From positions 434,001-498,000 of the forward strand of contig NZ_QGMY01000002.1 of NCBI RefSeq assembly GCF_003173355.1: DNA of 64,000 bases, in the 5' to 3' direction. How positions within the stretch are numbered: the stretch's first letter is position 1; the number at the start of each line of letters is the position of its first letter. The translations under genes were made by a program, and so were the position numbers. Positions 1 to 64,000 of this stretch are shown here, piece after piece. The stretch is from Methanospirillum lacunae (GTDB lineage: Archaea > Halobacteriota > Methanomicrobia > Methanomicrobiales > Methanospirillaceae). Under the pieces are notes generated by a model that had not been told where the DNA came from, did not search any database, and saw only the letters and a program-made list of their open reading frames with translations.

Positions 1-1150
1 AAACGTGCTGACAGTTCTCAAGCATTGATACCGGAACCCGTTCATTTACTGAATGAAGAAGATTCAGGTCACCTGGTCCATACATTACCACTTCTGCCCC
101 ATGAACCCGAAGATACCGGGCATCTGATCCAGCCTGACTCACACCCGGTTCTGCTGGTACATGAAGTACTGATTGTATCCCCTCACAAAGAAGTTTTGTA
201 AGAGTCCCAGGCCTGCTGATTGATGGTTCTGATGACTCCAGGATCTCAATTACCGCATCAGGAGCTGCAGCCTGCATAAGTGGGATCACATCGCTGATTT
301 TACATCCCCATGGGATTCGCATATCCAGCGAAAGATCACAGTGCTGTGCAACTACGTTCATTCTCTCTCCTCCTTCAATAAAACCTGGATTATACATAAT
401 TCGGGATAGAATCCGATCAGCATCAACTGCCATCAGACCTGTCAGGGTCTCAAGGGCTCTGCCAGTTGTTTTGATTGCATCTGCTGCCACAGGATCGATT
501 GGCCAATCACGCTCATGTAATGTTTGACAGAAGTTGAGGTAACGGCAGGCCTGCATTATCGCAGAATTGCCCAGAACCGGGTGCATGGCCGCATGCCCTG
601 ATTTGCCTGAAAACCGGATACGTGTCCTGAGTACTCCTTTCTCTCCGATTATCGGGGATGCCGGGGGTGTTGGTTCAGCTATGATGGCATTGCATGGTTT
701 TAGTATCCCCTCACCAACAAGTTGTTCCATCCCGAATTCGCCTTTTCCCTCTTCATCAGCGACGAATGCGATGTCAACACCGGGATCACCTTCTGTTTCG
801 ATAATATTGCTGAGTGCAACAAGCAGAGCTGCACATCCTCCCTTCATATCAGTTGAGCCACGACCATGAACAAATCCCTCTTTTATCAGACCGGTGTATG
901 GTGGATATGTCCATCCGTCATCAAGAGCAGGAACAACATCAACATGCCCACAGAGGAGAAGTTTTCCTTTAGGTTCAGCAGACAGGAGGTTGTGCCGTCT
1001 CCCTCTGGTAACTGTTTGTGTTTTAAGGCCTATTTTATCACAGAATTCCCTGATGTATGCGATAACCTCATCAGTATAACCGGGTGGATTATCTGATCGT
1101 ATCTGGACCAGATCTGAACATATCTTGGTAACGTCAGTAGTGTTTTTCAT
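1..1150 (-). CDS. M20 family metallopeptidase (ArgE/DapE/CPG2-type), C-terminus cut by window edge
   Basis: Zinc-dependent amidohydrolase of the acetylornithine deacetylase / succinyl-diaminopimelate desuccinylase / carboxypeptidase G2 family. My reading of the minus strand from the ATG at 1150 stays open to the window edge (about 383 residues). It shows the family motifs in order: CGHVDVVPA (metal-binding His and Asp), GRGSTDMKGG (bridging Asp) and ADEEGKGEFG (catalytic Glu pair), then SGKSGHAAMHP of the dimerisation domain. The ATG overlaps the stop of the upstream gene as ATGA, so the two are translationally coupled. Substrate cannot be assigned from sequence. DapE is only one option, because many methanogens make diaminopimelate by the aminotransferase route. 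The missing part should be only the last few tens of residues. Confidence 0.85.
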   Translation of the reverse strand, partial: MKNTTDVTKICSDLVQIRSDNPPGYTDEVIAYIREFCDKIGLKTQTVTRGRRHNLLSAEPKGKLLLCGHVDVVPALDDGWTYPPYTGLIKEGFVHGRGSTDMKGGCAALLVALSNIIETEGDPGVDIAFVADEEGKGEFGMEQLVGEGILKPCNAIIAEPTPPASPIIGEKGVLRTRIRFSGKSGHAAMHPVLGNSAIMQACRYLNFCQTLHERDWPIDPVAADAIKTTGRALETLTGLMAVDADRILSRIMYNPGFIEGGERMNVVAQHCDLSLDMRIPWGCKISDVIPLMQAAAPDAVIEILESSEPSISRPGTLTKLLCEGIQSVLHVPAEPGVSQAGSDARYLRVHGAEVVMYGPGDLNLLHSVNERVPVSMLENCQHV

Positions 1151-1653
1151 CTACAAGACCTGGTAAACTCATCCAGTTTTGTTGCAACAGAAGATTTTTT
1201 GTATAAAGCAGAAATGAACGATCGATCAAACATCTCGTCAATCATGATCTGAAGGGTTTCTGGTGGAACCGGTCTTCGTTCATCAGGGTTCAGGATTATC
1301 CGAAATGATCTGTACGAGGCAGGATCGGTGGATGAATAGATCTTCTGGACAAACAGAGGGAACTTTTCATAATCCTCCGGATGATTGGCTTCAAGCCAGA
1401 TCATAAATTTGGGAAACACTCCCATCGGTTCGTCTTTTCCCTGGTCTGTCCGGTGTTTGAGATATTCACGGCTCATCAGGTTGCGGGGAGAGTCTGCATT
1501 GAATGCAAGGACTGATATTGAATAGTCAAGATGTGCCATTGCATCAAAATACCAGAAACTGAGAACCGGGTGAAAATCAGAGGGGTCTTCGAGGATAAGA
1601 GATTTGTTGTAAAGGGCTTGGAGTACACGGGCGTACTCGTTGACTTCCAGCAT
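1147..1653 (-). CDS. conserved hypothetical protein, 168 aa
   Basis: I do not recognise this family. The protein is soluble, with no signal peptide or membrane segment. It is mostly helical in appearance, rich in aromatic and acidic residues, and has a basic C-terminus ending in RSCR. I start it at the ATG at 1653 (MLEVNEYARV); an in-frame TTG six bases further upstream is less likely. Its stop overlaps the start of the M20 peptidase gene (ATGA) and it lies about 40 bases downstream of moaA on the same strand, so it is probably in an operon with both. The coupling suggests a shared process with the peptidase, but no function can be inferred. Confidence 0.65.
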   Translation of the reverse strand: MLEVNEYARVLQALYNKSLILEDPSDFHPVLSFWYFDAMAHLDYSISVLAFNADSPRNLMSREYLKHRTDQGKDEPMGVFPKFMIWLEANHPEDYEKFPLFVQKIYSSTDPASYRSFRIILNPDERRPVPPETLQIMIDEMFDRSFISALYKKSSVATKLDEFTRSCR

Positions 1654-1694
1654 ACACAAAAGTAGACGGGAGAAGATAAAAAGCGTCTCTGCCG

Positions 1695-2573
1695 TCAGGA
1701 GTTGTACGGTTCTCTGAGGCCTATTGCCTGCTTAAAGAGAGCGTCAAGTTCTTCCCCTTTCTTCCCTCTGATATCCACAAGGTTATCTGACCTGAGAAGG
1801 CAGGGTTTCAGTTTTCCGTCAGAAGTAACCCTGAGCCGATTACAATGTTTGCAGAATTCTGAATTGTGAAAAGGCCTGACAAACTCGATCTCTGCCCCGC
1901 TGTAACAGTATTTTTTCCTGTGATGCATCCTTCTGGTGATCACCCGTTTTGATGATGCAGCGATATGATCCTCGAGATCTGACAGATCTGCATGGTATGG
2001 ACAGTCTCCAAGATCCATCAGTTCGATGATCTGCAGAATCATATGGCGATCGTTTGCCACAAGCCTGATGAAATCATCGATCTCATCCTCATTGATCCCT
2101 TTCAGGAGCACCATGTTGATCTTTATCGGAACCAGGCCTGCCGCCTTTGCAGCCTCAATTCCTGCCAGGGCATCATCCAGACTGTCAACACCAGTGATCT
2201 TTTTGTAGGTCTCATGCCGGAGACTGTCAAGACTGATGTTTACTCTGGAGAGGCCAGCCTTGTAAAGATCCATGGCCATTGGGCCAAGAAGTGTTCCGTT
2301 GGTCGTCATCGAAGATTCTATCCCTGCAGGAACACTTCTGAAAATATCAAGGATGTCCTTTCTGAGCAGTGGTTCTCCACCGGTAAATTTTACCGACCTG
2401 ATACCAAGTCGCTCTGATGCCAGAAGAATTTCCCTGATATCATCGATTGACATCGGATTTTCTGGTTTGCATTCTCCTTCCCGATGACAGTAAATGCATT
2501 TAAGATTACACCCCGAATTCAGACTGATCCTGATATTGCTGACAGGACGTTGAAAATTATCCCGAACAGCCAT
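1695..2573 (-). CDS. moaA: GTP 3',8-cyclase (molybdenum cofactor biosynthesis protein A)
   Basis: Radical SAM enzyme that rearranges GTP in the first step of molybdopterin (or tungstopterin) synthesis, needed for formate dehydrogenase and formylmethanofuran dehydrogenase in methanogens. The radical SAM [4Fe-4S] motif CNLKCIYC places ligands at Cys22, Cys26 and Cys29. The MoaA-specific second cluster motif is present in the C-terminal part (CKHCNRLRVTSDGKLKPC). TGGEPLL, the SAM-binding 'GGE' motif, is also present. At 292 residues it is slightly short but complete for archaeal MoaA. The start is the ATG at 2573, which overlaps the rlmE stop by one base (TGATG), so translation is coupled. Pairing of moaA with a 23S rRNA methyltransferase has no obvious functional logic. 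Confidence 0.95.
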   Translation of the reverse strand: MAVRDNFQRPVSNIRISLNSGCNLKCIYCHREGECKPENPMSIDDIREILLASERLGIRSVKFTGGEPLLRKDILDIFRSVPAGIESSMTTNGTLLGPMAMDLYKAGLSRVNISLDSLRHETYKKITGVDSLDDALAGIEAAKAAGLVPIKINMVLLKGINEDEIDDFIRLVANDRHMILQIIELMDLGDCPYHADLSDLEDHIAASSKRVITRRMHHRKKYCYSGAEIEFVRPFHNSEFCKHCNRLRVTSDGKLKPCLLRSDNLVDIRGKKGEELDALFKQAIGLREPYNS

Positions 2574-3211
2574 CAATCACCCGAGTCTGTTACTTCTTCC
2601 TGAACCTCAGCATCAAAGAGGTCTTCCCTTCCTGCGATGAAGTTGCGGGCAATGATGTAGATCTCAGCACTTCCCTTTCTGCTTGAATGGGTTTTATGCG
2701 TAGTTACGCGGAAAAATTCTTCTTTTACTTTCCGGTAGATCCATGGAAAATCTTCACCCTGGAATGTTTTCATCACCAGGTTGCCACCCGGGCAGAGCAC
2801 CTGTATAGCAAAGTCAAGAGCCATTTTGTTGAGGTCTATTGCTCTTGCCTGGTCGTACGATTTATGCCCTGATAATTTGGGCGAAGCGTCGCAGACCACA
2901 AGGTTTACGACCGGTAACAGGTCCAGAACTCTTGCTACTATTGTGGGTTTTGAAAAATCCCCAACCAGAGTTATCACTCCTTCAAGTGGCTGGATTGGAT
3001 TTAGATCGATCCCAACGATCTGCCCTGATGTATTCTCTTTCAGAATCTGAAGCCAGCTCCCTGGTGCTGCACCAAGATCTACCACATTATCCTGTGGTCG
3101 CAGAACTGCGTTTCGTTCTAAAATCTCTTTTAATTTGAATGAAGCTCGGGAACGGTATCCCTGCTTCATTGCCTTCTGGTATACCTTATCCCTACCCCAT
3201 TGAGAACCCAT
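2573..3211 (-). CDS. rlmE: 23S rRNA (uridine-2'-O-)methyltransferase RlmE/FtsJ
   Basis: SAM-dependent 2'-O-methyltransferase of the FtsJ/RrmJ family, acting on 23S rRNA in the large ribosomal subunit. The 212-residue length fits the single-domain archaeal enzymes. The N-terminus has the typical RNA-binding start (KVYQKAMKQGYRSRASFKL, whose Lys is part of the K-D-K-E catalytic set). It is followed by the SAM-binding motif VVDLGAAPGSW, the acidic motif GDFSKP, then CDASPKLSGHKSYD (catalytic Asp) and GGNLVMKTFQGED (catalytic Lys). The gene is first in a leftward operon with moaA, divergent from pcn. Confidence 0.93.
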   Translation of the reverse strand: MGSQWGRDKVYQKAMKQGYRSRASFKLKEILERNAVLRPQDNVVDLGAAPGSWLQILKENTSGQIVGIDLNPIQPLEGVITLVGDFSKPTIVARVLDLLPVVNLVVCDASPKLSGHKSYDQARAIDLNKMALDFAIQVLCPGGNLVMKTFQGEDFPWIYRKVKEEFFRVTTHKTHSSRKGSAEIYIIARNFIAGREDLFDAEVQEEVTDSGD

Positions 3212-3257
3212 ATGCCGCTCGTATCCACTTTATTTGTAAATATTACTCAGACCAGCA

Positions 3258-3299
3258 CTTATATGTGCGTCAAACTAATATTGTTAGAACAGTAGGGAG
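3258..3299 (+). promoter_or_regulatory. pcn promoter (TATA box) and ribosome binding site
   Basis: A TATA-like element CTTATATG lies at 3258-3265. A purine-rich Shine-Dalgarno sequence AGGGAG lies at 3294-3299, five bases before the pcn ATG. The predicted transcription start (about 25 bases after the TATA box) leaves a leader of roughly 15-20 bases. This is pattern reading only. Confidence 0.5.
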
Positions 3300-3304
3300 C
3301 GCAG

Positions 3305-4048
3305 ATGCTGAAAGGAACAATAAACGCCGATACTTTTCGTGATTCTATCGACGCCGTCGCTGCTCTGGTAACCGAGTGCAGAATGCATTTCTCCGAGCAG
3401 GAGGTGTGGATCAGATCTGTCGATACCGCAAATGTTGCTATGGTCATTCTCACCCTCCAGCGTGAAGCGTTCAATACATACGAAGCTACACCCGGGGAGC
3501 TTGGGCTCGATATCACAAAGATGAAGAATATCTTCACGATGATGGGAAAAGCAAGTGAAGTGAGTCTGGACTATCCAGATGGAGCTAATAAGATTGAAGT
3601 CAGGTTTGAAGGGTATCATTATGCCATCACCCTGCTTGATACAAGCACCATCAAAAAGGATCCTAACTCACCAGGCATTGAGCTCCCTGGCGTTGTGACT
3701 GTCTCAGGATCAGACCTCTATAATACTATCAAGTCCGCAGCAGTGGTTTCAGACAAAATGTGGCTTGGAATTAATCCTGATAAGAAGGTCTTCTATATTA
3801 TTGCCGAAGGAGACAGTGACCACATCGAGCGTGAGTTTTCTGCTGATGAGATGATATCCTGTAATTATTCACAGGCCCGCTCCCTCTTCTCAATTGATTA
3901 CCTCAAGGATATGGGAAAAGTCATGGCACACGCATCAGAGGTAACCATTCACCTGGGAACTGATCACCCGGTTAAATTCTCCTTTGATATTGCTGGCGGA
4001 AAAGGACATGTTGAGTACCTGCTCGCCCCACGTATCGAAGCTGACTGA
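3305..4048 (+). CDS. pcn: DNA polymerase sliding clamp (PCNA)
   Basis: Homotrimeric sliding clamp that encircles DNA and tethers DNA polymerases, FEN1, ligase and other partners. The 247-residue length and overall pattern are those of archaeal PCNA. The N-terminal fold includes MHFSEQEVWIRSVDTANVAMVILTL and the LGLDITKMKNIF segment typical of the first domain. The domain-connecting loop is around residues 115-125, and the C-terminus VEYLLAPRIE matches the usual LAPR[IV]E tail. It sits 3 bases before priL, a common archaeal pairing of clamp and primase large subunit, and is presumably co-transcribed with it. It would be loaded by the RFC complexes, two small subunits of which are encoded in this window. 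Confidence 0.96.
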   Translation: MLKGTINADTFRDSIDAVAALVTECRMHFSEQEVWIRSVDTANVAMVILTLQREAFNTYEATPGELGLDITKMKNIFTMMGKASEVSLDYPDGANKIEVRFEGYHYAITLLDTSTIKKDPNSPGIELPGVVTVSGSDLYNTIKSAAVVSDKMWLGINPDKKVFYIIAEGDSDHIEREFSADEMISCNYSQARSLFSIDYLKDMGKVMAHASEVTIHLGTDHPVKFSFDIAGGKGHVEYLLAPRIEAD

Positions 4049-4051
4049 TGC

Positions 4052-5233
4052 ATGGTAGCACTTGACCTTCGAGACCTTGCAAAATACCCTTTTTTAAAAG
4101 AAGCCCAGTCCTTTATCGCTGCAAATACAGCCTCCCTCGATCAGTATTTTGAATCTTCTGCAGGTCGTCTTGCGGTAAAAGAAGCATACGACACTGTATC
4201 AGCTTCAATCAGGTTTAACCCCCGCCAGCCTCCTGAAGATCTGTCTGAAGTTCCCTCCGAGGCGGAAGCCGTCAGAATAATTATTTCCGCATACCCGGCA
4301 AGCCGGTTACTGGTCTCCTGTTCTGGTGATAAGATGCTCATTGATCGACTTTGTCGATACCAGTCATGGAGAGTATATCGGTATCTCCAAGATGAGGATC
4401 CAAAGAAGAAAGAAGTGATAGCAGCCAGTCTGGGACTATCAGGGAGTTCTACCAAAATTCCGGTGATTCAGTACATAGAGATAGCTTCCAGGCTCACTGA
4501 TGACAGATGGAGGCTTGTAAACCGGGTTGTGGAGAAAGGGATTGTCAGGATTCATAGTGATGAGATCGATGAGATCCTGAGGGAACGTCTCAGGGTTATC
4601 ATGAGTCAGAACCTCCCACTTAAAGTTCCTCCATCTCTTTGTATCTCTTTACAGCCGGTAATTGACCGAATCAAAACCACAATACAGGAGCGGATGCTTG
4701 AAGAGTTTGGATCTGTGGAAGAGTCTGCTTTCCCCCCCTGCATTCAGGCAATTATCGCAGCTCTCGTGCAGCGGACTCACCTTACCCATATGGGAAGATT
4801 TGCAGTGACTGCTTTTATGCATAACATTGGGATGGAGAACACCCGGATTGTCGAGTTGTACGGGCATGTACCTGACTTCGATCTCTCAAAGACCATGTAC
4901 CAGGTGGATCATATATCAGGTCAGGGAGGAAGTGGAACTGAATACACATCTCCCCAATGTTCCACGATGAAAACTCATGCACTCTGTGTTCATCCTGATG
5001 CTCTCTGTAAAAATATTACGCATCCACTCACGTATTACAAACAGAAAAAAAGAATGGTTACTGTTCCCAAAAAGAAAGCCGGGATTGTTGGGTCAGGGGG
5101 TAACATTCCTGATAAGGAATCCGCCCCCGCTGATAACAGCGATAAACAGGAAAAGCGCAATAAGGTACGCGGTACTGCCATGGAGGAAGGCAGGAAGAAC
5201 AATGAGGACCACAAGGAAGATAATCAGGCTTAA
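4052..5233 (+). CDS. priL: DNA primase large subunit PriL
   Basis: Regulatory, iron-sulfur subunit of the archaeal/eukaryotic-type primase that starts Okazaki fragments with the catalytic subunit PriS. Four cysteines at about residues 230, 303, 312 and 319 (in PPCIQAII, PQCSTMKTHALC and DALCKNITHP) are placed as the known [4Fe-4S] ligands. The QVDHISG segment just before the second Cys is typical. The conserved core ends near residue 334. The remaining 59 residues are a Lys/Asp/Glu/Asn-rich polar tail that does not look like family sequence. Its codons run antisense to a hydrophobic two-helix reading frame on the other strand (see 5093-5269). Start: ATG three bases after pcn. Confidence 0.92.
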   Translation: MVALDLRDLAKYPFLKEAQSFIAANTASLDQYFESSAGRLAVKEAYDTVSASIRFNPRQPPEDLSEVPSEAEAVRIIISAYPASRLLVSCSGDKMLIDRLCRYQSWRVYRYLQDEDPKKKEVIAASLGLSGSSTKIPVIQYIEIASRLTDDRWRLVNRVVEKGIVRIHSDEIDEILRERLRVIMSQNLPLKVPPSLCISLQPVIDRIKTTIQERMLEEFGSVEESAFPPCIQAIIAALVQRTHLTHMGRFAVTAFMHNIGMENTRIVELYGHVPDFDLSKTMYQVDHISGQGGSGTEYTSPQCSTMKTHALCVHPDALCKNITHPLTYYKQKKRMVTVPKKKAGIVGSGGNIPDKESAPADNSDKQEKRNKVRGTAMEEGRKNNEDHKEDNQA

Positions 5234-5269
5234 GACACCAACCACAGCATCGAGCATCCACCGTTTCAT
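5093..5269 (-). CDS. small two-helix membrane protein, antisense to the priL 3' end
   Basis: A 58-residue reading frame from the ATG at 5269; in-frame alternatives are the ATG at 5299 and a TTG at 5317. After a short basic start (MKRWMLD) it has two strongly hydrophobic segments: about residues 8-28 (VVGVLSLIIFLVVLIVLPAF) and 35-50 (YLIALFLFIAVISGGG). These are joined by a short polar turn and followed by a basic end (IRNVTP). It converges on priL and overlaps its last 47 codons. The composition is typical of a real membrane protein. However, the reverse complement of a Lys/Glu/Asp-rich tail can mimic hydrophobic sequence, so I keep the confidence moderate. No strong ribosome binding site is visible. 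Confidence 0.5.
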   Translation of the reverse strand: MKRWMLDAVVGVLSLIIFLVVLIVLPAFLHGSTAYLIALFLFIAVISGGGFLIRNVTP

Positions 5270-5381
5270 AATCTGACCATACGTTCTGTTTATACGCATA
5301 AGTAAATGTCTGAGCAAAAACTCGCAGGAAATATTCTTGGGCGGGATATTTTATGTTAGGGGATGAGTTTCCGGGTGATCT

Positions 5382-5948
5382 ATGAATTATTCTCATGATT
5401 GTGAAGAGAAAGAAAGAGAGATCTCAAGTGGTAATCTCGTCCTCATCCGTGAACTGGAGTCAGTGATAGAGTCTCTGGGAGAAATTTCACATTCAGAGAT
5501 TGCACCTGCTGGAGGGATTGTGATGGCGTATGCCCGGCAGGGCGCCAGGACCATTGATGACGTGTTTGCCGTAATAGACGGTTCTATCATCTCTTCGGAA
5601 GATCTCCCTGTTTGCAGGATGGTCCTTACTGCAACCCGGTTTGATCCAGCAATCCGGTGCGTGGCAATTGTAAGATATAATCCAAAGATCATAGAAATCG
5701 CTGATGAGATGCTGATGGAGGTTTCTTCATTCAATCGCGCCCAGGAACCTCCAGGAGATTCTTCTCATGATTGGGGGGTTGCTTTCTGCTGTGAGAAGAG
5801 CGATGGCGTTCCTGATCTGATCTACGATACCGGATGTGTAGGAAAAGAGCCCTTGATCCGTCTTCTGGGTGAGAATCCGACCCGTGTTTTAGCAAGTATT
5901 AATAGGATCTTAACGCGCATTATAACTACAAATTTTACAGAGGAATAA
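5382..5948 (+). CDS. stand-alone ThiN-domain protein (thiamine-phosphate synthase family)
   Basis: ThiN domains catalyse condensation of HMP-PP with HET-P to thiamine phosphate. They usually occur as the C-terminal part of ThiD-ThiN fusions or, in a ligand-sensing form, behind a DNA-binding domain (ThiR). Here the domain is essentially alone: about 25 residues of charged N-terminus, then the recognisable order of IAPAGGIVMAYARQGARTIDDVFAV, a variable centre, FDPAIRCVAIVRYNPKIIEIADEM, and a DLIYDTGCVGKEPLIRLLG region. No helix-turn-helix or ThiD kinase domain is present. It lies directly upstream of rps17e (3 bases). A ribosome-binding-like GGTGAT precedes the ATG. Whether this copy is catalytic or regulatory cannot be decided by eye. 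Confidence 0.7.
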   Translation: MNYSHDCEEKEREISSGNLVLIRELESVIESLGEISHSEIAPAGGIVMAYARQGARTIDDVFAVIDGSIISSEDLPVCRMVLTATRFDPAIRCVAIVRYNPKIIEIADEMLMEVSSFNRAQEPPGDSSHDWGVAFCCEKSDGVPDLIYDTGCVGKEPLIRLLGENPTRVLASINRILTRIITTNFTEE

Positions 5949-5951
5949 TCA

Positions 5952-6143
5952 ATGGGTGTAAAACCAAGTTATATAAAGGGCATCGGTGCAGAACTTCTGG
6001 AAAACCACCGCGAAAAGTTTTCTGGCGATTTTGATGAGAATAAAAAAGCCGTAAGTGCAGCAACTGATATTCCCACCAAGAGCGTGCGCAACCGTGTTGC
6101 AGGCTATATCACAAGAAAGGTAAATACCGGAAGAACAGCATAA
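5952..6143 (+). CDS. rps17e: 30S ribosomal protein S17e
   Basis: Small-subunit ribosomal protein found in archaea and eukaryotes. The 63 residues match the archaeal S17e pattern: MGVKPSYIKGIGAELLENH at the start, DFDENKKAV in the middle, and SVRNRVAGYITRKV near the end. It is short like other archaeal S17e and lacks the eukaryotic extension. It is embedded between the ThiN gene (3 bases) and dapA (9 bases), which suggests co-transcription of a ribosomal protein with lysine biosynthesis. Confidence 0.96.
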   Translation: MGVKPSYIKGIGAELLENHREKFSGDFDENKKAVSAATDIPTKSVRNRVAGYITRKVNTGRTA

Positions 6144-6152
6144 ATTACCCTC

Positions 6153-7028
6153 ATGTTTGAGGGCGTTTTCCCTGCGCTCATTACTCCTTTTCAGAGGAAC
6201 GCCGGGAAAGATCTTGATGTGGATGGACTCAGATCCAACATCACTTTTCTTTTGCAGTCTGGAGTCCACGGGTTGGTGCCATGCGGCTCAACCGGAGAAT
6301 CTGCTACACTCAGTAGTGCAGAGCACGAGAAGGTAGTGGAAGTAACCCTGGAAGAGGCCGGAGGTAAGGTTCCAGTCCTTGCAGGAACCGGGTCTAACAA
6401 CACTTCTGAAGCTATCAGATTTACCAAGGCTGCAAAGGATGCCGGAGCAGATGGCGTTCTGGTCATAAGCCCCTATTATAATAAACCCAACCGATCAGGT
6501 CTTGTGAAGCATTATACCGCTCTGGCTGATCTGGATATCCCGGTTGTAATCTACAATATTCCGGGAAGGACCGGGCAGAATCTTGCCCCTGAACTGATTG
6601 CCGAGCTTGCTAACCATCCCAACATAGTGGGTGTTAAAGAGGCTAGCGGGGATATCAATCAAATATCATCTATCATAGAATTGACCCTGGACAATGATTT
6701 CTCTGTGATTTCAGGGGATGATGGTATGACTCTTCCTATCCTGAGTCTCGGTGGCGACGGGGTTATCTCAGTTGCAGCAAACATTGTCCCAAAGCCCATG
6801 ATAGAGATGTATGATGCAGCAAAGAAGGGCGATTATGAAACTGCACGCAGTATTCATTACAAACTTGCACCTCTCATCAAAGCACTCTTTGTTGAAACTA
6901 ATCCGGTTCCAATAAAGAAAGCTACTGAAATGAGAGGCATGGCAGCAGGTCCTGTCAGGCTTCCACTGGATGAAGCGAGCCAGACAACAGTTGAAAAATT
7001 ACAGGAGGTGCTAACTCATTATGATTAA
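6153..7028 (+). CDS. dapA: 4-hydroxy-tetrahydrodipicolinate synthase
   Basis: TIM-barrel aldolase condensing pyruvate with aspartate semialdehyde, the first committed step to diaminopimelate and lysine. Hallmarks: GVFPALITPF at the N-terminus, GSTGESATL (pyruvate-binding Thr-Thr/Ser region), YYNKPNRSGL, IYNIPGRTGQNL with the catalytic Tyr, and IVGVKEASGD, whose Lys forms the Schiff base with pyruvate. The 291-residue length is standard. It overlaps dapB by 8 bases, and the substrate-supplying asd lies 1 kb downstream, so the window carries three consecutive enzymes of the pathway. Confidence 0.96.
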   Translation: MFEGVFPALITPFQRNAGKDLDVDGLRSNITFLLQSGVHGLVPCGSTGESATLSSAEHEKVVEVTLEEAGGKVPVLAGTGSNNTSEAIRFTKAAKDAGADGVLVISPYYNKPNRSGLVKHYTALADLDIPVVIYNIPGRTGQNLAPELIAELANHPNIVGVKEASGDINQISSIIELTLDNDFSVISGDDGMTLPILSLGGDGVISVAANIVPKPMIEMYDAAKKGDYETARSIHYKLAPLIKALFVETNPVPIKKATEMRGMAAGPVRLPLDEASQTTVEKLQEVLTHYD

Positions 7029-7782
7029 AATAGCAATTTGTGGTGCATTCGGCCGCATGGGTATGACAATCGGTGGAATAGTCACAAAAGATCCCGAAAT
7101 GCAGTTAGTGGGTGGCGTAGATGTGCAGGAAGGCGAGGTTTTTGGCGTTCCTGTCGTCTCTGCTGGTAAGTTTGCATCCTTTCTGTCTGAAAGTAAACCC
7201 GATGTAGTCATTGATTTTACTGTAGCCGCAGCGTCAGCCCAGAACATTCCCGTAGCCGCAGCAGCTGGTTGTGCAATCATTCTTGGAACAACCGGTCTGA
7301 ATGCAGATCAAAGCAAGAACATCAGAGAAGCAATTGCAAAGGGAGGAGTTCCGGCGGTTATCTCCACGAACTATTCTATTGGAATGAATATTCTCTGGCT
7401 TCTTGTACGGGAAGCTGCTCAGCGGCTTAGTGACTATGATATTGAGGTTACCGAAGCTCATCACCGGTACAAGAAGGATGCTCCCAGCGGTACCGCAAAG
7501 ACTATTCTTGAGATTCTCCAGGAAGAAGTCGGCCCCAGGGAAGAAGTCTATGGGCGTGAGGGTATGACTGAACGGGGCAACGAGATCGGTGTGCATGTTA
7601 TCAGGGGCGGGGACATCGTCGGTGATCATGCTGTGATGTTTACCAGCAACTTTGAGACAGTCACTCTTTCCCACCGGGCATATGATCGGGGTGTCTTTGC
7701 CCAGGGAGCAGTCAAGGCAACCAAGTGGATTGTCGGAAAGAAGCCTGCTGTATATGGCATGAAAGATGTCCTCGGTCTTTGA
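7021..7782 (+). CDS. dapB: 4-hydroxy-tetrahydrodipicolinate reductase
   Basis: NAD(P)H-dependent reductase that follows DapA. The N-terminal Rossmann motif is IAICGAFGRMG (GxxGxxG form). DFTVAAASAQN binds cofactor, GTTGLNADQ is the family signature, and STNYSIGMNILW and EAHHRYKKDAPSGTAK carry the catalytic His pair and Lys of the C-terminal domain. The 253-residue length is normal. A good ribosome binding site (GGAGGTG) lies inside the end of dapA just before the ATG. Confidence 0.96.
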   Translation: MIKIAICGAFGRMGMTIGGIVTKDPEMQLVGGVDVQEGEVFGVPVVSAGKFASFLSESKPDVVIDFTVAAASAQNIPVAAAAGCAIILGTTGLNADQSKNIREAIAKGGVPAVISTNYSIGMNILWLLVREAAQRLSDYDIEVTEAHHRYKKDAPSGTAKTILEILQEEVGPREEVYGREGMTERGNEIGVHVIRGGDIVGDHAVMFTSNFETVTLSHRAYDRGVFAQGAVKATKWIVGKKPAVYGMKDVLGL

Positions 7783-7808
7783 AGAAAGACAAAATCAGGT
7801 CGAAAATT

Positions 7809-7820
7809 TTTTTATATTCC
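7809..7820 (+). promoter_or_regulatory. ferredoxin gene promoter (TATA box)
   Basis: TTTTTTATATTC lies about 30 bases before the ferredoxin ATG at 7846, the usual distance from TATA centre to transcription start in archaea. No Shine-Dalgarno sequence precedes the ATG, so a leaderless or nearly leaderless transcript is likely. Confidence 0.5.
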
Positions 7821-7845
7821 TAAACAGAGTCATTAAGAGATTTCC

Positions 7846-8019
7846 ATGACTGCGATAATAAACAAAGATACCTGTACCGGTTGTGAGACCTGCGTTGATG
7901 AATGCCCGGCTGTAGCGATTTCAATGAAGGATGACAAAGCTGATGTAAACGCAGATCTCTGCGTAGACTGTGGTTCCTGTGTGGATGTATGTCCTGCAGA
8001 AGCCATCTCAATGGATTAA
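7846..8019 (+). CDS. 2[4Fe-4S] ferredoxin, 57 aa
   Basis: Small electron carrier of the clostridial type. Read directly from the sequence: ATG at 7846, TAA at 8017-8019. It has two cluster motifs, CTGCETCVDECP and CVDCGSCVDVCP, each CxxCxxCxxxCP, related by the internal duplication typical of the family. It has no extra domain. In methanogens such ferredoxins feed formylmethanofuran dehydrogenase, heterodisulfide reductase complexes or CO dehydrogenase/acetyl-CoA synthase; which partner applies here cannot be said. It lies between dapB and asd with its own apparent promoter. Confidence 0.93.
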   Translation: MTAIINKDTCTGCETCVDECPAVAISMKDDKADVNADLCVDCGSCVDVCPAEAISMD

Positions 8020-8059
8020 ATCATCCATTTTTAATAACTATTCTCTCCAATGTATCGGT

Positions 8060-9076
8060 ATGATCAGTGTAGGGGTTCTTGGTGCAACCGGGGCCGTTGG
8101 GCAGAGGTTTGTACAACTCCTTGCAGGTCATCCGAATTTTGAACTCTCAGTTCTGACCGCATCCAAACGGAGTGCAGGAAAGAAATATCGTGATGCTGCT
8201 TCATGGCGTCTCGAAGTTCCATTTCCTGAGGATGTCGGCGATATCATTGTTTCAGATACCACAGTTGAGAGTCTAAAGAAGGTTGACCTTGTGTTCTCTG
8301 CACTTCCTGCAGACCTTGCAGGAGAAGTAGAGATGCAATGTGCCAAGGCAGGGATTGGAGTCTGCAGTAATGCAAGTACATACCGGATGGAACCTGATGT
8401 CCCTCTGGTTGTACCGGAAGTCAATGCCGATCATCTTGGGATGATCGATCTTCAGCGTGACAAAGGAACAGATGGATTCATTGTAACTAATCCAAATTGT
8501 TCAACCATCATGCTCACCTGTTCATTGGCACCTCTTCGAACGTTTTCGTTCTCTGATATCAAGGTAGCCACAATGCAGGCCATATCTGGAGCTGGGTTTG
8601 AAGGCATACCAGGAATGGCTATTTTTGATAACCTGATTCCTTACATTGGCAACGAGGAAGAGAAGATGGAACGCGAGACTCTGAAGATCATGGGTACCTT
8701 TGATGGTGCCGAAGTTCAGAATGCTCCATTCTCTGTAAGTGCATGCTGCAACCGTGTTCCGGTTATTGATGGGCATTCCATGTCTGTCTGGATTGATATC
8801 AAAGATCAGGTTGAAAAAGTGGAAAAAGCCTTTAGGACATGGAAGTCAACACTCCCTGATCTGCCCACTCTTCCGGAAAAATCGGTCGATTATATTGATC
8901 TTCCTGACCGGCCACAGCCACGCCTAGACCGGATGAAAGGAAAGGGAATGACGGTATCTATCGGCAGGGTACGGCCAGGAATCAGGTATCAGGCTATGGG
9001 TCATAATACCATCAGAGGAGCGGCAGGAGCCTCAATTCTGAATGCAGAAGTGATCTGTGACCGGGACTACCTGTGA
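8060..9076 (+). CDS. asd: aspartate-semialdehyde dehydrogenase
   Basis: NADP-dependent reductive dephosphorylation of aspartyl phosphate to aspartate semialdehyde, the branch point to lysine, threonine and methionine. I place the start at 8060 ([17 protein letters not shown]); further upstream codons in the same frame overlap the ferredoxin gene and precede the Rossmann fold. Motifs: GATGAVGQ (NADP binding), [23 protein letters not shown] with the active-site Cys, and [13 protein letters not shown]. The 338 residues and sequence pattern fit the archaeal/fungal subclass. It supplies the DapA substrate encoded 1.9 kb upstream. Confidence 0.94.
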
Positions 9077-9092
9077 TTCTTATTCAGCCACA

Positions 9093-9398
9093 ATGACATA
9101 CGTGCAGGACGATAACATCATCTTCGTGGGTAATAAGCCGGTCATGAATTATGTTCTGGCCGTCGTTACCCAGTTTACCAATGGTGCCCAGGAAGTATTT
9201 GTTAAAGCACGAGGAAAGGCAATTTCACGGGCAGTTGATACGACAGAGATTGCTCTGGGTCGGTTCCTGCAAAATGTAGAGAAACGATCCATAACAACCT
9301 CAACAGAACAGGTTGATACTGAAAATGGTAAGACCAATGTCTCATGTATAGAGATTGTTCTGGTATTACGATCAGAAATAGGGCAGGTTTCGCTCTGA
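9093..9398 (+). CDS. albA: DNA/RNA-binding protein Alba
   Basis: Dimeric chromatin protein that coats DNA and RNA. The 101-residue reading starts at the ATG at 9093 ([21 protein letters not shown]), where [10 protein letters not shown] is the Alba signature. It continues with [25 protein letters not shown], which carries the conserved basic and helix residues, and ends with a beta-hairpin and LRS strand. The Lys of VGNKP corresponds to the residue regulated by acetylation in Sulfolobus Alba (family knowledge). It follows asd by 16 bases and is probably co-transcribed. Confidence 0.93.
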
Positions 9399-9441
9399 TT
9401 CCAATTTTCCCGAAGGTTTTTAAGCTTCAGAACCGTACCAT

Positions 9442-9891
9442 ATGAGAATGATCAGGAACAGGTGGGCGTTCCTCCTTATATTTTTTCTCCTTTTCGGAGC
9501 TTCTCATACGCTTGCCGCAGAGCCTGAAACGCATGGATATATCGATATCCACAATGTTACGATCTTCTTGAAACCGGGATATGCTGATGTGCATGTCACG
9601 TATACTCTGGATGATGCATTCAGGTTTCTCATCCTCATGTTCGGAGAGAACGACGTGAAGAATCGTCTCTTTTCGATGCTTAACTTTGAAAATGCTACAC
9701 TTGTCCGGATGGATTATGATTCTGCAGATCTCAAGGTGTATGATACAAAACCTGTGTATGGCGATGGTCTGTACTGGTTCCCTGCTCATCAATTTGGAAC
9801 AACAATTCCAAACCTGACAATCATATCAAATCAGTCCACCCAGTATTTGCAGAACGTATCAAAAATTCCGAGCGGGATTGTATATTATTAA
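9442..9891 (+). CDS. secreted hypothetical protein, 149 aa
   Basis: I do not recognise the family. A clear export signal is present: basic start, hydrophobic run AFLLIFFLLFGASHTLA, and probable cleavage after LAA. The mature part (about 125 residues) looks beta-rich and has several N-glycosylation sequons (NVT, NAT, NLT, NQS, NVS). It ends shortly after VYY without a membrane anchor. A TATA-like TTTTTAAG lies only about 22-28 bases before the start, so translation may begin leaderless at the ATG at 9448. It is the last gene before a MarC protein (21 bases). Confidence 0.7.
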   Translation: MRMIRNRWAFLLIFFLLFGASHTLAAEPETHGYIDIHNVTIFLKPGYADVHVTYTLDDAFRFLILMFGENDVKNRLFSMLNFENATLVRMDYDSADLKVYDTKPVYGDGLYWFPAHQFGTTIPNLTIISNQSTQYLQNVSKIPSGIVYY

Positions 9892-9912
9892 TATTGATCG
9901 AAGGGTGGTTTA

Positions 9913-10563
9913 ATGGCAGATGACCTGATCAGTCTCACACTCTTTACCTTATCTTCAATCCTCATTGTGGTTGACCCTATTGGAGCGATGCTTGTTTACC
10001 ACTCCCTGACAGGTCATATGGAACCACAAAACCGGAAAAAGGTTGCTATTTCTGCATGCCGACTCTCAACGGTGGTTCTCCTTTTCTTCACAATATTTGG
10101 ATCAAGCCTTCTGGCATTGTTTGGGATTACGATTGAGGCATTTACAATAGCAGGCGGGGTCCTGCTCTTTGGGATAGGAATGGAGATCGTCTACGCAAAA
10201 ACATCCCGGGCCAGAATGACTGAAGCAGAAAAACATGAGAGTATCGAAGCTGAAGAGATTTCATCCATGCCACTTGCATTCCCCATGATTGCCGGGCCTG
10301 GCACTATCACTACAGTTATCGTTCTCTCAAAAAATGTTTCACTGATATCAGAGCCGGTACGTCTTGTGATCATCCTGGGTTCTGTTATAATGACAATGAC
10401 ACTTACCTATCTGTTACTGGTCTCTTCAGAACAATTTACAAGCAGGATTGGACAACGAGAATACAGGGTGGTTAGCAGACTCATGGGAATTTTACTTATG
10501 GCTATTGCAGTTCAATTCCTGATTAATGGGATCTCAACGGCCTTCCCATCTCTTATTAAGTAA
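9913..10563 (+). CDS. MarC family integral membrane protein
   Basis: Polytopic inner-membrane protein of the MarC/UPF0056 family, whose physiological role is uncertain. It has six hydrophobic segments in 216 residues. Family features are DPIGAMLVYHSLTG near the N-terminus, FGITIEAFTIAGGVLLFGIGMEI, and the central IAGPGTITTVIVL motif. The Shine-Dalgarno GGGTGG is about 7 bases before the ATG. It converges on hypC; the intergenic space is 27 bases with an A/T-rich run. Confidence 0.88.
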   Translation: MADDLISLTLFTLSSILIVVDPIGAMLVYHSLTGHMEPQNRKKVAISACRLSTVVLLFFTIFGSSLLALFGITIEAFTIAGGVLLFGIGMEIVYAKTSRARMTEAEKHESIEAEEISSMPLAFPMIAGPGTITTVIVLSKNVSLISEPVRLVIILGSVIMTMTLTYLLLVSSEQFTSRIGQREYRVVSRLMGILLMAIAVQFLINGISTAFPSLIK

Positions 10564-10590
10564 TATCTCGGATATAGTAATCGAAAAAAA

Positions 10591-10830
10591 TTAGGCCGGA
10601 AATGCTTCCTGGCCCATCTCTTCATAACACTGCTTAAACAGTTCACGGGTCTCAAGAGCTTCATCACGGTTCAGTTTCTGGATTGCAAAGCCCACATGCA
10701 CCAGAACAAAGTCTCCAATAATAACATCTACGAGATCAATCCGGATTTCCTGTTTAAGTCCTCCAAAGTCAACAAGTGCAATATTTCCTTCTTTTATCTC
10801 AATTATTTCTGCTGGAACGGCTATACACAT
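10591..10830 (-). CDS. hypC: hydrogenase maturation chaperone HypC/HybG
   Basis: Small chaperone that, with HypD, carries the Fe(CN)2CO unit into [NiFe]-hydrogenase large subunits. The N-terminus MCIAVPAEI contains the essential Cys2 that is exposed after Met removal. GNIALVDFGG and DFVLVHVGFAI are the conserved OB-fold strands. The 79-residue length is typical. A TATA box (GGTATATAT on the minus strand, 10901-10909) and a Shine-Dalgarno GAGGT precede it. No other hyp or hydrogenase gene is nearby, so it stands alone. Confidence 0.93.
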   Translation of the reverse strand: MCIAVPAEIIEIKEGNIALVDFGGLKQEIRIDLVDVIIGDFVLVHVGFAIQKLNRDEALETRELFKQCYEEMGQEAFPA

Positions 10831-10900
10831 AGATAAACCTCGGATCAGATCTGCTGGAATATTATTCCAGGTACAGTCTTCAGATTTTTGCTCTGTAACG

Positions 10901-10909
10901 ATATATACC
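10901..10909 (-). promoter_or_regulatory. hypC promoter (TATA box)
   Basis: The minus-strand sequence GGTATATAT lies about 75 bases upstream of hypC, predicting a leader of roughly 45 bases that includes GAGGT near the start codon. The rest of the 10831-11003 gap shows nothing else I can name. Confidence 0.4.
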
Positions 10910-11003
10910 TGATTATCCTGGGTTCAAGTCAAAATTCAATAACCGAATCTTAACAATTTCAGTGTCTCATTTGTATGTGTCTGAAATAACAAAAGAAGGG
11001 TTT

Positions 11004-11762
11004 TTAATCTTTTAGATATTGATCCAGGTCAAAGAGAAGGAAGAGATCGACATCTGCACTCGACCCGACCCCTATCTCAAATGGGTCATCCATATCCTTG
11101 ATAAGGAAGAAGAGTCCGGTAATCATGGCTGTAATCGCTGCGATAAGGAGTACACTTTCAATCAGCGAATCACTCTTGATAAACAGAAGGATTAGGATTA
11201 CAAAAGTGATTGCCATTTCAGATATCGCGTACGCAGCTGGAATGAAATCTGTATCTTTGATCTGCTTGATGCGGTTGAATGTCCTGTCAATGGTGGTTAA
11301 CTCATTACGCATCTTTACAAGAATTGGTGGCGCCACATTTTCCAGAGAAAGTGTAGAAATATCCCGGTTTATTTCTTGAGTCACATCATTTAGTGATGTC
11401 AGGTCCCAGGTATTTAATCGAAAGTTTGATACAACTTCTTTGTGGAGGTTTCTTATGTGGGACTTAAACTGGTCAATAACTTCCTGTTTCACGGTAGGAA
11501 ACATATAAGAATCAAGGTACAGGGATTTGATTGAGGCTGCTAGTTCACTTGGAATCTTCTCACTTTCTTTGTAATCTGTGAGTGTTCCTGTAAATATCAC
11601 CGCAATAGTGAATATCACTCCTGTTACCAGGGCAGATGTTATGGAATTGATGGTAATTACATCAAGATTGTAATAATCAATGATGACTCTGGCAATGATT
11701 AAAATCAAAACGAGGCAGAAGCTTTTGATTAAGAGCTGCCATTTTCTCTTCAGCATCTTCAT
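11004..11762 (-). CDS. membrane protein, 252 aa, four predicted helices
   Basis: Four hydrophobic segments at about residues 10-28 (LLIKSFCLVLILIIARVII), 38-58 (SITSALVTGVIFTIAVIF), 174-192 (ISEMAITFVILILLF) and 200-220 (LIESVLLIAAITAMITGLFFLI). A central soluble helical region of about 110 residues separates the two pairs. The end is acidic (DMDDPFEIG then a DVDLFLLFDLDQYL tail). The two-plus-two arrangement and a DxDDPF-like motif after the last helix recall DUF4239/bestrophin-like proteins, but this is a weak resemblance. It lies 66 bases from the sugar-binding protein gene on the same strand and may be its downstream partner. Confidence 0.7.
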   Translation of the reverse strand: MKMLKRKWQLLIKSFCLVLILIIARVIIDYYNLDVITINSITSALVTGVIFTIAVIFTGTLTDYKESEKIPSELAASIKSLYLDSYMFPTVKQEVIDQFKSHIRNLHKEVVSNFRLNTWDLTSLNDVTQEINRDISTLSLENVAPPILVKMRNELTTIDRTFNRIKQIKDTDFIPAAYAISEMAITFVILILLFIKSDSLIESVLLIAAITAMITGLFFLIKDMDDPFEIGVGSSADVDLFLLFDLDQYLKD

Positions 11763-11828
11763 ATCTCAGGTTTCTATTTTTGATAGTATAGGGATATTCC
11801 TACATCAGTATTTGAAAAAGGGTAGTGA

Positions 11829-12872
11829 TTATTTAATCTCTTTTTCTGCAACTGATTCGATTGGATCGGTCCAAGTTGACCCGTTCAGGTACGCATCAAG
11901 ATTGTTGATATCTACAACTGTTGAAGGCGTCTCCAAATACATCGGTACCTGTTCACCATTAAGAATTTTTACTGCCTGTTTGACAACAGTGCTCCCCATC
12001 TTGTATGGATACACACCGAGGGTTGCAGTCATAGTGCCGTTTCTTATCATATCTAGCGTTGGGGTATTTCCATCAATGCCTATACAGAGTAGATCTGAAT
12101 TCACTTTTTTACCACGATCTAAAACTGCCATTGCTGCTCCTATTGCCATCTCATCGTTGTTACCATAAAAGATACTAAGGTCTGGATGATCCTTGAGCGC
12201 CTGAAGTGCAATAGTCTTTGCCGTATCACGATCCCATCCTGCTACTTTCTGATCTGCAATGGTTATTCCATGACTTTGGGTAAGTCCGGTAATGAATCCT
12301 GCAGTTCGTTGATCAGCATGAAAACCAGGAAGTCCACGAAGGATGAAAACCTTACCCTGGATGGTGTCTGGGGCCTCATTTTTCTTCTCTGCGAGAATCC
12401 TGGATGCGTATGATCCAAGTTCGGCTGAGCCTGTATACTGGTTGTACCCAATGTACTCAGAAATATTCATTTTCTGGGCCGGAGTCAGGGTGTTGTAAAG
12501 GACTACCGGAATGCCTGCCTCAGTAGCTGCCTTAATCTCCGGGGTAAGAGCAGATGTATTCAGTGTGTTGAGACAAATTATCCTTGCGTTTCTATTGATG
12601 AGATCCCACATGGCCAGTTTCTGTGATGTAATATTCTCTTCAGAATCAGGGGGTATTGTTATTACAGTCCAATTATGGTTTGCAGCTTCATCAATGACTC
12701 CCTTTATCAGTTCCTGATGGAATGGGCTGGTGTTTCCGGATGGGATGAGTCCAAGAATCGTTTGTTCTGTTGAATTTTGATTAACAGGAGTTTCTCCAGG
12801 ACAGATAGCCGGTATAATGAGCAGAACAAGGATACATGTAAAAAGTGCGGATATACTATATCTCACTGACAT
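11829..12872 (-). CDS. periplasmic sugar-binding-like protein (RbsB/LacI-fold, Peripla_BP_4)
   Basis: Type I periplasmic-binding fold protein of the ribose/galactose-binding family, 347 residues. A signal peptide is clear (ISALFTCILVLLIIPAICPG). The fold markers are LGLIPSGNTSPFHQELIKGV, the repeated beta-alpha units with VVLYNTL, the hinge-region FILRGLPGFHADQRTAGF, and GNNDEMAIGAAMAVLD, the usual second-domain signature ending in IDG. No ABC permease or ATPase gene lies next to it. It may therefore serve a distant transporter, or act as a ligand receptor for a sensor or for the neighbouring four-helix membrane protein. The C-terminus is charged and not anchored. Confidence 0.88.
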   Translation of the reverse strand: MSVRYSISALFTCILVLLIIPAICPGETPVNQNSTEQTILGLIPSGNTSPFHQELIKGVIDEAANHNWTVITIPPDSEENITSQKLAMWDLINRNARIICLNTLNTSALTPEIKAATEAGIPVVLYNTLTPAQKMNISEYIGYNQYTGSAELGSYASRILAEKKNEAPDTIQGKVFILRGLPGFHADQRTAGFITGLTQSHGITIADQKVAGWDRDTAKTIALQALKDHPDLSIFYGNNDEMAIGAAMAVLDRGKKVNSDLLCIGIDGNTPTLDMIRNGTMTATLGVYPYKMGSTVVKQAVKILNGEQVPMYLETPSTVVDINNLDAYLNGSTWTDPIESVAEKEIK

Positions 12873-13228
12873 AGATCATGGTTAGCAATTGGAGGGAAAT
12901 AATTATGTTTATGCCAAAGAACGATGGATTCCATTACAACAAAAAGAATTTTAATAATCATTTATAAGAAGAAACCTCTTCAATTCCCATTTCAAATCTT
13001 ATTATGCAGATGATACAAATTATATGCACGGCTTCAATGAATGATCTCTTTCTTCTCCGGTTTTCGAAAAACACCCCTGGATTATCAGACTGGTATCTCA
13101 TCTACCATCCTCTTGGAATTATTCTTGAGTCCAGGATTTGAGAACCTGTTCTAGGATTCCCTGCCTGTAGTATTTATCCTACAATCCGAACGTGAATTGT
13201 TCACGAATTATTAAAAAATACGTTATAC
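12873..13228. other. intergenic region, 356 bp
   Basis: This divergent gap holds promoters for both flanking genes. I see AT-rich stretches, a 15-base inverted repeat at 13191-13205 listed separately, and a 20-codon reading frame on the plus strand (12905-12967, beginning MFMPKNDGFH). That frame is preceded by a good Shine-Dalgarno GGAGGG but has no recognisable product. No RNA gene is visible. Confidence 0.6.
13191..13205. promoter_or_regulatory. 15-bp inverted repeat, possible operator
   Basis: CGTGAATTGTTCACG: 6-base arms CGTGAA/TTCACG around a 3-base centre, ending 23 bases before the ATG of the secreted gene at 13229. A TATA-like TAGTATTTATCC lies just upstream, around 13168-13180, so the palindrome would sit near the transcription start, where a repressor could act. 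No cognate regulator is in view. Confidence 0.4.
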
Positions 13229-13735
13229 ATGAATACAACAACCTTGACATGGCTCAGCATCTGGGCTGTTTCTATAATTACTCTGTCTGGTATCGGAATT
13301 GTCACTGCCGGAAATATTCCCGATAATGAATGGAGTCTCAATCTTTCTGGTAATCATCAGGAATACATTACTCAGGAAGAATACGAACAAAGTATCAACG
13401 TTGAACAGACGTCCAATTATTTTTCATCAGTTGTTGATGAGAAAGGGCAGGTCTGGGATGGCATGCCACTCTGGCGACTGACTAACCGGGTGAATGATAC
13501 TGGTAATCTGGCATACTTGGTAACTGTAACCGGCACTGACGGCTCAACTATTACATTGCCAGGGTCTGAAATAGCAGGCAATGATGCTTTCATCCTGGCA
13601 AATACTAAAAATGGCGAGCCTATTGAGCAGGGTGATCCATCATATCCCCTGGTGCTTGCAGGCAGAAATTTACCTGCTGAGGAGATGATATCTGGCGTCT
13701 CATCGCTCACTCTGACTCCATCAGATTCTATATAA
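13229..13735 (+). CDS. secreted protein with molybdopterin-oxidoreductase-like fold segment, 168 aa
   Basis: The N-terminal signal sequence is TWLSIWAVSIITLSGIGIVTAG, with cleavage probably near AGN. The mature protein contains the order GMPLWRLTNRV, YLVTVTGTDGSTITLPGSEIAGNDAFILANTKNGEPI and YPLVLAGRNLP. This resembles the substrate-side portion of sulfite-oxidase-type molybdopterin domains (DG ... L ... nG.pL ... PlrLv). It is far too short (family about 200-300 residues) and lacks the cofactor Cys, so I infer a non-catalytic or ligand-binding relative. No strong ribosome binding site precedes the ATG. It converges on the metallopeptidase gene with 9 bases between the stops. Confidence 0.7.
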   Translation: MNTTTLTWLSIWAVSIITLSGIGIVTAGNIPDNEWSLNLSGNHQEYITQEEYEQSINVEQTSNYFSSVVDEKGQVWDGMPLWRLTNRVNDTGNLAYLVTVTGTDGSTITLPGSEIAGNDAFILANTKNGEPIEQGDPSYPLVLAGRNLPAEEMISGVSSLTLTPSDSI

Positions 13736-13744
13736 TCACTTTTT

Positions 13745-14950
13745 TCAGAGCATGAACAGATTGCCATCCCTTTTTAGACGGGACCTGGAATCTTTATATG
13801 CTGGAAGCATTTCTTCGACAAGTTTCCAGTATCTGGCTGAATGGTTGGGATGTAAAATATGACAGAGTTCATGGACAACTACGTATTCAATCAGATCTGG
13901 AGGTGCCATGGCTAGTCTGATATTCAGAGTAATCCCCCGTGGAGTACAGAGACCCCAGTGTGTCTTTTGTTCCCCATATTTTATTCTTGGCTGCTGAATA
14001 CTGAGTCTTGATGACCACCTGATTACCATCTCTTGTGAGATCTTTTCGAGTGTTTGTGTAAGGATTTTTTTGTACCCTCGTTTTACAAGTTCACGGGCTG
14101 ATACAGGAGTAAGACCATCAGGGATTTTTACAATAATTTTTCCATCAATGAACCAGGCATCAGAACTGTCTCCACCGGTAAGAACTGATAGATGTACTTC
14201 TTTTCCGAGAAGTGGCAAAAGGTCACCATCTGTATAATCCCTGATTGGAGGCCTAGGTCTGCTGTTATCTGTAATCTTTTTCAAAATCCAGTCAGCTTTC
14301 TCTGTGACAAATTTGTGAATGAGGTTTGAATTGGTATTAGGAGGTGCAACTACCTCAACAGAAGCATCAGCAAGGATCTTCAATACGATCCGTTTAGCCC
14401 TGTCACTTCTCCTGATATTATAGAGAATTGTTCTGCCTTCCACTGTAATTGAATCATTTGAGTCTGCATTCCTATTGATAAGGTCAGTTCTCCCAATTTT
14501 CTCTGCTATCCAGGTCTTACTTGATTCCAGAAATGAAGAAAGATCAGAATGAGAGTATCCGGGAGGAACAATCACTGTTATCTGAAGTACATGATTTATC
14601 TTAAGTGTCATCCCCTTTGCACGGGGATTAATTTTAATCCTGTATGGAACTTCTTCATCTCCAATGCGAAGATTCTTACAATCTGTTGCGGTATTTTGGT
14701 CAGGTTTTATTGCCGGAATCCTGAATAGTTTCTTCCCGTCGCGTGTAACAATCCTGTGGATTTCGTCTGCAGAAAGTGATGAATGCGCAATAAAAATGAA
14801 TTCTCCTGCTTCTGATACTTCAGTAGAAAAGCGTGAGATTTCCCGATCATATTTAACAGAATAATGATATGACACTCCGTCAACCTGGAATGAATCTGAA
14901 AAGTTATCAGGAAGAGGAGGATGTGAAAAACCAGGAAGGGGAATCTGCAT
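13745..14950 (-). CDS. YgjP/SprT-like zinc metallopeptidase with expanded N-terminal repeats
   Basis: The C-terminal domain carries the YgjP-type (M48-like, DUF45) zinc motif HELCHILHPNH at residues 360-370: HExxH with a third His in NHSARYW. Upstream lies the usual KTHWGLCTPRGITLNIRL segment. Family members are typically about 230-250 residues; this protein has 401. The extra length is N-terminal and appears to be two further copies of the beta-rich module that normally occurs once: about 97-158 (YRIKINPRAKGMTLKI ... WIAEKI) and 167-226 (YNIRRSDRAKRIVLKI ... WILKKI), with a degenerate copy at about 24-79. Substrate is unknown. It is last in the operon after the methyltransferase gene (8 bases). 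Confidence 0.85.
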   Translation of the reverse strand: MQIPLPGFSHPPLPDNFSDSFQVDGVSYHYSVKYDREISRFSTEVSEAGEFIFIAHSSLSADEIHRIVTRDGKKLFRIPAIKPDQNTATDCKNLRIGDEEVPYRIKINPRAKGMTLKINHVLQITVIVPPGYSHSDLSSFLESSKTWIAEKIGRTDLINRNADSNDSITVEGRTILYNIRRSDRAKRIVLKILADASVEVVAPPNTNSNLIHKFVTEKADWILKKITDNSRPRPPIRDYTDGDLLPLLGKEVHLSVLTGGDSSDAWFIDGKIIVKIPDGLTPVSARELVKRGYKKILTQTLEKISQEMVIRWSSRLSIQQPRIKYGEQKTHWGLCTPRGITLNIRLAMAPPDLIEYVVVHELCHILHPNHSARYWKLVEEMLPAYKDSRSRLKRDGNLFML

Positions 14951-14958
14951 AGATTTAT

Positions 14959-15696
14959 TTACCGTGGTTTCTGTCCGCTAGCGATAAGATTGTATGCAAG
15001 ATATGGAATCTTTTCTTCGATAAACGGTTCGACCCGCTTGGCTATTGAGAAGAGTGGATCTGCAAAGGTGAAATGCGCAAAAGAGCACCTGTATATTGAT
15101 ATATCTGTAAAACCTGCCGCTTCAAAGAGTTCGTGCATCTCCTGGGCAGTATAATAGTGCTCTATAAAATTTCCGACACCAACCCTGCGGATCTTCATCT
15201 TTTCCCCAATTGTGAACAGAGCTGGCAGACTTGATGTAAAAACATTTTTCCCCAGTGTGCAGACTGCCAGTCTTCCACCAGGTTTTAATATTCTTAAACA
15301 ATCTTCGAGGGTTTTATCCGGTTTTGTCAGGTAAGAAAAGGCGAGAAGACTTGAGATTGAATCAAATGAATTCTCGCTGAATGGGAGGAATTCTGCATTT
15401 CCCACCAGGAACTGCTCTGATGGAAAAATCGTGGTTGCACGTTTGATCATTCCTGAACTGATGTCTATACCGGTTACTCTGCCCCCATGTTTCAGAAATC
15501 TTCTAATAAAAAGCCCGGTTCCACATCCAATATCAAGGAGTTCTCCCCCGGTACCGATCTGATCCAGTACTCCCTGGGAGATATGATCGTAGTACTGTCT
15601 TCCCCTTTCCCGATGATCGTATCGCTGATCATATACATCAGCGATATCATCATAATGGGATTGTACTCTTTGTTCGCTTTGTTCTGCTGATTTCAC
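14959..15696 (-). CDS. class I SAM-dependent methyltransferase (UbiE/Methyltransf_11 type)
   Basis: Soluble 245-residue methyltransferase. Motif I is LLDIGCGTGLFIRRFL, acidic motif II GIDISSGMI, motif III NAEFLPFSENSFDSISSLLAFSYL, and LKPGGRLAVCTLG follows. The N-terminus SHYDDIADVYDQRYDH is common in small-molecule methyltransferases of the UbiE/ArsM/SmtA group. The C-terminal half, with a YYTAQEMHELFEAAGF segment, fits this too. The substrate is unknown. Its start overlaps the rfcS2 stop by 4 bases, so it belongs to the long CoA/RFC operon. Confidence 0.85.
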   Translation of the reverse strand: MKSAEQSEQRVQSHYDDIADVYDQRYDHRERGRQYYDHISQGVLDQIGTGGELLDIGCGTGLFIRRFLKHGGRVTGIDISSGMIKRATTIFPSEQFLVGNAEFLPFSENSFDSISSLLAFSYLTKPDKTLEDCLRILKPGGRLAVCTLGKNVFTSSLPALFTIGEKMKIRRVGVGNFIEHYYTAQEMHELFEAAGFTDISIYRCSFAHFTFADPLFSIAKRVEPFIEEKIPYLAYNLIASGQKPR

Positions 15697-16691
15697 AAAA
15701 AGACCTCTCCGACTATCTTTGCAGCAAGGGCGTTCATTTGCAGGTATTCATTTCCAGCATGAGTGATGATGTAATCGGTATCAGCGATACTCGAGATAAT
15801 ATCTGGGTGATAATATTCACGCCGTACAATCAGCATCAGTTCCTGTAGCACCTCGCGGGCTGAAAGACCGTATTCGATCATCAGACCTTCGAGACGTCGC
15901 TGGGCAGTGGCGATATCTTTGGATTGCATTGCAATGAACGCTGCAGCAGCAATTTTTCTGGTTTCTCCCTCGTCAAAAGTCGCAGGTGTGATTTCTGTTC
16001 CTGTGCCAACCCGTACCTGAAGATACATGATAGCTTTACGCAGATCTCCCCCGGCAGCAGCAACAAGAATGCCGAGTTCCTCATCATTTACGGTATCAGT
16101 GGCGCCCATTGTCTGGAGGATCTCTTTAAGTCTGGCTAGAATCTGCTCCCTGGAAAGGGGTATAAAGAAGAGTGGAAGACATCGTGAACTAATTGGAGGA
16201 ATTACTGATGATGCCTGTGTTGTGCAGAAGACAAATCTGCATGTCCTGCTATACCGTTCCATAATTCTGCGAAGAGCATGTTGTACATCCTGTGAAAGGG
16301 TATGGGCATCTTCAAACCAAAGAACCTTAAATTCTGCGTTTATGGGTCTGATGGATGCGTATGAGTTTATTGCATGTTTCAGATTTGAGAGAAAGGATTC
16401 ATCAGGTTTATAGAGATGCATGAATCTCTCATCAGTTTCAAGATATGATCTCCCACGCTCCATCAGGTCTGCAGTCTGAAAGATAGTGACATTGTCCAGC
16501 CAGGAATCACCGTAGAGTTTCTTCAATGTTGCTTCTACAGCGATACTTTTTCCTGTACCGTGCGGTCCGGTTACAAGCAGGTGAGGAAGCATTTGGCTAT
16601 CTGCAAACTTTCGGAGGACTTCTATAACCCGCTCCTGACCGATGATCTGGTCAAGATCTATGGGCCTGAATTTTTCAATCCAGAAGGTCAT
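15693..16691 (-). CDS. replication factor C small-subunit paralogue with altered Walker B
   Basis: AAA+ clamp-loader subunit, 332 residues. N-terminal WIEKFRPIDLDQIIGQERV is the RFC box region. Walker A GPHGTGKS is intact at 42-49. The Arg-finger motif SSRC is present near 168-171, and an RFC C-terminal helical collar follows. Walker B reads VLWFEDAH (123-130): the usual hhhhDEAD acid pair appears as E-D, and the last Asp is His. The zinc-less, single-collar architecture fits a small subunit. Some euryarchaea (Methanosarcina, haloarchaea) are known to have two different RFC small subunits; I infer this is the second. It overlaps the phosphopantothenate synthetase gene by 17 bases. Confidence 0.88.
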   Translation of the reverse strand: MTFWIEKFRPIDLDQIIGQERVIEVLRKFADSQMLPHLLVTGPHGTGKSIAVEATLKKLYGDSWLDNVTIFQTADLMERGRSYLETDERFMHLYKPDESFLSNLKHAINSYASIRPINAEFKVLWFEDAHTLSQDVQHALRRIMERYSRTCRFVFCTTQASSVIPPISSRCLPLFFIPLSREQILARLKEILQTMGATDTVNDEELGILVAAAGGDLRKAIMYLQVRVGTGTEITPATFDEGETRKIAAAAFIAMQSKDIATAQRRLEGLMIEYGLSAREVLQELMLIVRREYYHPDIISSIADTDYIITHAGNEYLQMNALAAKIVGEVFL

Positions 16692-17406
16692 CCAGTCTAC
16701 TCCGTATTGTCATGATAGCATCCTGAAGGTATCTCTTCCCATCTGGATTCTTGGTCAGTTTTTCGGCTTCCTCCTGATTCATAGTTTTGAAGGCTGACGT
16801 TATGGCTGGAACAGCTCTGGTAACCTCGTCGATGATTGGAAGTGTTGCGGTTTTTGCAGTCCGGGATAGTGGATTAAGATCGATTGCTATTACCTTCTTT
16901 CCCATTGAAACTAGTGCTTCGGCCCTGTCTCCATCTTCAAGTGGGACAAGAATAAGATCAGCGGCAGCCATGCCGTTTACATGACAGAGGCCCCTGTCAT
17001 GATCGAGAGAAATAAACCTCTCAACCGGACCATTAAGCACTTGACATCCGGCATCTTCAAGGATTCGGGTGATAGCCGCAACTCTCTCTTCAGTACGATG
17101 AAAGAGATTTACCTCGACGATTGCTCCAGAAGCCTTCTGAAGATCAGCAATTGCCTGGGCACACAAAGCTGCTGTGTTACCATTGACCGATATAACCGGA
17201 TGGCGGGCCGTCTTTAGAAGTGCAGCAGCCACCCGCTCTGCTTCAGCAGCACTGGCACTGGTCTTCTCACCAAGGAGGTAATCAAAAGCTTCACCCCTTC
17301 CATGAGCAGTAAGTCCTTCAAGTGCTACAACTCCTGACCGGGCAGCTTCTGCCATTTGTTCACGGGTTACCAGAGAACGATATCGCGGGTGACTTTCCGG
17401 TATCAT
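16675..17406 (-). CDS. 4-phosphopantoate--beta-alanine ligase (archaeal phosphopantothenate synthetase)
   Basis: Archaeal enzyme joining phosphopantoate and beta-alanine to form 4'-phosphopantothenate, replacing bacterial PanC/PanK. The 243-residue sequence follows the family order: IPESHPRYRSLVTREQM at the start, GLTAHGRGEAFDYLLGE, HPVISVNGNTAALC, VEVNLFHRTEERV, and DLNPLSRTAKTATLPIIDEVTRA near the end. The last two are strongly characteristic. It is immediately coupled (4-base overlap) to pantoate kinase, which makes its substrate, and then to coaBC, giving three consecutive CoA steps in one operon. Confidence 0.94.
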   Translation of the reverse strand: MIPESHPRYRSLVTREQMAEAARSGVVALEGLTAHGRGEAFDYLLGEKTSASAAEAERVAAALLKTARHPVISVNGNTAALCAQAIADLQKASGAIVEVNLFHRTEERVAAITRILEDAGCQVLNGPVERFISLDHDRGLCHVNGMAAADLILVPLEDGDRAEALVSMGKKVIAIDLNPLSRTAKTATLPIIDEVTRAVPAITSAFKTMNQEEAEKLTKNPDGKRYLQDAIMTIRSRLDDLLD

Positions 17407-18263
17407 GGCAGTACCTCCATAATCCGGGGCCCGGTATGAGATATTTGCAGGGAATAAGTCTCCCCATACCGATTGAGGAGATCCTTTGCACGTTCTCCAA
17501 GTGCAAATATTCCGTTTCCGAGCATTGTCATACTTACCGGGATATTATTGGCATCACAGTCGATTAGGACTTTCTCTATATCGGGAGAGATGAGTCCGGA
17601 TGCTTCAGCAAAACTTCGTGAACAAGCGAAAAATCCTATGAGAGTGTCAGGGTCTGTTTTTGGAAACGCATCAGTGATCCTGTTCATCATTTCTGGTGAT
17701 GAAAGGACTGATTCTGTTTTCAAAGGGCTCAAGGTGATTGCATGAATTGTCTGATCATCCTTATATCTGAGTATCTCTGCCATGATCCCCGGTCCTTTCC
17801 TTACAACCCATCCGCCTCCCTGACAGGCTGCCACATCGCCAAGTCCGGTACGGAAAGCGACCTCAACCTGATGAGCCTGCATTGCACATTTTTCAGGAGA
17901 AAGACCAAGATCAAAAAGCTGGTTAACTGCATGAACTGTTGCAAGTAAGGCAGCAGCAGAAAGGCCATATCCCGAAGAAAGGGGGAGTGTACAAAACGTT
18001 TTGATTGATGCGGTAAGCCCAAGATTTTGCATAAGGTGCTTTATTACCGGTGAATTGTCAGATACTACCTGTGATGTATCCCGGCTAGTTTTCAATACCT
18101 GGATAGTTGTCTCTTCTGCCCTGGTTGCAACAACGGTAACTCCGGAATTTATGACAATACCGCCGCCACAACTTCCTGATGTTTTTGGATCTCCGGTGAT
18201 CACCGGTTTAAAATATCCTGATATATGGCCTGGACAAAAGACCGTAACTTGTGACGGACTCAT
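17403..18263 (-). CDS. pantoate kinase (GHMP family)
   Basis: Archaeal pantoate kinase phosphorylates pantoate before beta-alanine is added. GHMP markers: FCPGHISGYF at the N-terminus, the ATP-binding LPLSSGYGLSAAALLATVHAVNQ (PxxxGLGSSAA-like, slightly divergent), and CQGGGWVVRKGPG. The C-terminal GNGIFALGE segment aligns with the third GHMP motif. Length is 286 residues. It lies between coaBC (3 bases) and the phosphopantoate ligase (4-base overlap). The context makes the assignment firm relative to other GHMP kinases such as mevalonate or shikimate kinase. Confidence 0.92.
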   Translation of the reverse strand: MSPSQVTVFCPGHISGYFKPVITGDPKTSGSCGGGIVINSGVTVVATRAEETTIQVLKTSRDTSQVVSDNSPVIKHLMQNLGLTASIKTFCTLPLSSGYGLSAAALLATVHAVNQLFDLGLSPEKCAMQAHQVEVAFRTGLGDVAACQGGGWVVRKGPGIMAEILRYKDDQTIHAITLSPLKTESVLSSPEMMNRITDAFPKTDPDTLIGFFACSRSFAEASGLISPDIEKVLIDCDANNIPVSMTMLGNGIFALGERAKDLLNRYGETYSLQISHTGPRIMEVLP

Positions 18264-18266
18264 AAT

Positions 18267-19439
18267 TCATGTGGCGTCAGATATCGCCGGAGAAAGGGAT
18301 ATGAGGTGCTTTGAGATAATCTGATTAAAAATTTCGTGTGCCACGTCTTCTTTTGAACCTGAAACACTCATCGTACCTAAACGGTCTACCAGATCATATC
18401 TTCCTTCTTTCGACCCCAGGTTCTCTGGCTTGTTTGCAGCAACCAAAGTAATCCCCCTGCTTAAAAGTGACTGAGCATCATGAACACTCTCTTCACCGAG
18501 CTTAAAGGCAACTGTAAAACCTGCTTTTATGATTGCTTTGTCAAGGATCTTTGGGAGGGGATGCAGGGTAAGGACAGGATTCCGACCTGAAGGAATCTTT
18601 CCCTGGTACTTGACAGGTGCGTAATCAGAAACCGCTGCCGCACTGATAAAGATGTCAGTATGATGAGAGTCCAGCTCCTGCATAACTGCCTGTAACATAG
18701 AATCTGCAGAAGAAGTCTGAATATTTCTGAATCCTGGAAGGATATCACGGTGGATTATCGTGACATCTGCTCCGAGTCGATATGCAGCCTTAGCAAGTTC
18801 CTGTCCCATGAGCCCGGACGATCTGGTCGTGAGAACTCTTATATCATCGACAGGTTCCTCACATCTCCCGCTTGTGATAACGATGTGTCTTCCAGCTAAT
18901 GGTTTACCGCAAAGTTCCCGTTCGCATGAGAGTACTATTTCATCAACAGGTGCAATCTTAGCTTTTCCCTCCTCAATTTTTGGACCCACAACCTGAATGC
19001 CCCATGACTTGAGTGTTTCAAGGTTTTGCATCACTGCAGTATGGCGGAACATGGCGTGGTGCATGGCAGGAACGATGATGATCGGCATTTTACTTCCAAG
19101 TGCAGTTGTTGTACAGGTGGTAACCGGGGTGTCATCTATTCCACATGCAATTTTTGAGATAGAGTTTGCAGTACAGGGGGCGATGAGCAGGAGGTCGGCG
19201 ACATGTTCGTCCCCGCAATATTTGACATGTTCAACCATTCCGCTAATTCTGACAATGGTTTCATGGTTACAGGCATACGTTAGGGCATCAGGGTGAATGA
19301 TCTGTGTTGCTGCTCCACTCATTACTGCCTGCACTTCTGCTCCACGACGCCGGAGAGCATGGGCGAGTTTTATTGTTTCTACCGCGGCAATACTTCCGGT
19401 CACTGCGAGAAGGATGATCTTTCCCTTGAGTAGGTTCAT
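18267..19439 (-). CDS. coaBC: bifunctional phosphopantothenoylcysteine decarboxylase / phosphopantothenate--cysteine ligase
   Basis: Flavoprotein making 4'-phosphopantetheine from phosphopantothenate and cysteine. The N-terminal CoaC (HFCD) domain, about 1-180, shows ILLAVTGSIAAVETIKLAHALRRRGAEV, TANSISKIACGIDDTPVTT and the substrate motif IVPAMHHAMF (PAMN-type with His in place of Asn). The C-terminal CoaB domain, about 185-390, begins GRHIVITSGRCEEPVDDIRVLTTRSSGLMGQELAKAA and includes ISAAAVSDYAP and VAANKP. The length of 390 is normal. It overlaps taw2 by 4 bases upstream and precedes pantoate kinase. Confidence 0.94.
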   Translation of the reverse strand: MNLLKGKIILLAVTGSIAAVETIKLAHALRRRGAEVQAVMSGAATQIIHPDALTYACNHETIVRISGMVEHVKYCGDEHVADLLLIAPCTANSISKIACGIDDTPVTTCTTTALGSKMPIIIVPAMHHAMFRHTAVMQNLETLKSWGIQVVGPKIEEGKAKIAPVDEIVLSCERELCGKPLAGRHIVITSGRCEEPVDDIRVLTTRSSGLMGQELAKAAYRLGADVTIIHRDILPGFRNIQTSSADSMLQAVMQELDSHHTDIFISAAAVSDYAPVKYQGKIPSGRNPVLTLHPLPKILDKAIIKAGFTVAFKLGEESVHDAQSLLSRGITLVAANKPENLGSKEGRYDLVDRLGTMSVSGSKEDVAHEIFNQIISKHLISLSPAISDAT

Positions 19440-20305
19440 TCTATCACCACGTCTGCGACCAGATGCCAGGTTCGCGGTCCTGCCTTCTTGACTTTGTGTA
19501 CGGTAATATTGGCATCCAGCGAAGAATCATGAAGGATATTTTTGATCTCATCTGAACGATCGCCAAGCATGTGCACGTGGAGAATAGTTTCCTTATGGAC
19601 ATGCCTGAGTGCTTGATCCAGAAATGTGACTGCCTCAAAGTGGCCCATGTGGATCCGGTCATACACTCCTGAGAGAAGGTTTCGGCAATCCCCATTATCT
19701 GCTCTTATTTTCCCGGTAAGTCCATTCAGTGTCGTGTTCTGTTCTAAATATTTAAATGAAACAGGATTGATCTCCATTGCATGAACCCGGGCTCCTGCTC
19801 TTGCCATTCCGAGAGAAAAATAGCCGATTCCTGCAAACATGTCAGCCACGGTTTCTCCGGGGTGAATCATCTTTGATATTCGTGTCTTTTCTTCCCGGTT
19901 TCCCTGGGAAAACATGACCTGTTCAATATCTAAACGGTAGATGATTCCTGATTCACGATGGGTAACCTCTCCTCCGGATCCTTCAATCCGTAATATATGA
20001 GGTTCCCTGGTAACCCCTTCATGCCCGGAGATCCAAAAGATTCCTCTGGGTTTCTCCAGAGTTTTAACATCATTCACCTCATCAAGGGTCGGATAGGCTC
20101 CATGAAAGATCACCACGTCGCCAAGTTTCTGGTATCCTCTTCCTGATCGCCTGCGTGAAGGAAGCATATGGGTAGACGGAAATCCCTCCCTGACTGGGAC
20201 GTATGCTCCTTCTGCTGTGATAAAAGGTCGTCTGGTCTGGTCTACCCATGATTCTGTCATGAGAACAGCCATATCTGTAAGTGGAACCAGCCTGGTCTGC
20301 ATCAT
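19436..20305 (-). CDS. taw2: tRNA(Phe) wybutosine-pathway 3-amino-3-carboxypropyltransferase Taw2/TYW2
   Basis: Class I fold enzyme that transfers the aminocarboxypropyl group of SAM to the tricyclic base at position 37 of archaeal tRNA(Phe). It is distinguished from the Trm5 methyltransferase by EQVMFSQGNREEKTRISKM, followed by GETVADMFAGIGYFSLGMARAGARVHAMEINPVSFKYLEQN. This matches the TYW2/Taw2 branch, where Trm5 has a different motif before motif I. MGHFEAVTFLDQAL and the ending GPRTWHLVADV also fit. The 289 residues include an N-terminal domain. The gene overlaps nmd3 and coaBC by 4 bases each. Confidence 0.83.
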   Translation of the reverse strand: MMQTRLVPLTDMAVLMTESWVDQTRRPFITAEGAYVPVREGFPSTHMLPSRRRSGRGYQKLGDVVIFHGAYPTLDEVNDVKTLEKPRGIFWISGHEGVTREPHILRIEGSGGEVTHRESGIIYRLDIEQVMFSQGNREEKTRISKMIHPGETVADMFAGIGYFSLGMARAGARVHAMEINPVSFKYLEQNTTLNGLTGKIRADNGDCRNLLSGVYDRIHMGHFEAVTFLDQALRHVHKETILHVHMLGDRSDEIKNILHDSSLDANITVHKVKKAGPRTWHLVADVVIE

Positions 20306-21339
20306 ACTACTATTGTGCGTTCGCTGTCACGCAGAATTCGGACTGAATCACCGACTTCCGGGTGACGCCATGAGACTCTGCTGATCTCTTCAGTCTTTCC
20401 TGATTCGGGATCAAGAATGCCTATAATTCCTGAATCCTGATATATGACAGAAAAGACGGCAGCATCTCGAACATTAGCCACAAATCTTGAAGGAGTTGAT
20501 TCCGGGATTGTTCTGGGGATGCCGGTTTTGAGATCGAGGTACGTGAATGTTTTGTTTTCCTGATGTAGAATCTCGCCGTATGTATTGCGAACGGCAATTA
20601 CATCTCCACGCTGTAATTTCGGTAATCTGACAGCATAGGTAATCCGGTAGAGTTTCTGTCCGTTCTTCTCTCCGACAAGCGTCGGATGCAGAGAAAATCG
20701 ACCCCCGAGCCGTTTTGTAATCTCACGTGAGATCTGTTCTCCGATTGCCTGTGAACCGACAACGATATCCAGGCCTTCACGTCCTTCATCAAATCTGGTG
20801 ATAAATGAAAGGCGTTCACCATCATTTTGCATCTCGGTCTCGACCTGAACGGCAATTCGTTGTGACTCTTCCTGCTCCTCAGTGGTTGCTTTTCTTCCAT
20901 CTGCCCGAATCTGAACTACTCCTTCGTAGTAGTTCCCATGCTGACGGTTACACCGGTCGCATGATTCGTTCTGCCAGACGATCTCAAGTGAACAGTATCC
21001 CTCAAGATTTTCATCATACAGGGTCCCAGAAAGTTCAAGATCTGCATATGTCCGGTTGATGCTGAGATGATCTAACTTAACTGAAATGCTCGGTTTTTTT
21101 ACATCCTGATGAAATTTTATTGCAGATATTGCAGCGTCCTCTTCCAGATCCTCACGTTCACGTGATGAATCTCCCCATCCTGCACTCGTCTTTATCGAAC
21201 CGCAGCCTCCACACCTGGTAATGAAAACCCGGGGTTCACAAACATACCAGGGAATCTCTCCTGTTAAACATTTACCGCAGAGGCTTCCATCTTTTGATGG
21301 TCCTCCGCATTTGGGACATATTGCGTCGTGTAGATCCAT
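20302..21339 (-). CDS. NMD3 family protein (60S export/ribosome-associated protein homologue)
   Basis: Archaeal homologue of eukaryotic Nmd3, a zinc-binding protein that acts on the large ribosomal subunit. The N-terminus has three Cys pairs: CPKCGGPSKDGSLCGKC and later FITRCGGCGS. A further CDRCNRQHGNYYEGVVQIRA motif near 130-150 is highly typical of NMD3. I start at 21339 (MDLHDAICPKCGG); a longer in-frame start at 21399 would add 20 unconserved residues and overlap the DUF424 gene. The C-terminus is an OB/SH3-like part (GDVIAVRNTYGEILH ... GDSVRILRD). The operon with Taw2 and DUF424 is a translation-linked context. Confidence 0.85.
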   Translation of the reverse strand: MDLHDAICPKCGGPSKDGSLCGKCLTGEIPWYVCEPRVFITRCGGCGSIKTSAGWGDSSREREDLEEDAAISAIKFHQDVKKPSISVKLDHLSINRTYADLELSGTLYDENLEGYCSLEIVWQNESCDRCNRQHGNYYEGVVQIRADGRKATTEEQEESQRIAVQVETEMQNDGERLSFITRFDEGREGLDIVVGSQAIGEQISREITKRLGGRFSLHPTLVGEKNGQKLYRITYAVRLPKLQRGDVIAVRNTYGEILHQENKTFTYLDLKTGIPRTIPESTPSRFVANVRDAAVFSVIYQDSGIIGILDPESGKTEEISRVSWRHPEVGDSVRILRDSERTIVV

Positions 21340-21356
21340 AATTTCAGAAAGAATAA

Positions 21357-21644
21357 TCAGAGTATAATTGCATGGGGAACTCCGGCGATCATCCTGCATG
21401 AATCCTCGTCAATAAATCCATGACTGATTGCAAGACTGATGCACCGTTCTCCAAACATATTGATATTTTCACAATCACGTAATGCTGCAAGAATTTCCTC
21501 TTCAGTTGCCAGATGACTACCAAAGAATTCAGGACTTATTACCACATTCAGGTCTCCTTCACTCAGTGTTTTGCCCAGCAACTCATGGTCGCAGATCCCT
21601 ACAACCTCATGACAGCCGGCTGACCGGTGAATCCTGATATACAT
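21357..21644 (-). CDS. DUF424 family protein
   Basis: Small conserved archaeal protein of unknown function. It matches the DUF424 pattern: MYIRIHRSAGCHEVVGICDHELLGKTLSEGDL, then a FFGSHLATEEEILAAL stretch, NINMFGERCISLAISHGFI, and ends in VPHAIIL (GVPHaq-type ending). I start at 21644 (95 residues), consistent with the family N-terminus; an in-frame start at 21680 adds 12 residues. It is the first gene of the operon leading into nmd3 (17 bases). Family neighbours are often translation factors, which fits here. A TATA-like CATATATAC lies right before the chosen start, which leaves the promoter position unclear. Confidence 0.8.
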   Translation of the reverse strand: MYIRIHRSAGCHEVVGICDHELLGKTLSEGDLNVVISPEFFGSHLATEEEILAALRDCENINMFGERCISLAISHGFIDEDSCRMIAGVPHAIIL

Positions 21645-21772
21645 CTGGTATATATGAACTGGCTGAACACGTAAAATCATTCCCTCAGTAAATAAAAAAT
21701 GAGTCTTTATACTGATGACAACTTCAATTAAAAAATTGAAATTGGATTATCATGACTGATGTCGTCTACAAT

Positions 21773-22600
21773 TCATATCCTGATCTCAACCCCATATACC
21801 TGTTCAGGGGTCTCCTGATGAATCCTGAAGATATCTTCTTCAGTGATTTTTCCAGCCTGAAGAAGACTGGTTGTCTGTCTGGGAACTGATCTGGGTCCCA
21901 TCACAGCTCCCGGACGTTCATTCTCATCCATATAATCACTCTCCATTGTGAATCGTCTCTTAGCCAAACAGAGTTCGGGTATGCTTTCATGTTTGGCCAC
22001 AAGAGAAGGCATCAGAGGGGTTTCTGGTGATCCGAAATGTTTTATCACATGCAAAGGATCCATCCCTGCTGATTTTGCCATCTGCACAACATCATCGCAC
22101 GGACCGGTCTCGGCATGGATCTGGACGGCACATCCTAATTCTCCTCCGAGGGTGAGAGCATGGGAGAGGATTTCGTTGGATGCAACAAGTATCTCCGGTG
22201 AAGTCTCGTAATGTGGCCTCCCACTTTTGAGCCCGATGGCCTTTCCTTCTCGTACATATGTTGCAGCGCAGTCAAGACCTTCTTTCATAACCATGGTCGC
22301 CTCTCCGAGAGTGAGTCTTGGAGTCAGCACGGTGATCTCGGCGGGATGGACACCGAGAAGAGGAAAGACGACAATGCCCTGTTCTTCTATCTGTTTAGCA
22401 ATCTCCAGCGTCTCATCAAAGACTGCTGAATATTCTTTTCCAGAAGAAGGGTGAACATCAAGCGACCAGGAAGGTTTAGTTACCAGGCAGATATGAGTCC
22501 CTCCTGATCGTTTGAAGTCTTTTATTGCATCAATACCGCGACCATTTCTTGGATCTATATGGATATGATCATCAAGAACTGGAAACTTCGGAGTCTTCAT
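21773..22600 (-). CDS. TatD-like metal-dependent hydrolase (archaeal COG1099 group)
   Basis: TIM-barrel amidohydrolase-like protein, 275 residues. The N-terminal metal-binding motif is VLDDHIHIDPRNGRG (HxH). GVHPAEI, GLKSGRPHYE, VQIHAETGP (third His) and VIKHFGSPE follow, then MESDYMDE with the C-terminal Asp region. This is the pattern of the archaeal TatD-related subgroup, not of canonical TatD nuclease. Its activity is unproven. It overlaps mptD by 29 bases and shares its promoter. Confidence 0.82.
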   Translation of the reverse strand: MKTPKFPVLDDHIHIDPRNGRGIDAIKDFKRSGGTHICLVTKPSWSLDVHPSSGKEYSAVFDETLEIAKQIEEQGIVVFPLLGVHPAEITVLTPRLTLGEATMVMKEGLDCAATYVREGKAIGLKSGRPHYETSPEILVASNEILSHALTLGGELGCAVQIHAETGPCDDVVQMAKSAGMDPLHVIKHFGSPETPLMPSLVAKHESIPELCLAKRRFTMESDYMDENERPGAVMGPRSVPRQTTSLLQAGKITEEDIFRIHQETPEQVYGVEIRI

Positions 22601-22925
22601 CGATCCACTCGATTCTCATCATTGGATATTCGCCTTCCCGTGAGAGTGATACGTGACAGGTTGCCTGGTTTACTCTGACTGTCATCTCAACGTCCAGCAT
22701 CAATCCTGCCAGTTCACTGTATCCGAAAGAGTTCGGGACCATCGCTTCGCGATCTAGATCCACACTGATCTCAGTGACATATGGCTGTTGAATATGAGCG
22801 TTTTCAATAGCATGCTCCAGAGAGCCGGCTGATTCCCGTGAAACAGGCGTTCCCACCCACTGGTGATACAGAGCTCCCAGTTTGATCCCTGCCTCAAATG
22901 CTGCACGTTCTCTGTCAGAGATCAT
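22572..22925 (-). CDS. mptD: archaeal dihydroneopterin aldolase MptD
   Basis: Converts dihydroneopterin to 6-hydroxymethyl-dihydropterin in methanopterin synthesis (family formerly DUF372, typified by MJ1585). The recognisable core is RERAAFEAGIKLGALYHQWVGTPVS, in which the Glu, Lys and His are conserved, followed by LEHAIENAHIQQPYV and YSELAGLMLDVEMTV. The 117-residue length is typical. The gene is first in a two-gene unit with the TatD-like hydrolase, transcribed leftward. The promoter lies within 22926-23081, where TATA-like sequences occur on both strands. Confidence 0.88.
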   Translation of the reverse strand: MISDRERAAFEAGIKLGALYHQWVGTPVSRESAGSLEHAIENAHIQQPYVTEISVDLDREAMVPNSFGYSELAGLMLDVEMTVRVNQATCHVSLSREGEYPMMRIEWIDEDSEVSSS

Positions 22926-23081
22926 GGTCCCTCTTATTTAAAAGTAAAAACTTGTGATTATCGAAGTTCATAAGCACAACTCCAGATTTTATAGTAGTTT
23001 ATACGGTTGTATTCCCCGGTATATAAGAAACGATGAATGAATCATACCAGGGAATTAACTCTGGTGAGTTCTGTTCCACTC

Positions 23082-25202
23082 TTATATTAGTTTAATAACT
23101 CCATGCTTGGGTTCCATCGCCTCTCCTGATCTGAGCATTGATCTGATCTGTTTGTCAACCTCATCCTTGTCAAAGCCCTGGGTTCGGACCCGTTCGATAA
23201 CATCCTCGATATGGGCACGTCCGTTGTCATCAGCAGTATCCCTGATTACCTGCTTGATGGTTCTTATCAGATCGCGCTTCCCTTTGGATACTCCGGTTGC
23301 AACCATATCAATATCAAAGGAACCGCTTGAAGGGTCGTACGCAACCTGACGAAGACAGGTATCGATAATTCTTATTGTCCGATCTGAATCGCTCTTTTCT
23401 ATAATTGGTGAAAGCCTGATTTTTGCACTTGACTCCGCCAGTCTGATGATTGCTTCGAGTTGACGGGCAGTGACCGGGACGGGTTTGTTTGCATCCGCAA
23501 GGTCACGCAGTTTCATATAATACTGGATGAGGGCTTCACGTGCCTCGGTTCCAAGACGTGGGAAGCAGTTACGCTTTGCATATGCTACATATTTTCTAAA
23601 GATCGTTGGATCTATTTCCGGTGTTACTGGTTTTAACTGCTCGGCGATATATTCGTCAGTAACACCATCTATCGGAGTCCGGCTATGCTGAGCTATCAAT
23701 TCTCCAACACTGTGTGCCTTGATCATATGCTCTGCAATAGCGAGATCACGCTCATGTTCAGGCTTGTCTGCCAGAACGAAGATCAGATCGAAACGTGAGA
23801 GTAGAGATGGGGGCATGTTGATCTGCTCACCGATAGGAGCAAAATCGTCAAATCTTCCGTATTTAGGATTTGCTGCACCAAGCAGGGCACATCGTGATTT
23901 GAGGGTGGCTGTAATTCCTGCCTTTGCGATAGAAATGGATTGCTGCTCCATCGCTTCGTGTAATGCAGAGCGATCGTTCTTGTCCATCTTATCCATTTCA
24001 TCCACGCAGGCAACACCCATATCTGCAAGCACGAGTGCTCCAGCTTCAAGTGTCCATCTGCCATCTCCAAATTCATCCTTGACAGCCGTTGCAGTCAGAC
24101 CTGCAGCGGTAGATGACTGTCCGGAAGTATAGATTGCTCGCGGAGAGAGTTTGACCACGTACCTGAGCATCTGAGACTTGGCGATACCGGGATCTCCGAT
24201 AAGGAGCACATGGATATCACCCCTGAGTCTGGATCCGTCAGGCATCTCTTTCGCAATACCACCGAAGAGCTGAAGAGCGATCGCCTCTTTTACATCATCT
24301 ACTCCGAAGATGGTAGGAGCGATAGAATGAGCGATCTTCCGGTAGATCATCGGGTCCTGAGAGAGTGCAATAATCTCCTTCTCATCCTCTTCGCTGATGT
24401 TGACTTCTTCGAACTCTTTTTCTGCTACTTCAATCGAATTACACTCGATGTAGATATCAAAGATGGTGGACTTTGTTCCGTACGAATTACGCTGTATGGA
24501 CCTCAGTATCCCGTTGATGACAATCCTGTCACCGGCTGTGACGATGCCGGTTATATCATCTATTGCATCCACATCGATGGTCTGTGGCTGCTCTCCACCA
24601 CGAAGTCCCTCTGGTGATTCCTGGATACGGAGTTTCTGTGAATCGACAAAACGGGAGAATCGGGGGATTAGTTCTAATTTTTTCTGGGTACAACCGTCGG
24701 CTGAACATCCATCAGGTTCAATGAATGGACCATATCCCTGTGCTTTTACTGTCCTGTGTCCTGATGGGCATCTAAAAACTGCGAGTGTGATCCTGGGTCT
24801 GACTTCAGTTGTTTTTCGCAGAATTCCCTCAACACTTATCATCTGCCCGATATGGTCTGACCTGATCTCTCTGATTGCGATTTTGCGTGGGAGTGAGAGG
24901 AATCGTATGTTGATATCGATTGGGTCTTTCTCTTTTTTTACCTTAATGAGCCGATGATTCCGAATAGCATCTCTGATATCCCCTATAACCTTCCCTGGGT
25001 TCTCAAGAAGTTCATCAGCCATCTGGGTACCGGTTTTCCCAAAACTCTCAATATCATGGTAATTTATGTAGAGAGAACGCCGAAATGGGTACTCACGTGA
25101 TATCTCATCAAGTTCTTTTTTATACCGGCTTTTCAGGAATTTGTGCCAGTCTGCATCCCTGTCTGTTATCTCAATCTCGTCACTTGTTGTTTCAGAAGTC
25201 AT
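23082..25202 (-). CDS. mcm: replicative minichromosome maintenance helicase MCM
   Basis: Hexameric 3'-5' helicase at the replication fork. I begin at the ATG at 25202 (MTSETTSDEIEI); a TTG 18 bases further upstream is in frame. The N-terminal OB/zinc domain has CPSGH...CSADGC as zinc ligands. The AAA+ domain shows Walker A GDPGIAKSQM, the STAAGLTATAVKDE presensor hairpin region, Walker B CVDEMDKM, and the Arg-finger SRFDLIF. A C-terminal winged-helix domain ends the 706 residues. No intein is present. It stands alone between mptD and the chemosensory operon. Confidence 0.96.
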   Translation of the reverse strand: MTSETTSDEIEITDRDADWHKFLKSRYKKELDEISREYPFRRSLYINYHDIESFGKTGTQMADELLENPGKVIGDIRDAIRNHRLIKVKKEKDPIDINIRFLSLPRKIAIREIRSDHIGQMISVEGILRKTTEVRPRITLAVFRCPSGHRTVKAQGYGPFIEPDGCSADGCTQKKLELIPRFSRFVDSQKLRIQESPEGLRGGEQPQTIDVDAIDDITGIVTAGDRIVINGILRSIQRNSYGTKSTIFDIYIECNSIEVAEKEFEEVNISEEDEKEIIALSQDPMIYRKIAHSIAPTIFGVDDVKEAIALQLFGGIAKEMPDGSRLRGDIHVLLIGDPGIAKSQMLRYVVKLSPRAIYTSGQSSTAAGLTATAVKDEFGDGRWTLEAGALVLADMGVACVDEMDKMDKNDRSALHEAMEQQSISIAKAGITATLKSRCALLGAANPKYGRFDDFAPIGEQINMPPSLLSRFDLIFVLADKPEHERDLAIAEHMIKAHSVGELIAQHSRTPIDGVTDEYIAEQLKPVTPEIDPTIFRKYVAYAKRNCFPRLGTEAREALIQYYMKLRDLADANKPVPVTARQLEAIIRLAESSAKIRLSPIIEKSDSDRTIRIIDTCLRQVAYDPSSGSFDIDMVATGVSKGKRDLIRTIKQVIRDTADDNGRAHIEDVIERVRTQGFDKDEVDKQIRSMLRSGEAMEPKHGVIKLI

Positions 25203-25284
25203 AGTTGATGAAGAGTCCAATAATACTCAGCTCTATGGGCTGATATCTTTCATTAGTAAAGATGAAGATGAGAGAAAATATTGG

Positions 25285-25292
25285 AAAAAAAA
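25285..25292 (-). terminator. T-tract after the kinase operon
   Basis: A run of eight T on the minus strand directly follows the stop codon of the last two-component gene (25293) and precedes the mcm upstream region. Archaeal RNA polymerase terminates at T-runs without needing a strong hairpin. This marks the probable end of the chemosensory operon. Confidence 0.45.
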
Positions 25293-26612
25293 TTAGGTTT
25301 GTATCAGGCGATATGAATCTGGTGGAATTATCAGTTCAAAGCATACACCCTCTCCTTCAATGCCAATTTCAGATATTGAGATATGGGTAATCGAGAGGAT
25401 CTCTCTCACAAGAAATAGGCCAAGTCCAGTGTTTTTTCCAAAGCCACGCTTAAAGATTTGTTTTTTTTCTGAATCGGATATTCCTGATCCGTTATCTTTT
25501 ATAAAAACGTGAAGCGCATTTTCATCGGTTTTTGCAGATATACTGATACAACTTACATTACCACCATGACGAACAGAATTTTCAAACAGATTATAGAAAA
25601 CCTTTTCAATAAGAGGATCAGCAAATATTTCATACCTGCTTGCTTCAGAGCTAATGGAGAGTTCGATCTCCTGTGATCTTGGAAATGTTATGGATTTTAC
25701 TATACTCAGAGGTTTCCAGACTGCACCATATGTTCCAAGTTCTTCATAGAGTTTAGTGAACTCTATCTGATTAGCGAGTTTTGAAAAAAGATCTGTTTCC
25801 TTTATAAGATATTTTTTAAAGGCAGGATCTTTGCTGTCAAGTTCGGCAAGATCATGGTAACCCAGAATTGCCATAAGTATATTCTTCATGTCATGTCTGG
25901 TGATTGAGGAGAGGAGATTCAATTTAGTATTTGCCTGTGATAGTGCTTCTTCGATTCGTTTTCGCTCCGATATTTCATGGTTCAAATCATCATTGGCTTT
26001 CTGGAGGATTTCATTGGTTTCGCTTAACTGATCTATCAATGCAGCTAGTCGATCCTTGGTTTCCACTAACTCGCTATTTTTCTGAATCGCGATCTCGTAT
26101 GTGGAAAGGAGAATATTGAGGATCTGAAGCCGGTTGGATGTGATAAAATGGCGTTTTCCTGCGAAATACACCTCTATCCCAATGTTCATCGTCTCGCTCT
26201 GCTGGAGATACCTGTTTGCGATTATGATTTCGATTCGGGAGAGGAGATACTGATTTTCATATGGCTTGATGATAAAATTATCAGCACCACATTCCAGACC
26301 CTGGATTACATCCTGGGGGTCATAGAGCTGAGTAACCAGAATTACCGGAATAGAAGATGTATTAGGATCTTTTTTTAGTTTCTTACAAAGTTCATATCCA
26401 CTAATTCCTGGCATTACGATATCGGTTAAAATAATTGAAGGCCTTTGACTTGCAAGTACTTCAAGTGCCTCTTCACCGCTGTTTGCAACAATTGCAAGAT
26501 ATCCGGCAGATTCCAGTAAATGCTGGAGAATTGATGCTTGGGTTTTACTATCCTCTACGATCAGAATGGATATCTCTGAATGTGGGAGTGATTCCATCAA
26601 AAAATCCGTCAT
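25293..26612 (-). CDS. cytoplasmic hybrid receiver-histidine kinase (REC-HK) 1
   Basis: A receiver domain occupies about 14-130 (IVEDSKTQ; phosphoacceptor Asp64 in LTDIVMPG; TQLYD and KPYEN). A linker of about 60 residues containing FITSNRLQILNILLSTYEIA, a coiled coil (180-235), then the dimerisation helix with His240 in SSITRHDMKNILMAILGYHDLAEL follow. The ATPase domain carries the N-box FYNLFENSVRHGG, DNGSGIS, and GFGKNTGLGLFLVREIL. There is no membrane segment or sensory PAS domain, so input presumably comes through phosphorylation of its receiver. It is the immediate neighbour (no gap) of a paralogue at 26613 with the same architecture. Confidence 0.92.
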   Translation of the reverse strand: MTDFLMESLPHSEISILIVEDSKTQASILQHLLESAGYLAIVANSGEEALEVLASQRPSIILTDIVMPGISGYELCKKLKKDPNTSSIPVILVTQLYDPQDVIQGLECGADNFIIKPYENQYLLSRIEIIIANRYLQQSETMNIGIEVYFAGKRHFITSNRLQILNILLSTYEIAIQKNSELVETKDRLAALIDQLSETNEILQKANDDLNHEISERKRIEEALSQANTKLNLLSSITRHDMKNILMAILGYHDLAELDSKDPAFKKYLIKETDLFSKLANQIEFTKLYEELGTYGAVWKPLSIVKSITFPRSQEIELSISSEASRYEIFADPLIEKVFYNLFENSVRHGGNVSCISISAKTDENALHVFIKDNGSGISDSEKKQIFKRGFGKNTGLGLFLVREILSITHISISEIGIEGEGVCFELIIPPDSYRLIQT

Positions 26613-27917
26613 TTATGTAATTACAGTTTTAGGGATACGAACCTGAAATGTAGTTCCCATCCCTTTACCTGGGCTTGATACTGTTATACTTCCGCCATAA
26701 AACATGACAATCCGCTGAACAATTGAGAGCCCGAGACCATGTGAAGAGTGATCATGTCGTGATGGATCTGCTTTGTAAAACTCTTCAAACACTCTTGATG
26801 CTTCGTCCTGTGTAAGTCCGATTCCTGTGTCTGTTATTATTACTGCCCAGAAATCACTTTCATCAAAGACTCTGCAGGTAATTGTCCCTCCCCTGATATT
26901 ATATTTGATGGCATTGGAAATCAGGTTATCAAAGATGGTGGTGATATGGAATGGAGAGATATGTGCTATGCATCCTGGGGGTATATGATTGTGGACTAGA
27001 AGATTGAACTGTTTTATCGAGAACGTATATCCATCAATCACTTCGTTGATAACCCGGGTGATTGAGATATCAGCAGTCTCCATTGAGAATGATTCCTGAT
27101 TAAGGTGTGAAAGTTTTAAGATCTGTTCAACCAGTCCTTTCAGAACATTTACGTCATTGACTAAGACATCAAGTATCTCTTTAAGTTCAGAATCCTGCTC
27201 ATGTTTTTGAACGTGAGGAAGAAGTGCAACAAGGGGGGTAAGTGGAGTCTTTAGGTCATGTCCTATCTTAGTGATCAGTTCATTCTTCTGCATGAGCAGA
27301 TGTTCGACCGTTTCCGTTGTCCGTTGAAGGGCGACAGTTCGATCAACCACTAACTCTTCCAGACTTTCTGTAAGAACATTCAACCGATCTGTAGCCTGTT
27401 CCAATTCAACGTTCTTGGAAACTGCTGTGCCATAGATTGAGAGTAAAATATTCAGAATATCATTACGATCAGATTTGACAGAGTATAGATTTCCCTTATA
27501 TTGTAACCGGAGTATACCGTTTTTTTCTTCAGGTGTCTCTCTTGGTTGAAGTACTGCATCTATTCCTGCAATAAGGCTGGTGGAATCGTATGGTTTTATA
27601 ATAAAGTTATTGGCACCACAACTGATACCCCGTATTACATCCTCTGGATCGTATAGTTGTGTTACAAGGATTACAGGAACACAAGCTATTGCAGGATCTG
27701 ATCTTATTATAGTACACAGTTCATACCCATCCATGCCAGGCATCACGATATCGGTAAGAAGAAGGTCGGGTTTGCGTTGTCTGATTGCATCAAGGGCTGC
27801 TGTCCCGCTCTCGACAACAGTAGTTTCATACCCGGCCTGGTTGAGAAGGTAACAGAGCATATCTGCCTGAGTTCTGCTATCCTCTGCAATCAGAATATAT
27901 CTCCTTGTGTTCTTCAT
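26613..27917 (-). CDS. cytoplasmic hybrid receiver-histidine kinase (REC-HK) 2
   Basis: Same architecture as the downstream gene. REC is at about 7-120 with Asp56 in LLTDIVMPGMDG. The shared linker reads VKSDRNDILNILLSIYGTAVSKNVELEQATDRL. After a coiled coil comes HisKA with His220 in TKIGHDLKTPLTPLVALLP, then HATPase with FDNLISNAIKYN, DTGIGLT and SSHGLGLSIVQRI. The His box here is the common HDLKTPL type, whereas the paralogue has HDMKN, so the pair has diverged in the catalytic half while keeping REC and linker alike. Likely partner: receiver phosphorylation by the CheA encoded upstream. It is separated from cheB by 12 bases. Confidence 0.92.
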   Translation of the reverse strand: MKNTRRYILIAEDSRTQADMLCYLLNQAGYETTVVESGTAALDAIRQRKPDLLLTDIVMPGMDGYELCTIIRSDPAIACVPVILVTQLYDPEDVIRGISCGANNFIIKPYDSTSLIAGIDAVLQPRETPEEKNGILRLQYKGNLYSVKSDRNDILNILLSIYGTAVSKNVELEQATDRLNVLTESLEELVVDRTVALQRTTETVEHLLMQKNELITKIGHDLKTPLTPLVALLPHVQKHEQDSELKEILDVLVNDVNVLKGLVEQILKLSHLNQESFSMETADISITRVINEVIDGYTFSIKQFNLLVHNHIPPGCIAHISPFHITTIFDNLISNAIKYNIRGGTITCRVFDESDFWAVIITDTGIGLTQDEASRVFEEFYKADPSRHDHSSHGLGLSIVQRIVMFYGGSITVSSPGKGMGTTFQVRIPKTVIT

Positions 27918-27929
27918 CCCTTCTCACCG

Positions 27930-28961
27930 CTAACCGGCCAGCACTTGAAGTTGCTGAGCAATATCTTCTGGAGAAAGAATAAGTGATGCTGCCCCAATCC
28001 GCATCGCTTCACCCGGCATCCCATATACTATAGAACTGGCGCGATCCTGAATAAGAGTTATCGAACCTTTCTTTCGCATATTCAATAGTTCCCGTGATCC
28101 ATCTGTTCCCATCCCTGTCAGAAGGACTCCTATTGCCGAAGCACCGAGATTTCCAGCTGCAGATCTAAAAAGATATGAAACTGAAGGTCGGAGATTATGT
28201 TCTGATGGTTCATCTGAAAGGATAATTTTCAAATCTCCTGATACTCCTGTCTGTACCCCGTCTGGTGCTACATAAAGCACTCCTGGTAGAAGTTTCTCAT
28301 GTAACCCTGGGATTTTTACATTAAATCCCGTGGATTCCGACAGCCATTCTGCAAATCCCATGATAAATCCCGGGGACATATGTTGAACCAGAACAAGGGG
28401 AAGAGGGAACTGGGGATCAAGCATTCGAAGTATCGTTTGAATTACTGGCGGTCCCCCGGTTGATGCCCCTATAACAATCACCCGAGGATGAATACCTTTC
28501 GGAATTGTTGTATGCTTCAGTGTCTCAATCTTCGGATTATGGGTTCTGACCCTTTTGATAACCTTAATTTCAACGTAGGTTCTAATGGCATTAATAATTT
28601 CAAGTGATTTTACTGGAAAATCTGGACTTGTCGGATGAGGTGGTTTAGGAAGAATTGCAAGAGCACCAGCCTCCATGACTTTGAATGAGGCAGCTATCTC
28701 GGCAAGATTATCAACTCCGCTTATAATGATAATTGGTATTGGTGATTCCTCCATTATACGCCTGGCAGCCTCAAACCCGTCCATTCCGGGCATATTAATA
28801 TCCATTGTAATGATGTCGGGAGAAAGAATATTGGCGAGCCTGACTGCTTCATTACCATCAGATGCTGTTCCGATCACAGAAATATCAGGTTCAGACTCCA
28901 GTATGCCTGAAAGAAGATCGCGCGAGACCTTAGAGTCATCAACAACGAGAACGTGAATCAT
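27930..28961 (-). CDS. cheB: chemotaxis protein-glutamate methylesterase CheB
   Basis: Removes methyl groups from chemoreceptor glutamates (and deamidates glutamines). REC domain at 1-120 with DDSKVSR and Asp54 in TMDINMPGMDG. The methylesterase domain has Ser167 in IGASTGGPP, His194 in VLVQHMSPGF and the Asp of LTGMGTDGSREL, the Ser-His-Asp triad. Length 343 is normal. The gene lies 9 bases after cheA, so CheA presumably phosphorylates it. Confidence 0.96.
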   Translation of the reverse strand: MIHVLVVDDSKVSRDLLSGILESEPDISVIGTASDGNEAVRLANILSPDIITMDINMPGMDGFEAARRIMEESPIPIIIISGVDNLAEIAASFKVMEAGALAILPKPPHPTSPDFPVKSLEIINAIRTYVEIKVIKRVRTHNPKIETLKHTTIPKGIHPRVIVIGASTGGPPVIQTILRMLDPQFPLPLVLVQHMSPGFIMGFAEWLSESTGFNVKIPGLHEKLLPGVLYVAPDGVQTGVSGDLKIILSDEPSEHNLRPSVSYLFRSAAGNLGASAIGVLLTGMGTDGSRELLNMRKKGSITLIQDRASSIVYGMPGEAMRIGAASLILSPEDIAQQLQVLAG

Positions 28962-28970
28962 GAATTGCTT

Positions 28971-31385
28971 TTATAGAATATGTCTGCTGATCACTTCAAG
29001 CAAGTTACTTTGATCAAAGCTGCTTTTTACAATATAAGCAGAAGCTCCAACTGTTATTCCATGTTCACGATCTTCCCGTGAATCAAGTGAGGTAACAAGA
29101 ATGACTGGAATATCCACAAATGCAGGGTCATCCCTGATCTTTTCTGTCAGGACAAATCCATTCATCCGCGGCATGTCGACGTCAGATACCACAAGATCCA
29201 CTGGTGTTTGTTTTAATTTTATTAATGCATCAACTCCGTCTACAGCAGTTTCTACATGATAACCAGCTCCTTCCAAAATATTTTTGAGAAGCATACGTGA
29301 TGTAATAGAGTCTTCGACCACCAGAATGCTCCGCTGTCCTGCCGGTTCATCCGGTATCAGGACAGGTTGAGGTAAATGAGGCATCCCAGTTATAGTGGCT
29401 GCCAAATCTTCACAACTGATTACTGGAATGACGATTCCATCTCCAGTAACAGAAGCGCCACTGAAATGTCTAACACGCTTCAACTGTGGCCCAAGGTTTT
29501 TTACTACAATCTCCTGGGTACCTGCTATCTCATCAACATGCAGGCAAAACCGTATCCCTGCTGCTGATGTGATTAAAAGGTTGAGAGGTTTTTCTCCAGT
29601 TAATCCTGAATCCTGTAGTCCGAGAATATGTGCCAGACTCACAACAGCCAGTGGTTCCCCATCTGTCTCTATAACAGTCCTGTTCTCGATGGTTTTAAGA
29701 TTTTCAGGTTTTATTCTAATAACTCTCTCGATAGAACGGAGTGGTAAGAAGAAAGGATGGTGGGAGATTACAACCTTAATTCCCCTGAATGTTGCCAGAG
29801 AGAGTGGTAATGTAAGCACGAAAGTGGTTCCATCAGGACCTGATTCAACTTTTACGCTCCCCCCGATCTGTTCAGTCTTTTCAAGGGCAATGGCTAGACC
29901 AAGTCCGCGACCAGAAACATTTGAAATGGTTTTGCTGGTTGAAAGACCTGATCTAAAGATTAGGCGACTGATCTGGTCTGGTAAAAGATCACCAGCCTCT
30001 TCTTTTGTTATTATTCCCTTTGAGATAGCATTAGAGAGGATAGTTGCGTGTTCAAGTCCTCTTCCATTATCAGAAATTCGGATCTCTGCCTGATGTCCAC
30101 GAAGATGAGATACTATTATTTTGATTTCTCCACGTTCCGACTTTCCTTTTTCCTTTCGAATTTCAGGAGATTCAATCCCATGATCGATACTATTTCTTAT
30201 AATATGGAGAATTGGGTCTTTTAGTTCTTCGAGAATTCTTCGATCAATCTCGATCTCTGCACCTGAAATTGTAATATCAACCAATTTTCCATATTCCCGG
30301 GAAAGATCCCGTGCCACACGGGGATAGATCTCAAGAAGCGAAGAGGCTGGAACTAGGATAACCTGTTTTATTTCATCGATAAGTTCTGTAGTTGCTGTAT
30401 CAAGCAGATAATGATCACGTGCAGCCGCCCTGGATATCGATGTAAGTTTTTTCTCAAGTACCTGGATAAAATCGTGGTTATACTTCAGGAATTCTGTGAT
30501 ATGATCTATCTCTGCCTGATGAAACCCGGCGGCTTCAGCTCCGGTGCGTAAATGTTCAATATCAGTAGTTATCTGTGTCCATGCCCATCGCCATGCAAGG
30601 AAATTCTGGAGAAGGTTGTAAATGGATGAAGAACGCTGACTGACTGCAAGACGGGCACCCATCAAATCGTCAGCCCGTGCAAAGAGCGTTTCTAAACGAT
30701 CTGACGAGATCTTAATTGTTGATACGGACTTGGTGGTTATAGGAGATTGAAGATTTTCTTCCCCAGAAGATGTCAATTTTGATCCGGTGCCATACTCCTT
30801 CTGATTCAGATGTTCTGGTTCGGCAATAGAATTTGGATTTTGAGGGGTTTTTTCTTTGGATAGTCCTGAGTACAGATCCTGGCTGGATGGTTTGATAGAA
30901 TTATTAATTTGTGGGGTTGGGAGTGGGGGAGATCCCGGTTCAGATAAATTAACTAAAGAAGATGGGTGAGTTGGTACGGGTCCTGCTGATGTTTTAGTTA
31001 TTAATGATTTAAGTCTTTTAATCAGATCTGCAGTTTTAACTCCTTTCTCCTGAATAAGGAGTTGTTCAACTGCATGAATAACTTCATGGAAGAGATCAAA
31101 TGAATCAGGTGTAAGAATAAGTTTTCCTTTTTTCACTTCAGAAAACACACTTTCCTGCTGCTGGCAAAGCGTCTCAATCTCCCTGAGTCCGACCGCACGG
31201 GCAGCACCTTTTAAACTGTGGGTTTCTCTGAATACCTGTTCAATTACCTTCTCGTACTCATCAACCGGGGTTGAATTCTGCTCAAGAACTATCAACCCGG
31301 ATGCTATCGTTTGCAGATGTTCCTGTGCCTCCCCTTTAAAGGTTTCTAGTAGTTGGGCCAGAAATTCTTCTCCGGTCAGACCCAT
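28971..31385 (-). CDS. cheA: chemotaxis histidine kinase CheA with fused C-terminal receiver
   Basis: 804 residues. The N-terminal Hpt domain has the phosphorylated His56 in ETHSLKGAARAVG. A Pro/Ser/Asn-rich linker (about 130-220) follows where a CheY-binding P2 domain would be expected; I see no P2 fold. Next come a long helical dimerisation region, HATPase (IIRNSIDHGIESPEI, DNGRGL, SGRGLGLAIA) and a CheW-like domain. The end is a receiver domain (VEDSITSR; Asp735 in SDVDMPRMNGF; VTSLDS; K in VKSSF). This P2-less CheA-REC form is like FrzE of Myxococcus and differs from the usual archaellum-taxis CheA. It is preceded by the MCP gene (12 bases). Confidence 0.95.
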   Translation of the reverse strand: MGLTGEEFLAQLLETFKGEAQEHLQTIASGLIVLEQNSTPVDEYEKVIEQVFRETHSLKGAARAVGLREIETLCQQQESVFSEVKKGKLILTPDSFDLFHEVIHAVEQLLIQEKGVKTADLIKRLKSLITKTSAGPVPTHPSSLVNLSEPGSPPLPTPQINNSIKPSSQDLYSGLSKEKTPQNPNSIAEPEHLNQKEYGTGSKLTSSGEENLQSPITTKSVSTIKISSDRLETLFARADDLMGARLAVSQRSSSIYNLLQNFLAWRWAWTQITTDIEHLRTGAEAAGFHQAEIDHITEFLKYNHDFIQVLEKKLTSISRAAARDHYLLDTATTELIDEIKQVILVPASSLLEIYPRVARDLSREYGKLVDITISGAEIEIDRRILEELKDPILHIIRNSIDHGIESPEIRKEKGKSERGEIKIIVSHLRGHQAEIRISDNGRGLEHATILSNAISKGIITKEEAGDLLPDQISRLIFRSGLSTSKTISNVSGRGLGLAIALEKTEQIGGSVKVESGPDGTTFVLTLPLSLATFRGIKVVISHHPFFLPLRSIERVIRIKPENLKTIENRTVIETDGEPLAVVSLAHILGLQDSGLTGEKPLNLLITSAAGIRFCLHVDEIAGTQEIVVKNLGPQLKRVRHFSGASVTGDGIVIPVISCEDLAATITGMPHLPQPVLIPDEPAGQRSILVVEDSITSRMLLKNILEGAGYHVETAVDGVDALIKLKQTPVDLVVSDVDMPRMNGFVLTEKIRDDPAFVDIPVILVTSLDSREDREHGITVGASAYIVKSSFDQSNLLEVISRHIL

Positions 31386-31397
31386 CCTATACCCTCA

Positions 31398-33863
31398 TTA
31401 GAGTTTGAACCGCTCAGTTATTTGTTTGAGAGTAATACCAAGGTCATGAAGATCCTTTGCAGTCTTCTCAACCTGTCTGGTCACTTCAAGGTTATTTTGT
31501 GCAGCCAACCGAATACTCTCCATCGCTGATGAGATCTGGTCCATTCCTACAACCTGCTCCTGACTTGAAGCAGTGATCTGTACCGCAGCCTTTGATGCTT
31601 CATTTATATTCTGGGCAAGCACGGCAATAGCATCCTTGGCTTCATTACTAAGTTTAAGACCGTTTACTACGGTCTTTGTTCCCTGTTCTGTAGAGATCAC
31701 AGTCGAACTGATTCCCCGCTGTATATCGGTGAGTATTGTCCTGATGTGAGTCGTTGCAAGTTTGGACTGTTCCGCAAGACTTTTGATCTCCTGGGCGACA
31801 ACTCCAAATCCTCTTCCATATTCACCTGCTTTTGCAGCTTCTATTGATGCATTCACGGCAAGAAGGTTGGATTGCTCAGCTATATCAGTAACCGTTGCGA
31901 TGATCTCTCCGATGGCCTGGCTCTGTTCACTGAGTTTGACTACACTCCCGGCAATGGATTCCATCTGTTGCTGGATTTGAGTCATACCTGCAAGTATCTC
32001 ATTCACCGATTCCTGACCCGTTTTGGCAACCTGGCTCACAGCAATGGATTTATCAGAGACGTTTCTAGCCTTTATATTGGTTATTTCAGTCGTTTTTCTG
32101 ACCTCTTCTACAGTAGCCGAGGTTTCATTTACTGAAGTTGCTGTCTGAGCGGTACCTGATGATAGTTCAGCGGTGACTGAAAGGATCTCGCTTGAAGCTG
32201 CAGAAAGGACATTGACAGATTCAAATAATTCCTCATTGATCATCTTCATCATACGGGAGAGTTCTATTCCGATCTCATTGAGTGCGTTTCTGAACTCAAC
32301 GAAATCTCCCTTCAAATCAAGACTCTCGTCCATCCTGGCACTGAAATTCCCTGATGCAAATTCCTGAGAAACACGCATCGCTTCATGCAAGGGCTCTACC
32401 ACTGCATTAAGAGTCGAGTTCATACCCTCAACGATCTTCCGGTAGTCGCCACTATGACGGTTTGGATCGGCTCGTGCCAGAAGTTCTCCTCTACTTGCCA
32501 TATCGTTAAGAGAACCCATATCATCGAGCAATAAGTTAATTGCATCAATACAGGTATTGAGATTATTCTTAAGTTCATTGAAATCCCCGCTGTATGGATC
32601 AGTTATATGTGAAGGAATCTCACCTTTGGCTATTCTATCTATGTATTCTGCTGTAACATTGAGTGGTCCGATGACTGCATCAAGGGTAGAGTTTACACCT
32701 TCCACAATTTTTCTGAAGTCACCCCGGTGTTTTGAAGCATCAACCCGAATACTGAGTTCACCCCTTATGGCTGCCTCACTCTGCATGCGTGAATCTTCAA
32801 TCAGATGATTAACGGCGATTATACACGTGTTCAGGTTATTTTTCAGTTCATTGAAATCTCCGTTGTATGATTCAGTAATGACAGATGGTATGTCCCCTTT
32901 AGCTATTCTGTCTACATATTCGGCAGCGATATTGAGTGGCCCAATGACTGCATCCAGAGTTGCATTAACTTCTGATATGATAAGTCCGTAATCTCCTTCA
33001 TGTAATGATGGATCCGCCCTTATTGATAGATCACCATTTAATGCCGCCCTGGTTAGAGCCCGGGTATCAGTGACCATAGCTGTGATAGATTCTCCCATCT
33101 GGTTAAGTGAGGATCCAAGCATTCCAATCTCATCTCTTCTTTTGAAAGAAATCCGTGCAGTACAAGTTCCCTTGCCAATCTTTTCTGCAACAGATACTGC
33201 CTCTTCTAAAGGTTTTGTGATACTAAGTGAGAGATAAAGGCCGAATCCAAGTGAACATAGTGCTACGATTAGAGTGATTAAAATAAAGACAATCGCTGAA
33301 AAGTTGGATGTAGAATTGCTGTTTTTCCTAAGTTCGTCTGCCTGTTTTACTGAACCATCTATACGAGTATCGATAATTTTGAGGATTTCATTTCGGATGA
33401 TGATTGGTCTTCCGGTAGCAGAAAGTGCCTTAATTGCTTCATCCTGGTTTCCTGCATCGATCTCATCCATTGTCTGCTGGTAAGTCTGATTAAGTTCATT
33501 TATCAGTTCTGATAATCTGTCAATATCAGTATTTGTTGCAGGGTCTGTGCTATGTTCTTTGTAACTACTGACGCTGCTTTTAAGAGATGTAAATGATGAA
33601 GAGAGGTTTTCTTTTAAAGTCTCCCGCTCTTCAGGATAAAGAGTATATCTCAAAAGATTTGTTCTGATGGTTCCTATTTGAGCATTAACTTGGTCCAGTG
33701 TATGGACAGGGATAAGTGCCTGTTCATACATCACATCGCTGTTCTTGGCAATGTTTTGCATATTCACAATTCCAAAGATAGCGATGATGACCATAATCAG
33801 GCAGATTGCCAGAAATCCTCCAACAAGTTTGTATCCTATTTGCGTATCATCAAATAATTTCAT
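31398..33863 (-). CDS. methyl-accepting chemotaxis protein with tandem HAMP-like repeats
   Basis: Transmembrane chemoreceptor, 821 residues. TM1 is at about 12-33 (KLVGGFLAICLIMVIIAIFGIV). A helical extracytoplasmic domain of about 155 residues (4HB_MCP-like) follows, then TM2 near 190-212 (FSAIVFILITLIVALCSLGFGLYL) and a HAMP domain starting SITKPLEE. A long cytoplasmic stretch holds repeated modules with a 91-residue period (LDAVIGPLN...EY(V/I)DRIAKG(D/E)IPS). The signalling hairpin is canonical (DIAEQSNLLAVNASIEAAKAGEYGRGFGVVA, split here only for description). It is the only MCP in the operon, making it the likely dedicated input. Confidence 0.94.
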   Translation of the reverse strand: MKLFDDTQIGYKLVGGFLAICLIMVIIAIFGIVNMQNIAKNSDVMYEQALIPVHTLDQVNAQIGTIRTNLLRYTLYPEERETLKENLSSSFTSLKSSVSSYKEHSTDPATNTDIDRLSELINELNQTYQQTMDEIDAGNQDEAIKALSATGRPIIIRNEILKIIDTRIDGSVKQADELRKNSNSTSNFSAIVFILITLIVALCSLGFGLYLSLSITKPLEEAVSVAEKIGKGTCTARISFKRRDEIGMLGSSLNQMGESITAMVTDTRALTRAALNGDLSIRADPSLHEGDYGLIISEVNATLDAVIGPLNIAAEYVDRIAKGDIPSVITESYNGDFNELKNNLNTCIIAVNHLIEDSRMQSEAAIRGELSIRVDASKHRGDFRKIVEGVNSTLDAVIGPLNVTAEYIDRIAKGEIPSHITDPYSGDFNELKNNLNTCIDAINLLLDDMGSLNDMASRGELLARADPNRHSGDYRKIVEGMNSTLNAVVEPLHEAMRVSQEFASGNFSARMDESLDLKGDFVEFRNALNEIGIELSRMMKMINEELFESVNVLSAASSEILSVTAELSSGTAQTATSVNETSATVEEVRKTTEITNIKARNVSDKSIAVSQVAKTGQESVNEILAGMTQIQQQMESIAGSVVKLSEQSQAIGEIIATVTDIAEQSNLLAVNASIEAAKAGEYGRGFGVVAQEIKSLAEQSKLATTHIRTILTDIQRGISSTVISTEQGTKTVVNGLKLSNEAKDAIAVLAQNINEASKAAVQITASSQEQVVGMDQISSAMESIRLAAQNNLEVTRQVEKTAKDLHDLGITLKQITERFKL
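32400..33010 (-). repeat. tandem 273-bp (91-codon) repeats inside the MCP gene
   Basis: The phrase encoding LDAVIGPLN recurs exactly 273 bases apart (near 32673 and 32946 on the plus-strand numbering), and a more diverged third unit (LNAVVEPLH) lies toward 32400. Each unit also carries GDFNELKNNLNTCI and GELS(I)RVDASKHRGDFRKIVEG-like stretches. The repeats are well conserved at DNA level (for example the strings around 32577 and 32850), suggesting recent duplication or gene conversion. Confidence 0.75.
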
Positions 33864-33903
33864 TGATTATTCCTCATTTATTCAAAAATTTTTGCATTGT
33901 TAC

Positions 33904-34467
33904 TTATTCATCTCCCACGATCATTCCCGGGTTTGAGAGGAGTGCCCTGGCGTCAATTATCATTATCGGACCAGGGAGAACACCTATCAAATATGCGGCT
34001 TCTAGTCCGCTGATCGTAGGTGGTGGTCTGCTTATCTGATCAGTGTTTATTGTTCGTGTTCTAACAATAGCATCAGCAAGTATCCCGAATGTCATCACAT
34101 TATTTGATAGTACTATGATACGGTTAAAATCCGTCAATCCTTTGGGGGGCATGCCAAGAACGATACGAAGATCTACAATTGAGAGTATTGATCCATGAAG
34201 ACTGATGATACCAAGAATAAACGGTGGGGTTCCCGGAATATACGTTATCTCTTTTAACAAGGCCACTTCTCTGATATATTCCATACCAATTACATATATT
34301 TCCCCAGAGAGGAGAAATTCCAGAACTTCAGTTCCTGATTTGTCTTCCTGATATTCAACTCTCGGAGCAGCGAGATCACGTGCTCGTTGCGTTAGGATAT
34401 CTGTTGATGAGAGATTCGTGAAATCATTTGTAGAGAATGATTGGATTTCATGAAGGCTATCATTCAT
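33904..34467 (-). CDS. cheW: CheW-like coupling protein (copy 1 in operon)
   Basis: Adapter linking chemoreceptors to CheA. After a 48-residue variable N-terminus, the CheW fold begins EVLEFLLSGEIYVIGMEYIREVALLKEITYIPGTPPFILGIISLHGSILSIVDLR. The last part (LGIISLHGSILSIVDLR) is the family signature NxRGxxxPVxDL. It continues IIVLSNNVMTFGILADAIV. Length 187. It lies between cheR (4-base overlap upstream) and the MCP gene (40-base gap). GSILSI replaces the more usual RG, a mild deviation. Confidence 0.92.
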   Translation of the reverse strand: MNDSLHEIQSFSTNDFTNLSSTDILTQRARDLAAPRVEYQEDKSGTEVLEFLLSGEIYVIGMEYIREVALLKEITYIPGTPPFILGIISLHGSILSIVDLRIVLGMPPKGLTDFNRIIVLSNNVMTFGILADAIVRTRTINTDQISRPPPTISGLEAAYLIGVLPGPIMIIDARALLSNPGMIVGDE

Positions 34468-36038
34468 CTAGATGACACCCCTGCAAGGAGCATCTGTACC
34501 ATTTCCCTGATACGAATTACTGGCATTCCATCTGTTTCATCCACGGGCATGTCATCAGCCATGGATGAGAGGATATCCAGTGCTATCTGATAATGTCTTC
34601 TGGCTTCAGACCCTCTACCCTCTGCTCCCAGGAAACTCCCAAGCATCAGGTGGGCGGGTATGTAATCCGGTTCTGCATACAATGCTTGTCTCAGTGATTG
34701 AATTGCAGCAGGGATATCATCCCGATTCTGATGGATTATTGCCTTGAGGTGGTATGCTCCTGCAAAGAGAGGATCTATGGCAAGAATTCGATCGCACCAA
34801 CCGAGTGCATGATCCAAATCTCCTTTATCTGCATATTTTTTAGCAAGCATCCCCATGATCACTAGAGTTTTCGGGGTTGGGTTTTGATCTTCCTGTAATC
34901 GGAATTCAGCTTCGGCAAGTCTACCTTCCTGAATAAGTATTTCTGGACCGATGGATTTTACAATAGTGGTATTAACTGCCTGATTCACTTCATCATGATA
35001 TAATAATGAGTCGGGGTTTGAGTTAATTGATGATTTGGATCGCTCGGGTAGAAAGAGTTTCGGAATATTTTGAACGGTTTTTTGCAGGCTTGGGTCCTGA
35101 AAACCTGAATCCGAAATACTATCCAGAACTATCTCATCTTTAACAGGTATTGGATTATCTTCAAATGTGGTTGGATTTTTCTGTTCTTCTTCAATTCCTT
35201 TTCTAAACAAAAAAATAGAGTTCCTTTTCACCTGAATAAAACCCGGGTGTTGTGCATAACTTATTTCCTGGGGACTCACTATGAGCCATCCATTCTCTAC
35301 GAGTGATGAGTGAAGACGATCAACTACACCTGCCGCAAGTTCTGATGAAAAGTACATGAGAACATTGCGGCAGAAGATGAGGTCCATCTTCATCGTCCCG
35401 GTCATCGGAGAGGGATAGTGATCATTGATAAGATTGATCCGACTGAATTTGACCATTTTTTTGATAAGATCTGAAATTTTGAATCTTCCATCTTTAGATG
35501 GGATGACATGCCCATTTATAGGAACAGGTGATTCTTCTCTGAAAGACCATCTGGAATATACACCTTTTTCGGCGACATGTAGAGATCCCGGGTTTATGTC
35601 TGATGCAAGGATGGTAACATCCCAATCAATGAGATCCGGGAGCAGGTAATTAATGAGAATAGCAAGTGAATATGCCTCTTCGCCTGTACTGCATGCTGCA
35701 GACCAGATACGAAGATACTTTCCAGAAATTCTTCGTGTCCTGATAAGATCTGGCAGTAGATGATCGCGAAGATGTAGAAAGAGTTTTTTATCCCTGAAAA
35801 AGTATGTCTCCCCAATGGTGAGGTTTTTTACAAGTGCCTCTTCAACAGCAGATGCCTTTGTTGGATCATTGAGAGCCTGCATACAGGAAGCTGGATCGAT
35901 GAGTCCGAGATCCCGGCAAGCTGTAATAAATCCCCGTTCAAGATCAGACATCCGATCTGGGGCATATGCAAACCCAATCCTTTCATTGACGAACCTGTAT
36001 ACTCGCTGTAAATCTTCTGTTAACAGAGTTTCAGGCAT
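34464..36038 (-). CDS. cheR: CheR methyltransferase with C-terminal TPR extension
   Basis: SAM-dependent methyltransferase that methylates chemoreceptor glutamates. The CheR N-domain (about 1-75) and catalytic domain (75-275) show VKNLTIGETYFFRDKKLF, RIWSAACSTGEEAYSLAILI, ILASDINPGSLHVAEKGVYSRWSFR, MDLIFCRNVLMYFSSELA and SPQEISYA. After an unstructured, Ser/Asp-rich linker (280-370) comes a C-terminal region with about three TPR units (ADKGDLDHALGWCDRILAIDPLFAGAYHLKAI and so on). Total 524 residues. TPR-bearing CheR is characteristic of Frz/ACF-type chemosensory systems. It shares one base with the cheW gene at 36038. Confidence 0.94.
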   Translation of the reverse strand: MPETLLTEDLQRVYRFVNERIGFAYAPDRMSDLERGFITACRDLGLIDPASCMQALNDPTKASAVEEALVKNLTIGETYFFRDKKLFLHLRDHLLPDLIRTRRISGKYLRIWSAACSTGEEAYSLAILINYLLPDLIDWDVTILASDINPGSLHVAEKGVYSRWSFREESPVPINGHVIPSKDGRFKISDLIKKMVKFSRINLINDHYPSPMTGTMKMDLIFCRNVLMYFSSELAAGVVDRLHSSLVENGWLIVSPQEISYAQHPGFIQVKRNSIFLFRKGIEEEQKNPTTFEDNPIPVKDEIVLDSISDSGFQDPSLQKTVQNIPKLFLPERSKSSINSNPDSLLYHDEVNQAVNTTIVKSIGPEILIQEGRLAEAEFRLQEDQNPTPKTLVIMGMLAKKYADKGDLDHALGWCDRILAIDPLFAGAYHLKAIIHQNRDDIPAAIQSLRQALYAEPDYIPAHLMLGSFLGAEGRGSEARRHYQIALDILSSMADDMPVDETDGMPVIRIREMVQMLLAGVSSR

Positions 36039-36496
36039 CAGGTTTTACCTTCCTCTTGTATGAGAGCAACAGAGAGTGCTCTTTCCTCATCAGGAAGCAG
36101 GAATCTATCAGGATCTGTTATCAGGATCATACCATCCGGCGTCTTTACCACTCCCTGTATCCCGGTCATTCCAGGTAAAACCGCGTCAGATTCAATGAGA
36201 TCATCCTCTATCGTTTTAACTCCGACCACTTGTTCTGCGATCATGGCCGCCATCCTTCCCGCTCCTGAAGTTATTATTAAAAGATCGGCAGGATCAAGTG
36301 GTTTCTCTGGAAGTATGAATCGGGAACGGAGGGAAAAAACGGGAATAATTGACCCGTGATAATTAATAATCCCTGCAACTGCCTGAGTATCGGATGAAAT
36401 CCGGGTAATTTCAACCATCCTCACGACATGGGCAGCAACCGATACTGGAATGCCGAAAAATTTGCCGGCTACCATGAAGATGAGGAATTCTGCCAT
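36038..36496 (-). CDS. cheW: CheW-like coupling protein (copy 2 in operon, first gene)
   Basis: CheW fold: AEFLIFMVAGKFFGIPVSVAAHVVRMVEIT, then VAGIINYHGSIIPVFSLRSRF (signature), and AAMIAEQVVGVKTIEDD. I start at the ATG at 36496 because a TATA box ends 24 bases before it (36520-36528), implying a leaderless mRNA beginning at this codon. The family fold also begins there. A GTG 75 bases upstream would overlap rfcS1 and lacks support. The 152-residue protein opens the chemosensory operon. With two CheW copies, one may couple receptor and CheA and the other may add a competing or structural ring component. Confidence 0.88.
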   Translation of the reverse strand: MAEFLIFMVAGKFFGIPVSVAAHVVRMVEITRISSDTQAVAGIINYHGSIIPVFSLRSRFILPEKPLDPADLLIITSGAGRMAAMIAEQVVGVKTIEDDLIESDAVLPGMTGIQGVVKTPDGMILITDPDRFLLPDEERALSVALIQEEGKT

Positions 36497-36519
36497 TTTT
36501 GTATTGGTGTTTATTCCTT

Positions 36520-36528
36520 CATATATAG
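36520..36528 (-). promoter_or_regulatory. chemosensory operon promoter (TATA box)
   Basis: Minus-strand CTATATATG lies 27 bases beyond the rfcS1 stop and about 28 bases before the ATG of the first cheW. This is the canonical spacing for an archaeal promoter giving a leaderless transcript. It argues that the che operon is transcribed independently of rfcS1, although read-through is possible. Confidence 0.5.
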
Positions 36529-36554
36529 AAATATGATACCGGTGAGATGAATCT

Positions 36555-37520
36555 TCAACTACCTTTTCCACATATCACAAATTTTGCGATCAGAGATTGC
36601 ATCTGGATATCACTTGATGCTCCTTCGGAAAGTCTGAAATCTGTCTCTCCAAGATGATCAATTAACCGTACTTTCAATCCTTCAGAAAGATCCCGCTTTA
36701 TGATTGCCCGGTAGAGTTGCCCGATAAGTTCCTGTGGAGCGATTCCCCGGTCATGAAGCAACTGGTCCAGAACCCTTCCAGCTCCTTCGAAATTACCCGC
36801 AAGACAGAGAAGGATCAAATCTTCGATCTCATCAGGTCGTGCCGTTGCTGTTATTGCATAGATCATCGCGGGCTCGATCTCCCTGTCAAGGATTGCGGCA
36901 CCTTGAAGTGCATTAATGGCTTTACGCATATCTCCCTGTGCAACATAGAAGATAGCATCTACCACTTCTGAACTGACTTGTAGGTTTTGATCTATTGAAA
37001 TCCGTGAGACCATTTCTGTAATTGCTGCTTTAGAAAGTGGTCTGAATCGGTAGATTGCGCATCTGCTCTGGATTGGATCGATTATTTTAGAGGAATAGTT
37101 ACAGGAGAGGATAAACCTGCACGTTTGTGCATATGTCTCCATGGTTCTGCGTAGTGCAGATTGTGCATCATTTGTTAAGGCATCTGCTTCGTCGAGGAAG
37201 AGGATCTTAAATGATGAGTTACCAAAAGGGGAAGTCCTGGCAAACTGTTTGATTTGAGTCCGAACAACATCGATACCACGTTCATCAGATGCATTCAGCT
37301 CCCTGAAATTCATCTGCCAGTCATCGCCAAAAAATTCCCTTGCCAGTGAGACTGCTGCAGTTGTTTTCCCAACCCCTGCACTACCTGTGAATAAGAGATG
37401 GGGCATCTCGCCTTTACTGACATAAGATCTCAACCTCTCTATGATTTCGGGCTGACCTACAATATCAGCCAGTTTTCGTGGCCGGTATTTTTCTATCCAT
37501 ATTGCATGAGTCTCATCCAT
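36555..37520 (-). CDS. rfcS: replication factor C small subunit
   Basis: Clamp-loader ATPase that opens and loads PCNA. 321 residues with [19 protein letters not shown] (RFC box II), Walker A GSAGVGKT (46-53), Walker [10 protein letters not shown] (canonical DEAD), sensor 1 [12 protein letters not shown] and the Arg-finger SRC. All are intact, so this is the catalytic small subunit, in contrast to the paralogue at 15693. It follows the giant TPR gene by 21 bases and precedes the che operon by 58 bases. Confidence 0.96.
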
Positions 37521-37541
37521 ATCTGGGATCCTTTGGGTATA

Positions 37542-39785
37542 CTATTCTACGTTCTTCATAATAGAATCATGATTTTTCATGATGATCTGTGGTGCAGTCT
37601 CCTCCCCTTTCAGGATTCTCATGCAAGACTCTTTGCTTAAATATGAATCTCCATCTTCAGGATCTAGGTCCATCGCTTTTTCAAAACAACGGATTGCTTC
37701 TTCATGATCTCCGGCATCGCGGAGTGTATGACCCCGCATATTCCAGACTTCGGGATTTTCTGGATCTGAATCAAGTGAAAGGGCATAAAATTTATCTGCA
37801 CGGGAAAAGTCAGTAAGATCTGCCCATGCATTTCCAAGTGCAAAGAGTGCTTTTGGATCGTTTAAACAGAATCTTTCTGATCGCTCAAGACAGGCTTGTG
37901 CCTCTTCTTCTCTCTCAATATCCATTAAGACCATCCCTTTGCCATAGAGATCCCAAAAGTTATCACCTTTCAAAGACAGCGCAGCATTATATTCATTGAT
38001 TGCTGCCTCCCATTCCCCAAGAAAGAGAAGTGCATGGATCTTTCCTTCCCTGGAAGAGTGATCGGAAAAATCCAGTGCTAGTGCTTTATCGTATGCAATA
38101 CAGGCAGCCTGTCCCTCCCGATCCGAAATAAGGGCATCACCAAGAAGTCTCCAACTTTCGGTATTTTCAGGTTCAATTCCAGATGCACGAGTGAGACTCT
38201 TGCATGCATCACGGAATTTGCCACATTCGATCTCAGATCGTCCCCTGATTACCCATGCATCGTAACAGTCTTCTAATAAATCTGTTGCCTGATGAGAGGA
38301 AATGAGTGCATCATTCATCTCACCGATTTCAAGTAATATTCTGGCATGTGAAAGCCAAAGTTCAGGTTCATCAGGATTTATTACAAGAGCTGAAGTAACC
38401 CGCTCAAGTGCGGTATCCAGTTGGCCTAGTTTTTCGTAGGTCTGCCCTGAAAGATGAAGTATATGTGGATCATCAGGCCGTATCCTGTGAAGGTCTTCAA
38501 GGACTTTAACTGCTTCCTGATGTTCCCCCTGATCAATAGAAAGCTTTGCAAGACGGTAAAGACATGACACCCTCTCTTGATTATGAGACAATGCATCTTT
38601 TAGAATTGCAATTGACATCTCGATTCTGCCCGTATCAGCAGCTAAATCTGCTATGGCGAGATCAAGATGTTCGTCATCAGGAATCATAGATCTACCTTCT
38701 TCAAGCAGATTCATTGCTTCATCTTGTTTTCCTGTATGCCAACCTTTTACTTTAGCTTCAAATTGATACCAAACATAATTTTTAGGGTCCCTAATACGGT
38801 ACTCTTCGCATATACGACAGAGTTCTTCCCATTCTTCAAGCTGGAAAAGTGCCCTAACCTTTCCCTCAAGTGCATCCAACGAATCAGGTCTTATCTCTAA
38901 TACCTGGTTAAATGCAGCCAATGCTTCCTGTGGCCGTTCAGCAGATCCAAGTGCCCTTCCTAATTGAAGTATTATGTCTGGTTCTGTTGGTGATATGGTG
39001 TGTGCCTTTTCAAGGCAAGGAATTGCTTCTTCATATCTTCCCTGTATTGCCAGAACTAATCCTTTGAGAAGATAGGGCATATGACCTGGGTTATCAAGCC
39101 TTGCAGCGATTGAAAAACAGTTAAGTGATTGTCCATAATCTTCATTCAGCATTAGGGCAAGCCCTTTTTTAAGCCATGGGTAAATACTCTCTGGATTGTT
39201 TTTGATGAGTTCATCATAACAATTAATTTCAGATGCTCTTTCTCCCATCTGTTCGAGAAGTCGTGCTTTGTGATAAAGTGTTAGTTCTTCTCCCGGAGAT
39301 ATTTCAAGCGCACGATCAAAAGACCTGATAGCTTCTTTTAGATCTCCTTCTCTCTGGGAACACAGACCCAGTTGATCCCATATTTGAGAATTTTCCGGAT
39401 CAAAAACCGAACCTTGCTGAAGTGCTACCTTTGCTTCTCTGAATCGACCGAGCTTAAACATCGTCGTGCCAAGCTCTAGCCAGGCATCAGAAGAGAACGG
39501 ATGAATTTTTGTTTCCTGAGAAAAGTAAGAGAGAGCACGGGTGAGTTCATTATTTTCTAATGCTATTAAACCGAGTTGATGATGAGCGCCCGGGGTATGC
39601 GGTGATATCTGAATGAGTTTATTAAAAATTACCTGTGCTTTCTCTAAATGCCCTGCCATGCGCAGAGTAAACCCTTTGTTGAATAGAGCTAGTGAATCAT
39701 CTGGAACCTCTGTTAATATCTGGTCTATACATGCAATCGACTTTTCATATTCTAATTTTTTGGCATGCTCGACAGCCCTTAACAT
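37542..39785 (-). CDS. giant cytoplasmic TPR-repeat protein
   Basis: About 747 residues built almost wholly of tetratricopeptide repeats (about 20 of the 34-residue W/L-G-Y-A-F-A-P type). Recurrent phrases are DPEN...WDQLG, ALEISPGEELTLYHKA and CFEKAMDLDPEDGDSYL. No signal peptide, membrane segment or catalytic domain. I start at the ATG at 39785 (MLRAVEHAKKLEYEKS). A TATA box TTTATATATG lies about 30 bases before it, and the ATG at 39812 is inside that box. Earlier in-frame starts (39812, TTG 39827) are possible if another promoter is used. Likely a protein-interaction scaffold; partner unknown. It precedes rfcS1 by 21 bases. Confidence 0.85.
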   Translation of the reverse strand: MLRAVEHAKKLEYEKSIACIDQILTEVPDDSLALFNKGFTLRMAGHLEKAQVIFNKLIQISPHTPGAHHQLGLIALENNELTRALSYFSQETKIHPFSSDAWLELGTTMFKLGRFREAKVALQQGSVFDPENSQIWDQLGLCSQREGDLKEAIRSFDRALEISPGEELTLYHKARLLEQMGERASEINCYDELIKNNPESIYPWLKKGLALMLNEDYGQSLNCFSIAARLDNPGHMPYLLKGLVLAIQGRYEEAIPCLEKAHTISPTEPDIILQLGRALGSAERPQEALAAFNQVLEIRPDSLDALEGKVRALFQLEEWEELCRICEEYRIRDPKNYVWYQFEAKVKGWHTGKQDEAMNLLEEGRSMIPDDEHLDLAIADLAADTGRIEMSIAILKDALSHNQERVSCLYRLAKLSIDQGEHQEAVKVLEDLHRIRPDDPHILHLSGQTYEKLGQLDTALERVTSALVINPDEPELWLSHARILLEIGEMNDALISSHQATDLLEDCYDAWVIRGRSEIECGKFRDACKSLTRASGIEPENTESWRLLGDALISDREGQAACIAYDKALALDFSDHSSREGKIHALLFLGEWEAAINEYNAALSLKGDNFWDLYGKGMVLMDIEREEEAQACLERSERFCLNDPKALFALGNAWADLTDFSRADKFYALSLDSDPENPEVWNMRGHTLRDAGDHEEAIRCFEKAMDLDPEDGDSYLSKESCMRILKGEETAPQIIMKNHDSIMKNVE

Positions 39786-39809
39786 TATCAGGTCTTTTTC
39801 ATGATCATT

Positions 39810-39819
39810 CATATATAAA
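39810..39819 (-). promoter_or_regulatory. TATA box of the giant TPR gene
   Basis: Minus-strand TTTATATATG, centred about 30 bases before the ATG at 39785. If this is the promoter, the mRNA is leaderless and rfcS1 is probably transcribed from it as the second gene. Confidence 0.4.
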
Positions 39820-39917
39820 CTCGGCAATTTAACCGGTGATTTGCTTTTTTCGGTCTAGACAAAACTCAGATCCCTCATCTATGATCTGATAAAATCCGGT
39901 AGATTTAGGTTGGATAC

Positions 39918-39948
39918 AAAAAGAGAAAAAAGGTTAGTTCAAAGAACT
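39918..39948 (-). terminator. hairpin plus T-tract terminator of the exported TPR gene
   Basis: On the minus strand, immediately after the stop of the 650-residue TPR gene, AGTTC-TTT-GAACT forms a 5-bp stem. It is followed by AACC and then TTTTTTCTCTTTTT. This combination favours termination before the next gene in the same direction. Confidence 0.55.
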
Positions 39949-41901
39949 TTATGTGCTCTTCTTTGAAGAGCTAGTAAAGTCAGATGTAGCGCGGGTCGGT
40001 GTCGCCCCTACACTCTGTGTTATATTCAGTTTTTCGTCTGATGCTGAGTTAAATCTCTCTGAAGGTGTGGTGTTATCTGAACCACCCGTCTTTGTTAAGA
40101 GTTGCTCTTTGAGTTTTTGTGCTACTTCGTAGGATGAATCAAGTTCGAGAGCTTTATCAACTGCTGTTATTGCTTCATCATATTTTCCGAGGTTATATAA
40201 TGCTCCAGCCTTGTTGTACCAGAGGACAGCTAGTGTTTCATCAAGTTTCAGTCCTGCATCGAATGATTCTACTGCTTTATCATCCTGTCCGAGTTTCATC
40301 TGGGCCATACCTTTGGACATATAGACACGTGGTTGTGGATCGAGTGCGATTGCCTCATCATATGCCTTAATTGCCTCTTCGGTCTGGTTCATGTTTCTGA
40401 GAATAGCTCCTTTGTTGTAGTAGTATTCAGGAACTTTATCTATGGAAATTGCCTGTTCTACTGCGTTGAGTGCTTCATCATACTTTTTAAGGTCATTCAG
40501 TGAGATTGCATAAGCATTCCAACCTGGACTGTTGGTTGAATTAAGTGCAACAGTCTGGTTGAAAGATGATGCTGCAGCTTCTGAGTCACCATTCTCGGTG
40601 TTAATCATACCAAGAATCCACCATGCATTTGCCTGCATATCTGGAGTGAAAGTTGTAGACGTTAGATTCAGGGCATGCTCAAGTGAGTCCTTAGTTTCAT
40701 CAAGTTTAAGCAATTGGTATTCGTCAATTCCTTTGAAGTACCAGGCATCGGCGAACTGTGGGCTTATTTCTGTGAGCTTTGTGAATGATGCAACTGCATC
40801 CTCAAATGCGCCTGTATCTCCCTGAACTCCTCCAAGGAAATACCATGCATCAGTGAGGTTGCTATCGGTAGAAGTTGCGTTCTTGAGCCCTTCAATTCCA
40901 GCCTCATACTGTTTTTCTTTTAGATCCACACGTGCAAGCCAATACTGCGCATTGGCGAAATCACTCTTGAGGGCAAGGGCCTTGTTAAATGAAGTTCTTG
41001 CACCTGTGAAATCGTTCTGATCAAACTGAATACGCCCCTTGTAATACAAAGCGTTATGATTGGTTGGATCTAGTTCAATGGCCTTGTCAAAGTCTTTAGA
41101 TGCCTCTTCGAGGTTGTTGTTATTATATTGAATAACTCCAAGCCGGTAGTAGACTTCTGCATCATTTGCTTCAGCAGATTTGAATGGCTCTGCGTAGTCA
41201 CCTTTAATGTCTAACAGTTTATTGAATGAGGTTTCTGACTCATTGGATTTTCCCAGGTATCCTTCAACATCACCTTTTGCAAACCATGCATCTTTGTAGT
41301 CCGGTTTGATCTCAACAGCCTTGGTATATGCTTCAAGACCCTCTTCTAATTTACCGCTGTCAGACCTGGTAATACCGAGCCAGTACCAGGCACGTTCATT
41401 CTTTGGATCAGCCTGGGTAATTTCTTCAAAAATCTTTGTTGCTTCATCAGTGTTGCCTGAAAGCAGATTTGCGATTCCCAAGTTGATCTTGACTCCAACA
41501 TCATCTTTCAGGGTTGATTGTGCCTTTTCAAGTGCACTAAGAGCGCCTTTTGCATCAGGTGGAATCATTGCATACAGAAGTGTATATCCAACCATTGCCC
41601 ATGCATCGCCATAGTCTGGATTGATTGTGGTAGCATTCTGATATGAATAATAGGCATCTGAAAAGTTACCGTTTTGAAGGTAAGAGCCTCCCAGTTTAAA
41701 CCAGGCAGTGGCATCTTTTGGATCAAGTTCTACAACCTGTTTAAATGCAGAGATTGCATCTCCGTATTTCTCCTGTTGCAGAGACAGGTTACCTTTCTCA
41801 AACAACTCTGTTGTTGAGGTATTTTCGGCAGCGGAAACTCCTGCAGTGAAACAGAGCAGGAGTGTCAGTGCCATGATCAACGCTATTCCGCGGATCTTCA
41901 T
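39949..41901 (-). CDS. exported TPR-repeat protein
   Basis: 650 residues with a signal peptide (IALIMALTLLLCFTAGVSAAE), followed by about 16 tetratricopeptide repeats (for example FKQVVELDPKDATAWFKLGGSYLQNGNFSDAYYSYQ and AIELDPTNHNALYYKGRIQFDQNDF). A Ser/Thr-rich tail of about 35 residues follows, with no hydrophobic anchor. The protein is therefore predicted outside the cytoplasmic membrane, unusual for such a long TPR array. Asn-x-Ser/Thr sequons are frequent. A Shine-Dalgarno AGGTGA lies upstream of the ATG. It is unlike the neighbouring TPR protein, which has no signal. Function unknown; a cell-surface scaffold is the simplest guess. Confidence 0.88.
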   Translation of the reverse strand: MKIRGIALIMALTLLLCFTAGVSAAENTSTTELFEKGNLSLQQEKYGDAISAFKQVVELDPKDATAWFKLGGSYLQNGNFSDAYYSYQNATTINPDYGDAWAMVGYTLLYAMIPPDAKGALSALEKAQSTLKDDVGVKINLGIANLLSGNTDEATKIFEEITQADPKNERAWYWLGITRSDSGKLEEGLEAYTKAVEIKPDYKDAWFAKGDVEGYLGKSNESETSFNKLLDIKGDYAEPFKSAEANDAEVYYRLGVIQYNNNNLEEASKDFDKAIELDPTNHNALYYKGRIQFDQNDFTGARTSFNKALALKSDFANAQYWLARVDLKEKQYEAGIEGLKNATSTDSNLTDAWYFLGGVQGDTGAFEDAVASFTKLTEISPQFADAWYFKGIDEYQLLKLDETKDSLEHALNLTSTTFTPDMQANAWWILGMINTENGDSEAAASSFNQTVALNSTNSPGWNAYAISLNDLKKYDEALNAVEQAISIDKVPEYYYNKGAILRNMNQTEEAIKAYDEAIALDPQPRVYMSKGMAQMKLGQDDKAVESFDAGLKLDETLAVLWYNKAGALYNLGKYDEAITAVDKALELDSSYEVAQKLKEQLLTKTGGSDNTTPSERFNSASDEKLNITQSVGATPTRATSDFTSSSKKST

Positions 41902-41979
41902 GCCTTATATTTCACCTGTCCGGTGCAGATATACTTTCTTATTAAAGAGAAAAATGCGGGAAGAAGATGGAATCAGGAG

Positions 41980-42474
41980 TTATTCAAGGTCCAGATTCCA
42001 TACAGGAAGGAGGGTTGTAATGATATGATCGCATAGGTCCGGTTCACCATCCTGGATCAGGTAAATCATAACCTTCTGTTTCTTTTTTGATACCTCAAGA
42101 ATGCGATGATTCACAAGACAATTCTCAGGTTCTGAACCTTCATAACATTTTCTTGGAGAGATAGTTCCATAATGCTGATTCATGCGCTGAACAAGGTTCT
42201 GGCACCAACCCACGAAGGTGATTTTTCCGCCTGCCACCAGAATATAAATCCCTGATCGATCTCTAAACCGCCCCGGTATCCTGAACCGACAGAATGGTCC
42301 TTCACCCCACTCATGAAGCATTAAACCGTTTTTATTAGGGAATCTCTCCCATGGATTATATTCTGTTATTCCTCCGCGGGAATTCCGGTCAGGATCAATG
42401 GTCCAGACGAGTTCCGGATTCTGATGAATTTCACGTGATAGATCCTGAAGCGTTGGTTCCTGTCCTGCCACCAT
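41980..42474 (-). CDS. GIY-YIG-like domain protein, 164 aa
   Basis: The N-terminal half (about 1-75) is charged and unrecognised (REIHQNPELVWTIDPDRNSRGG). The second half, from about 83, reads RSGIYILVAGGKITFVGWCQNLVQRMNQHYGTISPRKCYEG, resembling the start of a GIY-YIG nuclease: GIY, then (Y/F)VG in place of YIG, then an Arg after NLVQ. KKKQKVMIYLI and an Asp/Glu-containing C-terminal helix follow. I infer a GIY-YIG-fold protein, but the second motif is imperfect and a catalytic role is uncertain. It is a single gene between two exported-protein regions. Confidence 0.55.
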   Translation of the reverse strand: MVAGQEPTLQDLSREIHQNPELVWTIDPDRNSRGGITEYNPWERFPNKNGLMLHEWGEGPFCRFRIPGRFRDRSGIYILVAGGKITFVGWCQNLVQRMNQHYGTISPRKCYEGSEPENCLVNHRILEVSKKKQKVMIYLIQDGEPDLCDHIITTLLPVWNLDLE

Positions 42475-42608
42475 TACATATCCATGGAAGGGGGGTGCTA
42501 TAGTTGTTTTCCTGAAACCATGGAAATCATGTTATTTTATTCTCCTGACTTTCAGTGCTGACAGGGTTTATCTGGGAACACGGAGAATATTGTGCAAGGA
42601 GCGAGATC

Positions 42609-42764
42609 ATGTGTTCTGTCGGCGGCCCAATGGATATAGAGATTGAGGAAAGACTCAATGCTAAAACTTACAAGTGTAAGGATTGTCAGGGAACTTTTAA
42701 GGGAATAGGTAAGAATATCATCTGCCCTTCCTGTGGATCTGACAACGTTTCTGAATCTGTATGA
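42609..42764 (+). CDS. small zinc-ribbon protein, 51 aa
   Basis: Starts at the ATG at 42609 (MCSVGGPMDIEIEERL), preceded by a good Shine-Dalgarno (AAGGAGCGAGATC). It contains a treble-type zinc ribbon CKDCQGTFKGIGKNIICPSC (CxxC with about 14 residues between pairs). Such ribbons occur in transcription and RNA-binding factors of archaea. The stop overlaps the next ATG as ATGA, so the next gene is translationally coupled. No specific family recognised. Confidence 0.7.
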   Translation: MCSVGGPMDIEIEERLNAKTYKCKDCQGTFKGIGKNIICPSCGSDNVSESV

Positions 42765-43246
42765 TTGTTCCTGTTTCAGGCACCAACTATTTGATACAGG
42801 CTACAACATCCTTTATTCTCGTTGGCATTGTCAAGGATCCGTTTACACTTTTTATTGAGACCCCAATTGATGAGTACTGCCAGTATCTGAAGGCTGGTGA
42901 CCTTGTTGTTATTTCTGCTCCTGAAGGAGGAGAAGTAAGGCAGGCATTGATTTTGCTTGAATTAGTCTTGACCTGGCATGTCCCACTACTGGTTCTTCCT
43001 TCAGGTCATCCCGGATCATGTAGGCTTAAAATGGTTGTCTCAGCCGGAGACCAGATCGTAATGAATTGTTTGATTCAGCGTGGAACCCATCCTGAACAGA
43101 CTGTCATCTGTTCTTCAGAGGAACTTGCCGGAATGGAGATTAGATCCCATACAGATGGTATTGAAATATCAAGATTACCTGGGGGGGTAAATCTCTATAA
43201 AATAACAAACGATGGTCGTTCTGAATTGATTGAGACAGAAATATAA
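42761..43246 (+). CDS. conserved hypothetical protein, 161 aa
   Basis: I do not recognise this protein. It is soluble, with no export signal. It contains alternating hydrophobic strands (SFILVGIVKDPFTLFIETPI, LVVISAPEGGEVRQALILLELVLTWHVPLLVLPSGHPGS) with a PSGHPG turn, and looks alpha/beta. Coupling to the zinc ribbon (ATGA) suggests the two form a complex or act in one process. The C-terminal 50 residues, with RSHTDGIEISRLPGGVNLYKITNDG, form a further beta-rich piece. Confidence 0.65.
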   Translation: MIVPVSGTNYLIQATTSFILVGIVKDPFTLFIETPIDEYCQYLKAGDLVVISAPEGGEVRQALILLELVLTWHVPLLVLPSGHPGSCRLKMVVSAGDQIVMNCLIQRGTHPEQTVICSSEELAGMEIRSHTDGIEISRLPGGVNLYKITNDGRSELIETEI

Positions 43247-43296
43247 GATGTGTGTTATGTACAAAATTTACTATCATTTAATTATTGGAGTCTGAA

Positions 43297-43830
43297 ATGG
43301 ATTGTGAAGTCTATATCCCTATCACCATTATTCTCATTATTTTTACTGGTGCCTTTGTCTCTGCTGACTCTTCCATGAACAATACCATAACGCATATAAA
43401 CTCATCCCTGTATGTTTCATCTGATTCTTCTTACATTGATAATATTAGTCAGGCAGATGACCTGGTCTCAAATGAGACCACAGTCATTGGAATGAAGACT
43501 CCTAAATCGAACCTGATCTTTATGTCCGGGTTAAATTCAACTTTAAATATCACTGATAACTTTACTTCTCCGGATATGGTTTCGAATGAATCAGTTAATC
43601 AGAGTTCAGATCTATCTGTAAATACTTCTCCGTCAAAATATGATTCATTGGGAGATATAATCAAAGCAAAAGACTGGAAAGCACTCGGTGAGTATCAGTG
43701 CAGAATTAAAACTGATAATAAAGCCCTATTAGATGACTCTAATCTCAACACTGGAGATCAGGAAGCAAAATGGAATGGGTATTTTAATTACCGGGAGCCT
43801 GTTGTAATTTCGTATCCCTGTTGCGGGTGA
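43297..43830 (+). CDS. secreted Asn/Ser-rich protein, 177 aa
   Basis: The start at the ATG at 43297 (MDCEVYIPITIILIIFTGAFVSADSS) follows a Shine-Dalgarno GGAG; a TTG four codons upstream is also in frame. A signal peptide is clear, with cleavage near SAD. The mature part is low-complexity and acidic, with many Asn-x-Ser/Thr sequons, consistent with a heavily N-glycosylated surface protein. The last 50 residues contain a KAKDWKALGEYQCRIK unit and end with two Cys (YPCCG). No homologue recognised. Confidence 0.65.
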   Translation: MDCEVYIPITIILIIFTGAFVSADSSMNNTITHINSSLYVSSDSSYIDNISQADDLVSNETTVIGMKTPKSNLIFMSGLNSTLNITDNFTSPDMVSNESVNQSSDLSVNTSPSKYDSLGDIIKAKDWKALGEYQCRIKTDNKALLDDSNLNTGDQEAKWNGYFNYREPVVISYPCCG

Positions 43831-44130
43831 TCTCTTTTATAAAAACCTTTTTTTTGTGTTGCCTCACATTTTTATTGGATCTGGCTCATCTAATTGATTG
43901 ATTCCATAACCCCTGTTTGAACAGGTCTTATTATTACCATAAAGAACTTGTAAGATCAAAATTCTCTGTTACTTGCATAGTTTTCGGTCATAGGTATCAG
44001 GTGATATCAAAATTTCATTTCTTTCTACTGTCTTCCTTTTCGAATAAAGTCAGAATATTTACATAACTACGTAACAAGAAACAGATAGTATAAATTGATC
44101 ATCTTCTGTCGTAATGGTATCTAATAAAAA
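43831..44130. other. intergenic region, 300 bp, with T-tract and weak promoter
   Basis: After the stop at 43830 there is an A5/T8 run (43841-43855), a plausible terminator. A 6-bp inverted repeat CCTGTT/AACAGG lies at 43912-43925. Upstream of the REC-PAS gene, AGTATAAATTG (about 44086-44095) is a likely TATA box. I find no coding sequence or RNA gene. Confidence 0.5.
43848..43855 (+). terminator. T-tract terminator
   Basis: A run of eight T follows the stop of the Asn/Ser-rich secreted protein gene, preceded by an A5 stretch. No strong GC hairpin is present. Confidence 0.35.
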
Positions 44131-44910
44131 ATGACTCGTGTTCTATACATTGATGATGAGCCTTCTCTTCTCACACTTACTCGGATCTACCTTAAGGAAG
44201 AAGCAGACTTGGATGTGGATATTGCAGCATCTGCAGAAGAAGGGTTAGATCTACTTAAAAAAAATGTATACGATGCCATAATCTCGGATTACGATATGCC
44301 TGATATTGATGGAATTGATTTTTTAAAACAGGTTCGTAATTATGATGTTACAATCCCCTTTATTATCTTTACTGGGAAAGGACGAGAAGAAGTTGCCATA
44401 GAAGCCCTCAATAATGGGGCCGATTTTTATATTCAAAAAGGTGGAGACCCCCGCACAATCTTTACTGAATTGGCGAATGCAATTCGTCATCTGGTTCGGA
44501 GAACTCAAGCTGAACGGACAGCTCTCCAGATAGAACAGCATCTGGTTGCATTCCTTAATGCCTTACCCGATATAGCTTATATCAAAGGACCTGATTTAAA
44601 GTACTTACTCATCAACAAGGCATATCAGAAGTATCTTGGTCTATCATCTGATCATGATGCAGTGGGAAAAACCGATGATGAACTTCTTTCTCCAATACTA
44701 ACTTCACTTTCAGGAAAATCTGATGAGATCATTCTGAATAGTAACGAGCCCTATTCAGTTACAGCAAATTCTGATGGCAAAACTTATCATATCCAGAAAT
44801 TCCCTCTCTCATTCCCATCTGGATTGACCGGTATTGGTGGAATTATTCGCGAGATTGAGGAGCATACTACACGTGAAACCAATCTTTCTGAACCTGAAGA
44901 TCGATTCTAA
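44131..44910 (+). CDS. response regulator with PAS domain (REC-PAS), no output kinase
   Basis: REC domain at 1-120 with YIDDEPSLL, Asp53 in ISDYDMPDIDG, FTGKG and QKGGDP. A coiled-coil link (RAERTALQIEQHL) and one PAS-like domain (about 150-245, LNALPDIAYIKGPDLKYLLINKAYQKYLG) follow. Methanomicrobiales often have REC-PAS-kinase proteins; this one ends after the PAS at 259 residues with no kinase or DNA-binding domain. It may be a truncated relative or a signalling adaptor. A TATA box is about 40 bases before the ATG. It stands alone. Confidence 0.85.
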   Translation: MTRVLYIDDEPSLLTLTRIYLKEEADLDVDIAASAEEGLDLLKKNVYDAIISDYDMPDIDGIDFLKQVRNYDVTIPFIIFTGKGREEVAIEALNNGADFYIQKGGDPRTIFTELANAIRHLVRRTQAERTALQIEQHLVAFLNALPDIAYIKGPDLKYLLINKAYQKYLGLSSDHDAVGKTDDELLSPILTSLSGKSDEIILNSNEPYSVTANSDGKTYHIQKFPLSFPSGLTGIGGIIREIEEHTTRETNLSEPEDRF

Positions 44911-45279
44911 CTATTAGATATTGTACTATCTCATTTTTTGAAAAAAAAGTGAACTCCTATCGCATTCATATTGTTGTGTGCTCATGTACCACATATGCGC
45001 GAATTCATGTTCTTTTTAACATGGATTATCTCCAGTCAGGATTCGTTCAACTCATTAAACTGAGTTTTATCTGATTACCTAATTATTATACCGTGAATTA
45101 GAAATTGTAATCCCTTACATCTTATCTAAAAAAAGAATTGTTCGTGTTCACGTTAACATGATTATCCCCTCTAGGTGAATATTTAATCGTTGAATCAGTG
45201 GATTAGAAAAAAGTTCCTTTCATTATTTCCGGATCCATCTTCGAATATATTACAAACTCAAGAAAGAGACATATAATCA
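44911..45279. other. intergenic region, 369 bp
   Basis: AT-rich. It contains a T6-A8 run just after the upstream gene (about 44933-44949), and an AATATATT TATA-like element (45244-45251) about 30 bases before the purB start. I see no tRNA, no sizeable inverted repeat and no coding sequence. Confidence 0.5.
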
Positions 45280-46620
45280 ATGGCAATACATCCGATTGAA
45301 TTCAGGTATGGGACGCCTGAAATGAAGGCTGTCTGGACCGAGGAACATCGGTTTCGTCGAATAATTGATGCAGAAATTGCACTTGCCCGTGCAGAAGCCA
45401 AGGAAGGAATGATTCCAGTGGAAGCTGCAGATGCTATTGCAGCATCAGCATCAGATGCGAGTCTACAACGGGCAAAAGAAATCGAAGATGAGATTCACCA
45501 TGATATGATGGCCATCGTCAGAGCAGTCTCTGAAGTTTGCGGTGAACCTGGTAGATGGGTACATTATGGTGCTACATCCAATGATATTCTTGATACGGCA
45601 ACCGGTCTTCAACTAAAAGATTCAACAACTATTCTTAATACAAAACTTCGGAACCTCCTTAAAGCACTCCTTTCCAGGGCTGAAGAGACAAAAAATCTGA
45701 TTTGTATGGGCAGGACACATGGACAGCATGGTGTCCCCACCACTTATGGTCTCAGGTTTGCAATCTGGGCTAGTGAAATAGGGCGTCACATTGAGCGGCT
45801 AGAGCAGATGATTCCCCGTGTATGTGTAGGACAGATGACCGGTGCTGTTGGAACCCAGGCTGCAATGGGAGAGCATGGAATTAATGTTCAGGCTTTTATG
45901 ATGGAGTTCCTTGATATCGGGAGCGTGGACGTGTCAAATCAGGTGATACAGCGTGATCGGTATGCAGAATATTTTTGTTTCCTTGCAAACGTGGCAACAA
46001 CCCTTGATAAAATTGGTGTTGAAATTCGTTCAATGCAAAGAACCGAAATTGGCGAGGTAGAAGAAGCGTTTGGTGCCAAACAGGTTGGGTCCTCCACAAT
46101 GCCGCACAAGAGAAATCCCATCCGCAGTGAGCAGGTATGTGGCCTGGCAAGAATTGTCCGATCTTCAGTTGAGCCTGCGTTTCAGAATAATACTCTCTGG
46201 GATGAACGTGATCTTACTAACTCCTCACCTGAAAGAATTCTCTTTCCTGAAGCATCCATCCTGTGTGATCATATAATCAAACTGATGACCACAGTGATCG
46301 AAGGGCTCGTGTTGAAACCAGACCGGATACAAAAAAACCTCATGTTCCTGCATGGGATCAATATGGCCGAATCGGTTATGATCGAACTAACGAAACGGGG
46401 AATGGCCAGGCAAGAAGCGCATGAAATAATCAGGGTTAAAAGTATGGAGGCACTTGCATCAGAAAAATCACTTTCAAGTCTTCTTGCCCTGACACCAGAT
46501 GTGACCCGTTTTATTCCTGCCGAAGAAATTGAAACCCTTCTTAATCCTAATAATTATATGGGTACATCAATAAAACAGGTTGATCAAGTAGTAAAAAAAT
46601 TAATGCCTCTCTGTTCCTGA
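45280..46620 (+). CDS. purB: adenylosuccinate lyase
   Basis: Fumarase/aspartase superfamily enzyme acting twice in purine synthesis (SAICAR to AICAR, adenylosuccinate to AMP). Signature SSTMPHKRNPIRSEQ, with the SxxMPxKxNP loop. Additional motifs are VHYGATSNDILDTAT and GRTHGQHGVPTTYG (catalytic His). Length 446 is typical for archaeal PurB. Its promoter (AATATATT) is near, and the mRNA leader is short. It converges on the FxLYD gene at 46677. Confidence 0.95.
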   Translation: MAIHPIEFRYGTPEMKAVWTEEHRFRRIIDAEIALARAEAKEGMIPVEAADAIAASASDASLQRAKEIEDEIHHDMMAIVRAVSEVCGEPGRWVHYGATSNDILDTATGLQLKDSTTILNTKLRNLLKALLSRAEETKNLICMGRTHGQHGVPTTYGLRFAIWASEIGRHIERLEQMIPRVCVGQMTGAVGTQAAMGEHGINVQAFMMEFLDIGSVDVSNQVIQRDRYAEYFCFLANVATTLDKIGVEIRSMQRTEIGEVEEAFGAKQVGSSTMPHKRNPIRSEQVCGLARIVRSSVEPAFQNNTLWDERDLTNSSPERILFPEASILCDHIIKLMTTVIEGLVLKPDRIQKNLMFLHGINMAESVMIELTKRGMARQEAHEIIRVKSMEALASEKSLSSLLALTPDVTRFIPAEEIETLLNPNNYMGTSIKQVDQVVKKLMPLCS

Positions 46621-46676
46621 ATATTCTAAAATTTCTCCCCTTTTTTATACCGAAAAGTGTATGAAATTATTGATGA

Positions 46677-47207
46677 CTACCCAAATACACCTACATATAT
46701 TGAACCATACTGTTCGAACTGGAAATCAGATCGTTCAATTGGATCTGTGACAAATTTCCAGGTTGATTTTGGTGCCAGATAATCTATCGAAGTATATGCA
46801 TTTCCAATCTGATCTCCATCAGCATTATAGAGATTGAAAGTGATCACAATGAGATCTATGGTCTTTTCATCAAGATTTTTGATTTCACCTTTAATAACTG
46901 AAGTCGACTTAGAAATACGTTCAATATCGGTCTTAATGATTGAGAGATTGACCTGGCTAGCCTGAGTACTTTTTATATATCCATATGGGCGCTGGACATA
47001 CATGGTCATACCAGGGGTAACATCTTCTTTCTCTACAGAAGTCTGTGTCTGGTACTGAGCTGCATCAAAGACAGGAACAGAGTTCTGTGGTGGAATCCCA
47101 AACGATGGTAATGGAATATAATCTGCTGTAACTGCTGAAAAAAGCAGTATTGCAATTCCGCATATGGCAGTTATAGAGAGAATCACCGGCAACAGGTGGC
47201 CGTTCAT
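46677..47207 (-). CDS. membrane-anchored FxLYD-domain protein
   Basis: The N-terminal hydrophobic segment (ILSITAICGIAILLFSAVTADY) is either a signal anchor or a signal peptide. The mature domain contains VIKGEIKNLDEKTIDLIVITFNLYNADGDQIG, the FxLYD (beta-sandwich) pattern: G.v.N.s...v.v.f.lyd..g..ig. It continues IDYLAPKSTWKF. Such domains occur in secreted proteins of archaea and bacteria, with unknown ligands. It faces purB and is separated from the M42 gene by about 70 bases; both read leftward. Confidence 0.75.
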   Translation of the reverse strand: MNGHLLPVILSITAICGIAILLFSAVTADYIPLPSFGIPPQNSVPVFDAAQYQTQTSVEKEDVTPGMTMYVQRPYGYIKSTQASQVNLSIIKTDIERISKSTSVIKGEIKNLDEKTIDLIVITFNLYNADGDQIGNAYTSIDYLAPKSTWKFVTDPIERSDFQFEQYGSIYVGVFG

Positions 47208-47277
47208 AGCATTGAATCAACATCTGATAAGAAAATAATTACGAATCCGGCCTCTCGGACCGGCCCTAAATTTGATA

Positions 47278-48315
47278 TCAAAGTTTAGGTTTTTTCTTCA
47301 GTGCTTCTACGAGAAGGTCTATGCTACTATATACATCCTTGAGATCAACCATCTCGACCGGTGAGTGGATATACCGTGCCGGAACTGAGAATGGAATGCT
47401 TGGAATGCCATCCCTAACCAGATGGATGATTGTGGCATCTGTGTTACCACCCTCTCCTACCTCTAACTGATATGGTATCTTTGCCTTGTCACCTGCACTT
47501 CGCAGCCATGTTGTCAGGCGTCTATCTGCAAGAAGGCCGCGTCCTGCTGCACTTGCTAGAACCAGTACTGGACCTTTCCCCATCTCTGGTGAAGCATCTT
47601 TACGGCTGACTCCTGGGTGATCTCCTGGAATTGTAACATCGGTTGCGATAGCAATGTCCGGGTTGAGAGCAAAGGCACTGACCTTTGCTCCCTTGAGACC
47701 TACCTCTTCCTGTACTGTAAACACCCCATAAACCGTCATTGGGGTTTTCATCTGTTTGATAACTTCGATAAGTACTGCTACACCAACCCGGTTGTCAAGT
47801 GCTTTGCCTGATACCCGGTCTCCTGCAAGATGTGTAAATTGCTGATCTATTGTGACTGGTGTTCCAATCTCAATTCCTAATTCAACTACTTCTTCAGCAG
47901 ATGTGGCGCCGATATCGATAAAAAGATCATCAATTTTAATTTCTTTCTTTCGATCTTCAGGGGTCATTATGTGTGGGGGTTTTCCGCCGAGGACGCCCGA
48001 AACCGGCCCCTTAGTTCCATGAAGAATAACCCTTCTTGTATACATGCTTGGGTTATACCAGCCGCCAATACCCACGAATTTGATGAACCCCTTCTCATCA
48101 ATATATTGAACCATAAGGCCGATTTCATCCATGTGTGATGCAATCATCACGGAAAAATCAGATCCCTTCTTAACGGCGATAAGGTTTCCTAGGGAATCTT
48201 CTCTGAATTCATCTACATATCCGGAAAGTTCCTTTCTGATAATTTCCTTAATGTTATCTTCAAACCCTGATACCCCATGGGCATCAGAGAGTTTTTTGAG
48301 TAAATCATAAACCAT
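47278..48315 (-). CDS. M42 family aminopeptidase (FrvX/TET-like)
   Basis: Metallopeptidase forming large tetrahedral complexes, probably degrading peptides. Motifs: ASHMDEIGLMVQYIDEKGFIKFVGIGGW (His ligand), GKALDNRVGVAVLIEV (bridging Asp), TVQEEVGLKGAKV (catalytic Glu-Glu), AIATDVTIPGDHPG, and SVPARYIHSPVEMVD (last His). Length 345. No signal peptide, so it is cytoplasmic. It overlaps nothing but is 4 bases from the aminotransferase gene, so amino-acid and peptide metabolism are likely linked. Confidence 0.9.
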   Translation of the reverse strand: MVYDLLKKLSDAHGVSGFEDNIKEIIRKELSGYVDEFREDSLGNLIAVKKGSDFSVMIASHMDEIGLMVQYIDEKGFIKFVGIGGWYNPSMYTRRVILHGTKGPVSGVLGGKPPHIMTPEDRKKEIKIDDLFIDIGATSAEEVVELGIEIGTPVTIDQQFTHLAGDRVSGKALDNRVGVAVLIEVIKQMKTPMTVYGVFTVQEEVGLKGAKVSAFALNPDIAIATDVTIPGDHPGVSRKDASPEMGKGPVLVLASAAGRGLLADRRLTTWLRSAGDKAKIPYQLEVGEGGNTDATIIHLVRDGIPSIPFSVPARYIHSPVEMVDLKDVYSSIDLLVEALKKKPKL

Positions 48316-48319
48316 AAAT

Positions 48320-49441
48320 TCACCTGACTACTTTGCCGATACGGTCGAGCGCAGCAGCAATATTTTCTCGAGATGTTGCATAACTAAACCTGGCATATTC
48401 TGAAGCATTCTTTCCGAACGCATCACCAGGAACAACAATAACTCCCTCGTCCAGTATTTTCTTCGTTGTTTCCTCTCCCATGGGAACAAAGGCATAGAAC
48501 GCACCTTGAGGGATCGGAAACCTGAACCCGAGATCGTGCAAGCCATTGTAGAGCAAATCCCGCCGTACTTTGTATTCATCTCTCATGACTGAGACGCATG
48601 TCTGATCACCAGTCAATGCGGCATACGCTGCATATTGGGATATTGAAGCTGCACATGTCTGACAATATTGATGGATCTTCAGACACTGTTGAATATAATC
48701 CGGATGACCTGCGAGGTAACCAATCCTCCATCCTGTCATAGCATAGGTTTTACTGGTTGCATTCACGGTCAGAACATCTTCACCAAACCGTGCCGCGCTG
48801 GTATGCTTCGTGTCATATATGAAGTGTTCATACACCTCATCAGAAAGAACTGTTACACCTGCATCGTTTGCACTTTCAACAAGCGCACGAATGGTCTCTT
48901 CAGACTCAACAGTTCCGGTGGGATTACAGGGGGAATTAAGTATCAGGAGTCTGGCTCCTTTCATCTTCTCTATAGCGGCATCTACATTGATATGGAGATT
49001 TTTGTCAAGGGAGAGTGGATCCATCACACCCCCTGCAAGGGTTGTGCAGGCCTCATACGAAACAAACCCTGGGTCTGTAATCAGTACCCTATCACCTGGA
49101 TCTACAAGAGCCTGAATTGCTATGAACAGAGCTTCTCCTGCCCCTGCAGTTACGATGACCTGATCCGGATGATACCTGAGTCCGTTATCAGATTTTAATT
49201 TTTTCGAGATTGACTCCCTGAGTTCTGGAAGTCCTGCATTGAAGGTGTACCCTGTTTTCCCTTCATTGATTGCCTGAATTGCTGCTTTTTTTATATGATT
49301 GGGTGTATCAAAGTCTGGCTGACCAAGAGCCATACTTATGGAGTCTGGTTTGGCATTTTGAAAAAATTTCCTGATACCCGACATCTCAATATCGAGTGCC
49401 CGCTGGGCGATTTTTTTCATCTTATTACTCGATGTTTGCAT
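48320..49441 (-). CDS. class I/II pyridoxal-phosphate aminotransferase (aspartate-like)
   Basis: PLP enzyme with SINGLE-fold type I features: LGQPDFDTPNHIKKA, ILNSPCNPTGTV, DEVYEHFIYD, and the PLP-lysine in VNATSKTYAMTGWRIGYLAG. Length 373, near the family norm. Its start (ATG 49441) overlaps the hexuloisomerase stop by 17 bases and has a good AAGGGA ribosome binding site. Substrate cannot be fixed from sequence; aspartate or an aromatic amino acid are the common options in methanogens. Confidence 0.9.
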   Translation of the reverse strand: MQTSSNKMKKIAQRALDIEMSGIRKFFQNAKPDSISMALGQPDFDTPNHIKKAAIQAINEGKTGYTFNAGLPELRESISKKLKSDNGLRYHPDQVIVTAGAGEALFIAIQALVDPGDRVLITDPGFVSYEACTTLAGGVMDPLSLDKNLHINVDAAIEKMKGARLLILNSPCNPTGTVESEETIRALVESANDAGVTVLSDEVYEHFIYDTKHTSAARFGEDVLTVNATSKTYAMTGWRIGYLAGHPDYIQQCLKIHQYCQTCAASISQYAAYAALTGDQTCVSVMRDEYKVRRDLLYNGLHDLGFRFPIPQGAFYAFVPMGEETTKKILDEGVIVVPGDAFGKNASEYARFSYATSRENIAAALDRIGKVVR

Positions 49442-50024
49442 GCCGTCCCTTTAGTTCTGCTTCATCTGTACTTGTGATCTCCATGAGTCTGGAGATTACT
49501 GCGTCGCAGAATGTCATTGCTGCCGTTTCAAATAATGTTCCTAGTGGGGCAAAAGAACGGTGCTCACCAAGCATCTGTCGGATATCGAATTCAACACTCT
49601 CGTCAGGGACCTTGTCGCGGTAGTTTTCGATTACCACGCATGAATCAGCCATATTTCCAATGACCGAGTCCGGGTTTGAGGTAATAAGACAGATCCGTCC
49701 TTCAATCTCCTTCGCAGTCTGGACTATTTCTGCAATCGTCCTGGTCTTCCCAGAGCCAGAAAGGACTACGATTACGTCACCCTTCTGTAGCGCTGGTGTA
49801 ATAGTCTCACCTACCACGTAACTGATCATACCAAGATGCATGAGTCTCATGGCAAATGCTTTAGCCACAAGGCCGGATCTTCCAGCGCCCATTACGTAGA
49901 TCCGCTTAGCTTCCATAAGTTCTTTGATGAACCGGGAAACCTCTTCGTCTGATAAATGGGAGGCAATGGCGTCAATTCGCGATGCCATGAGACGCATCAT
50001 CTCCTGCACACGATGCTGATTCAT
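49425..50024 (-). CDS. hxlB: 6-phospho-3-hexuloisomerase (SIS domain)
   Basis: Isomerises 3-hexulose-6-phosphate to fructose-6-phosphate in the reverse ribulose monophosphate pathway that supplies pentoses in archaea. The SIS domain shows IYVMGAGRSGLVAKAFAMRLMHLGMISYVVGETITPAL, VLSGSGKTRTIAEIVQTA and ITSNPDSVIGNMADSCVVI, the PHI pattern. Length 199. The usual partner HPS is not in this window. It is first in a leftward unit with the aminotransferase and M42 genes, behind a T-tract. Confidence 0.88.
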   Translation of the reverse strand: MNQHRVQEMMRLMASRIDAIASHLSDEEVSRFIKELMEAKRIYVMGAGRSGLVAKAFAMRLMHLGMISYVVGETITPALQKGDVIVVLSGSGKTRTIAEIVQTAKEIEGRICLITSNPDSVIGNMADSCVVIENYRDKVPDESVEFDIRQMLGEHRSFAPLGTLFETAAMTFCDAVISRLMEITSTDEAELKGRHANIE

Positions 50025-50092
50025 CCAGATACAGGTTACCTTCTATGATACATCAGGATACCGTGTAACTCACTGTAATTATCGAAGTCTGG

Positions 50093-50106
50093 AAAAAAAG
50101 GTTTTT
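50093..50106 (-). terminator. T-tract terminator after the ACT-MBL gene
   Basis: On the minus strand, 10-20 bases after the stop at 50116, A6-CC-T7 occurs. The T-run and short A/T pairing suggest termination before hxlB. Confidence 0.4.
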
Positions 50107-50115
50107 TAATAGTGG

Positions 50116-51627
50116 TCAGATGTTATGGCGGTATTGTTCGATCGTACCATAGGGGATTAGATCACCATTATTCAGAATCGATACTGGTCCATGCCCGCAA
50201 CATATTATCAGGCGCTTTCCATCCTTCTGCAATTCTGTATCTAGATCTTGTGCAATTTTCATGAGATCTTTGCGTTCATTCTTAACGAGGTCTGGATTTA
50301 CATTAACACTCCTGACCAGGTAAACAGCAAACCCATTATACTCACTTCGGTCTGGTGTAAGATGTTTAAGATTAAGAATTGTATCAGAGGTAAAGAGGAG
50401 TCCCAACTCACGGCAGAGGAGGTACACCATCCCATGTTGATGACCCCCATATCCTTCTATTATTTCTCCGGCAACTCCATTCTCTTCAAACCGGCAGAGT
50501 AATGGAAAGTCGCCGATTTTTTCTCCAGTTGACGAGGGGAAAAGGTTGACCTCTTCTGGTGGATGCATTCTGGCGAAGAGATTGATCATTACGGTGTAAA
50601 CCTGTTCATACACAAGATCTTCTGAGCATGCTCCATATGCACGATTATTAGTCTTGATAACATTCCATGTACCCTCATGAGTCCAAATCGGGGCCTCAAA
50701 GTATCCAGCAGCACCACAGTGATCGGTATCTCCATGGGTCATGATTATTCGGGAGAATCCGGGAGCACCATCCAGATGATAGTGTTTGAACATTTTCATC
50801 GCGTCATCATGGTAAATACCATATCCTGTATCGACCATAATACGCCCGGTAGGGGTATCTATTATAAAAATACTCCCGCCACCTGGAAGCTGGAAACAGT
50901 ATAACCAGATATGTGTAGTAACCTGTATCTTTTGTACATCTGCAAAAAACCCGTCTCCTGTGGTCTCTGCTAGGCGCCTACCATTTTGAAGGATCTGCTC
51001 CAGGGTTCCCTCGTATTCTTTTCCATATTCTGTTAATTGTTGGGCAATGTGGCTGAACTGATTAAGTAGATCCAAAAGGTATGGATCAGCAGTTTCACCC
51101 AGAATCTCCCTCACTCGTTCGGCATAACGATGGTAGAAGAGACAGCCATCAGACTCGTCATCACCACAGTCATATCCTTCAATTTCTATTTCGTAATGAG
51201 CATGAATGGCATCAATTAATATATTGGTCAGGGAGAGATCATGTACCCTTACAGCCACCTGGAGCCGGTCTGGATTTTTACCTCTGTTATCAAATGAGAG
51301 TGAAGTAATCTCGGCTTTGTATTCATCGAGGATCATCAGGATTCGATGGAGAGTTCCAGGAATATCTGGTACGATGACGGTAAACCTGACTGTTTTTGGA
51401 TATCTGATCTCAGACTGTAGATATCCTTTTAGAGATAGAGCCGTCATGGCTTTCTGACATCCCTCCGGTGTTCCCCGTACTGAAAGAAAAGAGGTCTTGG
51501 GATCTATCGATCTGTTGAAGTGGCACCGTGTAACAGTAATCCCTGTGTCTGCGATAATCCCTACCGCTTCGTGGATAGAGCCTGTATCAGGGATTCTGAT
51601 GACAAAAAATTCGTTCCTGCAGTCCAT
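50116..51627 (-). CDS. ACT-ACT-metallo-beta-lactamase fold fusion protein
   Basis: 503 residues. N-terminal tandem ACT-like domains (about 1-70, with FFVIRIPDTGSIHEAVGIIADTGITVTR, and 78-150, with RFTVIVPDIPGTLHRILMILDEYKAEITSLSF). ACT domains usually bind amino acids. A helical connector (160-230) leads to the MBL domain: IFIIDTPTGRIMVDTGYGIYHDDAM, then IIMTHGDTDHCGAAGYF (HxDxDH, a variant of HxHxDH), and later GGHQHG, TSDTIL and CCGHGP, which fit metal ligands. It is likely a ligand-regulated hydrolase; substrate unknown. It overlaps no neighbours and follows the 103-residue gene by 11 bases. Confidence 0.82.
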   Translation of the reverse strand: MDCRNEFFVIRIPDTGSIHEAVGIIADTGITVTRCHFNRSIDPKTSFLSVRGTPEGCQKAMTALSLKGYLQSEIRYPKTVRFTVIVPDIPGTLHRILMILDEYKAEITSLSFDNRGKNPDRLQVAVRVHDLSLTNILIDAIHAHYEIEIEGYDCGDDESDGCLFYHRYAERVREILGETADPYLLDLLNQFSHIAQQLTEYGKEYEGTLEQILQNGRRLAETTGDGFFADVQKIQVTTHIWLYCFQLPGGGSIFIIDTPTGRIMVDTGYGIYHDDAMKMFKHYHLDGAPGFSRIIMTHGDTDHCGAAGYFEAPIWTHEGTWNVIKTNNRAYGACSEDLVYEQVYTVMINLFARMHPPEEVNLFPSSTGEKIGDFPLLCRFEENGVAGEIIEGYGGHQHGMVYLLCRELGLLFTSDTILNLKHLTPDRSEYNGFAVYLVRSVNVNPDLVKNERKDLMKIAQDLDTELQKDGKRLIICCGHGPVSILNNGDLIPYGTIEQYRHNI

Positions 51628-51638
51628 CAGAACACCAG

Positions 51639-51947
51639 TTATTCAGAAACATAATTTTCGCGTTCAATAAATAATCCGCCAAAAATTGCACGTTCAATCA
51701 TCTCTGATACATATCTCATCTTCTGTGATTCTTCCAAATCCATATTTCTATGAATCTCAGAGTAGATTTGAACTCTGAGTAGTCCAAACCTGAATTTATC
51801 TATGAGTTGTTCATTGAGTGATCCTGCTTCACGAAATATTGGTTCTATTAATTCAGGCAGAAGTGTAATATCCTGAAGGCATAGAACAACTTGATTGTAG
51901 AGAGGGATGGCCTCTTCCTTCCCACAAAGAATGCTTAGGTAGTCCAT
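51639..51947 (-). CDS. hypothetical helical protein, about 103 aa
   Basis: I choose the ATG at 51947 (MDYLSILCGKEEAIPLYNQ), two bases after the mrp stop; an earlier start at 52004 would overlap mrp heavily. The sequence is soluble and helical, with one Cys in each half and an ending NYVSE. No family recognised. Located between mrp and the ACT-MBL fusion on the same strand, probably in one operon with both. Confidence 0.6.
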   Translation of the reverse strand: MDYLSILCGKEEAIPLYNQVVLCLQDITLLPELIEPIFREAGSLNEQLIDKFRFGLLRVQIYSEIHRNMDLEESQKMRYVSEMIERAIFGGLFIERENYVSE

Positions 51948-51949
51948 TC

Positions 51950-52825
51950 TCACCTTTCTACAATGCTTACTAGTTTCTCCATAACGGAGTTGATTGCCTT
52001 CCAACTGGGAGTTTCATCTTTGCGCTTAATAATAAATGGACGGCCCTCATCTCCTGCCTTACGCATCTCAGGATCAAGTGGGATACTTCCAAGAAATGGA
52101 ACATGATGCTCTTCTGCTATTCTCTCGCCGCCACCTTTGCCAAAGAGATCGATTACTTCACCACAGTGTGGACAGGTCAGACCACTCATGTTCTCAACTA
52201 CTCCGAGAACATCAAGTTTCAGCATCTCGACAAAAGTGATTGCCTTGGTAGAATCAAGGGTCGCAACATCCTGTGGGGTTGTGACGATAACTGCTCCCCT
52301 AAGGTTTGGAGCGATCTGGGCGATAGTCAGTGCTTCATCCCCGGTTCCTGGTGGAAGATCAACAACAAGGTAATCAAGGGAGCCCCATTTGGTATCTTCA
52401 AGGAATTGTCTGATGGCTCCTGCCTTCATGGCTCCACGCCAGACAACTGGTGCAGATTTTTCAGGGAGAAGGAATGCCATTGAGATAACCTGCAAAGATC
52501 CTGTCACTCGTACTGGTATGATCTTATTATTCTCAGAACTAAGTTGGTGCTCTTCCAGCCCGAGCATCTTGGGTACATTTGGTCCGTGGATATCTAGATC
52601 AAGAAGGCCAACCTGACGTCCGTGGTTTGATAAAGCATATGCCAGGTTTACTGCAACGGTGGACTTACCTACCCCTCCTTTTCCTGATAATACAAGGATG
52701 ACATGCTTAACATCAAGATTTGCTTTAGGAGGGAGTTTATTCGCCTGCCCGCAGTCTGAACTCTGTTGACATGCAGAGCAGTTGTTATCACATGATTCCG
52801 GTGATTTACTCTCGTTTTCGACCAT
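51950..52825 (-). CDS. Mrp/NBP35 family Fe-S cluster carrier ATPase (ApbC)
   Basis: P-loop ATPase that assembles or transfers [4Fe-4S] clusters to apoproteins. N-terminal Cys-rich CDNNCSACQQSSDCG is the Nbp35-type extension. The ATPase part has VLSGKGGVGKSTVAVNLA (deviant Walker A), DLDIHGPNVPKMLG, DLPPGTGDEALT and ENMSGLTCPHCGEVI, where the CPHC pair holds the bridging cluster. Length 291. Methanogens, rich in Fe-S enzymes, use these as scaffolds. Likely the first gene of the operon with the next two. Confidence 0.93.
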   Translation of the reverse strand: MVENESKSPESCDNNCSACQQSSDCGQANKLPPKANLDVKHVILVLSGKGGVGKSTVAVNLAYALSNHGRQVGLLDLDIHGPNVPKMLGLEEHQLSSENNKIIPVRVTGSLQVISMAFLLPEKSAPVVWRGAMKAGAIRQFLEDTKWGSLDYLVVDLPPGTGDEALTIAQIAPNLRGAVIVTTPQDVATLDSTKAITFVEMLKLDVLGVVENMSGLTCPHCGEVIDLFGKGGGERIAEEHHVPFLGSIPLDPEMRKAGDEGRPFIIKRKDETPSWKAINSVMEKLVSIVER

Positions 52826-53003
52826 AGTGGGACCTTATCTTAAATAGGATTTGTATATTATTTGGGGGAATTACAACATAAATCAATGGTATCCATACCT
52901 GCCTACTTACTTCAATATGAGAAATTATCTGGGGTATCAGGACAATTCTTTACGATATAAATACCATGCTCACCCAAGTAGATAACAGAGGGGGATATTT
53001 GAA

Positions 53004-53663
53004 ATGGAACGTCGGGATATTCTGGTAATAGCCGCAGCATTGATTGTGGTTCTCATTCTAGCGGTCGTGGTAAAACCAATGCTTACTCATCAGGCTCCAA
53101 ATCTGGGATTACCCCAAACACCTGCGCCACCTGTACCGGTCGAACAGAGTTCGTCAGAACCTGGGGTTATAACAGGACCCACTGAAATAGAACTCACACC
53201 TGAACCAACTCCAGTTAAGACTTTGACATCTACAACCAATGAACCAATATCTTCTGGATCGCAGAAAATGCAACCACTTCCAGCTCTAACTCCGGTAAGT
53301 TGGCAACCAGACGCAGATAATCCGATGCCTGCTGTACAGATGGTGAATTATGCTGATATTGTCGGAAAGTATACTGGGACTACTGCTCCGTTCAGAATCC
53401 CAACTCCATACTGGGAAATCGCATATAATATTACACCGTCAGGATCAACACCTGTCTTTTTACTGGATGTTGTTGAAAAAGGAGTATCTGGGGAGAACAA
53501 GACGATCAGAAGTATGGTATATAGGCAGGGAAAACAACCTGATCCTAAAGAGGGGAGATTTTTTGAGGGTGGTCACGATTATTACCTGAATATCACGGCT
53601 GATCAGATAGAAAAATATAGGATAATATTATCTATACCCTTAAAATATCTACCTGATCAGTAA
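53004..53663 (+). CDS. N-terminally anchored surface protein, 219 aa (paralogue of next gene)
   Basis: One N-terminal membrane segment (DILVIAAALIVVLILAVVVK), then a Pro/Thr/Ser-rich linker (about 35-95) and a beta-rich ending domain: PTPYWEIAYNITPSGSTPVFLLDVVEKG ... DYYLNITADQIEKYRIILSIP. The start MERRDILVI, the VKPMLT after the membrane segment, and the ending domain recur in the next gene. TATA box GATATAAATA (about 52955-52964) and Shine-Dalgarno GAGGGGGA precede the ATG. No family name known to me. Probably extracytoplasmic with its N-terminus in the membrane. Confidence 0.75.
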   Translation: MERRDILVIAAALIVVLILAVVVKPMLTHQAPNLGLPQTPAPPVPVEQSSSEPGVITGPTEIELTPEPTPVKTLTSTTNEPISSGSQKMQPLPALTPVSWQPDADNPMPAVQMVNYADIVGKYTGTTAPFRIPTPYWEIAYNITPSGSTPVFLLDVVEKGVSGENKTIRSMVYRQGKQPDPKEGRFFEGGHDYYLNITADQIEKYRIILSIPLKYLPDQ

Positions 53664-53695
53664 ACTGGATTTCATACAATTAGGAGGAGGCACAG

Positions 53696-55426
53696 ATGGA
53701 AAAACGTGATATAATTATTATTATTGTGGCTATTTTCATCGTGCTTTTCATGGCGATGTATGTCAAGCCATTAGTAACCGGAAAACCAGTTCAACTTATG
53801 CCAGATGAATTTTCAAATATGTTGAAAGGTGGAAACCAGTCTGTTATTAATAATACAAGTATAGTGAATTCTTCAGCTAAACATGTGACATCAATTCCAA
53901 GAGTAAATTCAATTAATCCTCAAAATATTACTGCAGATGGGAATACAACTAAAGTTGTTATTGAAGGAAAAAATTTCACAGAATCGATGGATTCGGTAAC
54001 ATTTGTGGGTAATGGGGAGAATAAGACATTCTCAACCTCCCTACAGAACGGAACTTTAGTCACTGATAATGTAACTCTTCCTGAAGGTAATTGGATTGTT
54101 AAAATTGTAGATAATTATACCAAAGTTACCTATAATACAACCCGATCTGTGGTCGTAAAAGCAACAATTACTCCTGTTCCTACTTGGGATGGGAAACCCA
54201 TTCCTCTACAAGTAACTGAACAACCTACCGGGACTATATTTAAGAGCAGGCCTTATCCTGAAGATACTGTAAGCAATGCTACTCCAATGAAAACTTATTC
54301 TAACTTCAGTGATGTAAAAAGTGCAAAAATAAAATCAATATACATACCCTACGGATACTATGACATAAACTATTCTGTTACTTTCCAAACTCATATTGCA
54401 ACACCAGCAGATACAGAAAAGAACGTTTTTGAATTTAATCGTGAATACAAAGAACCTTTGGTTGTTTACGAAGTTACGCAGACATATAATAATGAAACAA
54501 AACAGTGGGATTACACCTACACAAAAAATGAAAGTGATACTGAATTTAAACCGAGCTCCGATAAAATACTAACAAAAATTCCTAAAGATGAAGGGTGGAC
54601 TGCTGGATCAGATGAAACGCCTTTTGAAACTGAAACTACAGATTTTTTTGGTCAGCCACTTGTTGAATCTGTAGGTTATACAAAGCCAGATATAACAATA
54701 ACTGTAAAAAATCTTGATAATCCTTCAGCTATCCCTGTAATAATCAAACCTAATGGTGGTATTGATCCCCTTCAATGGAATGAGGCTAAACATAAAGATG
54801 AAGCAGAAAAATTAATGAAGGAGAAAGGAAAACAGGAATATTTTGATTCAGATGAGTACAAAGATGCATGGGATAAAAAATGGAAAACAATAAAGGATCC
54901 ACGTCCCTGGTCTGAACGAATATATGGGAAGGGTAATTATTCATTAGAAATTGATACACAAAGTATTGATTCATATAATATTCAGATTAAGGTTCCAGAA
55001 GTTAGGAATACATCTTATATCCCTAAAATGGATGAGAATTATATTCTAGAACAAAATGCAATCAAAAAACAGCTGAGTGGATTCTTCACCGAATTTAATG
55101 AAAACCTGAGTGCCACTTATTTTACAAATATCGTTGATTATCTCGCTACAGATCTGACCACACACGATAAACTTGAGCAGATTTATCAGGGATATGTCCA
55201 AACCCGGGCTACAGGAATTAAAGTAACAGATGTAATTATCGATGATATTCTTGTTAGAGGTAATATCGGAAAGGATAACTCTTTGATCCAAGCAGATTCT
55301 GCAACAGCAAGAGGGAATCTAAAAGTAGTACTAAATAATGTGGAAAAAATTATTCCATTCGATCTGAGCTTCGTGAATGAACCATCAGGCTGGAAATTTA
55401 AAACCCTACCTGATATCAAATACTAA
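53696..55426 (+). CDS. N-terminally anchored surface protein with IPT/TIG domain, 576 aa
   Basis: Membrane anchor DIIIIIVAIFIVLFMAMYVKP, then an IPT/TIG-like beta domain (about 73-140: INPQNITADGNTTKVVIEGKNF ... VTFVGNGENKTFS ... LPEGNWIVKIVDNYT). A domain follows with IYIPYGYYDINYSV and, later, NYSLEIDTQSIDSYNIQIKVPEVRN, matching the paralogue. The end (residues about 450-576) is a separate helix/beta piece (GFFTEFNENLSATYFTNIVDYLATDLTTHDKLEQIYQG) like an NTF2-type or lipoprotein accessory domain. Strong ribosome binding site AGGAGGAGG. AT-richer than neighbours. Function unknown; likely surface-associated. Confidence 0.75.
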   Translation: MEKRDIIIIIVAIFIVLFMAMYVKPLVTGKPVQLMPDEFSNMLKGGNQSVINNTSIVNSSAKHVTSIPRVNSINPQNITADGNTTKVVIEGKNFTESMDSVTFVGNGENKTFSTSLQNGTLVTDNVTLPEGNWIVKIVDNYTKVTYNTTRSVVVKATITPVPTWDGKPIPLQVTEQPTGTIFKSRPYPEDTVSNATPMKTYSNFSDVKSAKIKSIYIPYGYYDINYSVTFQTHIATPADTEKNVFEFNREYKEPLVVYEVTQTYNNETKQWDYTYTKNESDTEFKPSSDKILTKIPKDEGWTAGSDETPFETETTDFFGQPLVESVGYTKPDITITVKNLDNPSAIPVIIKPNGGIDPLQWNEAKHKDEAEKLMKEKGKQEYFDSDEYKDAWDKKWKTIKDPRPWSERIYGKGNYSLEIDTQSIDSYNIQIKVPEVRNTSYIPKMDENYILEQNAIKKQLSGFFTEFNENLSATYFTNIVDYLATDLTTHDKLEQIYQGYVQTRATGIKVTDVIIDDILVRGNIGKDNSLIQADSATARGNLKVVLNNVEKIIPFDLSFVNEPSGWKFKTLPDIKY

Positions 55427-55490
55427 TATGTGTGTAAAAAGATCTGGAATTCAGATTGTCGATAAACTAATCAAAAAACCCTTAATTAAA

Positions 55491-55522
55491 CAGAAAAAAA
55501 GTGAAACACTGTATGTGTTTCA
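55491..55522 (-). terminator. intrinsic-type hairpin plus T7 after aIF5A
   Basis: On the minus strand downstream of the aIF5A stop, TGAAACAC-ATACA-GTGTTTCA makes a perfect 8-bp stem with a 5-base loop, followed by CTTTTTTT. It is bacterial-like in form. It could also act on the converging surface-protein gene ending at 55426, although for that strand the T-run precedes the stem. Confidence 0.65.
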
Positions 55523-55540
55523 AATGAATAATATTATTAT

Positions 55541-55918
55541 TTAATCGAACTTCCGCTTATCCATTGACTGAATGTAGGTGATCTCCTTTCCAACCTCGAT
55601 TTTGTCAGCAATCTCATTGGGAATAGGAAGTTCAAAGTTTTCAAAATCAGCCAGATCCATGAGTTGTGCTATGCTACCGGCAATGGTGATGACCTGAGCG
55701 TTTTTTCGTTCAACGATTGGAGCATAAACTTTTGCTGAAACAGGTTGGACGACAGATCTCTTGACCCCGTCAAAAATCCCCATCACGTCAAGACGTGCTT
55801 TTGCTGCACCATGCTTTCCAGGCTTTGATATACTGATTGAGAGAATCTTACAAGGCTCATCCTCAACTAGCATGTATTTTCCCTCTTTCAATTTACCGAC
55901 TTCAGTCTGTTCCTTCAT
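55541..55918 (-). CDS. eif5A: translation initiation factor aIF5A
   Basis: Elongation/initiation factor carrying deoxyhypusine, promoting peptide bond formation at difficult motifs. I begin at the ATG at 55918 (MKEQTEVGKLKEGKYMLVEDEPCKI); earlier in-frame codons would add 16 unconserved residues. Lys35 in SKPGKHGAAKARLD is the modified residue. The C-terminal OB domain follows. Length 125. The mRNA has a TACATATAAT TATA box (55940-55949) and an AGGTG ribosome binding site. Divergent from the IMPase-like gene. Confidence 0.95.
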   Translation of the reverse strand: MKEQTEVGKLKEGKYMLVEDEPCKILSISISKPGKHGAAKARLDVMGIFDGVKRSVVQPVSAKVYAPIVERKNAQVITIAGSIAQLMDLADFENFELPIPNEIADKIEVGKEITYIQSMDKRKFD

Positions 55919-55939
55919 AAAACACCTAATTAAAAGCTG

Positions 55940-55973
55940 ATTATATGTATCGAGCCACCCACACATAAATACA
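55940..55973. promoter_or_regulatory. divergent promoter pair (aIF5A / IMPase-FBPase)
   Basis: Minus-strand TATA box (55940-55949) serves aIF5A, and the plus-strand CATAAATA (about 55964-55971) serves the IMPase gene, whose ATG is 56003. The two boxes are about 20 bases apart, so the two promoters share a control region. Confidence 0.45.
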
Positions 55974-56002
55974 CCGTAACGGGACGCTTGGTAGCGATAT
56001 CC

Positions 56003-56779
56003 ATGGACTTCTTTTCAGCATGTAATTCAATGGCTGTATCAGTCAGAAATGCGATCACTCCTCTCTGCGGGACAGAGGAAGGAGGGCGTGTGATTGGTAT
56101 TGGGGCTGATGGGACCCCCACCAAATATATCGATAAAGTAGCCGAAGATATTATAATCTCTACTCTCCGGGAATACGGATTATGTAAAACCCTTATTAGT
56201 GAGGAAATAGGAAAAATCTCAATTGGTGGAGAAAAGGGAACCATTTTTCTTGATCCTGTTGATGGGACTTATAATGCTACTATGAGCATCCCTTTTTATG
56301 CTCTTTCTATTGCTTATGCAGAAGAAGGTCATATCCTCCAAGCCTTTGTTCAAAACCTAGCTACCGGGGAAGTATTCACTGCAAAAAAAGGGGGAGGGGC
56401 ATTTCTGGATGGACATCTCATATGTGTATCCCAGACATCTGATCTTCAAACCAGTGCCATGAGTATTTATGGAAAACACTTTCAACAGGATCGGATATTC
56501 AACTTGATGCAGAAGATTCGAAGGTTCAGGCAGTTTGGAGCCTCTGCACTTGAAATCTCTTATGTGGCAGCAGGAAGAATAGATGGATTTGTAGATCTTC
56601 GAAAAACTCTCCGGGTCACTGATGCTGCTGCAGGAGTTTTGATTTGTGAAGAAGCAGGTGGAATTGTCACTGACCTAGATGGGCGCTCGATATCCTTTGC
56701 AGATGAGGTAACCATAGGAACTTGTCTCATTGCAACAAATGGGCATTTACACCGGAAAGTTATAGAGTATTTGCGGTGA
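56003..56779 (+). CDS. inositol monophosphatase / fructose-1,6-bisphosphatase family protein
   Basis: Lithium-sensitive Mg-dependent phosphatase fold. I start at 56003 (MDFFSACNSMAVSV); an in-frame TTG at 55988 is possible. Motifs: GADGTPTKYIDKVAEDI, LISEEIGKI (first metal Glu), FLDPVDGTYNATMSIPFYALSIA (DPxDGT), and CVTDAAAGVLICEEAGGIV-like C-terminal motif (VTDAAAGVLICEEAGG). Length 258. Archaeal members often act on both inositol phosphate and fructose bisphosphate. The NAD kinase gene begins 5 bases after its stop, and such pairing (even fusion) occurs in other prokaryotes. Confidence 0.88.
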   Translation: MDFFSACNSMAVSVRNAITPLCGTEEGGRVIGIGADGTPTKYIDKVAEDIIISTLREYGLCKTLISEEIGKISIGGEKGTIFLDPVDGTYNATMSIPFYALSIAYAEEGHILQAFVQNLATGEVFTAKKGGGAFLDGHLICVSQTSDLQTSAMSIYGKHFQQDRIFNLMQKIRRFRQFGASALEISYVAAGRIDGFVDLRKTLRVTDAAAGVLICEEAGGIVTDLDGRSISFADEVTIGTCLIATNGHLHRKVIEYLR

Positions 56780-56784
56780 GGCTC

Positions 56785-57594
56785 ATGGAAATTCTTATTG
56801 TTGTCCGGATAGAAGATTCCCGAGTTCGTGAATATGCAAATCAACTGAGCAATCATCTTACAAAATTAGGGCATACAGTGCGACTAGGTCCTGAGAATCT
56901 CCATAAGGAACAAAAAAAGTTATTTGATTCATTATCTCCTCCAGACCTCGTGGTAGTGGTTGGGGGTGATGGCACCATTCTGTTGACAACACAACTCATG
57001 CCAGTTCAGGTTCCACTTATTGGGGTAAACTGGGGAGAAGTTGGATTTCTTGCTGATCTTGAGCCAGAAGTAGCATTCAGGTTTTTTGATTACTTCTCTC
57101 TTCCAATCAAGATTGAACCGCGAATGAGGATTTCACTATCAGTTGATGGGGAATACATCGGTGATGCCTTGAATGAAGCATTGATCGTCACGGATCGACC
57201 AGCCAAGATGCTCAAGTTTTTAATCCACATCAACGGAGTAGTTGCTGAACGGTTTAGAGCTGACGGGCTTCTTATTAGTACGCCTACCGGCTCAACAGCA
57301 TATGCCATGAGTGCAGGTGGTCCTATTGTAGATCCAAGGGTGGAAGGTTTTCTTATGGTCCCGCTAGCACCATTTATGCTTTCTAACCGGCCTCATCTTA
57401 TTGATTCATCCCGGACAGTAAAAGTAACTCTAGAAGCTGAAAAGCCGGCAAAGTTAGTTATTGACGGGCAGATTATTTGCCACATTGGTGAAATGAGTAC
57501 AATCGATATCATTCGTTCAACAAAACCTGCACTCTTTGTAGATGCAGGTCAGAACTTCTTTGAAAAGATCAATAGGAAACTTAAGCACCTATAA
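56785..57594 (+). CDS. nadK: NAD kinase (PpnK)
   Basis: Phosphorylates NAD to NADP. I start at 56785 (MEILIVVRIEDSRVREYANQL), five bases after the IMPase stop. The family GGDGTILLTTQ motif is at about 66-75 and the second signature FRADGLLISTPTGSTAYAMSAGGPI near 157. DALNEALI also fits. Length 269. Downstream there is a separate TPR gene with its own ribosome binding site. Confidence 0.94.
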   Translation: MEILIVVRIEDSRVREYANQLSNHLTKLGHTVRLGPENLHKEQKKLFDSLSPPDLVVVVGGDGTILLTTQLMPVQVPLIGVNWGEVGFLADLEPEVAFRFFDYFSLPIKIEPRMRISLSVDGEYIGDALNEALIVTDRPAKMLKFLIHINGVVAERFRADGLLISTPTGSTAYAMSAGGPIVDPRVEGFLMVPLAPFMLSNRPHLIDSSRTVKVTLEAEKPAKLVIDGQIICHIGEMSTIDIIRSTKPALFVDAGQNFFEKINRKLKHL

Positions 57595-57657
57595 CTACTC
57601 CAGGCATTGATGAGGAACATTAACTATGATAACTGACGTACAATTAGGAGTATCAGG

Positions 57658-58173
57658 ATGCAGATGAGATATCAGGCTATTCTTCTGATCATACTCTGCT
57701 TCGCTCTGGTGGGATCAGCCTATGCAGAGACCGGAGAAGAGTGGTTTGAGATAGGAAGTGCACATTTCGATAACTCCTCCTTTGTTGAGGCTATTAGTGC
57801 GTGGCAAAAGGCAGCCGAAATTGATCCAACCCTTTCGGCAAATGCCTGGTATAATATCGGCCTTGCCTATGCCGGCATGGAGCAATATGAGCAGGCTATC
57901 CAGGCGTGGGATAAGACTATCGCACTTGCTCCTGAATCACCAATAGCATATGATAATAAAGGGACGGCTTTAGCCCTCCTGGGTAAAAATGATGAAGCCC
58001 TTGCAGCATATGATATTGCTATCAAATTAGATCCCAGTCAGACAAAATTCAAGTCAGATCGTGATATGCTCGTTAATAGCCTGAATAAAGCAAAATCTCC
58101 GATATCTCCTGTATCTGTGATTTTTGCAGTGTTGATAGCCGGCATCTTCCTTATACATCGCCGTCGCTATTAA
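57658..58173 (+). CDS. exported TPR protein with C-terminal anchor, 171 aa
   Basis: Signal peptide (AILLIILCFALVGSAYAE), then three TPR units (residues about 24-135: WFEIGSAHFDNSSFVEAISAWQKAAEIDP, WYNIGLAYAGMEQYEQAIQAWDKTIALAPE, AYDNKGTALALLGKNDEALAAYDIAIKLDP). A C-terminal hydrophobic helix (PVSVIFAVLIAGIFLIHRRRY) ending in Arg-rich residues could act as a membrane anchor. Shine-Dalgarno AGGAG before the ATG. Likely a scaffold facing outside the cytoplasm. Confidence 0.85.
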   Translation: MQMRYQAILLIILCFALVGSAYAETGEEWFEIGSAHFDNSSFVEAISAWQKAAEIDPTLSANAWYNIGLAYAGMEQYEQAIQAWDKTIALAPESPIAYDNKGTALALLGKNDEALAAYDIAIKLDPSQTKFKSDRDMLVNSLNKAKSPISPVSVIFAVLIAGIFLIHRRRY

Positions 58174-58262
58174 ATTCACATATTTTTTGTGTTCAGTAAA
58201 ACGAAGCATGATGAGGACTATTATCCAGAAGATTTTTGTACCTTTCCAGAGATAGGGTTGTT

Positions 58263-59894
58263 ATGGGAAAGGAAATCCAACACGATTCCTATTTATCTTT
58301 GTTTATTTTAATCATTGGGTTCTGTCTTTTTACAAATGTTGTATGTACGATATCATATGCAAATATTATCGGAACCAGAATTGTAATCCCGACAACACTT
58401 TTTGCAGGAACACCAGATGAACTACAAGACTTCATTAGAAATGAAGGATCAGAATCAGTAGGCCCATTTGAGATCCAATACTTCCTTTCTTCAGATCAAA
58501 ATCTCGATGGACGAGTAATAATTGGTGAATGGCATATTGAAGGGCTGAAGGCTGGGGCACAGAAATATGGTAATACAACTTTCACAATACCTTCTGGTAC
58601 ACCAGAAGGTACATATTATCTGGGAAGATGGATAGATCCCACAGGAATATTATCAGCAAAAAATCCGACTAATAATATCCAATGGTCAAAGGTACCTATC
58701 CAAGTATTAAATAATATTAGTTCTGGTATAGAAGGGATAGGAACAATAGTACCGTCCACAGTTAGTGTAGGGAGTAATGTACCTGTAACAGTAATCGTCA
58801 ATCTATCAGGGAAAAATCCCAAAAAATCAGGGTCTGTGAATCTTTTCCTTTCAAAATTGAGCAGAACTGACTCATCATTAATTCCAGCAGGGGGGATTAA
58901 CTTTCCTGAATTTTCTTCTTTAGGAGAACAGGAAATTACCGGCAATATGGAAATCCCTAATGATATAAAAACTGGGACTTATTATCTATTCACTTCTTTT
59001 GTCCCAATAAGCCAGATGAATGGTAAAGGAACTCCATCCACATTCTGGTTAAATGAAGATCCACTTGTAATTACTTCTTCAACAGAAATCACTAAAAAAC
59101 CTGATATTGTTCAGAATCTGCAGGACTCATACCCTGATGTTCTCACTCTGGACACAGAACAGCCAGATGAGGCTTTTATCGGTGATTCTTTTACTGTTAT
59201 TGATTCAGTAAAAAATATCGGTGGTACCGAAGCGAATATTGTACGGGTTGAATATTTACTATCGCCGAATACTGATGGAACCAACGGCAAGCATCTTGGA
59301 TGGCGAACAATAATGAGTCTTCAGCCTGACCAAACCAATATAGAACAGAAACTCCTTGGTGTCCCATCAGATATTAAAGCAGGGTTGAATTACCTGGTAA
59401 AAAAGATCACGGTCACTTCGGCAGTTCAGGAGAAGAATACTCAAAATAATAACTGGGTTAGCAATCGTCCTATCAATATCAGATATAATCCTGCATCTCC
59501 AATTCCTGATTTGACACATATAAGGACTGTATGGCCAAAAGCCCAAACTGGTGAAACAATTCCAATTACTGATACCATCACCAACATTGGAAAAGGGTGT
59601 GCCAAAGATGTTTCAGTTGCATATTATGTATCTCCATATCAGATGTTTGATGTAGCGACTGCAATTTACCTGGGTGTATGGAGATTGGATTCAATTTGCC
59701 CACTAGAACAGAAAACGAATACAACATATGTGAATATTCCATCAGATTTGACTAATGGCGAATATTATCTTTATTCAATCATAGATCCTTGTTCATTTGT
59801 TTCAGATTGTGATGAGGGCATGCCAGAACTAGATAAATCTAATAATATTAATATTGGAATCTTGAGGCTCGGTCCATGTGTCTTATGCAACTGA
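58263..59894 (+). CDS. exported multi-CARDB-domain protein, 543 aa
   Basis: I start at the ATG at 58263 (MGKEIQHDSYLSLFILIIGFCLFTNVVCTISYA); a TTG nine codons upstream is possible. A signal segment is followed by about four beta-sandwich repeats of the CARDB type. Each has a phrase like IRNEGSESVGPFEIQYFLSSD, KNIGGTEANIVRVEYLLSP or TNIGKGCAKDVSVAYYVSP, a GTYYLG-like strand, and a closing hydrophilic loop. Cys are rare except near the end (DPCSFVSDCDEG, CVLCN). CARDB domains are adhesion modules in archaeal surface proteins. Very tyrosine- and asparagine-rich. Function unknown. Confidence 0.8.
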   Translation: MGKEIQHDSYLSLFILIIGFCLFTNVVCTISYANIIGTRIVIPTTLFAGTPDELQDFIRNEGSESVGPFEIQYFLSSDQNLDGRVIIGEWHIEGLKAGAQKYGNTTFTIPSGTPEGTYYLGRWIDPTGILSAKNPTNNIQWSKVPIQVLNNISSGIEGIGTIVPSTVSVGSNVPVTVIVNLSGKNPKKSGSVNLFLSKLSRTDSSLIPAGGINFPEFSSLGEQEITGNMEIPNDIKTGTYYLFTSFVPISQMNGKGTPSTFWLNEDPLVITSSTEITKKPDIVQNLQDSYPDVLTLDTEQPDEAFIGDSFTVIDSVKNIGGTEANIVRVEYLLSPNTDGTNGKHLGWRTIMSLQPDQTNIEQKLLGVPSDIKAGLNYLVKKITVTSAVQEKNTQNNNWVSNRPINIRYNPASPIPDLTHIRTVWPKAQTGETIPITDTITNIGKGCAKDVSVAYYVSPYQMFDVATAIYLGVWRLDSICPLEQKTNTTYVNIPSDLTNGEYYLYSIIDPCSFVSDCDEGMPELDKSNNINIGILRLGPCVLCN

Positions 59895-59982
59895 TGGATT
59901 TTCCTTTTTTCCGATTGCTATTCATCTATAGTCCAACTACTACCCCGGATGCTTTTTTATCCTTACTGAGTAATTTGTAAAT

Positions 59983-60552
59983 ATGGATGATAATACCCTA
60001 AGTCCTGGATCATCATATATGAAAGATACATCCAACTCCAGTCCCATATCAATTCCGTCACTCAATAATAGACAAACTGAAACAATTGAAGAATCTTTTC
60101 AGGTGGTTGAATTCTTACTTGGAGAGGATCAATTTGCCATAAATCTCTTTGATGTTAAAGAAGTCGTAGAATACTCACGAATAACCCGTCTTCCTAATAG
60201 TCCTCCGTATGTCAAAGGAATAATTGATCTCAGAGGTGAGATTACTACCATCATCGACCTTAAACAACAACTTGCAATAACTGCTAGATCCTCTACTAGT
60301 GAGGAAGACTCTAGAATTATTGTCCTTGATGATCGGCTGACTAATTCTAAGATCGGGATTATGGTCGATGATGTGCTAACCGTTTCCACATATACTCCTG
60401 ATTCTGTTGATGAGACAGCAACCTCTGGAGATGAAGGATCACATATCATGGGTATCATCAAAAAGAAGAGCAAGGATAAAGAAAAAGAACTGACTCGATT
60501 GATAATATGGATCGACATTAAAAATCTGCTCAGAGATATGGAACAGATTTAA
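59983..60552 (+). CDS. orphan CheW-like protein
   Basis: CheW fold: after a 42-residue Ser/Asn-rich N-terminus, VVEFLLGEDQFAINLFDVKEVVEYSRITRLPNSPPYVKGIIDLRGEITTIIDLKQQL. This ends in the signature IDLRGEITTIIDL, closer to canonical CheW than the operon copies. Then DDRLTNSKIGIMVDDV. Length 189. It lies alone, 23 kb from the che operon, convergent with the AbrB-PhoU regulator. A TTTTTTATCC TATA-like run about 26 bases before the ATG predicts a leaderless mRNA. Confidence 0.9.
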   Translation: MDDNTLSPGSSYMKDTSNSSPISIPSLNNRQTETIEESFQVVEFLLGEDQFAINLFDVKEVVEYSRITRLPNSPPYVKGIIDLRGEITTIIDLKQQLAITARSSTSEEDSRIIVLDDRLTNSKIGIMVDDVLTVSTYTPDSVDETATSGDEGSHIMGIIKKKSKDKEKELTRLIIWIDIKNLLRDMEQI

Positions 60553-60580
60553 AAAATATATATAAATTTTAAGTTAGGAT

Positions 60581-61591
60581 TTAGGTGTCTTCTATCATCA
60601 TTTCGTAATTAATAACATTCTCAGCGATATCTGCTGAATATTCACCCGTTCGACGGATACTATCTGTTATATTACGGATAGGTACCGCAACAGTGGCAGG
60701 AAGAGAAAGGATCTCAGAATTAATGAGATTATAATTTTCTTCAAGTTGGTGAATAGATTCGATCATCCGGTTAGCTTTTTTGAGATCGTGAGTAAAAAAG
60801 GCCTCGACACTCTTTTCAAAAGCCTGTATTGCAGCATCTGATGCTTTCTGTATATGTGTAGAAATATCTGGACCTACATCACTGGATGATATTTTCCTGG
60901 TATTATGCGCAATACGAACTCCATGATCCCCTACCCTCTCCATAATCCTCCCTACCTGAAAGTGAGGTAACATTCGTACAATTGTGGTATTCATCTTTCT
61001 GGATAGGTGAATATTTTGCATGATCATATTGGTTTGCCTTGCTATCAGCCAGAAGAGTCGATCAACATCGTTATCCCTGTCCATTACATCTTCTGCAAGT
61101 GCAGGATCATCTTTTAGCAGCGCCTCAATAGCATCGTGATGCATTCCTTTTACAATTACAAACATCCGTTTAAGAGAATTCTCAAATGGCATCTCAAGGG
61201 GATTGAGAAGATCTTTAAGAAGAATGGATTGATCAGTCTCTTCGACGCACTCCGGGCCAATCACCATACTAGAAAACTCACGAAGTTTGACTCTTATTTG
61301 GCCCGGTATCCGGTCTTTTGTGGTTATCTTGATGGTGCTGTATCCTGCAATATAGGTACCAATTAAAAGACGAAGAAAAAAATCAGGTTCTGTTTGTTGA
61401 TCAACTGTAATCTCCTTAACACGCTGTATCTGATCTCCATTTATATTTCTGGTGACCATCAGGGTTCCATCTGGCTGAATAAGGACACCGAGGGGATCAT
61501 TCTTTTTGATATGCAGTGATTCAACCCAATTTTTGGGAAGGGTAATTACATAGGAGGAACCTCCAGTCATCTGCACGCGTCGGATTTCCAT
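60581..61591 (-). CDS. AbrB-PhoU regulator, 336 aa
   Basis: N-terminal AbrB/SpoVT DNA-binding domain (about 1-50: IRRVQMTGGSSYVITLPKNWVESLHIKKNDPLGV), then two PhoU helical repeats (about 115-330, with NRMIESIHQLEENYNLINSE and similar). Such fusions are presumed phosphate-uptake regulators in archaea, with PhoU binding metal clusters. No pst genes nearby. It converges on the orphan cheW, with 28 bases between. Confidence 0.88.
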   Translation of the reverse strand: MEIRRVQMTGGSSYVITLPKNWVESLHIKKNDPLGVLIQPDGTLMVTRNINGDQIQRVKEITVDQQTEPDFFLRLLIGTYIAGYSTIKITTKDRIPGQIRVKLREFSSMVIGPECVEETDQSILLKDLLNPLEMPFENSLKRMFVIVKGMHHDAIEALLKDDPALAEDVMDRDNDVDRLFWLIARQTNMIMQNIHLSRKMNTTIVRMLPHFQVGRIMERVGDHGVRIAHNTRKISSSDVGPDISTHIQKASDAAIQAFEKSVEAFFTHDLKKANRMIESIHQLEENYNLINSEILSLPATVAVPIRNITDSIRRTGEYSADIAENVINYEMMIEDT

Positions 61592-61727
61592 ATTTCTGAT
61601 CCTTTACGTATAGTTTCCTTTGAAACCATATAGAGAATCCGAAATATGTGTGATCTATTGTATCTGGATAGTGAGATATCAAAAAGAACCTAAACATTGT
61701 ATTAGGTAAGTATTGCCAAATAGGTTT

Positions 61728-62165
61728 ATGGCAACAGAACCTGTTTTGTTTCGGGTTGTCAGGGCATGGAACAAAGATGAAATAATTGCCCTCTACCAGT
61801 CTGCAGGATGGTGGAGAAATTATTATGATCCTAAAGGTATTGCCCCCCTTATCAAAGGCAGTTTTATCTTTGCCCTTGGGATTGATTCAAGAACCGGTAA
61901 GGCTGTTGCAATGGGAAGAGTCCTTTCAGATCAAATTATCACCGGATATATCCATGATCTCTGTGTTCTTACTGATAAGCGCGGGTTGGGTATTGGAATG
62001 GGCATTCTTGATTTTATAATTCAGGAGGCGAAATATGCGGGATTATCTTCTCTTTTTTTAGTGGCAGAACCTGATACCACTGTATTCTATAAAAAATCAG
62101 GTTTTATCTGCAATAAGGGCCTGATCTTCTTATCATATAATCCGGATGGTCAGTATGAGACTTGA
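61728..62165 (+). CDS. GNAT family N-acetyltransferase
   Basis: Single GNAT domain, about 145 residues from the ATG at 61728 (a TTG at 61713 is also in frame). The acetyl-CoA motif is DLCVLTDKRGLGIGMGILDFIIQEAK (R/QxxGxG/A-like), and YKKSGFICNKG is the terminal motif. Substrate unknown. Its last bases overlap the DUF2156 gene start, and both probably share a transcript. Confidence 0.88.
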   Translation: MATEPVLFRVVRAWNKDEIIALYQSAGWWRNYYDPKGIAPLIKGSFIFALGIDSRTGKAVAMGRVLSDQIITGYIHDLCVLTDKRGLGIGMGILDFIIQEAKYAGLSSLFLVAEPDTTVFYKKSGFICNKGLIFLSYNPDGQYET

Positions 62166-63051
62166 CGATGATGATTTCCACCCACTCACGCTTGAAGATA
62201 AAAAAATCTTTGATGATTTTTACTCACGATATCCTATAGAACATTCTGAAAATACCTTTGGTACTCTGTATTGCTGGCGAAAGTATGGTAATTATGAGAT
62301 CGCCGTGGTAGAAGAGTGTCTTATTATTAGAGGGAGTACTGATTCTTACACCTCACTCCGCTGTCCCATAGGGCCAAAAAATCCGGATCTCCTGAACGCT
62401 GTTATTGATCTCGCTCTCTCCACTGGTAAACAGGCACCATTTCTCGTCCTTGAACCTTGGCAGTTTGAATGGGTACAACAGATCAGGCCAGATCTGCAGT
62501 TCAAGGCTGATCGGGATTTTTTTGATTATGTTTATGAAACTTCAGATCTTGCAACCCTTGAAGGAAAGCAATACCTGATGATTAGAAAACAACTCCATAA
62601 ATTTAGAAAGAAATGCCCATCAACGGTGGAAAGAATAACCCAAGAAAACTTTGACGAGGTGAAGGAATTTCTCAAGCGGTGGTGTCAGTGGAAGGAATGT
62701 GACAAGTACACTATCCTTAAACATGAGAAAGAAGCACTTTGGGAATCACTAGAAGTATTTGATCAGCTAGGGTTTGAAGGGCTAGCAGTAAAGCCTCACG
62801 GTGAAATAGGTGGTATTGCTATTTATGAAGAACTTAATCCCCGGACAGCAGTTGTTCATTATGAAAAAGGCATGCCTGATTGCGAAGGAGTATATAAGGA
62901 AATTAATTATCAGACGGCATCTCTTCTCAAGGATCGATACCAATATATTAATCGCGAGAGTGATATGGGTTTACCTGGTCTAAAGGAAGCTAAAGAACGA
63001 TATCATCCGCATCATATGGCAGAACTTCATTATCTTGATGTTAGTTCGTAA
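62155..63051 (+). CDS. DUF2156 protein (phosphatidylglycerol lysyltransferase C-domain-like)
   Basis: GNAT-fold tandem of the DUF2156 family, about 298 residues from the ATG at 62155 (a second ATG at 62146). N-terminal half: FSRYPIEHSENTFGTLYCWRKYGNYEIAVVEECLIIRG, similar in order to YSRYPIEHSENTF (read from the sequence as DDFYSRYPIEHSENTFG). C-terminal half: LKRWCQWKECDK, GEIGGIAIYEELN, VVHYEKGMPDCEGVYKEINYQTA and NRESDMGLPGLKEAKERYHP, the last part typical. Cytosolic, no membrane segment, so it lacks the flippase part of bacterial MprF. It could aminoacylate a small acceptor. Confidence 0.83.
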   Translation: MRLDDDDFHPLTLEDKKIFDDFYSRYPIEHSENTFGTLYCWRKYGNYEIAVVEECLIIRGSTDSYTSLRCPIGPKNPDLLNAVIDLALSTGKQAPFLVLEPWQFEWVQQIRPDLQFKADRDFFDYVYETSDLATLEGKQYLMIRKQLHKFRKKCPSTVERITQENFDEVKEFLKRWCQWKECDKYTILKHEKEALWESLEVFDQLGFEGLAVKPHGEIGGIAIYEELNPRTAVVHYEKGMPDCEGVYKEINYQTASLLKDRYQYINRESDMGLPGLKEAKERYHPHHMAELHYLDVSS

Positions 63052-63171
63052 CATCAAGGGAGGCCGTATTTATTCCAAAACCGCTGATAGTCATGATAAT
63101 TATCAAAAATTCCCTTAAGGAAATTTATCACATTTATTTTATAGTTTTATATCAATACTAAAAATGCGATA

Positions 63172-64000
63172 ATGCTTCGCCCTTTGATATCTCGGGCAAT
63201 ACTGTTTTTATTCATAATACTGGTAAGTGGATTTCTTTTTTGTGTATCACCTGTTGTTTCTGAAGTATCTGTGACTACACTCATAGATACAGTCGGGATG
63301 ACACATGATAGTTCAACTATAACACAAGGATATGGGAATCCATATGTGAATGGATCATCGCAGTTATTTCGAGACTCAACAATGACCAATGGTGGAGCTC
63401 TTACCCTCTCTAAGGCTGTCTCTGCCGGGGGTAAGAACTATGAGAATGGGTTGGTAGATACTCAAAAAATACTCAGTTATGATGCAGCAACAACCGGCAG
63501 TCATCTCACAGCCAGTGAATATACTATAACTACAACAGCCCGTGGTTCGAGTGACAATTCAACACCACTCTGTACCCTGGCATCTGGAGATTCTGCAAGT
63601 TCGAGTTCTAATAGATCTTTCTCTGCATCAGCTTCACTTGATGTCATCACCGCGAACACCCTCCAACTTGCATCCAGAACCCGCATTTCACCTGAAGATC
63701 TCCAGTACTCAGTGAGTGCCAATACCTCTAGCCCTGCAGGTAATTATTCTAGTCCTGCTATTGTTGCTACTTCGTTTAATTACGGCTCAGGGACCGCAAG
63801 TGATATGAATATGGCTTCTGATAGGTCAAAGGTTTCAGGGCTCTTTGATCTATTCAATCGTGTTTACCATGGAGGAACTAGCGCCACAATTCAGGCACAG
63901 ACTGGTGGCTCTGGCATGGTGAATTCACGGACAATTGCAGAACACACGTATGACAGCAGGAATACAACAGGTCAGACTGAATGGACTGGGACAGCAGTGT
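63172..64000 (+). CDS. secreted Ser/Thr-rich protein, truncated by window edge
   Basis: Open from the ATG at 63172 to the end of the window (about 276 residues seen). Signal peptide: LISRAILFLFIILVSGFLFCVSPVVS. The visible mature part is low-complexity, Ser/Thr/Ala-rich and beta-like (AVSAGGKNYENG, SHLTASEYTITTTA, FNYGSGTASDMNMASD). There are no Cys beyond the signal except one. No repeats or domains recognised. A TTTATATC TATA box lies 20-26 bases before the ATG, so the mRNA is near-leaderless. Probably a surface-layer or adhesin-type protein. Confidence 0.7.
   Translation, partial: MLRPLISRAILFLFIILVSGFLFCVSPVVSEVSVTTLIDTVGMTHDSSTITQGYGNPYVNGSSQLFRDSTMTNGGALTLSKAVSAGGKNYENGLVDTQKILSYDAATTGSHLTASEYTITTTARGSSDNSTPLCTLASGDSASSSSNRSFSASASLDVITANTLQLASRTRISPEDLQYSVSANTSSPAGNYSSPAIVATSFNYGSGTASDMNMASDRSKVSGLFDLFNRVYHGGTSATIQAQTGGSGMVNSRTIAEHTYDSRNTTGQTEWTGTAV

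Follow-up and report, generated by a model that had tools for sequence, protein, structure and literature searches.

Convergent genes overlapping by at least 60 bp are known, many of these overlaps resulting from the 3' extension of one gene (PMC2478687), and convergent overlaps are considered to arise usually from the mutation of a stop codon (PMC2174442). Small coding frames lying antisense to a known gene have been described in E. coli O157:H7, namely asa and laoB (PMC6294744, PMC5810103). In haloarchaea, the gene for the DNA primase large subunit of Haloferax volcanii, HVO_0173, is reported as essential (PMC7776575), and a literature search for DUF7472, the Pfam family to which the neighbour of haloarchaeal priL genes belongs, found no paper mentioning it in the library searched. 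At the locus presented here, within a window of 64,000 nucleotides of Methanospirillum lacunae (NZ_QGMY01000002.1, positions 434,001 to 498,000), priL runs into a small gene on the opposite strand. As in the category iii convergent overlaps (PMC2478687), priL extends further at the 3' end than its orthologues do and its partner has a normal length, and the priL stop positions together with the small-protein lengths over the loci compared are those of a convergent overlap formed by 3' extension. Unlike that category, the overlap has arisen about six times at a single locus and grows long in one register only, which is explained by the partner gene encoding a membrane protein. With asa and laoB, the locus shares a small coding frame antisense to a known gene, but in the present case the antisense gene is the old, widely conserved partner and the priL extension the young part; a de novo antisense overprinted gene was considered and rejected, since the small protein predates the overlap and the priL tail is not conserved. 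The loss of a stop codon into a convergent gene is thus a mechanism of a known kind, while the protein is an overlooked and widely conserved homologue of DUF7472. It is highly probable that an old DUF7472-homologous hairpin gene stands tail-to-tail with PCNA-priL and that priL acquired a near-neutral tail by stop loss, a reading whose homology, synteny, register, substitution pattern and repeated origin are directly supported.

The plus-strand gene at 4052..5233 encodes a product of 393 amino acids matching PF04104 (E 1e-30) and the NCBIfam PriL model NF002591 (E 1e-150), the latter covering residues 2-342 with 501.6 bits for a cut-off of 479. Its cysteines at PPC, PQC, ALC and ALC motifs are the conserved cysteines of the Fe-S domain and, together with the family match, they place the product in the PriL family as the large (regulatory) subunit of DNA primase. 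Since the NCBIfam model matches residues 2-342, the tail from residue 348 lies outside the conserved core, in agreement with the first-pass annotation, made from the letters of the window, which described a polar tail beyond the conserved cysteines and the core fold. The convergent overlap spans 141 nt (5093..5233) and comprises 46 non-conserved priL sense codons plus the stop, opposite codons 13-58 plus the stop of the small gene, both frames being in exact antisense codon-on-codon register; that the minus frame covers exactly the last 47 codons of priL, as had been claimed, is borne out once the TAA is counted with the 46 sense codons. This priL stop codon (5231..5233, plus strand) is the complement of the TTA encoding Leu13 in the small gene and is common to four related genomes.

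On the minus strand, 5093..5269 translates to MKRWMLDAVVGVLSLIIFLVVLIVLPAFLHGSTAYLIALFLFIAVISGGGFLIRNVTP, followed by a TGA stop. AlphaFold2 predicts a helical hairpin (mean pLDDT 91) with helices at residues 3-27 and 31-54 of the 58-residue protein, so that translation and model agree with the two hydrophobic helices described at first, the coordinates and the description being correct. Near or fully invariant residues of the family, i.e. D7, L25-P26, A38, F42 and G50, suggest from the alignment a packed helical hairpin without evident catalytic site. Searched alone, the 58-residue protein of the window matched no Pfam family at E<=1 and had no match in NCBIfam, while a PDB sequence search with the profile of the small protein returned just a chance-level match to TOM5. 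Foldseek and VIA-align gave no significant match for the model, the hits being generic helical hairpins (MscS, dolichyl-phosphate mannose synthase). The resemblance to the transmembrane hairpin of an archaeal dolichyl-phosphate mannose synthase is weak (Foldseek E ~5, VIA-align Z ~5) and no better than expected of generic hairpins.

Regarding conservation, the first-pass annotation had proposed a TBLASTN search against Methanomicrobiales, which retrieves relatives of the small protein in 188 of 199 genomes at E<=1, some of them weak and a few of the weakest probably being chance matches; identity goes from 90% inside the genus down to ~31% across the order. A profile built from 42 members matches at least 55 Methanomicrobiales genomes in a phylum-wide sample, and no Methanomicrobiales genome appears among the misses listed. 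All the 85 loci examined have an ATG start, with a start picker slightly favouring ATG, and encode 58-62 amino acids. Since start, length and gene position are shared by relatives all over Methanomicrobiales, the small gene goes far beyond chance, and the minus-strand frame is confirmed as a real gene rather than a chance antisense frame. Upstream of the ATG, a candidate archaeal TATA element, TTTACTTATG, is located at 5297..5306 on the minus strand, i.e. 28-37 nt before the start codon; this TATA-like element is common to related genomes, reading TATACTTATG in one of them (L034), and a similar signal is found ~29 nt upstream of the ATG across the copies of the small gene. Over 83 loci, A predominates at positions -36 to -33, and A+T makes up 81-89% of positions -29 to -26, a succession corresponding to the layout of the archaeal BRE and TATA box for leaderless or very short-leader mRNAs. 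The distance to the ATG would accordingly imply a leaderless or very short-leader mRNA; we infer that the gene is expressed, with leaderless transcription, and that its product is located in the membrane.

Beyond the order, a haloarchaeal profile match adjoining priL proved to be a member of PF24284 (DUF7472), a family present in 51 of 59 haloarchaeal genomes, that of Haloferax volcanii among them, and priL lies near and convergent to the DUF7472 gene in 28 of 30 haloarchaeal loci. A third set of homologues, from other families of the phylum and taken to be Methanosarcinales and relatives by gene content, has the gene away from priL. Comparisons between the three sets by hhalign gave 94%, 98% and 97% (reversed-sequence controls <=8%), the Methanomicrobiales and haloarchaeal DUF7472 sets aligning at 94% with E 1.4e-7 (reversed ~2%), which shows homology of the small protein with DUF7472 at the profile level. 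When the 42 members were compared with PF24284, 12 matched at E<=1 (best 0.0067), none of this amounting to membership by the 27-bit cut-off curated for the family in Pfam, and the window protein alone had no match at E<=1; as it fails on its own to reach the Pfam model, it is to be considered a homologue of DUF7472 rather than a formal member. The likeness to DUF7472 concerns the size, the two-helix layout, the profile-profile homology (94%) and the position, convergent and adjacent to priL, the latter being found in this comparison and lying outside Pfam's definition of the family. The difference concerns the overlap, since the haloarchaeal pairs that could be cleanly measured, four loci being left out, overlap priL by <=4 nt. 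The membrane-protein family thus spans methanogens and haloarchaea, extending DUF7472, and is missed by both Pfam and NCBIfam in this genome.

Elsewhere in Methanomicrobiales, priL usually stops short of the small gene or reaches into it by 4, 8 or 20-23 nt. Every overlap of 60-171 nt is in the codon-on-codon register (15/15 entries with at least 60 nt, near-duplicates included), those in the other registers ending within 23 nt. Read in register, the complement of the small gene stays open over a median of 141 nt, vs. 55 and 20 nt when read in the remaining two frames; it is open longest in register because stops then arise only from TTA, CTA or TCA codons of the small gene. Besides, mean GRAVY is +1.65 for the small protein, -1.41 for its in-register antisense and -2.1 for the tail in the window; the polar character of the tail is therefore explained, since a membrane-protein gene read in register on its complement gives polar residues and rarely stops. 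Parsimony on the PriL tree gives 6 changes for the long overlap (bootstrap 5-6), so that priL read-through arose repeatedly, about six times. A long in-register overlap is present in 7/7 rows of the genus, while in its sister L042 the two genes are 30 nt apart. Inside the genus, the overlap is of 141 nt in one group and of 60-72 nt in the other, so the tail length is not conserved.

Which frame is under selection was assessed in the overlap of four related genomes (the window, L037, L033 and L034), i.e. six non-independent pairs. Differences fall at small-gene codon positions 1:2:3 in the proportion 50:23:112, that is mostly at priL first positions, and the same codons in lineages without long overlap give a similar pattern (784:367:2199). 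The dN/dS is 0.08-0.23 in the small frame, 0.74-1.47 in the priL tail and 0.03-0.04 in the priL core, this last value being taken from a codon alignment, and simulations with constraint on the small frame alone reproduce the observed dN/dS while constraint on priL only, or equal on both, fails to. Selection in the overlap is thus supported, from the substitutions, as acting on the minus frame, and the comparison of codon-position constraint on each strand, proposed at the outset, comes out in favour of the small gene, with substitutions at its third positions. It is very improbable that the minus frame is a chance ORF opposite a Lys/Glu/Asp-rich tail that would itself be the selected product. 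This interpretation draws on a genuine effect of the code, the complement of polar codons in register being hydrophobic (GRAVY +1.65 vs. -1.41), but the small protein is conserved where the priL overlap is absent, which refutes it; besides, substitutions concentrate at priL first codon positions and priL-only simulations give a small-frame dN/dS of at least 0.7 (5th percentile) vs. the 0.08-0.23 observed. What the first-pass annotation offered as a rival, i.e. a Lys/Glu/Asp tail giving hydrophobic antisense codons by chance, stands as regards the coding effect but has the direction reversed, the hydrophobic gene making the polar tail.

That both frames are functional, with a useful disordered priL tail or a deliberate overlap coupling the 3' ends of both transcripts, we consider unlikely. 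Four diverged genomes share an identical 141-nt overlap, codons 14-58 are devoid of TTA, CTA and TCA in 4/4 genomes, where the expected chance of an open frame computed from the codon usage of the window is 3-5% per genome, and most pairs have a priL-frame dN/dS somewhat under 1. The openness of the frame is however inherited by common descent. The Leu/Ser codon changes among the four overlapping genomes are few and none creates a priL stop, which makes for a weak test; relatives of the same genus with overlaps of 60-72 nt have not kept the tail length, and a simulation of equal constraint (0.2 in both frames) predicts as many changes at position 1 as at position 3, which is not observed. The priL tail would thus be under little or no selection, a weak constraint (omega ~0.5) being compatible with the simulations; such constraint stays conceivable because the 46-residue tail is present in all four overlapping relatives and the priL-frame dN/dS falls in the lower part of the small-only simulated null. 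As for an assembly or sequencing error in the region of the priL stop, long 3' extensions of convergent genes do often turn out to be annotation or sequencing errors (PMC2478687), but the same overlap exists in three independent relatives and all the Methanospirillum-group loci examined overlap in register, complete single-contig genomes included; this recurrence refutes the error, whose probability is practically nil.

Given the selection pattern in the overlap, with the small frame constrained and the tail near neutral, the priL tail is best regarded as a by-product of stop-codon loss. The first-pass annotation had put forward a real gene with the tail as by-product, and this is supported by conservation across the order and at greater distance, by the long tail occurring in register only and by selection on the minus frame. 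Ancestrally, priL would have ended before the small gene or within ~20 nt of it. Its stop would have been lost in the ancestor of the genus, leading priL to enter the small gene codon-on-codon, where hydrophobic codons with a middle T would be read as polar priL codons with a middle A. The frame would then have run to Leu13 (TTA), yielding a 46-residue tail rich in Lys, Glu, Asp and Asn, with the small protein kept by selection and the tail tolerated as nearly neutral baggage. The locus offers a clear case of the codon register and hydrophobic composition of a neighbour setting the growth of a gene after stop loss. In practice, the small gene may be lost at this locus from the output of gene callers forbidding overlaps, and no function should be read into the PriL tail by users of PriL sequences.

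The usual order at the locus is rlmE and PCNA-priL, convergent to the small gene, followed by a ThiN-domain gene, S17e, dapA and dapB. The gene at 3305..4048 on the plus strand, which we take to be that of the PCNA sliding clamp, is a conserved neighbour found upstream of priL in most relatives, and priL is convergent to the small gene within 300 nt in 69 Methanomicrobiales loci; in a few loci, priL is absent from the fetched stretch. In several loci, mostly of one lineage or family (L064, L082, L090, L105, L108, L116), priL and the small gene are ~1.8 kb apart. The long-kept pairing of the small gene and priL may be the ordinary retention of a stable gene block; that its persistence in haloarchaea and Methanomicrobiales is due to selection, either because the hairpin links or coordinates the replication machinery with the membrane or because primase expression is regulated by the convergent 3' ends, seems unlikely. 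The small protein is most likely a helical-hairpin housekeeping membrane subunit, and our best guess from its size, conservation and topology is that it acts constitutively in a membrane complex, as a small subunit or a stabiliser, rather than as a partner of primase. Gene context was tried as a functional clue and set aside, the UPF0047, ThiN-domain and secD neighbours differing by group with nothing consistent.

In the Methanosarcinales-like set, the homologue often lies directly upstream of UPF0047 (YjbQ) on the same strand (L160:4917-5613, L156:4556-5195, L162:4986-5671); the UPF0047 and ThiN-domain neighbours may both relate to thiamine-phosphate synthesis. In one lineage (L169:4974-8247), the homologue follows secF-secD on the same strand at a distance of ~500 nt, and secD was not found beside it within the fetched stretch of the relatives L170 and L171. 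In the window, the ThiN-domain protein gene (5382..5948, plus strand; PF10120, E 6e-33) is divergent from the small gene and followed by another conserved neighbour, a 63-aa gene at 5952-6143 presumed to be S17e. This standalone ThiN-domain gene beside S17e and dapA-dapB is conserved in Methanomicrobiales.
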